Source of the DNA: an uncultured Verrucomicrobiota bacterium
Lineage (GTDB): Bacteria; Verrucomicrobiota; Verrucomicrobiia; Limisphaerales; UBA9464
Reading direction: 5' to 3'
Assembly (NCBI GenBank): GCA_903916195.1
Contig: CAIWVP010000125.1
Coordinates: 1 to 32,772 of the forward strand
Length of the DNA stretch: 32,772 nucleotides
The translations under genes and the position numbers were made by a program. Positions within the stretch are counted from its first letter, which is position 1; each line of letters starts with the position of its first letter. The notes under the pieces were generated by a model. It worked only from the letters and a program-made list of their open reading frames with translations. It ran no database searches and had not been told where the DNA came from. Shown in pieces: positions 1 through 32,772 of the stretch.

Positions 1-1065
1 GAAGAGCGGGAATCCCCCGGCCACATGGCCCGTGAGGAGCCGTCGGCGGTTGTCGCGCTGGTCGAGGAAGATCCCGACCGAATAACCTTCCGCGAAGCTC
101 AGCTCATACCGCGCTCCGTTCTCTCGCACCGTGAACCGCTCGTGCGCGGCGGTGCCGGAGACGAGCTGCGGACAGGTCTCCGCGGTGGTCGTCTGCCGCA
201 CATGCCGCGTGAGCGTCTTGTGGTAGACGCCCCGGGCCTCTGGAAGTCCCGGGCCCCGGGCCGCCATCAGCTCCGTGGTCTCGGCGGCGGTCGGAGGCCG
301 TTCCCCGAGCGTGAGCACGTGCTCGCCGAGGCGGTCGGCGTGGAGACCGTGCCATCCGTCCGACCCGCCGTGCCGCAGGCGGAAGGCATCGGTCTCGTCC
401 GTCGCGACACAGGCGGCGCGCAAAGCATCCGCGGCGCTCGCGGCGAGATCGGGTTCGTCGGAGAAGGCCAGCGCCTCGCCGGTGACGGGATGCCGCAGCT
501 CCAGCCGTGCCGCATGCAGGCAGACGCGCGCCGAACGCGTGCCTCCGTAGAGCACGTCGCCGAGGATGGGGAAGCCTTCTGCCGCGGCGTGGACGCGGAT
601 CTGGTGCGTGCGGCCGGTGACCGGTTCCGCCTCGACCACGGTGCGGCCGGGCGCACGTTCCAGCACGCGGAACCGCGTCTCCGCCGGTTCGCCGCCGAGG
701 CCGTCCGGGCGCGCGACGTAGTGGTCGCCGGCCCGAGCGATCGCCGCGGTGGTCACGATGGCGTCGCGCGGCACGGTCCGATCCGTGACCAAGCGGTAGC
801 GCTTCGAGACCTCGCGTCCGGCGAACTGATCGGTGAGGGACCGGTTCGCCTCCGGCGTCTTGCCGAACACGAGGAGGCCGCTGGTCTCCTTGTCGAGACG
901 GTGGATGATCGCGAGCGTGGCCCAACGCGGCTCGCGGTGCCGCAGCCATTCGTAGATGCCTTCGCCGGCATGGGGCGACGGCGCGTGGGTGTTCCATCCC
1001 GCCGGCTTGCGGACGACCAGCAGATGGGCGTCCTCGAAGACCACGCACGGAGGCGGCGAGCTCAC
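1..1065 (-). CDS. RluA-family pseudouridine synthase fused to RlmI-like SAM methyltransferase (partial)
   Basis: The minus strand is open from a GTG at 1065 to the window edge (355 codons visible, C-terminus missing). Residues ~1-210 are an RluA-type pseudouridine synthase: the catalytic loop HRLDKETSG has its Asp at residue 58, and VTGRTHQIRVH and GDVLYGG follow in the usual order. The protein then continues into a second region. It begins around DAFRLRHGGSDGWHGLHADR, which resembles the N-terminal part of RlmI/RlmK-type 23S rRNA methyltransferases, and reaches GIFLDQRDNRR, the segment before the SAM-binding motif in that family. I infer a two-domain rRNA modification enzyme (uridine isomerisation plus cytosine methylation); the target bases cannot be read from sequence. 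The GTG lies 11 nt after the stop of the protease gene, so the two are probably co-transcribed. The longer ATG-started frames here are shadows. Confidence 0.85.
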   Translation of the reverse strand, partial: MSSPPPCVVFEDAHLLVVRKPAGWNTHAPSPHAGEGIYEWLRHREPRWATLAIIHRLDKETSGLLVFGKTPEANRSLTDQFAGREVSKRYRLVTDRTVPRDAIVTTAAIARAGDHYVARPDGLGGEPAETRFRVLERAPGRTVVEAEPVTGRTHQIRVHAAAEGFPILGDVLYGGTRSARVCLHAARLELRHPVTGEALAFSDEPDLAASAADALRAACVATDETDAFRLRHGGSDGWHGLHADRLGEHVLTLGERPPTAAETTELMAARGPGLPEARGVYHKTLTRHVRQTTTAETCPQLVSGTAAHERFTVRENGARYELSFAEGYSVGIFLDQRDNRRRLLTGHVAGGFPLF

Positions 1066-1076
1066 GGGTCCGGCGT

Positions 1077-1826
1077 TCAAGTGAAGCGCCACTGGTGGGT
1101 CGCGATGGCGTAGCCGCTGATGAGCAGGTTCGTCGTCGCGTGGGCCAGCATCGCGTCGCCGAGACGTTTCTTCCTCAGCACGAGCCACTGGAACGCCGCG
1201 CCGCAGATGATCCCCTGCGCCCATTGGCCCGGATGCGCGAGGCCGAACATCGCGCTGGTCGCCACGAACGCGACGGGATGCCAGATGCCCAACGGAAGTT
1301 CCTGGAACTTCGGGTTGGCGATGTAGCGGTAGAAGAACGAGCGGTAGAAGACCTCTTCCAGCGGCGGCACGACCAGCGAGCGGCCGAGCACGCGCACCAC
1401 GACGAAAGTCCATGCCAGTGCCGGGTTGCCGGCGAAGCGGGCCAGCGGGTTCCAGGGTTCCTCCGGTTTGGCCGGCTCGGGGGTCTTGCCGGTGACGAGC
1501 TTCTCCACGGAGCCCCAGAGCTGGTCGAGCGATGGGATGCGCCCGTCGAGCCCGATCCATAGGACCGCGATGCCGCCGCCGACGATCACGGCCTCCGCGC
1601 TGAAGGCCCACTTCATCTCCGGCAGCCAGCCGCGCAAGGCCCACAGCATCCCGCCCGCGAGCAGTGTCTTCAACGCGTAGAGCCAATATTCCGAGCCGGA
1701 GAAGAACTTCCCTTGGAGAGCGGTCAGGACGAGGAAGAGGACGAACGGGAGCGCGCGCGGGATCTCCGGCTGGTCGAGCCATCGCCGCCATCCTTGCGTT
1801 GCGCCGCCCTGGGGACCGGATTCCAT
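1077..1826 (-). CDS. CPBP (CAAX/Abi) family intramembrane metalloprotease
   Basis: A 249-residue polytopic membrane protein with hydrophobic segments near residues 25-40, 47-65, 77-93, 138-155 and 185-215. It has the CPBP signature: the Glu pair and Arg of EEVFYRS (E157, E158, R162), His198 in FGLAHPG, and H229xxxN233 in HATTN. These are the metal-binding residues expected of an active CAAX-type endopeptidase. The overall pattern resembles the CAAX prenyl protease-related proteins found in genomes with exosortase/PEP-CTERM sorting. No exosortase or PEP-CTERM tail is visible in this window, so that link is only a suggestion. The ATG at 1826 is followed by a short cytoplasmic N-terminus before the first membrane segment. 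The gene lies just upstream of the RluA fusion and is divergent from the Gly/Pro-rich gene at 1997. Confidence 0.85.
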   Translation of the reverse strand: MESGPQGGATQGWRRWLDQPEIPRALPFVLFLVLTALQGKFFSGSEYWLYALKTLLAGGMLWALRGWLPEMKWAFSAEAVIVGGGIAVLWIGLDGRIPSLDQLWGSVEKLVTGKTPEPAKPEEPWNPLARFAGNPALAWTFVVVRVLGRSLVVPPLEEVFYRSFFYRYIANPKFQELPLGIWHPVAFVATSAMFGLAHPGQWAQGIICGAAFQWLVLRKKRLGDAMLAHATTNLLISGYAIATHQWRFT

Positions 1827-1966
1827 GGGCGCAAGCTTCGGGAGCCGCCCACAGGCATCGCAAGCGGGAACTTCCGTCCCTGGGGGCCGCCCGGAAAGAC
1901 GCGATATCGCGGCACTTGCAATTCGATTGCTCCCTCCCCATGTTCCGCCCGCTTTTGCCGAACGAA

Positions 1967-1992
1967 CCTCGCGTTATCCGCGGGGCCTTTTT
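1967..1992 (+). promoter_or_regulatory. hairpin plus T-run in the leader of the 1997 gene (attenuator-like)
   Basis: A 7-bp stem (1967-1973 with 1979-1985, one T-G wobble) with a 5-nt loop is followed by CC and five T residues at 1988-1992, ending 4 nt before the ATG at 1997. In form this is an intrinsic terminator or attenuator, but it sits directly in front of a coding start. It could also just occlude ribosome access. If translation instead began at the in-frame ATG at 1940, the hairpin would lie inside the coding region. Confidence 0.35.
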
Positions 1993-1996
1993 ATCT

Positions 1997-3730
1997 ATGA
2001 GCGAACCCTTGGAACTGAGTCTCGACCTGGAGAAGGCCTTCTTGCCCGCTTGGGCACAGCAGCCGACCGACCCGAACCGCTATGCCAAATATAGCGGATC
2101 GGAAGGCGCCGAACGCGGCGACCGTGGCGATCGCCGCGGACCTCGCCCTGGCGGCGGACGTCCCGGCGGCCCCGGCGGCCCCGGCGGCTTCGGCGGCCCG
2201 CGGCCCGGCGGCTTCGGCGGTCCTCGTCCGGGCGGACCCGGCGGTCCTCGTCCGGGCGGTCCTGGTGGTCCTGGTGGTCCTGGTGGTCCTGGCGGCTTCG
2301 GTGGGCCGCGCCGTGACGCCGGCCGCGGGCCTGGCCAAGGCCCTCGTCCTGGGGGCCCCGGTGGTCCCGGGCTCAAGTGGGAACCCGGTGCCGGCGGCGA
2401 CCAGCGCGGCCCGCGCCGCGACGACCGTCGCGAGTTCCAGCCCGAACCTCTCATCCCGGTCGACCTCGAGCTCCGGCCCGAGCCCGCCGGCGTGCAGTCG
2501 CTCGGCCGCCAGATCAAGATGAGCGGCCGTGCATATCCGCTGCTCGAGGTGGCCGGCCTGGTCATCCAGAAGCCCGAACGCTACGAGGTCACCTTCCGCG
2601 TGATGAAGGGCCAGGACGGCCAGGTGCTCCAGCCCCTGTTCGTCTGCTCGCTCGACGACAGCGTCTGGCTCAGCGAGGCCGAGGCCGCCCGGCATGTGCT
2701 CAACGCGCATTTCGAGACGTTCTATCTCACCGAGAAGCAGCCGTGCGATCCGCCCAAGGGTGTCTGGACGCTCGTGGCGCAGTTCGACGAGATCATCCTC
2801 GGCCCGCCGAACTATCACGGCTACCAGGATCGTCTCCGCGAGATCCACGCCCAGCGCGCGCCCCGCCTGCCGTTCGAGATCTTCAAGTCGAAGGTCCGCA
2901 TGGTGAAGGACGAGGCCGTGGTGAAGCAGTGGATCGAGGGCCAGAGCTCCCGCCTCGAGTACACCGCGCTCAACGTGCCCGAGCCGCTCAAGCTCGGCTC
3001 GCTCGCCGAGGTCGAGACCCACTTCAAGGCCACCCACCTCGCGAACCTCGTGAAGTCGGTGAACTCCTGGCAGTTCAAGCGCGAGCAGGCCGGTCCTCGC
3101 CTGCCCGAGCCGCTGCTGCGCGTGCTGCGCGTCACCTTGGAGCGCGAGCGCAAGTTCCCGATCCGCACGATGACGGCGCTCAGCGCCGCCTTCGCCGGCG
3201 CGGGCCTGCAGTTCTTCAAACGCGACAAAGCAATCGTGCACGTGTCGATCGCCCGCCCGCACTATCTCGACTTGGAGACCAGCTTCGTGTCGAACGGCGT
3301 GAAGAGCATCATCGATTTCATCAACGCGACCCAGAACCCGTCGCGCAAGAAGCTGCTCGCCGCGCTCGCGCCGACGCCGGCCGTCACCGAAACCGCTCCT
3401 GCTCCCGCTCCGGCTGCCCCCGAGGCCCCGGTCGCCGCTGAAGGTTCCGTCGCCCCGGCCGATGCCGCCGTGGCTCCCGCACCGGCCCCCGCCCCCGCCG
3501 CTCCGAAGGCGACGCCTGAGCAGCAGGCCCTGCTCACGGACCTGCACTGGCTGGTCCACCAAGGTCACGTGATCGAGTTCGCCAACGGTCTGCTGGAGAC
3601 GGCCAAGAAGCCGTTGCCCAAGCCCGAGCCCGCTCCTCGCCCCGAGAAGGCGCCGAAAGCCCCCCGGGCACCGCGTCCCGAGAACGGCCTCCTGCTCCTG
3701 CCCGCGCCGAACGCGGCGCTGGTCGGCTGA
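1997..3730 (+). CDS. Gly/Pro-rich (collagen-like) protein of unknown function
   Basis: A 577-residue protein of no family I can name. Residues ~1-35 are an ordinary segment (MSEPLELSLDLEKAFLPAW). Residues ~40-150 are low-complexity GGPGG/GGFGGPRPGG sequence rich in Arg and Asp, probably disordered and basic as in RGG-type RNA-binding tails. Residues ~155-455 form a folded region with many predicted strands and helices. An Ala/Pro linker follows at ~457-510, and a ~30-residue helix-rich segment (LLTDLHWLVHQGHVIEFANG) precedes a Lys/Pro-rich tail. There is no signal peptide or membrane segment, so a cytoplasmic protein is likely; nucleic-acid binding is my inference from the charged disordered arms. 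An in-frame ATG at 1940, preceded by a pyrimidine tract, is an alternative start. Conservation of the MSEPLEL start across relatives would settle it. Confidence 0.85.
   Translation: MSEPLELSLDLEKAFLPAWAQQPTDPNRYAKYSGSEGAERGDRGDRRGPRPGGGRPGGPGGPGGFGGPRPGGFGGPRPGGPGGPRPGGPGGPGGPGGPGGFGGPRRDAGRGPGQGPRPGGPGGPGLKWEPGAGGDQRGPRRDDRREFQPEPLIPVDLELRPEPAGVQSLGRQIKMSGRAYPLLEVAGLVIQKPERYEVTFRVMKGQDGQVLQPLFVCSLDDSVWLSEAEAARHVLNAHFETFYLTEKQPCDPPKGVWTLVAQFDEIILGPPNYHGYQDRLREIHAQRAPRLPFEIFKSKVRMVKDEAVVKQWIEGQSSRLEYTALNVPEPLKLGSLAEVETHFKATHLANLVKSVNSWQFKREQAGPRLPEPLLRVLRVTLERERKFPIRTMTALSAAFAGAGLQFFKRDKAIVHVSIARPHYLDLETSFVSNGVKSIIDFINATQNPSRKKLLAALAPTPAVTETAPAPAPAAPEAPVAAEGSVAPADAAVAPAPAPAPAAPKATPEQQALLTDLHWLVHQGHVIEFANGLLETAKKPLPKPEPAPRPEKAPKAPRAPRPENGLLLLPAPNAALVG
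2155..2320 (+). repeat. in-frame tandem repeats encoding GGP/GGF units
   Basis: The stretch contains a 20-nt direct repeat at 2216-2235 and 2240-2259 (24-nt period, eight codons). It is followed by four 9-nt units of CCTGGTGGT type at 2261-2296, the last written CCTGGCGGC. Codons switch from GGC/CCC in the first half to GGT/CCT in the second, which suggests recent local expansion by slippage. All periods are multiples of three, so the frame is kept. Confidence 0.8.
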
Positions 3731-3749
3731 AGCCGTCGAGCAGATCCCC

Positions 3750-3787
3750 AAAGACCGCGCTCCGCGAGGAGCGCGGTCTTTTTCTTT
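3750..3787 (+). terminator. rho-independent terminator after the Gly/Pro-rich gene
   Basis: A perfect 14-bp stem (3750-3763 with 3768-3781) closes on a GCGA tetraloop. The 3' arm runs into TTTTTCTTT. It lies 20 nt after the stop codon at 3730. The A residues on the 5' side would also give a U-tail for transcripts from the opposite strand, so it may work in both directions. Confidence 0.9.
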
Positions 3788-3853
3788 GGCGACCTTCCTA
3801 GCCGACCGCGCCGAGGCTCCTCCGCCTTGCGCCGCACTATTCGATGGTCTCGC

Positions 3854-4213
3854 ATGGTGGCTTTTCGGAACGTCTTTTGCATCAGGCCCAAGCTTTGGGT
3901 CTTGCTGGCGATCATGGGCGGTCTGCTTGTCTTTTCGGCGATGCCGGCGCAGGCGTAGCAGCATCGGGCGACCTTCCTCGGCGATCCTGCCCATCGTTTC
4001 GCCACCCGCTGAAGACATCGGAAGATCGGCGCGCGCTTCCGTGATCCCCGCCTGAAGCCGGACATCGCCTCGGTCCTCGAGCCGAAGGGCACGGCGGCAT
4101 GGCGTCTGGTGGTGAAGGCCGTGGTCGCGGACGACGCGCGGTTCAAGGTCGAGCTGCGCAGCGACGAGTTCGAGACTCCGTTGCACGAGAACGAATCCAC
4201 GCGGCAGTACTGA
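3854..4213 (+). pseudogene. decayed secreted protein gene (stop codon at signal-peptide end, two compensating frameshifts)
   Basis: An ATG at 3854 opens a textbook signal peptide (basic start, WVLLAIMGGLLVFSAMPAQA), but the next codon is TAG (3956-3958). The same frame then reads QHRATFLGDPAHRFA before meeting TGA. The sequence continues in another frame as HPLKTSEDRRA and returns to the first frame as RFRDPRLKPDIASVL up to the TGA at 4211-4213. Joined, the pieces read like one exported protein of ~115 residues. I recall similar GDP..RFA..LKTP..LR..FRDP..KPDI segments in small secreted Verrucomicrobiota proteins, but cannot confirm a family. The part after VLEPKG may come from a different gene. 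One nonsense codon plus two indels makes a pseudogene more likely than readthrough; sequencing error would need three independent mistakes. Confidence 0.65.
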
Positions 4214-4379
4214 GGCCGCGCCCCGGCTGCCTCAGCCGCCCGCCATCGCGCCGCCGACGAGGAAGGGTCCGTCCCCGAGCCCGACCGCGGCGAGGAGCGC
4301 CGTCCCGGGCAGATCAAGGGACAGTTCTTCCTTGCCGGCGAAGAAGCCGATGAACGGCCGCCGATGCTGCGTGGCTTCG

Positions 4380-4612
4380 TACCCACGTCGGAGCCGGGCG
4401 TGCGTTCGTAGCGGCACTCGTTGCCGACCGCTTTCCAGGTCTTCCCGCCTTCGTCGGACCGTTGGATCATCTATCCGGCCCCTTGCTGCACGGGGATGCG
4501 TAGAAGCGGTCCGGATCCACGGGCGAACCCTTGAGGTGGTAAATCTCCCGGCCGGGGAAGAGCGGGACGATGGAGGGTCGGGACGGTGCTGTGGATCTGA
4601 AGGTCACGCCTG
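4380..4612 (-). pseudogene. remnant of a BNR/sialidase-like beta-propeller gene
   Basis: On the minus strand one frame reads FPGREIYHLKGSPVDPDRFYASP (4481-4570, start of the segment only quoted in part by residues) and stops at 4467. A shifted frame just downstream reads MIQRSDEGGKTWKAVGNE. Together they match the order seen in secreted BNR-repeat proteins often annotated as exo-alpha-sialidase or glycosyl hydrolase: a GWEIYHLKG-like blade, then a RSDDGGKTW Asp-box. Only about one and a half blades remain of a protein normally over 300 residues. The frameshift, missing start and missing C-terminus mark it as a remnant. A further piece, FIGFFAGKEELSLDLPG (around 4300-4350), may belong to it but is not recognisable. 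It lies immediately downstream of the intact transglycosylase gene, on the same strand. Confidence 0.55.
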
Positions 4613-4632
4613 CGCCTCCGCCCCGTGCCGGT

Positions 4633-5181
4633 TCAGCGGAACTCGCCGCGGAACCGCGCATAGCGCTCCGTGACCGCGGCGATGTAGGCGCGCGTCGACG
4701 GGTAGGTCATCTGCGCGAGGAAGGCAGAGCTGTTGGTCCTGGCCGGGCCGGTCATCCAGCGGAGCACGTTCCCGCGGCCGGCATTGTAGTCGGCGAGCGC
4801 GTAGGGCAGGGGGTCGTCGGTGCCGGTGTAGCGGCGCAGCAGTTTCGCGAGATAGAAGCTGCCGGCCAGCGTGTTGGTGCCCGGGTCGAACACATGCTCG
4901 TGGCCGAACTGCTGGAGCTTCATCGCGCCGGCCCATTCGTGCGCGGCTTCGTCCATGAGCTGCATGAGGCCGATCTCACCGGCCTTGCCGACGGCGTCGG
5001 GATCGAAGTTGCTCTCGCGCCACACGACGGCTTTGACCAGGGCCGGCGGCAGCCCGTAGCGCGCCGCCGCGGCCCGGATCGGCGCGTCGAACCGGTGCTC
5101 GTGCCGCCAGCGCCAGTAGAAGAACGCCGCGATATCGAGCCCGACGAAGAGCGTGAGCCACATCATCCGACGGCGGAGCAT
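4633..5181 (-). CDS. membrane-anchored lytic transglycosylase (SLT domain)
   Basis: A 182-residue protein with one N-terminal membrane anchor (residues ~6-24) and an SLT-type lysozyme-like domain at ~30-180. The family motifs are present in order: the catalytic Glu56 in VVWRESNFDP, GEIGLMQLM (69-77) and YALADYNAGRGN (127-138). It should cleave the MurNAc-GlcNAc bond of peptidoglycan with formation of the 1,6-anhydro product, acting in the periplasm. The size fits the short single-domain transglycosylases rather than Slt70. An internal ATG gives MMWLTLF as an alternative start, with little effect on the product. It is the only intact gene between 3790 and 5736, with pseudogenes on both sides. 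Confidence 0.88.
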   Translation of the reverse strand: MLRRRMMWLTLFVGLDIAAFFYWRWRHEHRFDAPIRAAAARYGLPPALVKAVVWRESNFDPDAVGKAGEIGLMQLMDEAAHEWAGAMKLQQFGHEHVFDPGTNTLAGSFYLAKLLRRYTGTDDPLPYALADYNAGRGNVLRWMTGPARTNSSAFLAQMTYPSTRAYIAAVTERYARFRGEFR

Positions 5182-5293
5182 GGCGCGATGACACGGAGCG
5201 CGATGCGGGTTGTCGACCGTAAATGCGCCGGCACCGGAAAGAAAAAGGACAGGCCACGGCGGGTTGTCCTCGGGCCTCCGGGCCGGCTGCGCC

Positions 5294-5715
5294 TCAGGGC
5301 TGTCGTAGCCGGAAGAAGCCTCCGTTGGCGGCGGGAAGGTCCGCGCCGGACACCAAGGCCACTTTGCGCGTCCCGATCTGGATGGGACCCGATCGCGCGG
5401 TCACGTCGATGAACAGCCCGGGCGCGAGTCCCGGACCGGCTTCCAAATTGTATCCCCCGTCCGGGAGGGGCCATGTCAGCGCGTAGGCCGTGTCCGCGGG
5501 GACCGGCAGGATCCCGGGGGCATCCTCGGCGCCCCCTGCCCGGCATCGATGATCTGGATCCGGCTGAAGGTCGCCGAACGTCCCATGTTGGCGGTGCGGT
5601 TCGGCTGGACGTCGAAGTAGGTGTAGAGCGGACTGGCGAACCGCGCCACCGTCCCGTCCCGACATGTCCACTGGCCCCGCAGTGCCGGCCCTGGTTTCCC
5701 GGTTGTGTCCGGTCA
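5294..5715 (-). pseudogene. C-terminal remnant of a secreted extracellular protein
   Basis: Two adjacent minus-strand frames hold protein-like sequence. The upstream one (about 5530-5690) reads GQWTCRDGTVARFASPLYTY, then a segment with FDVQPNRTANMGRSATF and RIQIIDAGQG. The downstream one (5294-5510) reads ALTWPLPDGGYNLEAGPGLA and ends GADLPAANGGFFRLRQP before the stop. The second part has the form of the terminal domain common on large secreted Verrucomicrobiota proteins (a W-x-x-P-x-x-GY-x-LE start and a FFRLR-x-P end), also seen in variant form at the C-terminus of the 13274-16306 protein. A frameshift near 5520 separates the parts, and no start or signal peptide exists; the 5' side is cut off at the amidase start (5737). 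I infer a truncated, frameshifted gene. Confidence 0.6.
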
Positions 5716-5736
5716 CGCCGAGGCCACGATTGGCCG

Positions 5737-7416
5737 GTGAAGAGATCCATCCTGCGTCAGCTCGCCTTCGCTTGGGTCGTCGTCGCGGTCGCGTCGGTCG
5801 ATGCCGCGTGGGCCGCCGGGCCCGGGCCGATCACGGCCGCCGAGGCCGCCGCCGCCGCGAAGGTCGCGGGCGTGGAGTTCAGCGAGGCCGAACGGATGCA
5901 GATGCTGCCCGCCTTGCAGGATAGGCTCGGGGCGTTGGCTGAGCTGCGCGCCGTTCCGTTGCCGAACCATCTTGCGCCGGCGCTCGTCTTTGATCCGCGT
6001 CCGCCTGGCTTCGTCATGCCCGTGGCACAGAAGGGGCTTCGTTGGACACCCCCGCGCGGCGTGAAGCGCCCGGCGGATCCGGACGCCCTCGCGTTCTTCT
6101 CGGTCGCCGAGCTATCGGCGTTGATCCGCTCGCGTCAGGTCACCTCGGAGGAGCTCACACGGCTCAGCCTCGGCCGGCTCAAGCGATACGGGCCGCCGCT
6201 CCATTGCGTCGTCACGCTCACGGAGGAACGCGCGCTCGCCGCCGCGAAGAAGTCCGATGCCGAGATCAGGGCCGGTCATCTCCGCGGTCCGCTCCACGGG
6301 ATCCCGTACGGCGCGAAGGACCTCCTCGACACGCGCGGGATCCGGACCACCTGGGGCGCCCCGCCGTTCACCAACCAGGTGCCCGACGCCGATGCGACGG
6401 TCATCCGGAAACTCGACGCGGCGGGCGCCGTGCTCGTCGCCAAGCTGAGCCTGGGCGAGCTCGCGATGGGCGATGTGTGGTTCGGCGGGATGACGCGCAA
6501 CCCGTGGAGCCCCACCAACGGATCGAGCGGCTCCTCTGCTGGATCCGCAGCGGCCGTCGCGGCCGGGCTCGTGCCGTTCGCCATCGGGTCCGAGACGCTC
6601 GGGTCGATCGTGTCGCCGGCAACCGTCTGCGGCGTGACCGGGCTGCGGCCGACCTTCGGCCGGGTGAGCCGGACCGGCGCGATGACGCTCTGCTGGTCGC
6701 TCGACAAGCTCGGGCCGCTCGCCCGCAGCGCGGAGGATTGCGCGCTCGTGCTCGGCGCCATCCGCGGTCCCGATGGACAGGACCTCTCCGCGATCGACGC
6801 GCCGTTCAGCTATCCGACACGGAGACCACTGGCGAAACTGCGCGTCGGCTATCTCAAGTCCGATTTCGAGAAGGAGCACGACCACAAGGCCGAGGACCTC
6901 GCGGCGCTCGATGTGTTGCGCCGGATCGGTGCCGAGCTCCGGCCGGTCGAACTGCCGAAGCATCCGAAACAACCGCTCTACATGCTGCTTTCCGCGGAGG
7001 CGGCGGCCGCGTTCGACGAGCTGACCCGGAGCGGGCTCGATGACCGACTGGTGCAGCAGGGCGATTGGAACTGGCCGAACTCCTTCCGCAGCGCGCGCTT
7101 CATCACGGCGGTCGACTACCTGGACGCGAACCGCGTCCGCGCGCGGCTCATGGCCGACATGGATGCCTTGTTCCGCGACCTCGACGTGCTGGTGGCGCCG
7201 GCCTGGAGCGGGAATTCGCTGCTCTACTCCAACATGACGGGACATCCGTGCGTCGTGGTCCCGACCGGTGACAAATCCGGCGGCGCGCCGGTCAGCATCT
7301 GTTTCCTCGGGAAACTGTTCGGCGAGGCCGAGGCGCTCGCCGCGGCCGATGCCTTCCAGAAGGACACGGCATGGCACCGGCAGAAGCCGGATCTGACGAA
7401 GCTCAACGGACTCTGA
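5737..7416 (+). CDS. secreted amidase-signature (GatA-like) hydrolase
   Basis: A 559-residue amidase-signature enzyme with an N-terminal signal peptide (KRSILRQLAFAWVVVAVASV, cleavage after AWA). The Ser-cisSer-Lys catalytic set is recognisable: Lys194 in GAKDLL, the GSSGSSAGSAAA loop (residues 262-273) and the nucleophile, probably Ser290, in GSETLGSIVSPA. The GSETLGS sequence differs from the usual GSDTGGS of GatA and cytosolic amidases. Residues ~30-85 form an extra N-terminal region before the ASPEELTRLSLxRL-like helix. The signal peptide argues against a role in tRNA-Gln transamidation even though gatB is in this window. The substrate is unknown; an extracytoplasmic amide is expected. 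GTG at 5737 is chosen because it gives a complete signal peptide; longer versions would read through the pseudogene on the other strand. Confidence 0.85.
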   Translation: MKRSILRQLAFAWVVVAVASVDAAWAAGPGPITAAEAAAAAKVAGVEFSEAERMQMLPALQDRLGALAELRAVPLPNHLAPALVFDPRPPGFVMPVAQKGLRWTPPRGVKRPADPDALAFFSVAELSALIRSRQVTSEELTRLSLGRLKRYGPPLHCVVTLTEERALAAAKKSDAEIRAGHLRGPLHGIPYGAKDLLDTRGIRTTWGAPPFTNQVPDADATVIRKLDAAGAVLVAKLSLGELAMGDVWFGGMTRNPWSPTNGSSGSSAGSAAAVAAGLVPFAIGSETLGSIVSPATVCGVTGLRPTFGRVSRTGAMTLCWSLDKLGPLARSAEDCALVLGAIRGPDGQDLSAIDAPFSYPTRRPLAKLRVGYLKSDFEKEHDHKAEDLAALDVLRRIGAELRPVELPKHPKQPLYMLLSAEAAAAFDELTRSGLDDRLVQQGDWNWPNSFRSARFITAVDYLDANRVRARLMADMDALFRDLDVLVAPAWSGNSLLYSNMTGHPCVVVPTGDKSGGAPVSICFLGKLFGEAEALAAADAFQKDTAWHRQKPDLTKLNGL

Positions 7417-7463
7417 GGTCGACCGCCCGGGTCCGTCTTATCTTTGCGCCGTTGCGCGGGCCC

Positions 7464-7985
7464 TCACTTCACCGCTGGCTTCGGTCCATCCTTGGCCGTC
7501 TCCTTCTTCGGCTCGGGATGTTCCTCGAGCCACTTCTTCGCTTCATCGTTCCCTCGTTCGGCGGACAACTTGTAGAGGCGACGGGCTTCGGTGGCGTCCT
7601 CCTCCACGCCTTTGCCTTCTTCATGGCGCTTGGCGAGGTCGAATGCCGCGCCGGCCGAACCGTCTTCGACCCGCTGCTTGAGGAAATCCACCACGCGTTG
7701 GTCTGCGCCGACCAGGGCCTTCTGGTTCCGCTGGTTCTGTCCTGCGGCGATGGCCGACGCCTGGGCATCGCGCGCCTTTTGGGCCTTGGCGACGGCCGCG
7801 GGATCAATCTGCGGCGCCGCCGGAGCGGAGGCCGCCGCGTTCTTGGACTGGGTCGCGGTGGCACCACCCGTGGCTTTGTCGAGCGAACCACGGATGCGCC
7901 CGACGGTCGCTTGGCGGGCGAGCGACGGGAGTTGGGCGGCGATGGCGAAGGCCGTCGCGATCAGGCAAAGGCGGAGAGTGCTCAT
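7464..7985 (-). CDS. secreted Sel1-repeat protein
   Basis: A 173-residue protein starting at ATG 7985 with a signal peptide (MSTLRLCLIATAFAIAAQLP, cleavage near SLA). An Ala/Gln-rich low-complexity region (~35-95) follows. A single clear Sel1-like alpha-alpha repeat lies at ~108-152 (GSAGAAFDLAKRHEEGKG then DATEARRLYKLSAERGN), and the tail is Lys/Pro-rich. Sel1 repeats mediate protein-protein contacts in the periplasm; the partner is not evident. It faces the amidase tail to tail with a 47-nt gap. The frame stays open upstream to 8171, but that extension is low-complexity and would bury the signal peptide, so I reject it. Confidence 0.75.
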   Translation of the reverse strand: MSTLRLCLIATAFAIAAQLPSLARQATVGRIRGSLDKATGGATATQSKNAAASAPAAPQIDPAAVAKAQKARDAQASAIAAGQNQRNQKALVGADQRVVDFLKQRVEDGSAGAAFDLAKRHEEGKGVEEDATEARRLYKLSAERGNDEAKKWLEEHPEPKKETAKDGPKPAVK

Positions 7986-8374
7986 GGCTTTTGCAAGATG
8001 CTGTAGTCCTGTCCGGGAGGTTTGGGAAGCCGTGATTTGGCCGTCGGCGAAGCCCATCTCGTCCGGATTGCTCGTGCCACTTCGCGCGGTGGTGTCGGGC
8101 GACGCCTTGGTGTTCGCGGATCTGATGGGGTGCCCCATCTTCCAGGACGTGGGGGACTTCGGGCCGTCCACCTCATGCGAGGTCGAAGTGATGATCCGTT
8201 CGGGACAGGGGGCGCTCGACCTCGGTCGACGGGAAAGTGTCCTCGTCCTCGGTGATCTGGTGTGAGGTCCGCGCCTGCCAGCTCGAGGTGTCCTACCATC
8301 CTGACCCGCTCGGGGCGCTTCGCTCGCGATTCTGTCTTCTGGATTCCGACGGCGGTCTGCTGTCTCCTCCGCCC
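7986..8374 (+). other. 389-nt intergenic region between divergent genes
   Basis: The region lies between the Sel1 gene (minus) and ispF (plus) and should hold both promoters. Several frames are open, but their translations are arginine- or proline-rich and look like high-GC shadows. I see no convincing -35/-10 pair, hairpin, riboswitch or gene remnant. The last 11 bases before the ispF ATG are pyrimidine-rich (ctcctccgccc) with no Shine-Dalgarno. Confidence 0.5.
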
Positions 8375-8854
8375 ATGATCCATGTCGGCATCGGATATGA
8401 TGTCCACCAACTCGTCGAAGGCCGCCCGCTCATCCTGGGTGGCGTCGAGATCCCGCACACGATGGGCTTGGACGGCCACAGCGACGCCGACGCCCTCGCC
8501 CACGCCATCACCGACGCCGTGCTCGGTGCGCTGGGCGAGGTCGATATCGGGCACTTTTTCCCCAACACGGACCCGCGGTGGAAGGGCGCGCCGAGCCGGG
8601 TGTTCCTGGAGGAAGCGGCCCGACAGGTCGGTCTCCGGGGCGGGCGCATCGTGAACATCGATGCGACGTTGCTCGCGGAGGCACCGAAGATCTTCCTGCA
8701 TATCCCGGCAATGAAGCAGAACCTGGGCTCGGCGCTCGGGATCGATCCGCGCAAAGTGGGTGTGAAGGCCACCACCAACGAGACGATGGGATTCATCGGC
8801 CGGCGCGAAGGCATCGCCGCGATGGCGGTCGCCAGCGTGGATCTGCCGGAATGA
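8375..8854 (+). CDS. ispF: 2-C-methyl-D-erythritol 2,4-cyclodiphosphate synthase
   Basis: A 159-residue protein of the usual length for IspF, starting MIHVGIGYDVH. Zinc ligands Asp9, His11 and His43 are in place, with GLDGHSDADAL (31-41) and DIGHFFPNTDPRWKGA following. The C-terminal KATTNETMGFIGRREGIAA segment is also typical. It converts CDP-methylerythritol 2-phosphate to the cyclodiphosphate with release of CMP in the non-mevalonate isoprenoid pathway. IspF is often joined to ispD; here no ispD is adjacent and the next gene is a small unknown. The start is chosen by homology; the same frame is open upstream to 8237 but does not extend the family match. Confidence 0.97.
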   Translation: MIHVGIGYDVHQLVEGRPLILGGVEIPHTMGLDGHSDADALAHAITDAVLGALGEVDIGHFFPNTDPRWKGAPSRVFLEEAARQVGLRGGRIVNIDATLLAEAPKIFLHIPAMKQNLGSALGIDPRKVGVKATTNETMGFIGRREGIAAMAVASVDLPE

Positions 8855-8897
8855 ACGGGCTTCTTCTCGTCCGTAGTTTCCGCCATGCTTCTCCCCC

Positions 8898-9185
8898 ATG
8901 GGCGCTAAAGCAGAGATCGGTTGGACGACCACCGGTGAAGACGGGGTGAAACGGCATGTCTACGCCCAGCGTGTCGGCAAGGACTGGCGGTTCTTCGAGC
9001 GCTCGAGACGGCGCGGCAAGGACATCGAGTGGGATGCGCTCGAGCATCCGCCCCTGCAGGACTGGCTGGAGCTGTTGGAATCGATCCAGCGCCGAGCGGG
9101 ACGCGACCTCAACCCGCCCGAGGCGGTCATCAACGTGAAGCGACTCATCCGCGACCGCTTCCCTGAGCACACCTTCGCGGATTGA
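8898..9185 (+). CDS. small conserved-looking hypothetical protein
   Basis: A 95-residue soluble protein with no family I recognise. It starts MGAKAEIGWTTTGEDGVKRH, is rich in charged and aromatic residues, and has an amphipathic central segment (PPLQDWLELLESIQRRAGR) and a C-terminal helix-like VINVKRLIRDRFPEH. Composition looks like real coding rather than a shadow, and the frame has a clean ATG after a pyrimidine run (ttctccccc). It lies 43 nt after ispF and 37 nt before the next gene, all on the plus strand. A shared transcript is possible, but nothing indicates a shared function. Confidence 0.7.
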   Translation: MGAKAEIGWTTTGEDGVKRHVYAQRVGKDWRFFERSRRRGKDIEWDALEHPPLQDWLELLESIQRRAGRDLNPPEAVINVKRLIRDRFPEHTFAD

Positions 9186-9222
9186 AGAGCGGGCCGGCGG
9201 GCCGGGGCTGGAACGTCTTCCT

Positions 9223-9972
9223 ATGCGACCGTTGATCCTCATCACGCCGAGCACGTCGCCCGCCGGGGCCGAGATGGCCGACCACTCGACCAGCGTGTCG
9301 AGCCGTTATCTCGACGCGGTGCTCGCAGCCGGCGGTCTGCCCGTGTCGCTGCCGTTGACGACCGATCGGGAGGTGTTGGCGGATGCCGTCGCGCAGGCGA
9401 GCGGCGTCTTGTTCAGCGGTGGCGACGATATCGATCCGAGGCGGTACTGGCCGGAGGTGCCGGAAGCGTTGCTCGCGACCTGCGACCTGGCCGAACCGGC
9501 GCGCGACGTGATGGAACTGGCGCTGCTCGCCGAGATCTTCCGCCAGCGGAAGCCGCTGCTCGCCATCTGCCGCGGCCATCAGTTGGTGAACGTCTTCCTC
9601 GGCGGCACGCTTTATGTCGATCTGCCCACCCAGGTCGCCAGCGTGGCGGCGCACAACCAGATGGACCTCCGCAACGATGTCGCGCACCGGGTCGATCTGC
9701 CCGCGGATAGCCGGTTCGCGGCGATCTCCGGGACGACCACGCTCGGGGTGAACAGCACGCATCACCAGGCGATCCACCGGTTGGCGTCGCCGTTGCGGGC
9801 TTCCGCGACGGCACCTGACGGCGTGGTCGAAGCCTCGGAACTGGGATCCGAAGGGCAGGGCCTCCTGCCGTGGTTCCAGTCTGTCCAGTACCATCCCGAA
9901 CGCTTGGCAGCGCCGGAACACGCCCGCTTGTTCCGGGCGTTCGTGGAGGCCTGCCGCACACCCGACCGATGA
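9223..9972 (+). CDS. class I glutamine amidotransferase-like gamma-glutamyl hydrolase (peptidase C26, PuuD-like)
   Basis: A 249-residue single-domain protein of the C26 family. The triad is visible: Cys116 in LAICRGHQ, His224 and Glu226 in VQYHPER. Upstream, LFSGGDDIDPRRY (residues ~64-76) is the conserved oxyanion-side motif of gamma-glutamyl-GABA hydrolases. It should hydrolyse a gamma-glutamyl bond in the cytoplasm. No other putrescine-degradation gene is nearby, so the substrate is open. The stop codon overlaps the start of the next gene (ATGA at 9969-9972), which suggests translational coupling to the methyltransferase. Confidence 0.9.
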   Translation: MRPLILITPSTSPAGAEMADHSTSVSSRYLDAVLAAGGLPVSLPLTTDREVLADAVAQASGVLFSGGDDIDPRRYWPEVPEALLATCDLAEPARDVMELALLAEIFRQRKPLLAICRGHQLVNVFLGGTLYVDLPTQVASVAAHNQMDLRNDVAHRVDLPADSRFAAISGTTTLGVNSTHHQAIHRLASPLRASATAPDGVVEASELGSEGQGLLPWFQSVQYHPERLAAPEHARLFRAFVEACRTPDR

Positions 9973-10763
9973 ACGCTCCACACACGATCCCGACGGGCCG
10001 GCCTTCCTGTTGTCCTTGGGCCGCCGTGCTCGCCCTCTTCCTTTGCTTGGCCGGAACCCTGGTTCCAGCCGCCTTTGCCGCGGAGGCCGCTCCTGCGCTT
10101 CCATCCCAGATGTACGAGTTCAGGCCCGGATTGCCCGATGGCACGGGCAAATGGTACCTCGGGCGCGAGATCGCCTGGTTCATGAGCCATCAGGGCGCGA
10201 TGTGGCTGGAACGGCCCGAGCGCGAGGAGGAGGAGCAGCCGACCCGTCTTGTCGAGGCGCTCAAGCTCAAGCCCGGAGAAGTCGTCGCCGACATCGGCGC
10301 GGGCAGCGGCTACCTGACCTGGCGCATGGCCAAGCGCGTCGGCCCGACCGGCAAGGTGTTCGCCAACGACATCCAGCCCGAGATGCTCGCGATCCTCCGC
10401 ACCAACGTGGCGGCGCACGGCGTCACCAACGTCGTCCCGGTGCTCGGCAGCGTCACCAACGTGGACCTGCCGGCCGCAGCGATCGACCTCGCCATCTTCG
10501 TGGACGTCTACCACGAGTGCGACCATCCGCATGAGATCATCCGGTCCTTGTGCCGCGCGCTGAAGCCGGGCGGTCGTCTGGTGTTCGTCGAGTACCGCGG
10601 CGAGGACAAATGGGTCCCGATCAAACCGTTGCACAAGATGACCGAGGCGCAGGTGCGCAAGGAGATGGCGCAGCAACCGCTGGATTGGGTGGAGACCGTG
10701 GGCTTCTTGCCGCGGCAGCACATCATCGTGTTCCGCCGGCGCGCCGGTCCGGCGCGGGATTGA
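9969..10763 (+). CDS. class I SAM-dependent methyltransferase with an N-terminal signal peptide
   Basis: A 264-residue protein whose ATG overlaps the stop of the gene before it. Residues 1-38 look like a signal peptide (hydrophobic AVLALFLCLAGTLVPAAFA, then AEA). The rest is a Rossmann methyltransferase: motif I DIGAGSGY (108-115), an acidic residue in FANDIQPEM, and post-motif VDVYHECDHPHEI with RALKPGGRLVFVEYRG. Because SAM is not expected outside the cytoplasm, the leader is puzzling; it may anchor the protein or the true start may be internal, although no later start fits well. Similar leaders on such methyltransferases occur in Planctomycetota and Verrucomicrobiota. The target is unknown. 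Confidence 0.8.
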   Translation: MNAPHTIPTGRPSCCPWAAVLALFLCLAGTLVPAAFAAEAAPALPSQMYEFRPGLPDGTGKWYLGREIAWFMSHQGAMWLERPEREEEEQPTRLVEALKLKPGEVVADIGAGSGYLTWRMAKRVGPTGKVFANDIQPEMLAILRTNVAAHGVTNVVPVLGSVTNVDLPAAAIDLAIFVDVYHECDHPHEIIRSLCRALKPGGRLVFVEYRGEDKWVPIKPLHKMTEAQVRKEMAQQPLDWVETVGFLPRQHIIVFRRRAGPARD

Positions 10764-10807
10764 TCCGCGGCCCGCGCAGGACGAGGGCGTCCGGTCGGCG
10801 CGGGGCG

Positions 10808-10855
10808 GAGACCGAGACCAAGACCGAGACCAATACCGGGACCAAGGCCGGGACC
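10808..10855 (+). repeat. degenerate hexanucleotide tandem repeat
   Basis: Eight consecutive 6-bp units of the form GAGACC, with drift to AAGACC, AATACC, GGGACC and AAGGCC, lie in the convergent gap between the methyltransferase and TPR genes. If translated, the run would give alternating Glu/Lys/Gly/Asn-Thr, but no gene carries it. It sits next to the nested palindrome at 10862. Confidence 0.75.
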
Positions 10856-10861
10856 GTGATG

Positions 10862-10938
10862 CTCAGCTGGAACGATGCGGTGGAACGGAGCGCGGACGTC
10901 TTCGTCCGCCAGACCACGCGGCGCTCCGCTGAGTTTTT
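10862..10938 (+). repeat. nested palindrome followed by T5 (REP-like element or terminator)
   Basis: Three stems are nested or closely overlapping: CTCAGC/GCTGAG (10862-10867 with 10928-10933), CGGAGCGC/GCGCTCCG (10886-10893 with 10921-10928) and GCGGACG/CGTCCGC (10892-10898 with 10903-10909, TCTT loop). Five T residues follow at 10934-10938. Adjacent stems share one or two bases, so not all pairs form at once. It lies about 100 nt after the methyltransferase stop, in the gap between convergent genes, where a terminator is expected. The layout also resembles dispersed intergenic palindromes. Confidence 0.6.
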
Positions 10939-10999
10939 CCACGGACCTGTGTGAAGCCGTCGGCCGTGGGCCTCCGCGCTCCGACGGCACCCTTCCGGT

Positions 11000-12247
11000 T
11001 CAGCGGGTGTGCGCCGCCGGATCCGGGATGCTCGCGTTGCCCCGCTTGAGGCCGATGTTCTGCTCGTAGTCTCCCAGCTTGAGCGTCTTGCTCTCCGCCT
11101 TCGCCCGCCGGTCCAGGCCGATGCGGGCGATGCGGTTCAACGCTTGGTCGGCCCATTGCGATCCTGGGAACGCCTGGCCGATGCGCTCGAGCGTGAGCTT
11201 CGCGACGCCGATGCCGTCGGAGGAACGGAGTTGGATGTCGGCGAGCTCGTTGAGCCAGCGCACGACATGGCGCGTCGGGGCGCTCGGCTGGCGGATGAGA
11301 TGTTCGAGTTGGTCGGTCGCCAGGTCGAAGCGGTTCGCGTGGTCGATGTAGAGCAAGGCCAGCTTCTCCCGCGCATCCCAATCTTCCGGGAACAGATCGA
11401 GGTGGGCGGTCAGGCGGTCGATCTCGCCCGCCATGTCCTCCGGCAGCGCTTGGCTCGCGCCGTGGTCGTCCGCGAGCCCGATCCTCGTCTCGTGGTGGGT
11501 GACCACCAACTTGGGCCGCTCGGTTTTCTGCGCGAGCTGGTCGGCGCCCGGGAGATGCGCGAGATGTTGGTGCGCGGTCAGAGCGGCCTCGCTGTCGGGG
11601 AAGCGGTCGACGATGCGCTGATAGGTCTCGCGGGCGGACGGGATGTCGTTGAGCCGGTTGAGCTGGAGCTCGGCGATGCGGTTGAGCGCCACTGCCACCT
11701 CGCCGCCGGCCCGGCCCGGGGTGTCGACCATCTCCGTCAGGATCGCGACGGCGGTGGCCGTGTCCTTGAGGTCTTCGAGATGGATGCTCGCCAGAAGATG
11801 CAGGCCTTCGGCGTCGCCGGGGAAGAGAGCGAGCTGGGCCTCGACGGCGGCCAATGCCTGCGTGGGTTCGCCCCGCTTCCGGTGCGCGACGGCGTGCGGA
11901 TAGAACGGACGCCGCTCCACCTCCTCGTCACCGCCGGTCATCGATCCGAGGATCGGGCTGAGCAGGCCGCTGACGATGTGGGGCAACCACATCGCGGCCA
12001 AAGGGATCGCGGCCACGAGCACGGCGAAGAGGGCGATGAACTTGGCCGACTCCCTGCCGTCCTTCCCGATGGCAAACGAGACGCCGACGACCACGAACAG
12101 ACCGACGGTGAGGAGGATCTTGCCGGGCAAGGACATCATCTCTCCGATGCTCCCCGCTTTGGCGATGCGTGCCATCAGCAGGAGCGTGACCAAGCCCAAC
12201 CCGACCGCGAAGAGGAAACCGGCGAACAACGATGCGAAGAGGAACAT
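11000..12247 (-). CDS. membrane-anchored TPR protein
   Basis: A 415-residue protein starting at ATG 12247. Three hydrophobic segments occupy roughly residues 4-26, 43-62 and 69-92, separated by short charged loops. After them comes a long soluble part (~105-415) built of TPR-like helix pairs, for example AVAHRKRGEPTQALAAVEAQ, ALNRIAELQLNRLNDIPSAR and LLYIDHANRFDLATDQLEHL. TPRs act as scaffolds, so a membrane-bound assembly or quality-control role is plausible, but no partner is encoded next to it. The open frame extends to 12346; the later start is chosen because it begins at the first membrane segment. The 3' end faces the methyltransferase gene. Confidence 0.82.
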   Translation of the reverse strand: MFLFASLFAGFLFAVGLGLVTLLLMARIAKAGSIGEMMSLPGKILLTVGLFVVVGVSFAIGKDGRESAKFIALFAVLVAAIPLAAMWLPHIVSGLLSPILGSMTGGDEEVERRPFYPHAVAHRKRGEPTQALAAVEAQLALFPGDAEGLHLLASIHLEDLKDTATAVAILTEMVDTPGRAGGEVAVALNRIAELQLNRLNDIPSARETYQRIVDRFPDSEAALTAHQHLAHLPGADQLAQKTERPKLVVTHHETRIGLADDHGASQALPEDMAGEIDRLTAHLDLFPEDWDAREKLALLYIDHANRFDLATDQLEHLIRQPSAPTRHVVRWLNELADIQLRSSDGIGVAKLTLERIGQAFPGSQWADQALNRIARIGLDRRAKAESKTLKLGDYEQNIGLKRGNASIPDPAAHTR

Positions 12248-12572
12248 GGGTGGACGGGGAGTTGTTGTCGGGAAACAAGCACAGGAGCCCAGGAGCGTCC
12301 ACGACGATTTGTCGGATGCGCCATGCGGGCGGGCGTAACCGCACACAGCCCCAGGAATCGGTAGGGACGCGCTGCCGTGTGTCCGTGGAATGCCGTCGGC
12401 CCGTGTCGCAGCCGGCCGGGACCTCGCGACGCTGGTCTCGGCCGAAGTATCGGCGGCGCAGCAGCGCCGCCCTACCTCGGGGGCAGTGCCAAGATGCGCC
12501 CGTCACGCGCGGGCGGGTGCGTCACCCTTGCTGCCGGATGATCCTGTGTCCCGGCTGCTGCGCCGCCGACCG
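12248..12572 (-). other. 325-nt intergenic region with a REP-like hairpin
   Basis: The gap between the pseudopilin stop and the TPR start contains an exact 8-bp stem (12452-12459 with 12464-12471, GGCGGCGC/GCGCCGCC, loop AGCA). There is no T-run on either side, so it is a poor intrinsic terminator; I read it as a dispersed GC-rich palindrome of REP type. No gene or gene remnant was recognised, and no clear promoter for the TPR gene. Confidence 0.5.
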
Positions 12573-13250
12573 TCATGGACCGGCGTCGTGGGGATACCAG
12601 AGAAGGTCGGGATTGTTGGTGCGGCCTTTGCCGTTGGTGAAGTCCCGGTAGGCGGCGACCGGGAAACGTTGCGCGTGCCCGTCGAGCAGGAGGAAATCGC
12701 AGCCGCGCGAATGAAGGTTCGTGTGGGCGTTGTTCGCGGAGGCGACCGCGGCGAGCTTCCCGTTGTCGAAGAGCCAGACCGTGAACGCCGGCCAAGGAAG
12801 GGTCCCGAGCTTCACCTGGACACCGGTCCCGGACCCGTTCACGTGCTCGTTGAGGCAGTAGTGGAAGAGGTTGTTGGTGTTGCTGCGCCTCGGGTTCGAC
12901 GGGCAGAGCCAGACCGAGCGGCCGAGCGGCGCGGCCGGGTTGGTGCGCCAAGGCATGTCGCGATAGGGCGCGATACCCATCGTCCTCGGCAGGTCGACGT
13001 ACCAGCCTTCCACGGTGGAGGTGCCGTTGGGCGTGCCGTCCTGTGGCAGGAGATCACCGTTGTCCATGGCGAAGAGGAACGTCGCGACGCCCCATTGCTT
13101 GAGGTTGCCGAGGCAGACCACGGTGCCGGCCTTCGACTTGGCGCGCGACAACGCGGGCGACAGCAGGCCGGCGATGACCGCGATGATCACCACGACGACG
13201 AGCAGCTCCAGGAGGGTGAAAGCCCGGTCGGTCGTCGGATGCCGCGTCAT
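12573..13250 (-). CDS. type II secretion pseudopilin-like protein (H-X9-DG family)
   Basis: A 225-residue protein with a class III prepilin signal: a short leader ending in Ala10, then FTLLELLVVVVIIAVIAG, with Phe11 as the mature N-terminus and Glu15 at mature position +5. Ala at -1 instead of Gly is a tolerated variant. Near the C-terminus, His180 and Asp190-Gly191 form the H-X9-DG motif typical of the very numerous pseudopilin-like proteins of Planctomycetota and Verrucomicrobiota. CLGNLKQWG and an LPQDG segment are also characteristic. It should be processed by a prepilin peptidase and held in the inner membrane or cell envelope. The start is 23 nt after the stop of the large secreted protein, so the two are almost certainly one operon. 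Confidence 0.92.
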   Translation of the reverse strand: MTRHPTTDRAFTLLELLVVVVIIAVIAGLLSPALSRAKSKAGTVVCLGNLKQWGVATFLFAMDNGDLLPQDGTPNGTSTVEGWYVDLPRTMGIAPYRDMPWRTNPAAPLGRSVWLCPSNPRRSNTNNLFHYCLNEHVNGSGTGVQVKLGTLPWPAFTVWLFDNGKLAAVASANNAHTNLHSRGCDFLLLDGHAQRFPVAAYRDFTNGKGRTNNPDLLWYPHDAGP

Positions 13251-13273
13251 GCGGCGACTCCCCCGCCGACCGC

Positions 13274-16200
13274 TCACGGCGCGCTGATCCGGTAGAAGAC
13301 CTCGGTGCCCTCTGCCGGTGGTGTCTCTGCGAAGCGGCCGGTGGTGATCCCACCGGCCACCGGTGCGTAGGGGCCCTCCGGTCGGCTTGCGCGGTGGGCC
13401 GAGTAGGTCAAGCCGGCCTTCGTGTCCCAGCGGACCTGGATGCCGTCGCCGGTGTGGACGACCGAGAGGCTGATCGGTGGATGCTCCCCCAACGACGAGC
13501 CCGCTTCTGTCCACGCTTTGCCGTCGGGGCGGATCCCCGGTGTGGCGTGGCGCTCGTTGGCCGAACGGTGCGGGATGAACGTGTCGTCCGCCGTCGGGAA
13601 ACGGGCGAGCGCGCTGTCCTGGCCGAGATCGGTTCCCGCATACACGACGCGCGTCACCACGCGACCGAGGAGGTTGCGCACCACGATGACGTCGCCGTCG
13701 TTGTTCAGCGCGAGACCGCCGGTCTCGCTCGCCGGCTCGGCGCGGACGCCGGCCGGGAGGACGGGGCGGTTGGTGTTCGCGGGTCCGCCGAACACGACGA
13801 CCGCGTTGGAGGCCGCGAGCAGCGTGGTGGCCAGGAACTGGTGCCGCTTGGCCGCCCCGTCGGAGATCGTCCAGCCGATGAGGTCGAGCTCGCTGCCGGA
13901 GAGGTTCACCAGCTCGACGAACTCGTCGTTCAGCGTCGGGTTGGCCCCCTGTGGGTTGGGGCGGTGAAGCGGGTTGGCGTTCGGAGCGCTCGCGGATGCG
14001 GTCGGGTTCGCGTAGAACTCGGTGAGGACCAACTGTTGTTCGGTGATCGTCGGGACATAGACGTCCACCACCGTCATGGCCTGCGCGGCATCGTTGGCGG
14101 CGGTGAGGGTCACCGGGAAGTCGACCCCGGAATCGTCGGCGACCGCCGTGTAGACGAACGTCCCGGTGACACGTCCTCCGGCGTCCGCGCTCCGGTCGCT
14201 GAGCGACCAGACCCCGGTGGCGGGCAAAGCGCCGGCAGGCGTCGAGACCGTGAATGCCCGGCCCTCGGGATCGGTGACCTCGAAGCGCAGGGTGACCTTC
14301 TCCCCGGGCCGTAGCGATTGGTCGCTGAAATCGTTGGTGAGCTTGTCTCCCGGCCGGATGAGCCCGGCCAGCTCCGCTTTGAAGCGGATGGTGGGCGGCT
14401 TCGGCGCTGCGATGATATCGACGCGTCGCGTCGGGATGATCTGGTACCCGGAGGTGCGCGGATCGCTGGAGTCGGACTGGCCGAGCACGCCGATGATGGT
14501 CGCGGGTCCATCCGGTTTGTCCTGGCCGAGGACATCGAGCACCCGGGCATCCACGTGCAGGATGAAATCGTCTCCGGCCGAGGTGGTGATCTTGAGGTTC
14601 GCGGCGGCGGTGGGGAACTTGGGGTCCCTGCTGTCGATGGTGACGTCCGCGAGCGAGACGATGCTGCCTTCGAGCCGTTCGATGGCGGGCACGTCGTTGA
14701 TGATCTGGACATCCAACGGCGTGGGTGCCGGCAACGGGTTGCCCAGCGAGACCACCTCGATCCGGTGCTTCGCGTTGATGGCCTCGAGGTCGAGCTTGAG
14801 CAATCCGCTGACGTGCCCGAGCTGTCCGGTGGCCCGGACCTTCGCGCCGGCGGGCGGGCAGTTGGTGCCGGCCAGACCGTGGACGAAGACGGCGATGCCA
14901 GCCGTCGCGTCCTGGAGAAAAAAGAAGGTGTCGGACGGCACCGCGAGGCTGGTCCATGAGGTCACGATGCCTTCGATCGTGTAGAGCTGCTTGGAGTCGA
15001 CGGGCGTGAACTTGACCGCATCCACGAGCGTTCGGAGGAAGGCGATGTCGGTGGCGATCACCTCCGGTGGAGGAGCGGTGACGGTGAGCGTCGCCGGATC
15101 GCTGAACGTCTGGCCGGAGGGGTTGCGGATCCGGACACGGTAGATGCCGGCCTGCGTGGACGACGTCTTCCGGAGGGTGAGCGTTTCGGTGGTCGCCCCC
15201 GGGACCTCGTTATCGGCCAACAACCATTGGTAGGTGAACGGCGCGGTGCCCGATGCGATGACGGTGAACGCGGCGTCGGCACCCGAGACCGCGGTGACAT
15301 CGGCCGGTTGCCGCGTGATGACGGGCGGAGCGCCTGCCGGGGTCACGACGAGCACGGCCTCGGCGCTGGTGGCGGTGCCCAAGGCGTTCGAGACCACGAC
15401 GCGATAGGATCCGGAATGTGCCGCCACGACCGAGGACAAGGTGAGCGTCGCCCCGGTCCCGCCTTCGATCCCGGTGCCGTCCTTTTGCCATTGGTACACG
15501 AGGGGCGCTGCCCCGGTGGCTTCGACGGCGAAGACGACGTCCATGCCGGCCGACACGGTCTGGCTCTTCGGCGGTCGGGTCACGACCGGTTGGGCGGGCG
15601 GTGGGTCCACGGGGTGTCCGGCCAGCGCTTCTTCGAAGGTGGTCGCGACGACCAGGTCGTCCACTGCGACGACGCCCATGCCGGCGCCGCTGCTCAGCGA
15701 TTGCCGGAAGCCGAAGGCGAGCACCGGGATCCCGCTGGTCGCATCGGTCGTGACGACATCCAGGTCCGAAGCGGACGTCGGATCCACCCATAGCGTGGAT
15801 GTCCCGGCCTTCACGTCGTGTCGCACGACGATCGTATGGGTCGAGCCTTGCGCCAGATCCGTGGGCAGATAGCTCGCCGCGGCCGTCGTGGCGGCGATCC
15901 CCAACCGGAGGGAGCCCTTTGCCGCACCGGTCACCGAAGCGAAGACCCTCGCGCGGAAGCCGGAGGCCGCGTCCTTGAGATGGGCGAAGTACGTCCCGGC
16001 TCCGGACGGCAGCGTGGTGAAGGTCGCCTTGAAGCGGGCATACAGAACGATGCCTGAAGCCGGGTCGTAGGGCGCTCCACCGATGGCCGAGTTGATGTCC
16101 TCCGATTCTTTCTCCGTGAGGTTCAACTTCCCCGCGGTCGCATCGGCTTGGCCTGCGGTGCCGCTGTGGTTGTTCCATCGTCCTCCGGAGTGGGTGGTGA

Positions 16201-16306
16201 TGGGTCCGTCGGGGTAGGCGAACTCCTCCGACAAAAGGACCGATGCGCGCGTCGCGGGCACCAAGAAGGCCAAGGTGAGGAGCAGGCAGAGCAGGTTCGT
16301 TCTCAT
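13274..16306 (-). CDS. large secreted protein: LamG-like, two Ig-like, OB-fold-like and lamin-tail domains
   Basis: A 1010-residue exported protein with a signal peptide (MRTNLLCLLLTLAFLVPATR, cleavage near RAS). Approximate order: a concanavalin/LamG-like beta domain (22-215); two Ig-like domains, each with the YQW tryptophan and a SGxYRV-type strand (240-325 and 330-410); an OB-fold-like region (~425-580) with IEGIVTSW and FFFLQDATAGIAVFVHG, as in the extracellular nuclease family of ExeM/NucH but with no nuclease domain; a beta domain (~600-740); a lamin-tail domain (~755-880: LVLTEFYANP, NDEFVELVNLSG, LIGWTISDG); and a C-terminal beta domain ending in VFYRISAP. All modules are binding or structural, so adhesion or matrix binding is the likeliest role. 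No PEP-CTERM anchor is seen. The pseudopilin follows in the same operon. Confidence 0.85.
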   Translation of the reverse strand: MRTNLLCLLLTLAFLVPATRASVLLSEEFAYPDGPITTHSGGRWNNHSGTAGQADATAGKLNLTEKESEDINSAIGGAPYDPASGIVLYARFKATFTTLPSGAGTYFAHLKDAASGFRARVFASVTGAAKGSLRLGIAATTAAASYLPTDLAQGSTHTIVVRHDVKAGTSTLWVDPTSASDLDVVTTDATSGIPVLAFGFRQSLSSGAGMGVVAVDDLVVATTFEEALAGHPVDPPPAQPVVTRPPKSQTVSAGMDVVFAVEATGAAPLVYQWQKDGTGIEGGTGATLTLSSVVAAHSGSYRVVVSNALGTATSAEAVLVVTPAGAPPVITRQPADVTAVSGADAAFTVIASGTAPFTYQWLLADNEVPGATTETLTLRKTSSTQAGIYRVRIRNPSGQTFSDPATLTVTAPPPEVIATDIAFLRTLVDAVKFTPVDSKQLYTIEGIVTSWTSLAVPSDTFFFLQDATAGIAVFVHGLAGTNCPPAGAKVRATGQLGHVSGLLKLDLEAINAKHRIEVVSLGNPLPAPTPLDVQIINDVPAIERLEGSIVSLADVTIDSRDPKFPTAAANLKITTSAGDDFILHVDARVLDVLGQDKPDGPATIIGVLGQSDSSDPRTSGYQIIPTRRVDIIAAPKPPTIRFKAELAGLIRPGDKLTNDFSDQSLRPGEKVTLRFEVTDPEGRAFTVSTPAGALPATGVWSLSDRSADAGGRVTGTFVYTAVADDSGVDFPVTLTAANDAAQAMTVVDVYVPTITEQQLVLTEFYANPTASASAPNANPLHRPNPQGANPTLNDEFVELVNLSGSELDLIGWTISDGAAKRHQFLATTLLAASNAVVVFGGPANTNRPVLPAGVRAEPASETGGLALNNDGDVIVVRNLLGRVVTRVVYAGTDLGQDSALARFPTADDTFIPHRSANERHATPGIRPDGKAWTEAGSSLGEHPPISLSVVHTGDGIQVRWDTKAGLTYSAHRASRPEGPYAPVAGGITTGRFAETPPAEGTEVFYRISAP

Positions 16307-16339
16307 CGGACGGCCATGGATCGGAGGTGTTTGGGCGGG

Positions 16340-16483
16340 TCAGAAGAGGCCTCGGCCCGAAGCCGGGAAAGCGGCGCCGTCCAAGGCGCACAAAAAGATG
16401 CGGGGCCGGCCGGCGGATCGATGATGCGACGCCATCCGCCTCCGAGGAGGCGGCTTCCGCATATCAGCCAAGATGACGGTCAT
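16340..16483 (-). CDS. possible small protein of 47 residues in the operon leader
   Basis: ATG at 16483, six bases after the stop of the first small ORF, opens a basic 47-residue frame (MTVILADMRKPPPRRRMASH onwards). It spans both competing hairpins and ends 33 nt before the secreted-protein ATG. Translation would disturb the hairpins, as in translation-coupled leaders. No family is recognised, and the basic composition is also what a shadow frame would give. Confidence 0.2.
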   Translation of the reverse strand: MTVILADMRKPPPRRRMASHHRSAGRPRIFLCALDGAAFPASGRGLF

Positions 16484-16488
16484 CGTGC

Positions 16489-16590
16489 TCACGACGAGGG
16501 GGCCGGTCCTTGTTCCGGCATCATCGGCAGATCGTTTGCCCGGGAGAAGCGGGACATCGCTCCTATCTCCGCAGGTTCCTCATCTGCCAT
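16489..16590 (-). CDS. possible leader peptide of 33 residues
   Basis: A small ORF starts at ATG 16590, right where the candidate promoter would begin transcription, and reads MADEEPAEIGAMSRF onwards to a TGA at 16489. It resembles no known leader peptide, and there is no run of a single amino acid to suggest classical attenuation. It may be chance, since short ORFs are easily open in GC-rich DNA. Confidence 0.25.
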   Translation of the reverse strand: MADEEPAEIGAMSRFSRANDLPMMPEQGPAPSS

Positions 16591-16596
16591 GGTGTG

Positions 16597-16624
16597 ATAA
16601 TGGCAATTAACTTAAATAGGTCAA
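16597..16624 (-). promoter_or_regulatory. candidate sigma70-type promoter of the lamin-tail operon
   Basis: On the minus strand, TTGACC (16624-16619) is followed after 16 nt by CATTAT (16602-16597), in the only AT-rich stretch of the area. The expected transcription start, about 7 nt on, falls at or next to the ATG at 16590, which would make the first small ORF nearly leaderless. Confidence 0.35.
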
Positions 16625-16746
16625 GCAAATCCTTATGGCGGATACGAATCATCTGACGTCAGGTGGATGTTGAACGCCGTATGAGGTTTTCTCGCCGGCC
16701 ACCGAGGTGCCGAGGCGGGTGGGTCAGCGATCCGGAGCCGCTGGCC

Positions 16747-19332
16747 TCAAACCAAGTCCCCGAGGCGGAGGAGGCGGAGGACCGGCTCTTTTGCCGCGCG
16801 GGACAGAGCGAGATCCACGCCGAACTCGGCGATCCAGTCGTTATGGACGTCGGGATCGACGAGCACCTGCTGGACGCGCCAGCTCAGTTTGTCCTCGGCG
16901 GGCAGCACGTAGGTGTGGCGGAGGTTCCGCGCCTCGGGGTCGAGGCAGATGAAGCGGTGGCCCGAGTGGTAGGCTTCGAGGACCTTGCGCAGCCGGTCCG
17001 CGGTCCAGGGCTGTCCTTCGCCGTCCTCGGGGAACGACGGAACGGCGAGCGCCTGTTCGAGATCGTGGTCGGCCAGCGCGCGGAGGAACGCGAAGGCCTT
17101 GTTGCGGATGGACGCGGTGAACGCCTTCGCGTCGCGGGTGACGTCCTGTGCCGCCGCTTCGGCGCCGGGCGGGCGGAGTTCGGGCAGGTCGGCGACGGGG
17201 ACCACGCGGTCCGGGTTCCGCATCTTCTCCCATTCGTCGAGCAGGCTGGAATCGACCTGCCGGAGCATCGCGCCGAGGTAGAGCTCCATCTCGCGGACGG
17301 CATCGTCCTTGGCCGCGTCCGGCACGGTCTGGGCGAGCACCTTGTAGACGCTGTTCAGGTGCCGGAGCAGCACGCCTTCGGCGCGCTGGAGATCGTAGGT
17401 CTTGATGTAATCCGCGAAGGAGCGGAACTGCTCGAACATCTCCCGAGCGATCGATTTCGGGCGGATGTTCTCCTTGCCGACCCACGGATGCTGGTCGGCC
17501 CAGGCGTTGAAGGTGTCGTAGATGAACTCCCGCTTCGGCTTCGGATGTTCCAGTTTCTCCAGCTCCTCCATGCGCTGGTCGTATTCCATCCCTTGCGCCT
17601 TGAGCTCGGCGATCTTGTCGCCCTTCAGCCGGCTGAGCTGGGCGCGCAGGATGGCGTCCGGATCCTCGAGGATCGATTCGACGAGCGTGACGAGGTCGAG
17701 CGCGTAGTCGGGCGCCTCGCGGTCGAGCAGCGGGATCGTGTCGAGCAGGTAGAGCGACAGGACCTGGTTGAGCGAGAAGTCCTCGGGCAGCGCGACGTTG
17801 ACGCGGAGCTTCCGGGCCTGCCCGCCTCGGATCCCCGATCCGGGAGCCGGGGTCCCCGGGACCGGCGGGATGATCTCGATGATCCCGCGGTCGACGAGCG
17901 AGCGGAAGAGCTGCCACGCGCGCTTGGTGTGCGCCTTCTTCTGCTTCGCCGAATCGTGGCAACGGCGGATCATCTCGCGCATCGCGCGGCATCCGTCGCC
18001 GGGCTGGCCGAGCACGTTGAGCAGCATCGCGTGCGTGACCTGGAACCGCGACGTGAGCGGCTCCGGCGGCGCGGTCATGAGGCGCGTGTAGGTGTTCTTG
18101 TCCCAGTTGACGAAGTTGTGCTCCGGCGCCTGGCGCTTCACGACCTTCTTGCCGGTGCTCCTCGATTTCTCCTCCAGCTTGAGGTTCTCGATGACATGCT
18201 CCGGGGCCTGCGCGACGACCCATCCGACGTTGTCGTGGCCCTTGCGTCCGGCGCGGCCGGCGATCTGGTGGAAATCGCGCGCGGCGAGGATCGCCACCTT
18301 CTCGCCGCCGTACTTGCACAGCCGGGTGAAGAGCACCGTGCGGATCGGCACGTTGATGCCGACGCCGAGGGTGTCGGTGCCGCAGATGACCTTGAGCAGG
18401 CCGCGTTGGGCGAGCTGCTCGACGAGGATGCGGTACTTCGGCAGCAGGCCCGCGTGGTGCAGGCCGATGCCGTGCCGCATCCACTTCTTGAGCTCGGGCC
18501 CGTAAGGGCTGGCGAACTTGAAGCTCTCGATGGCGGACGCGACCGCCGCCTTCTCGTCGCGCGACGCGACGGTGATGCTCGTGAAATCCTGTGCGCTCTC
18601 GGCGGCTTCCTTCTGGGTGAAGTGGACCACGTAGACCGGGCCCTTGCCGTCGGCGATCAGGCTCTCGAGGGTCTTCGCCAACGGCAGCTCGGAGTACGCG
18701 AAATCCAGCGGCACCGGCCGCGTGCCCGAGCGCACGGTCACGGTGGGGCGTCCGTTCAGCCGGGTGAGCTCCTGCTCGAAGAACGCCGTCTCGCCGAGCG
18801 TGGCCGACATGAGCAGGAAGCGCGTCCGCGGCAGCGTGAGCAGCGGCACCTGCCAGGCCACGCCGCGGTCGCGGTCGGAGTAGTAGTGGAACTCGTCCAT
18901 CACCACGTCGTGGACCCGCGCGTCCGCGCCGTCGCGCAGGGCGATGTTCGCGAGGATCTCGGCGGTGCAGCACACGATGGGCGCGTCGTGGTTCACCGTG
19001 GCGTCGCCGGTGCTGAGGCCGACGTTCTCCGGACCGAACTCGCGGCAGAGCGAGAGCCATTTCTCGTTCACCAGCGCCTTGATCGGGCAGGTGTAGAACG
19101 AGCGCCGGCCCTTGGCGAGCGACTGGAAATGCAGCGCCGACGCGACCAGCGATTTGCCGGATCCGGTCGGGGTGTTGAGGATGACGTTCTTGTCCTCGAA
19201 GAGCTCGAGGATGGCTTCCTCCTGCGCCGGGTAGAGCTCCAGGCCTTTGGCTGTCGTGTAGTCGAGGAAGCCGCCGAGCAGGGCGTCGTTGCCGAGCGAA
19301 GCGGCCTTGGTGAGTTGGTCGTAGAGCGTCAC
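16747..19332 (-). CDS. Ski2-like DEAD/DEAH helicase with DUF3516-type C-terminus
   Basis: An 861-residue superfamily 2 helicase with GTG start at 19332. Motifs: Walker A TPTGSGKS (54-61), the DEFH box (146-149), SAT of motif III (176-178), [13 protein letters not shown] (318-329) and [10 protein letters not shown] of motif VI (356-365). The DEFH box, the [11 protein letters not shown] segment and motif VI place it near the Ski2/Lhr branch. The remaining ~450 residues are a long helical region that I assign to the DUF3516 family by the overall layout. It probably unwinds RNA or RNA-DNA hybrids with ATP; the exact role in bacteria is not established. It is divergent from the glycosidase gene at 19424. 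No nuclease or defence gene is linked to it, so a housekeeping RNA role is the simplest view. Confidence 0.88.
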
Positions 19333-19423
19333 GCGTGGAACGCAGTGACTAGCGGAGCGGCTGATGGGTGGGAAGCGGCATCCGCGCGTTGTGGCGCCCG
19401 CGACGGCGTGTCAACGTCCGCTG

Positions 19424-21625
19424 ATGTCCACCCCGTCGCCCACGCCCCGCCGCCGCCGGTCCTTCGCAGGTCTGCTCCTGCTCCTCGCCGGTATCGCCGG
19501 CATGACGGCTGCCGAGGCCGGCCCGGAAGCGCCCTGGTACCGGCGGTCGCTGGTCGGGATGGAGGTGGGACCGACCGGCGCGCAATTCAGCCACAGCGAC
19601 GCGGCCGACGCGCGGTACGCGGCGGAGTTCGATGGCCGGGAGATCGTCCGTCGCTGCGTCGCCGCCGGCAGCGAGTACGTGGTGGTCTGGGCGCGGGATG
19701 GCGACTACGCCTACCACGACTCGAAGCTCCTGCCGAAGCCGGTCGGGCTCGGCAGCCGGGACCCGTTGCGCGAAGCGGTCGAGGAAGGCCGCCGGCAAGG
19801 GATCCCGGTCATCGCGTACTGCGTGGTGCAGCAGGGCGGCCACCACCTGGAGGCGCATCCGGAGTTTGCGATGCGCGGCAGCGACGGCAAGCCGCTCGGG
19901 CGCTTCTGTCTCCGCTCCGGCTACCTTGGCGCGATGAAGGAGATCCTCGCCGAGGAGCTCGCCTACGGCATCGCCGGCTTCCACATCGACATGCTCGACC
20001 AAGGCTTCGGCGAGCCGCTCGGTTGCTGGTGCGACACCTGCCAGCGGGAGTTCCAGGCGGAGCACGGACGCCCGATGCCGAAGGGCGCGACGTGGGACGA
20101 GGACTGGGACCGCATGCTCGCGTTCCGTTACCGCACCAGCGAACGCTTCGAGCAGGCGCTCCGGGAACACGTGCGCCGCCTGGATCCGGCGGTGACGGTG
20201 GATTTCAACTACCACGGCAATCCGCCGTTCTCCTACGAGGTCGGCCAACGGCCCGTACAGCACGCGGTCAACGGGGATTTCAACACGGGCGAGACCGGCG
20301 TCTGGGGATTCAGCGCGCTCGCCGTCGGGTTGAACGCGGAGTTCTACCGCGCGGCGACGCCCGCGGTGCCGTTCCAGGTCGCGATGCAGCGCGGCGTCCG
20401 CATGTACCACGACCAGACGACGCGCCCGCTCGCGGACCTCCGCTGGGAGCTGTCCACGCTGCTCGCGCACGGGGCGTTCGTGACGATGATCGACAAGACG
20501 GGGTTCGAAGGCCGGCTCGATCCGGTCGCCTACGGCCGCATCGGTGCCGCGTTCCGCGAGGCGCGCGCCATGCGCGGGCAATTCGGCCAGGGCCCGGTCG
20601 CCGAGGTCGGGCTCTATTTCAGCAGCCGGTCGCGCGACTGGTCCGGGCGCGAGCGTCCGGCGGGCTACTTCCAAGGGTTCCAAGGCGTCCACAAAGCGCT
20701 CGTGCACGAGCACATCCCGTGGGGCGTGGTCCTCGACGAGAACGCCGACGCGGCGACGCTCGCCCGTTTCCCCGTCGTCTGGCTGGCCGGCGCGGCGGTC
20801 CTCTCCGATGCCGAGGTCGAGCTCTTCCGCGGGTACGTCGAGCAGGGCGGCAGGCTCGTGGTCACCGGGACGACCGGGACGCTCGGATGGCGCGGAGAGA
20901 AGCTGGAGGGATCAAAGTTGTCCGGCCTCATCGGTGCCAAGCTGACCGGCCGTCTCGCGTCGCTCGACAACTGGTTCCGTTTCCCGGCCGGCGCCGTCGC
21001 GCCGTTGCGCGGACCGATCCCTGAAGACTGGCCGTTCCTGGTCGAGGGCCCGGCCGTGGTCTACGAACCGACGACGGCGCGGACGATGGGCGAGCTGATG
21101 CGCCCGTCGCGGACCTCGCGCCAGCGCGCTGGCAAGGAAGGCACGGAATGGCCGATGAGCCCCGAGGCCGCGGTCGGTCCCGCGATCCTGGAGAACCGCG
21201 TCGGCAAGGGGACGGTCCTGACCTTCGCCGGGTCGCCCGATTTCGCGACCGCCGGTGAGCACCATATCGTCGAGACGCGCCGGTTGATCGCGCAGGCCGT
21301 GCGCCATCTCCATCCGACCCCGCGCGTGCGCATCACCGCGCCGGCGACCGTCGAGGCCGTGGTGTCGGATGATCCTGCGACGCGCACGCTACGGGTGCAT
21401 CTGCTGGGCTACGCATCGCCGCCGCAGACCACGCCGGCGAAGGACCGGCCGTTCGTCCTGCCCACGCCGATGGAAGAAGCACCGATGTACCGCGTGGCGC
21501 TGGAGTTCGCTGCCGACGTGCGCCGGGCCGAGGCGGTGGACCGCTCGACCGTCTTGAAGCGCAAAGGCCGCCACGTCGATGCGACCGTCCAGGTCGTCCA
21601 CGAGGTGATCGTGGTGCGGTATTGA
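19424..21625 (+). CDS. secreted putative glycoside hydrolase with beta-galactosidase trimerisation-like domain
   Basis: A 733-residue exported protein with a signal peptide (basic RRRRSF, then AGLLLLLAGIAGMTAAEA). Residues ~40-390 look like a TIM-barrel hydrolase of the GHL6/alpha-amylase-like type: YVVVWARDGDYAYHDSK, then IPVIAYCVVQQGG, then GFHIDMLDQGFG with Asp189 as the candidate nucleophile, and a CWCDTCQREF motif that often follows it in this group. Residues ~390-560 (FPVVWLAGAAVLSDAEVELF, YVEQGGRLVVTGTTG) match a beta-galactosidase trimerisation/glutamine-amidotransferase-like fold. A beta-rich C-terminal domain closes the protein. The substrate is unknown, and some relatives may be inactive. 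The start at 19424 is the one that gives a proper signal peptide. It is transcribed alone; its neighbours on both sides are on the other strand. Confidence 0.8.
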   Translation: MSTPSPTPRRRRSFAGLLLLLAGIAGMTAAEAGPEAPWYRRSLVGMEVGPTGAQFSHSDAADARYAAEFDGREIVRRCVAAGSEYVVVWARDGDYAYHDSKLLPKPVGLGSRDPLREAVEEGRRQGIPVIAYCVVQQGGHHLEAHPEFAMRGSDGKPLGRFCLRSGYLGAMKEILAEELAYGIAGFHIDMLDQGFGEPLGCWCDTCQREFQAEHGRPMPKGATWDEDWDRMLAFRYRTSERFEQALREHVRRLDPAVTVDFNYHGNPPFSYEVGQRPVQHAVNGDFNTGETGVWGFSALAVGLNAEFYRAATPAVPFQVAMQRGVRMYHDQTTRPLADLRWELSTLLAHGAFVTMIDKTGFEGRLDPVAYGRIGAAFREARAMRGQFGQGPVAEVGLYFSSRSRDWSGRERPAGYFQGFQGVHKALVHEHIPWGVVLDENADAATLARFPVVWLAGAAVLSDAEVELFRGYVEQGGRLVVTGTTGTLGWRGEKLEGSKLSGLIGAKLTGRLASLDNWFRFPAGAVAPLRGPIPEDWPFLVEGPAVVYEPTTARTMGELMRPSRTSRQRAGKEGTEWPMSPEAAVGPAILENRVGKGTVLTFAGSPDFATAGEHHIVETRRLIAQAVRHLHPTPRVRITAPATVEAVVSDDPATRTLRVHLLGYASPPQTTPAKDRPFVLPTPMEEAPMYRVALEFAADVRRAEAVDRSTVLKRKGRHVDATVQVVHEVIVVRY

Positions 21626-21666
21626 TCCCGCGGGTCCTCCGGGGCGCGTCCGGAGAACGCCGCTGC

Positions 21667-23025
21667 TCAATCCTTCAGCAGCTTGCGGATCGCGCCGAGC
21701 AGGATGGCTTCCGCCTCGGGGCCGACGTTCGAGGAGCGCGGCTCGGTCTCGTATCCGCCCTCGGTGTAGGCGCGCGCGGTGCCGATGTACCACGGGCCGT
21801 AGTCGCCGTAAGCCGCCATCGCCACGAAGCGGTCGGGACGCCCGGCTTTCGCGGCGAGCTGGTATTCCACGAACAACTCGCCGGGCAGATGCAGGATGCG
21901 GGCGCGTCCGAGCGCGAGGCAGCCGACGTCGATCTTCTGGCCGGCCTCGCAACGGCGGAGCCACGCGAGACGGGACGCGCCGCCCTGGGTGACGAACGGG
22001 GCGGTGCGGCCGCGCATCTCGGCCTGGAGCTTCGCGGCGTCGATGTGCTTGGACGGCGGCAGCGAGACCGCCTCGGTGCGCCATGCCACCGCATCGGCCG
22101 CCAGCGGCTCGCGCTGCGTCGCCGCCCAGGCGCGCTTCATGCCGTCCGCGAGCCGCTCGGCGAGCACGAGACGGTTGGTGGGCGAACCGTCGTTGTACTT
22201 CCCCGCGCCGATGTTGCCGCCGGCCCCGTTGAAGTGGACGTGCAGCGCGCCCGGGACGGCGAGCTGGCGCATGAAGCGCGCGATGCCGGGAAAATCAGGG
22301 TTCGCGATGCCGGTGCGGTAATAGCTCTGCGGATGCGTGGCGTAATAGCTCAGCACGGCGACCGGTCGTTCCCCGTCCCAGAAACTCACCAGCGAGATCT
22401 CCGGATCGATCGTGCCCTCCGGTTCCGCCCGGAGCGCCGGGTCGGTGGTCGCGGTGTAGCGCACGGTGCGGACCTTGCCGTCGGGCCCGAAGATGCGGCG
22501 GTTCGACGCGACCTGGTGCACGGGCGCCGACCCGAGGCCGAGGTGCGTCACCGTCACCGCGCCCTGCGATGCCCCGCGCACCGCGACATCGAGCCGGCGG
22601 AGGACCTCGCGCTGGAAGCCGCCCTCGAAGTTCAGCGCGTCGATGCCGCCGTCCTTCAGGATCTTCTCCGCGCCGAGGTCGCAGTCCGGCGCGTCGTGCT
22701 GGTGCAGCGTGTGGACGGCCACGCGGTCGGGCGTGGTGCCCGCGGCCCCGGCCAAGGTCCGGCAGAACGCGTCGTGGCCCTCGTTGGCGATGCCGAGCCA
22801 ATCCACCGCGCAGAGGACGATCGGACGGCCGGCGCCGAGCAGCACGATGCCGCGCGCGCGCAAGCCGAGGTCCCAGGCGTTGGTGACCGGATCGTAGGCC
22901 ATGCGGCTGCCGATCGGCGGCGTGGCATCGACATCGAAGGTGGCGAGCTTGAGCGCGTCGGCCCGTAGGAAGCCGCACAGGACGAGCGACAGCGCGATCA
23001 GGCGGGCGAGACGTCGGAGAACCAT
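21667..23025 (-). CDS. secreted neutral/alkaline ceramidase-like protein
   Basis: A 452-residue protein with a signal peptide ([19 protein letters not shown]) and an N-terminal domain of the neutral/alkaline non-lysosomal ceramidase family. [11 protein letters not shown] begins the domain, and the zinc motif is seen as LHQHDAP (His108, His110) with a third candidate His in [10 protein letters not shown]. Where ceramidases have the GDxSP nucleophile Ser loop, this protein reads [14 protein letters not shown], with no serine. It therefore may not cleave ceramide; an alternative hydrolase or binding role is possible. At ~450 residues it also lacks the C-terminal Ig-like domain of true ceramidases. 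It is the second gene behind the alpha/beta hydrolase, 73 nt downstream and on the same strand. Confidence 0.8.
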
Positions 23026-23098
23026 GGCGCGAGCGTAACGTCCCGGAGCGCGGCGTGAAGGCGGAAGCGGTCCCCTGCACAGGGCACGGCGGACCGGA

Positions 23099-24007
23099 TC
23101 ACGGCCGCAGATGCGCGTCGAACCAGTCCGCGAACTTCCGCACGTCCCAGACCATCGACAGCCATCCGTGGGTGCCGCCGGGATGGACGACGAGCTCGAC
23201 GGACCGGCCCAGTTCCTTCGCGCGGGCCTGGAAGCGCTGCGATTGGTCCAGCGGCACCAGCGTGTCGGCGTCGCCGTGGTGGATCAGCGTCGGCGGCAGG
23301 TTCGTCGTGATGTGGTGGATCGGCGACATCTCGCGGCCGGTGACCTTCCACGCGGCGAGATCCTGCGGTTCCTGCGCGAAGGCCTTGATGAAGCTCTTCG
23401 GCGCGCCGCCGTCGTGCAGGTTCTCGGTCGAGGCGCCGAGGTCCAGCAGGTCCGTCACCGGATAGAAGATCGCCACCGCCTGCACCGCGCTGCTCTCGCG
23501 GTCGACCGGGTCCGGCGCGTCGGCGCGGCCCGGTCCGCCCCGCGTGGCCAGCATGAGGCCCAGGTGGCCGCCGGCGCTGCCGCCGCTCACGCCGAGCCGC
23601 GCCGGGTCCACGCCGTTCTCGCGGGCGTGCAGCCGGATGAAGCGCATGGCCCGGTGCACGTCGTCGACGGTCTCCATCACCGTCGCCTCGGGCTGCGACA
23701 CGTGGCAGACCGGGAACACCGTGTAGCCGCGACGCAGCAGCGCCGCGACCATCCACGGGCGGAAGGCGTTCGTGCCCGATCTCCATCCGCCGCTGACCAT
23801 GAACGCGACGCCGAGGCCGTTGGGATGGACCGGCCGCACGACCTCCATCGTGAGGTCATGCCCGTGGCGCCGGCCGTAGACGATGCCGGTGGTGCGCTCG
23901 AAGGAAGGATGGAAGTAGACCCAGACGGACCCGGCCGCGATGCCGAGCGCGAGCACGAGAGCCGCCAGGATCTTCGGGACCGTCCAGAGAAGCCGCCGGA
24001 TGTTCAT
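23099..24007 (-). CDS. membrane-anchored alpha/beta hydrolase (acetyl esterase-like)
   Basis: A 302-residue protein with an N-terminal membrane anchor (residues ~10-32) and an alpha/beta hydrolase domain. The triad is visible: Ser144 in [12 protein letters not shown], Asp246 in [10 protein letters not shown] and His280 in HPGGTHGW. The fold order (oxyanion VSGGW near residue 71, nucleophile elbow at 144) fits the BD-FAE/acetyl-esterase group that removes acyl groups from polysaccharides or small esters. It probably acts outside the cytoplasmic membrane. Start at ATG 24007 begins the anchor; an open extension to 24145 is arginine-rich and not protein-like. Its promoter must lie in the 184-nt gap shared with the divergent glycosidase. 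Confidence 0.85.
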
Positions 24008-24134
24008 GACAGGAGCGTCTCTCTTCACAGGCGCCCGGCCAAGCCTGGAACCGGCAGCCTTGCACCCTGGGGAGACCGGTCGGCGGGGATCCGGACGCTG
24101 CCGGGAGCGGAACGCGGTGCAACGGACCCGGAAA

Positions 24135-24163
24135 TTGAAAAGCACCGATCACCCGGTTCCAAT
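24135..24163 (+). promoter_or_regulatory. candidate promoter of the agarase-like gene
   Basis: TTGAAA (24135-24140, 5 of 6 bases match consensus) is separated by 17 nt from TCCAAT (24158-24163, 4 of 6). The expected start, near 24170, leaves a leader of about 20 nt before the ATG at 24192. This supports 24192 over the upstream ATG at 24162, which falls within the -10 box. Confidence 0.45.
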
Positions 24164-24191
24164 GGCATCGTGGTCCTGTCACCATCACCGC

Positions 24192-26024
24192 ATGCGATCC
24201 TGCAGGACAAATCGGCTGCTCGGGATGGTCGCGCTGATGGCGTGGTCGTTCGTCTGGGCGTCCGGGGCCGGGGCCGGTGATGACCGGCACGGAGACCAAG
24301 GCGGCTTCAAGGTCGCGCGAGCCGATGGGGCCTGGTGGTTCATCGGACCTTCCGGCCAGCGCTTCTTCTCGGTCGGCGTCTGCGTGCTGTCGCAAGGCGC
24401 GACCCGCGAGGCCTACGATCCCGAGAACCCGGCCTACGCCGCGTGGCGCCAGCATGTGGCGCCGAGCGCGTGGGCCGACGTGGAACTGCGGCGGCTCTCG
24501 TCGTGGGGATTCACCACGCTCGGGGGTTGGGCGGACCTGCCTCCGCTCCGCTCGTCGTCGGCGCAGACCCTCTGCATCACGCCGGTGCTGCATATCGGCG
24601 CGGCCGCCGGCGCGCCGTGGTGGGACATGTGGGACGAGGTCAATCTCCGCCGCATGGAAGAGACCGCGCGCGCCCAGATCGGGCCGCTCCGCGATGACCC
24701 GCGGGTGGTCGGCTATTTCAGCGACAACGAGCTCGGATGGTGGAATGCGACGTTGTGGAAGATGACGCTCGAGCAGCCTTCCGGCAGCGGCCAAAGGCAC
24801 CGGCTCGTCGCGTTGTTGCGCGAGACCTACGACGGCGATTGGAAGAAGCTGCTCGCCGATTTCGAACCGGAGAACGCGTCGGGCTGGTCGCAGCTCCGCC
24901 GCGGCGGGATGCTCTTCCTGCGGCCGGGAGGCGACGGCGTCCACGTGATGCGCCGGTTCCTCGGCATGGTCGCGGACCGGTATTACGAGGTCATGCGCGG
25001 GCTCATCCGGAAGAACGATCCGGACGCGCTGTTCCTCGGGGACCGTTACCAATCCTTCTTCTACCCGGAGGTCGCCCGCGCCTCGGCGCGGCACGTCGAC
25101 GTCGCGTCGAGCAATCTGAACGCCCACTGGGACGATGGCTCGTTCCTGCGCTGTTATCCGGAAACGCTCCACGTGCTCACCGGGAAGCCGGTGATCGTCA
25201 GCGAGTTCTACGCGTCCGCCCGCGACAACCGCAGCGGCAACCGCAACTCGCACGGCACCTATCCTGTCGCGCCGACGCAGGCCGCGAGGGCCGAGGTCGC
25301 GCGGACGACGCTCGGCTCGTTGGCGCGCCTGCCCTTTGTCGTCGGCGCGGACTGGTTCCAGTTCTCGGATGAACCGACCCACGGGCGCGAGGACGGCGAG
25401 AACTTCAACTTCGGGTTGGTCGACATCCACGACCGTCCCTACGAGGAGCTCGTCGAAGTGTTCCGGTCGATCGACGCCGGACGTCGTCATTCGGTGGCGT
25501 CGTCGCCGAGGCCGGATGCGTCGCAAGGGATCCCGCCTGCGCCGCCGGATCCGTTCGCCGATTTCCTGCCGCCCCGGGCGATGCGTGCCTGGGATCGCGA
25601 GCGGGGTTTCGTGAAGCCGTCCGGCGAGGCGCCCTTGGCGGATCTCTACGTCTGCTGGAGCCCGCGCGGGCTCTTTGTCGGGCTCTACTCGCTGGACATC
25701 GTGGAGCCTGCCTACTACCGCGGCACCTCGGTGCCGAAAGCCGACCGCGCGCTTTGGTCCCTCCGGGTGGACGGCCGCGAGATCGTCCGTGCGCGTATCG
25801 GCGCCGGCCGCGAACCGGTCTGGAGCGAGCCGAAGGTGCGCGTCGAGAACGCCTCGGGCGTGGGCAGCAACGTCAGCAACGTCGCCGGCATGGAGATCCC
25901 CGCCGCGTTGCTCGGCCATGATGAGCTGCGCCCGGGCGACACCATCGAGATCGATTGCACCCTGCTCACCCACGGTCGCGCCTACCGCGTCGACTGGAAG
26001 GGGCGATTCATCTTGGCGCGTTAG
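24192..26024 (+). CDS. secreted agarase-like glycoside hydrolase with C-terminal carbohydrate-binding-like domain
   Basis: A 610-residue exported protein with a signal peptide (RLLGMVALMAWSFVWASGAG). Residues ~38-480 resemble the GH-A clan enzymes often annotated as beta-agarase: the opening DGAWWFIGPSGQRFFSVGV (45-63), the general acid/base Glu180 in GYFSDNELGWW, and the nucleophile Glu338 in VIVSEFYAS. Retaining hydrolysis of a marine-type or cell-wall polysaccharide is likely, but the substrate cannot be read off. Residues ~500-610 (ADLYVCWSPRGLFVGLYSLD, DRALW, then WSEPKVRVEN) look like a CBM9-type sugar-binding domain. It is divergent from the alpha/beta hydrolase gene, and its last 17 bases overlap the 3' end of the small membrane protein gene on the other strand. 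Confidence 0.82.
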   Translation: MRSCRTNRLLGMVALMAWSFVWASGAGAGDDRHGDQGGFKVARADGAWWFIGPSGQRFFSVGVCVLSQGATREAYDPENPAYAAWRQHVAPSAWADVELRRLSSWGFTTLGGWADLPPLRSSSAQTLCITPVLHIGAAAGAPWWDMWDEVNLRRMEETARAQIGPLRDDPRVVGYFSDNELGWWNATLWKMTLEQPSGSGQRHRLVALLRETYDGDWKKLLADFEPENASGWSQLRRGGMLFLRPGGDGVHVMRRFLGMVADRYYEVMRGLIRKNDPDALFLGDRYQSFFYPEVARASARHVDVASSNLNAHWDDGSFLRCYPETLHVLTGKPVIVSEFYASARDNRSGNRNSHGTYPVAPTQAARAEVARTTLGSLARLPFVVGADWFQFSDEPTHGREDGENFNFGLVDIHDRPYEELVEVFRSIDAGRRHSVASSPRPDASQGIPPAPPDPFADFLPPRAMRAWDRERGFVKPSGEAPLADLYVCWSPRGLFVGLYSLDIVEPAYYRGTSVPKADRALWSLRVDGREIVRARIGAGREPVWSEPKVRVENASGVGSNVSNVAGMEIPAALLGHDELRPGDTIEIDCTLLTHGRAYRVDWKGRFILAR

Positions 26025-26433
26025 CCGGCGCCGATGCCCCGCCGCCGAAATGCAGCGACACGAGCGTCCCGGCGAAGAAGGCGGACATCTGCGTGCCGCC
26101 GGTGGATTCGGAGGTCAGCCACAGACCGGAGCTGGGCTGCACGAGCACGAACAGGCTCCACACGAGCATCCAGGTCAGCTTCGTCGGTGCGCGGCGTCCG
26201 AGGAACCCGCCGTCCAGCGGCGCGCACGCGGCCAAGGCGGACGCCAGAGACCCGCACGAGAGCGTCAGGCCCGGGAACTTGGCCAGCAGGGTCTTGCCGA
26301 ACGTGTCGCCGAACCATGCCGGGTACCCGGAGACGACCTTCCCGATGCCGGCGAATCCCCACACCATGAGGAAGAGCAGGTGGATCGCGAGCAGCGCTCC
26401 GCCGCGGGCCTGGGAAGCCGGGGATGCCTTCAT
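26008..26433 (-). CDS. small membrane protein, DoxX-like
   Basis: A 141-residue protein with four hydrophobic segments (about residues 12-32, 48-70, 85-103 and 113-128) and few charged residues. The start KASPASQARGGALLAIHLLF and the FAGIGKVVSGYPAWFGDTF segment after the first helix are of the kind seen in DoxX/DoxD-like and related small membrane proteins, often annotated as unknown. No redox or catalytic motif is visible. Its 3' end overlaps the agarase-like gene by 17 nt in tail-to-tail orientation, which may couple their termination. The start at 26433 leaves a short cytoplasmic N-terminus; the frame is open much further upstream, but that translation is a high-GC shadow. Confidence 0.65.
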   Translation of the reverse strand: MKASPASQARGGALLAIHLLFLMVWGFAGIGKVVSGYPAWFGDTFGKTLLAKFPGLTLSCGSLASALAACAPLDGGFLGRRAPTKLTWMLVWSLFVLVQPSSGLWLTSESTGGTQMSAFFAGTLVSLHFGGGASAPANAPR

Positions 26434-26618
26434 GACGAGGCAAGGATGAGCGGTCCCGAGGCCCGCTTGCGAGCCGTCCGGTCGTTCCCTTCGATCGAGG
26501 GCTTGGCGCGTTCCGACGCTCCGTGCACTGCACCGAAGGCCGACTGGACGTCGGTGCGGAGAGGTTCGTCGACGCGACCTGGCGCGGGGACATCCGTGGT
26601 CGGTGCTGGAGGCGGATG

Positions 26619-26628
26619 ATGACGTCAT
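26619..26628 (+). promoter_or_regulatory. palindrome ATGACGTCAT upstream of the aminopeptidase gene
   Basis: A perfect 10-bp palindrome around TGACGTCA, 54 nt before the aminopeptidase ATG. A second copy of the TGACGTCA core is at 16654-16661, inside CTGACGTCAG and upstream of the lamin-tail operon promoter. Two copies of an 8-bp palindrome in 33 kb may be chance. Confidence 0.2.
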
Positions 26629-26682
26629 GGTCACCGCACCGTTGTTGCCACCGCCTCGGCTTCCGGCCCAACCTTGCTTGCC

Positions 26683-27975
26683 ATGCGCCACGCCCCGATC
26701 CCGTCCCGGCTCTTCGTCGAGAACCGCGCCCGCCTCGCCCGCCTGATGTTGCCGGGCTCGCTCGCGGTCGTGAATGCCAACGACATCCTGCCCACGAACG
26801 CCGACGGCACGCTCCGGTTGGTCGCCAACTCCGACCTGTTCTGGCTCACCGGCGTGAACCAGGAGGAGTCCGTCCTCGTGCTCTTCCCGGATGCGGCCGA
26901 CGAGAAGCACCGCGAGGTCCTGTTCCTGCGCGAGACCAGCGAGCTCATCGCCATATGGGAAGGCCACAAGCTCACCAAGGACGAGGCGCGCCGGATCACC
27001 GGGATCCAGCAGATCCATTGGATCTCCGAATTCCCCGTCGTCCTGCACAAGCTGATGTGCGAGGCGGAGCACGTGTACCTCAACACCAATGAGCACAAGC
27101 GCTCGGTCTCCGAGGTGGAGACCCGCGACGCCCGCTTCATCGCCGGGCTCCAGGCGCGGTATCCGCTGCATGACTACCAGCGGCTCGCCCGGTTGCTGCA
27201 CCGGCTCCGCGTGGTCAAGACGGCGGATGAAGTGGCGCTGCTCCAGAAGGCCTGCGACCTCACCCAAGCGGGCTTCGAGCGGGTGGCCCGATACGTCAGA
27301 CCCGGTGTCAACGAGCTGGAGCTGGAGGCGGAGTTCATCCACGAGTTCACGCGCGGTGGCGGCGGGTTCGCCTACAACCCCATCATCGCCAGCGGCGCCA
27401 ACGCCTGCGTGCTGCACTACATCGAGAACGACGGGCCCTGCAGATCCGGCGACCTGCTGCTGCTCGACGTCGCCGCGACCCATGCGAACTACAACGCCGA
27501 CCTCACGCGCACCATCCCGGTGAACGGCAGGTTCACCCAGCGCCAGCGCCAGGTCTACGACGCCGTCCTCCGCGTGCTGCGCGCGCAGATCGCCGGCCTG
27601 GTCCCGGGCAAGAAGCCCGCCGATTGGCAGAAGGAGTGCGAGCAGCACATCGAGAAGGAGTGCGTGGACCTCGGCTTGATCACGACGCGCGACATCAAGC
27701 GGCAAGACCCGGAGAAGCCGGCCTACCGCAGATATTTCATGCACGGTTGCGGCCATCCGCTCGGTCTCGACGTCCACGACGTCGGGTTCACGACCGAGCC
27801 CTTCGCTGCAGGTTGGGTGATGACCGTCGAGCCCGCGATCTACATCCAGGAGGAAGGATTCGCGGTGCGTCTGGAGAACGACATCCTCATCAAGGCCGGT
27901 GGCAACGTCGACCTGATGGCCGACATCCCGCTCGAAGCCGACGAGATCGAGTCGCTGATGGCCAAGCGGCGTTGA
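26683..27975 (+). CDS. pepP: Xaa-Pro aminopeptidase (M24B)
   Basis: A 430-residue cytoplasmic aminopeptidase P. The N-terminal domain (1-170) contains SDLFWLTGVNQEESVLVL, typical of the aminopeptidase P N-terminal fold. The catalytic pita-bread domain carries all five metal ligands: Asp262 (LLLDVAATH), Asp273 (NADLTRTIPV), His358 (MHGCGHPLGLDVHD), Glu383 (MTVEPAIYI) and Glu398 (RLENDILI). It removes the N-terminal residue from peptides with proline in the second position, using two Mn ions. Length and motif order match E. coli PepP. ATG at 26683 is preferred over the in-frame TTG at 26674. The gene after it, on the same strand, is 184 nt away. Confidence 0.95.
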   Translation: MRHAPIPSRLFVENRARLARLMLPGSLAVVNANDILPTNADGTLRLVANSDLFWLTGVNQEESVLVLFPDAADEKHREVLFLRETSELIAIWEGHKLTKDEARRITGIQQIHWISEFPVVLHKLMCEAEHVYLNTNEHKRSVSEVETRDARFIAGLQARYPLHDYQRLARLLHRLRVVKTADEVALLQKACDLTQAGFERVARYVRPGVNELELEAEFIHEFTRGGGGFAYNPIIASGANACVLHYIENDGPCRSGDLLLLDVAATHANYNADLTRTIPVNGRFTQRQRQVYDAVLRVLRAQIAGLVPGKKPADWQKECEQHIEKECVDLGLITTRDIKRQDPEKPAYRRYFMHGCGHPLGLDVHDVGFTTEPFAAGWVMTVEPAIYIQEEGFAVRLENDILIKAGGNVDLMADIPLEADEIESLMAKRR

Positions 27976-28159
27976 GATCTCCGGGGTCCTCTGCCGTGGT
28001 GCGGACGGCGTCCCGCCATTCCGGGAGCCGGTGCAAAGCACCCTGGCCCGGCCGGTTGGAGGCGGAGATCGAAGAGGGGCCGTACCCGGCCCGGTGCAGG
28101 CCGATGGCGCGGCGCAAATCGGTGTCCAACCGGGCGACGCCGTGGTCTGCTTCCGCTCC

Positions 28160-29197
28160 GTGAACTGCTTCGTCACCGGTGCCTCGGGATTCGTCGGCGC
28201 GAACCTCGTCCACGAGCTCGTCGCGCGGGGACATCGCGTCCGCGCCCTCCTGCGGCCGGGAGCGGATGTGCGCGGCCTCGCCGGTGCGGCGCACGAACGC
28301 GTCGAGGGCGACATCACCGACAAATCGGACACGCTCGCCGAGCGGATGCGCGGATGCGACTGGTGCTTCCACGTCGCGGCGAGCTACGCGCTGTGGCTTC
28401 CGGACTACGGGCCGATGTTCCGCGCGAACGTGCTCGGCACCCAGAAGGTCATCCGTGGCGCGATGAAGGCCGGATGTTCCCGCATCGTGTACACCAGCAC
28501 GGTCGGTTGCATCGGTCTGCCCAAACACGGTCCCGGCGACCGCATCATCCCGACCGACGAGAAGGCGCCGGTCTCCGAGGTGCAGATGTCGAACCCGTAC
28601 AAGCTCTCCAAATGGCAGGCCGAGGTCGCCGCGCGCGAGCTCGTGCAGCAGGGCGCGCCGGTCGTCATCGTGAACCCGAGCGCACCGGTCGGTCCCCGCG
28701 ACGTCAAACCCACCCCCACCGGCAAGGTCATCGTCGACCATCTCAACCGTGCGATGCCGGGCTACCTCGACACCGGGCTCAATTTCGTCCACGTCCGCGA
28801 CGTGGCGGTCGGGCACATCCTCGCCGCCGAGAAGGGCCGGGTCGGCGAGCGCTACATCCTCGGCCATCGCGACGGGAACTGGACGATGCAGCACGCGTTC
28901 CAGGAGATCGAGCGCCTTTCAGGCGTCCCCGGGCCCCGGATGCGGGTGCCGTACTCGTTGGCGCTGGCGGCGGCACACGTGGATGAGTTCGTGTCGAAGT
29001 TCACGGGCAAGCCGCCCAAGGCCCCGCTCGCCGGCGTGCGCATGGCGAAGCACACCATGTGGTTCAACCCCGCCAAGGCCGTGACCGAGCTCGGCATGCC
29101 GCAGACGCCGCCGGCCGAGGCGCTCGCGGACGCCATCCGCTGGTTCCGCGACAACGGCTATGTGCGCCGCTTGCGTCCCGGAACCGGGCGCGCCTAG
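28160..29197 (+). CDS. HpnA-like NAD-dependent epimerase/dehydratase (hopanoid-associated or dihydroflavonol reductase-like)
   Basis: A 345-residue extended short-chain dehydrogenase. The cofactor motif GASGFVG is at 7-13 and the catalytic Tyr147-x3-Lys151 in NPYKLSK, with Ser113 in YTSTVG. The segment FHVAASYALW and the NPSAPVGPRDVKPTPTGKV block are strongly reminiscent of HpnA, the hopanoid-associated sugar epimerase family. No squalene-hopene cyclase or other hpn gene is nearby, so hopanoid function is not shown by context. GTG at 28160 is the start that opens directly on the Rossmann fold (VNCFVTGASGF); a GTG at 28142 is an alternative. Confidence 0.85.
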   Translation: MNCFVTGASGFVGANLVHELVARGHRVRALLRPGADVRGLAGAAHERVEGDITDKSDTLAERMRGCDWCFHVAASYALWLPDYGPMFRANVLGTQKVIRGAMKAGCSRIVYTSTVGCIGLPKHGPGDRIIPTDEKAPVSEVQMSNPYKLSKWQAEVAARELVQQGAPVVIVNPSAPVGPRDVKPTPTGKVIVDHLNRAMPGYLDTGLNFVHVRDVAVGHILAAEKGRVGERYILGHRDGNWTMQHAFQEIERLSGVPGPRMRVPYSLALAAAHVDEFVSKFTGKPPKAPLAGVRMAKHTMWFNPAKAVTELGMPQTPPAEALADAIRWFRDNGYVRRLRPGTGRA

Positions 29198-29200
29198 GGT
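29171..29200 (+). promoter_or_regulatory. candidate promoter of the Dabb-domain gene
   Basis: TTGCGT (29171-29176) and TAGGGT (29195-29200) are spaced by 18 nt. The -10 box overlaps the stop codon of the HpnA-like gene. The ATG at 29234 follows 33 nt later. It is only a moderate match to consensus. Confidence 0.3.
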
Positions 29201-29233
29201 CTTCGCCACGTTCCTTCCGCATCCTCGCCCGAA

Positions 29234-29680
29234 ATGAAACTCCAGCCCCTCCTCTGCGCCGCGCTCCTCGCCGCGTGCGCTTCCATCGCCATGCCCAAAG
29301 CCGCCGCCCAAGACACCAAACCCTCCAAGGCCGCGAAAGCGGGCAAGAAATCCGAGAGCAAGAAGGCCAAGGCCGGGAAGCTCCAGCACGTGGTCGCTTT
29401 CAAGTTCAAGGACACCGCGAGCAAGGACGACGTGAAGAAGGTCGAGGAGGCGTTCCGCGCGCTGAAGACCAAGATCCCGCAGGTCCAAAAGCTCGCCTGG
29501 GGCCTGAACAACAGTCCTGAAGGACTGAACAAGGGCTGCACCCACGGATGGATCCTCACCTTCAACTCCGAGGAGGACCGCAACGCCTACCTCGTGCATC
29601 CGGACCACAAGGAATTCGGCACCCTCGTGAAGCCGCTGATCGCGGACGTGTTCGTGCTCGATTTCTGGGCGAAGGATTGA
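29234..29680 (+). CDS. Dabb-domain (stress-responsive alpha/beta barrel) putative lipoprotein
   Basis: A 148-residue protein. Residues 1-25 are an export signal (MKLQPLLCAALLAACASIA), with a lipobox-like LAAC at 12-15 that would make Cys15 the lipidation site; cleavage by signal peptidase I after AAA (residues 23-25) is the alternative. A Lys/Ala/Ser-rich linker (~26-50) leads to a ferredoxin-like Dabb domain at ~50-147: LQHVVAFKFKDTASKDDVK, LAWGLNNSPEG, and YLVHPDHKEFGTLVKPLIAD, which carries the typical HPxH motif. Dabb proteins form small dimeric barrels; in bacteria their substrates are mostly unknown. An exported version is notable, since many Dabb proteins are cytosolic. It faces the Nudix gene tail to tail. 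Confidence 0.85.
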   Translation: MKLQPLLCAALLAACASIAMPKAAAQDTKPSKAAKAGKKSESKKAKAGKLQHVVAFKFKDTASKDDVKKVEEAFRALKTKIPQVQKLAWGLNNSPEGLNKGCTHGWILTFNSEEDRNAYLVHPDHKEFGTLVKPLIADVFVLDFWAKD

Positions 29681-29698
29681 GGTCCGCCGCCGGCCGGG

Positions 29699-30223
29699 TC
29701 AGGCCTCGACCGTCACGCGAGCCAGAAGTTCGGCCAAGCGGTCGATGAGTGGCTGCTGCGTGAACTTCATCCGCTCGCGGGCCGCGGGCACCGTGAAGAA
29801 CGCCGCGCGGTCGATCTCCGGCCAGGTCGACCAACGGCCGGAGCCGGGCGGCCATTCGATGTCGACGGTGTTGCTCTGGATCGGGCAGCCGTCCTCCCAA
29901 TCGCCGGAGAACGCCCAAGCGTGGACGGTCTTGCCGCCTTTCTGTCGGATCGACCCGAGCTCGATGAACGGGCCGGAAGGCTCGATACCGACCTCTTCCT
30001 GGAATTCGCGGATGGCGGCCTCGAGCAGTTGTTCGCCGGGCTCGACCTCGCCCTTCGGGATGGTCCAGACGTCGTGCTCCTTGTTCGGGAACCAGGGTCC
30101 GCCGGGACGCGCGATGAACACCTGCAGTTCGCCGTCCATCTGCCGGTACATCAACAGGCCGGCGCTCACCCGCGAACGGCGGGTGGAGGATCGGTTGTCA
30201 GGTCTGGCAAGTTTCGGAGGCAC
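29699..30223 (-). CDS. Nudix hydrolase
   Basis: A 174-residue protein from GTG 30223. The Nudix box is exact: G58 x5 E64 x7 REFQEEVGI (72-80), preceded by WTIPKGEVEPGE. Early residues SAGLLMYRQMDGELQVFIAR and the NKEHDVW segment fit the MutT/Ap4A hydrolase-like group, which remove nucleoside diphosphate linked to another moiety with Mg. The short basic N-terminus (LARPDNRSSTRRSR) is likely disordered. The frame is open up to 30355; the internal GTG is chosen because the extra residues look like shadow sequence. It overlaps no other gene and ends 18 nt from the Dabb gene. Confidence 0.9.
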   Translation of the reverse strand: MPPKLARPDNRSSTRRSRVSAGLLMYRQMDGELQVFIARPGGPWFPNKEHDVWTIPKGEVEPGEQLLEAAIREFQEEVGIEPSGPFIELGSIRQKGGKTVHAWAFSGDWEDGCPIQSNTVDIEWPPGSGRWSTWPEIDRAAFFTVPAARERMKFTQQPLIDRLAELLARVTVEA

Positions 30224-30351
30224 GGTCGGGCCCGGAGCCACCGGACGACGTGCGCGACCGGTGGAGCCGAGGCTGTACGTTTGTAAGGGATCGGTGACGC
30301 CGAGGCAACGAAAGTCTCGGCGGAATCCAGGGCCCGCATCGGCAAACGCGG

Positions 30352-31107
30352 TCACTGCTTCAGGATGCGCGGCCGCTGCGACGGCGCGGAGGGGTTCTCC
30401 AGCTTCTGCGCCTGTCCCGGCTTGAGGAAGAGCGGGCCGTTGAGCAGGGCCGCACCGACGAAGACCCGTGCCGCCTTCTCCGCCATGAGCAAGGTCGCCA
30501 GCACCGCCTCCGGTGTGGCGCCGAGCGCGATGATCCCGCGGTTCTGGAGGGTGATCAACCGCGGCACGCGGACCGAACCGCGGCGCTGGTTGAGCGTCAC
30601 CCGGCCGCGGATCTCCCGCGCCAACGGGCTTCCCGGATCGGCGTACGGCACGAAGACGGACGCGGCCCCGGTGTGGTTCACCTGGTCGGGGAACATGCGC
30701 TGCTCCGAGAACGTCTCCGCCATCGGGGAGCAGAGCACCTGCAGGCAGGCCGCGGGAGCACAGTACGCCACGTAGCAGATGCCTTCGACCTGTTGCAACC
30801 AGGCGTGGAACGCCGCTTCACGGCTGGGCCGCCGGGCGGATTTGTCGACCCGGGCGTCCATCAGCGTCGCATCCAGCTCAGCGCTGTCGACGAGCGGCAT
30901 GTCGAGCAGTTCGAGGATCTTGGAGGCGCGGCACTCGACGATCTCGTCGGCCGACAGCGTGGACATCTGCGACCCGCTGGCCTTCACCAAGAAGCGGTCG
31001 CCGTCCAGATGTGCCGAGACGTTGCCCTCGTTCAGGTCGACCAGACCGCGATCGGCGCGGCCGATCTCATGGGCCAGCCAGAGCAGTCGTTCCAATGGCT
31101 CGCTCAT
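30352..31107 (-). CDS. class II aldolase/adducin-fold protein lacking the zinc-binding histidines
   Basis: A 251-residue protein of the class II aldolase fold. Conserved fold parts are present: DLNEGNVSAHLDGDRFLVKA (25-43), close to the phosphate-site NxGNxS motif, SREAAFHAWL with Glu97 where FucA has Glu73, and the C-terminal ALGATPEAVLATLLMAEKA. The metal site is missing. Where fuculose aldolase has HNH/HTH (His92, His94), this protein reads AYCAPA (Tyr115-Cys116-Ala117). Where it has the third His in QHHG, this reads QNRG (Asn189-Arg190). No His lies between residues 101 and 145. It is probably not an aldolase; a binding or regulatory role is my inference. It follows gatB by 59 nt on the same strand. 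Confidence 0.82.
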   Translation of the reverse strand: MSEPLERLLWLAHEIGRADRGLVDLNEGNVSAHLDGDRFLVKASGSQMSTLSADEIVECRASKILELLDMPLVDSAELDATLMDARVDKSARRPSREAAFHAWLQQVEGICYVAYCAPAACLQVLCSPMAETFSEQRMFPDQVNHTGAASVFVPYADPGSPLAREIRGRVTLNQRRGSVRVPRLITLQNRGIIALGATPEAVLATLLMAEKAARVFVGAALLNGPLFLKPGQAQKLENPSAPSQRPRILKQ

Positions 31108-31166
31108 GTGTCCTTTGGTCCCACCGTTCGCATCGCGTCGCAACAAGCCCCCGACATGGGGTCCGG

Positions 31167-32600
31167 TCAGGCGCGGAGCCTGCGCTCCAGCACCTCTCCG
31201 GCGATGCCGGGGTTGGCCTTGCCCTTGGACAGCTTCATCAACTGGCCCTTGAGGAAGTTCAGCGCGGCCGCTTTGCCGGCGCGGAAATCTGCCGCCGGCC
31301 CGGGGTTCGCCGCGATGACCTCGTCGGCCATGCGCTCGATCGCGCCGCTGTCGCTCATCTGCGCGAGCCCCTTCTGTTCGACGATCGCCGCCGGCGAACC
31401 GCCGTCCGCGAACAGGTCCGAGAAGACCTGCTGCGCGATCGGGTGGCTGATCTTCCCGGAATCGACGAGCGCGACCAACTCGCGCAGCGCCGCCGGTGTG
31501 AATTTGATGTCGGCCACCGTCGTGGACGATCCGGCGAGCTTCGCGGAGAGGTCGTTGATGACCCAGTTCGCCACGGCCTTCGGGTTCGCGGAGCCCGTCG
31601 CCGCGGCCTCGAAGAGATCGCCGAGCGCCACATTGTCCTTGAGCACCTCCGCGACGCCCGGCGGCAGGCCGTGCTCGCGGATGAACCGCTGCTTGCGGGC
31701 CAGCGGCAGCTCCTGCACGCGGGCCCGCACCTCCGCCAACCACCCGTCGGTCGGCTCGAAAGGCATCAGGTCCGGTTCCGGGAGATAGCGGTAATCGTGC
31801 GCGTCCTCCTTGGAGCGCATCGGCTCGGTGATGCCGGCGACGTCGTCCCAACGGCGCGTCTCCTGCCGCAGCTTCTCGCCGCGCGAGACGGCGGCGACCT
31901 GTCGGGGGATTTCGTGTTCCAGGGCGCGGCGCGCGCCGGAGAACGAGTTCATGTTCTTGATCTCGATCTTCGCCCCGAGGGTCGTCTCCCCCTTGGGCCG
32001 CACGGAGATGTTCACGTCGCAGCGGACCATGCCCTTCTCCATGTCGCAGTCGGAGATGCCGCCGCGGACGAGCACGTCCCGGAGCGCGTTGAGGTAGGCG
32101 TAGGCCATGTCCGCGCTGGAGATGTCGGGCTCGGAGACGATCTCCAGCAGCGGCACGCCGGCGCGGTTGAAGTCGACGCCGCTGTGGCGGTCGAAGTGGC
32201 TGTTCTTGCCGACATCCTCCTCGAGATGCGCGCGGGTGATGCGGACGCAGGCGATGCCGCCGGGCGCGTCCTTGAACTCGAACTCCAACCGGCCGCCCTG
32301 CGTGCTGGGCCGGTCGTACTGGGTGACCTGGTAGTTCTTGGCCGAATCGGGGTAGAAGTAGTTCTTCCGGTCGAACTTCGCGTGGCGCGGGATCTCGCAG
32401 CCGAGCAGGTAGCCGGTGAGGACGGTCAGCTTGAGGGCCTCCTCGTTGGCCACGGGCAGGACGCCCGGCAGCCCGAGGCAGACAGGGCACACGTTGGTGT
32501 TGGGGTCCGACCCGAAGGCGTTCGCGCAGCCGCACCACATCTTCGACCTCGTCTTGAGCTGGACGTGCGTCTCCAGGCCGATGACCGCTTCGTATTCCAT
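31167..32600 (-). CDS. gatB: Asp-tRNA(Asn)/Glu-tRNA(Gln) amidotransferase subunit B
   Basis: A 477-residue GatB of standard length. It starts MEYEAVIGLETHVQL, has the zinc Cys set C23-x-C25 and C38-x2-C41 (WCGC, VCPVC), the KNYFYPDSAKNYQVTQYD segment, and SDCDMEKGMVRCDVNISV. The C-terminal YqeY/tail domain (about 330-475) carries ANWVINDLSAKL and FLKGQLMKLSKGKANP. With GatA and GatC it amidates misacylated Glu-tRNA(Gln) or Asp-tRNA(Asn), so this organism probably uses the indirect route for one of these tRNAs. gatA and gatC are not in the window; the amidase at 5737 has a signal peptide and is not the partner. The aldolase-fold gene follows. Confidence 0.97.
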   Translation of the reverse strand: MEYEAVIGLETHVQLKTRSKMWCGCANAFGSDPNTNVCPVCLGLPGVLPVANEEALKLTVLTGYLLGCEIPRHAKFDRKNYFYPDSAKNYQVTQYDRPSTQGGRLEFEFKDAPGGIACVRITRAHLEEDVGKNSHFDRHSGVDFNRAGVPLLEIVSEPDISSADMAYAYLNALRDVLVRGGISDCDMEKGMVRCDVNISVRPKGETTLGAKIEIKNMNSFSGARRALEHEIPRQVAAVSRGEKLRQETRRWDDVAGITEPMRSKEDAHDYRYLPEPDLMPFEPTDGWLAEVRARVQELPLARKQRFIREHGLPPGVAEVLKDNVALGDLFEAAATGSANPKAVANWVINDLSAKLAGSSTTVADIKFTPAALRELVALVDSGKISHPIAQQVFSDLFADGGSPAAIVEQKGLAQMSDSGAIERMADEVIAANPGPAADFRAGKAAALNFLKGQLMKLSKGKANPGIAGEVLERRLRA

Positions 32601-32649
32601 GTCGGACCGTGGTTGTGCCAGACGGGAGAGAGGGGCGGAACAACAAACC

Positions 32650-32682
32650 GGGCCCGAGGACCTGGAGTCAGGTCCAAGGCCC
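32650..32682 (-). terminator. hairpin with T-rich tail upstream of gatB
   Basis: A 7-bp stem (32658-32664 with 32669-32675, loop GAGT) is extended by a 5-bp stem (32650-32654 with 32678-32682) across a small internal loop. For minus-strand transcription it is followed by GGTTTGTTGTT. It would end the transcript of the gene entering from the right edge, before gatB. Confidence 0.55.
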
Positions 32683-32727
32683 GGCGTTCGATGTCCGACC
32701 TTCGATGTCCGGCGTGCGCCGGCGCCG

Positions 32728-32772
32728 TCAGGGCGAGACCGCCCTGAAGACGCGGATCACCGTCGGAGGCGA
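32728..32772 (-). CDS. possible C-terminal end of a minus-strand gene cut by the window edge
   Basis: The last 15 codons read SPPTVIRVFRAVSP and then TGA (32730-32728). The VFRAVSP ending resembles the terminal FFR/FYR-type strand of secreted Verrucomicrobiota proteins, such as VFYRISAP at the end of the 13274-16306 protein. A terminator-like hairpin follows. Fourteen residues are too few for certainty. Confidence 0.3.
   Translation of the reverse strand, partial: SPPTVIRVFRAVSP

What the first reader, a model, noticed from the sequence alone, without database searches (positions are those of the whole stretch)
30352..31107. Aldolase-fold protein behind gatB has lost all three zinc histidines
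The NxGNxS-like region and Glu97 are kept, but the HxH and third His are Tyr-x-Ala and Arg. The fold is retained while metal chemistry is gone, and the gene follows gatB closely. A neofunctionalised binding protein or regulator linked to tRNA-dependent amidation or growth is conceivable.
Basis: partly seen in the sequence, partly recalled or inferred. Interest (0 to 1): 0.55.

Follow-up and report, generated by a model that had tools for sequence, protein, structure and literature searches.

The report
Metal-less sugar aldolase behind gatB
A bacterial sugar-splitting enzyme appears to have left its sugar pathway, settled behind a gene for tRNA amidation, and lost its zinc site while evolution kept the rest of the protein intact, much as animal adducin lost its own.

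Summary
The 251-aa protein at 30352-31107 (-) has the L-fuculose-1-phosphate aldolase fold (model pLDDT 91; best PDB match 2opi, Z 25.5). All three zinc histidines are gone (Y115, A117, R190); E97 is kept. It is not a local mutation. All 8 genomes of the genus have lost the site, although the first His survives in 4 of 8. Relatives with full HxH...NHG are the rule: 103 of 114 class-wide matches. Intact relatives often sit with fucose/rhamnose genes, whereas in the window's family the gene lies 7-70 nt behind gatB in three genera. Inside that gatB-linked group the site was lost at least four times (a single loss is rejected, p 0.0002), yet intact members keep the same position. Purifying selection is as strong as on gatB (dN/dS 0.04-0.16). 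Of 72 conserved columns, the only three replaced in every genus member are two zinc ligands and Glu142. Best reading: an orphaned fucose/rhamnose aldolase that has become a selected, metal-free pseudoenzyme, parallel to adducin. Its partner, and any role in amidation, remain undemonstrated. New variant of a known kind.

The parts
30352..31107 (-). Metal-less class II aldolase-fold protein, 251 aa
30817..30819 (-). Codon of E97 (catalytic-Glu column), kept
   Evidence: alignment
30763..30765 (-). Codon of Y115, column of the first zinc His
30757..30759 (-). Codon of A117, column of the second zinc His; A or S in all 8 genus members
30682..30684 (-). Codon of Q142; Glu in 37 of 38 intact relatives, Gln in 8 of 8 genus members
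30538..30540 (-). Codon of R190, column of the third zinc His; R or T in all 8 genus members
31108..31166 (-). 59-nt gatB-aldolase gap; no consensus promoter or terminator found in 29600-32772
31167..32600 (-). gatB, 477 aa, upstream in the probable operon
   Evidence: Pfam GatB_N 356 bits, GatB_Yqey 150 bits
29699..30355 (-). NUDIX hydrolase; its longest ORF starts in a GTGA overlap with the aldolase stop; neighbour in this genus only

Best explanation
This is a pseudoenzyme descended from a zinc-dependent L-fuculose-1-phosphate / L-rhamnulose-1-phosphate-type aldolase. In an ancestor within this Verrucomicrobiota family the gene came to lie directly behind gatB, away from the fucose/rhamnose genes (shown by comparison). 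Once the pathway's isomerase was gone from these genomes and another intact aldolase (the RhaD-SDR fusion) was present, the zinc site was free to be lost (inferred). It was lost independently at least four times (shown), while the rest of the protein stayed under strong purifying selection (shown). The likely mechanism is that the folded, probably tetrameric, protein works without metal chemistry as a binding module, the route taken by adducin. The oligomeric state and any partner are inferred, not shown.
For: Fold: AF2 model pLDDT 91.2, pTM 0.89; best PDB match FucA 2opi, Z 25.5, rmsd 1.9, 199 aligned. Loss of the site: 8 of 8 in the genus and 3 of 5 in genus g7, against 103 intact HHH of 114 class-wide matches. 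Independent losses: minimum 4 changes on a tree built without the active-site columns; one clade of losers rejected, p-AU 0.00018. Selection: dN/dS (NG86) 0.157, 0.038, 0.038, 0.133 and 0.089 in five genus pairs; gatB in the same pairs 0.120, 0.056, 0.058, 0.077 and 0.074. Specificity: of 72 columns conserved in intact relatives, the only ones replaced in all 8 genus members are 117, 142 and 190. Pathway context: 30 of 40 order/class loci have a fucI, isomerase-like, kinase, RhaD-SDR or FucP gene within 5 kb, and none of those 30 has an altered site. Pathway loss: no FucI in 50 family genomes; the 541-aa isomerase-like protein matched 4 of 50, three strongly, none in the genus; rhamnulokinase matches in the genus only 45-52 bits, against 300-504 bits in genomes with a clear one. 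Backup aldolase: an intact RhaD-SDR (HMH, QHG) in the window's own genome. Precedent: adducin (PMC12599920, abstract and passages).
Against: No partner, ligand, expression or oligomer data exist. dS is saturated in the more distant pairs. dN/dS shows selection on the protein, not what the protein does. Two genes besides gatB (NUDIX, Dabb) also stay near in this genus, so adjacency may be partly inertia. Four of 8 genus members keep the first His.
Confidence: 0.62

Rival explanations
1. It is still an enzyme. R190 and Y115 take over the electrophile role of zinc, or another metal site has formed, and it catalyses a new reaction on a phosphorylated substrate.
For: E27-G28-S31, S95 and H101 are invariant in the genus, and N29, G45 and E97 persist in most members. 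The superfamily includes other chemistries, such as pyruvic oxime dioxygenase (8ix6, Z 22.1). C121 is Cys in 8 of 8 genus members and Val in 27 of 38 intact relatives.
Against: The ligand columns differ between genus members (Y/H, A/S, R/T), E97 is T in two and D in one, and G45 and N29 are lost in two, so no replacement constellation is shared. C116, C121 and C126 also occur together in the intact relative L014.
Confidence: 0.2
2. The gene is decaying. Relaxed selection after pathway loss removed the metal site, and the ORF persists only because it is co-transcribed with gatB.
For: The gene is absent from many family genomes (22 of 50 hold it). Losses are repeated and all four fall in the gatB-linked lineage, which lacks the pathway isomerase.
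Against: dN/dS of 0.04-0.16 is similar to that of gatB, including 0.038 in the pair with the most erased site. No inner stops in the 21 near-full-length family matches. 42 of 72 conserved columns are kept in all 8 genus members.
Confidence: 0.1
3. It is a pseudo-subunit that joins an intact class II aldolase of the same cell in mixed oligomers and tunes it.
For: The window genome has an intact RhaD-SDR aldolase, and 6 of 8 genus members carry one or two further PF00596 proteins.
Against: The gene neighbourhood points to gatB, not to another aldolase. Two genus genomes show no other PF00596 protein (G001, 54% complete; G003, 89%).
Confidence: 0.08

Closest known systems
L-fuculose-1-phosphate aldolase (FucA; PDB 2opi, 1fua)
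   Same: Fold, similar length and the catalytic-Glu column; the best structural match.
   Different: None of the three zinc histidines is present.
Bifunctional rhamnulose-1-phosphate aldolase/SDR (TIGR02632 and PRK08324 models), N-terminal part
   Same: Closest NCBIfam sequence models, 26-43 bits, far below cut-offs.
   Different: No dehydrogenase domain, and the metal site is lost. The window genome has a genuine, intact member elsewhere.
Adducin / Hts aldolase domain (ALDO-DOM)
   Same: A class II aldolase fold that lost the His triad and became a protein-binding tetramer (PMC12599920, abstract and passages).
   Different: Metazoan and part of a larger protein that binds actin or Mud. The window protein is a free-standing bacterial protein nearer FucA-type aldolases; beta-adducin matches the family profile only at E 0.0002.
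Verrucomicrobial fucose/rhamnose pathway aldolase (AraD-like, microcompartment-linked in some)
   Same: Same phylum and the same kind of pathway as the intact relatives (PMC8857213, passages).
   Different: The window gene is outside any such cluster.

Membership tests
Zn-dependent class II sugar-phosphate aldolase (FucA/RhaD/AraD) | Class II aldolase fold | tested here: met
   PF00596 61.9 bits; Z 25.5 to 2opi
Zn-dependent class II sugar-phosphate aldolase (FucA/RhaD/AraD) | HxH plus third His zinc triad | tested here: not met
   Y115, A117, R190
Zn-dependent class II sugar-phosphate aldolase (FucA/RhaD/AraD) | Catalytic Glu | tested here: met
   E97 in the window protein; D or T in 3 of 8 genus members
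Zn-dependent class II sugar-phosphate aldolase (FucA/RhaD/AraD) | Aldolase activity | not testable with these tools
   Needs purified protein
Adducin | Aldolase fold without the His triad | tested here: met
Adducin | C-terminal neck and tail beyond the aldolase domain | tested here: not met
   251 aa in all, only PF00596 found; that adducin has neck and tail is recalled
Adducin | Tetramer that binds actin or Mud | not testable with these tools
   No complex prediction available
GatCAB-associated factor | Conserved co-location with gatB | tested here: met
   8 of 8 g1, 5 of 5 g7 with visible flank, 4 of 4 g3; 0 of 4 in g4/g6
GatCAB-associated factor | Physical or functional interaction with GatCAB | not testable with these tools
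   No data

The most novel reading that the evidence does not exclude
A bacterial counterpart of adducin. A sugar aldolase captured in the gatB transcription unit has been turned, several times in parallel, into a metal-free protein-binding tetramer that acts on the tRNA-dependent amidotransferase or its regulation, with intact enzyme and dead forms coexisting in one bacterial family in the same gene position.
Probability: 0.15. Interest if true: 0.68.

Novelty: new variant of a known kind. Interest (0 to 1): 0.45.

Why it matters
The adducin paper treats the switch from aldolase enzyme to binding domain as a metazoan event, and its searches found the domain only in metazoans (PMC12599920, passages). 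Here the same loss has happened repeatedly in close bacterial relatives: sister copies about 67% identical differ in the site, and the gene position is identical before and after. That makes the order of events (relocation, pathway loss, ligand loss, continued selection) directly testable.

Tried and rejected
Local mutation or sequencing error: rejected, since 8 of 8 genus genomes share the loss. A single ancient loss: rejected by the AU test. gatB linkage as the sole cause: rejected, because 6 gatB-linked homologues keep HHH (4 in g3, 2 in g7). A replacement Cys site (C116/C121/C126): not favoured, since intact L014 has the same cysteines. The 764-aa open frame running through gatB: composition effect; in the 93% identical G003 copy the frame is only 255 aa.

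Literature: no paper held 'class II aldolase' + adducin + pseudoenzyme or gatB + aldolase + operon + Verrucomicrobia, in the open PMC library only. PMC12599920: abstract, outline and passages read. PMC8857213: passages. PMC5216522: listing only. Residue names of the E. coli enzyme are recalled; the His and Glu columns come from the alignments.

Caveats on counts: the fucose-context count uses a script's thresholds; one of the 30 hits (L107, RhaD-SDR at 24% identity) is weak, and several loci stop at contig ends. The Fisher test on it (p 2e-5) ignores shared ancestry. The ORF-based neighbour table lost the aldolase in 30 loci and was replaced by tblastn. My first alignment used the wrong strand for minus-strand loci and was redone. 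In the trees I left out L023 (fragment) and most copies fetched twice from the same genome; L084 was but not. L022 has a long branch, so its place is unsure. The structure models used only the 27 and 26 sequences that tool admits; only the first was searched against the PDB.

Full report
What is there. The minus-strand ORF 30352-31107 encodes a 251-aa protein that matches only Aldolase_II in Pfam (61.9 bits). It starts 59 nt behind the gatB stop. No consensus promoter or terminator was found in 29600-32772, which is weak evidence in a GC-rich genome of unknown promoter type. The columns of the three zinc histidines hold Tyr115, Ala117 and Arg190, and the catalytic-Glu column holds Glu97. A predicted model (pLDDT 91.2, pTM 0.89) is closest to L-fuculose-1-phosphate aldolase, 2opi: Z 25.5, rmsd 1.9, 199 residues. 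Foldseek also puts 2opi first.

How widespread. All 8 genomes of the genus have the gene, with one copy each. In the family, 22 of 50 genomes have it. In an even draw of the class, 111 of 384 genomes have 114 matches at E 1e-25. I read all 114: 103 have His at all three positions and 11 do not. The 11 are five members of this genus in the draw, one of genus g7, one with a lost first His (f15) and four from family f71. Named relatives are Verrucomicrobiota MAGs, plus Agrococcus and Chloroflexota copies at 38-43%.

Pattern of loss. Within the genus, column 117 is Ala or Ser in 8 of 8 and column 190 is Arg (6) or Thr (2). Column 115 is His in 4 and Tyr in 4. Column 97 is Glu (5), Asp (1) or Thr (2). 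In genus g7, 3 of 5 readable copies have lost the site (HxQ/Y, QxQ/Q, QxN/T) and 2 of 5 are intact; a sixth copy is a contig-edge fragment. In g3, 4 of 4 are intact. On a tree built without the active-site columns, four changes is the minimum. Forcing all losers into one clade costs 82 log-likelihood units, p-AU 0.00018. One loser (L012) is 67% identical to its intact sister L009.

What was lost and kept. Of 72 columns that are at least 88% conserved among 38 intact sequences, 42 are kept in all 8 genus members. Exactly three are replaced in all 8: 117 and 190 (zinc ligands) and 142 (Glu in 37 of 38 intact, Gln in 8 of 8 here). The chance that at least two of three such columns would be zinc-ligand columns is 0.0035 under random choice, ignoring shared ancestry. 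In two members (G002, G004) N29, G45 and E97 are also changed, so little of the pocket remains. Nevertheless that pair has dN/dS 0.038 (gatB 0.058). The window pair G000/G003 has 0.157 (gatB 0.120), and other genus pairs have 0.038-0.133. dS is high in the three more distant pairs.

Where it came from. In 30 of 40 order/class loci a fucose/rhamnose gene (FucI, a 541-aa isomerase-like protein, an FGGY kinase nearest rhamnulokinase, a RhaD-SDR aldolase or a FucP-like symporter) lies within 5 kb of the aldolase (gene identities). None of those 30 has an altered site. Among 31 loci without such neighbours (21 from the window's family, the window included, and 10 others) 14 have an altered site. 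The two sets are not phylogenetically independent. In the window's family no genome of 50 has FucI. The 541-aa protein matched 4 of 50, three of them strongly (g5, g6) and one a 48-residue fragment. The 8 genus members show only 45-52-bit rhamnulokinase matches, against 300-504 bits in genomes that have a clear one. The window's genome does keep an intact RhaD-SDR aldolase (725 aa, 1068 bits to NF006189, with HMH and QHG motifs).

The gatB link. gatB is directly upstream in 8 of 8 g1, 5 of 5 g7 and 4 of 4 g3 loci, with gaps of 7-70 nt. It is not near in 4 of 4 g4/g6 loci, nor in the 56 other order/class, named and non-verrucomicrobial loci tested (some of these are the same genome twice). Among the genes downstream of the pair I found no match shared between genera. 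Intact copies share the position, so relocation came before the loss. The adjacency says nothing yet about amidation.

Interpretation. Shown: the fold (by prediction), the repeated loss of the metal site, purifying selection, the relocation, and the absence of the pathway isomerase from the genomes searched. Inferred: that the protein is a non-catalytic binding module, and that it is tetrameric like FucA and adducin. The precedent is adducin, whose aldolase domain lost the His triad and binds actin and Mud as a tetramer (PMC12599920, abstract and passages). It should not be filed as a working member of the enzyme family, because its metal triad is not met, and it is not adducin. It works, most likely, as adducin's domain does: by binding, not by catalysis. 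The main rival, a new chemistry, is weakened by the lack of any shared replacement constellation within the genus, but only an assay can close it.

Noticed in passing
L177:1076-3250 (window's genome, contig C105): Intact bifunctional rhamnulose-1-phosphate aldolase/SDR (1068 bits to NF006189) although no FucI was found in the genome and only weak rhamnulokinase matches.
   Followed up: partly
L076:5285-6907: 541-aa protein with only sub-threshold Pfam fucose-isomerase matches and no NCBIfam hit, next to intact aldolases in many Verrucomicrobiota: possibly an uncharacterised isomerase family.
   Followed up: partly
L127, L130, L229, L230: A second group of homologues (family f71) with altered triads (RxQ/Y, HxH/N, HxQ/H): further metal-site changes.
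   Followed up: partly
L084, L086-L089, L091 (Agrococcus); L085, L090 (Chloroflexota): Copies of the aldolase at 38-43% identity outside Verrucomicrobiota; the three put in the tree are nested among verrucomicrobial ones: possible horizontal transfer.
   Followed up: no
29699-30355 (-): NUDIX hydrolase whose longest ORF starts in a GTGA overlap with the aldolase stop; adjacent in the genus only, with a 322-aa opposite-strand gene inserted between them in G002 and G004.
   Followed up: partly
30352-31107 (-), C-terminus: All 8 genus members end in the same three residues LKQ after a conserved Arg (R245 column); intact relatives mostly end differently.
   Followed up: no
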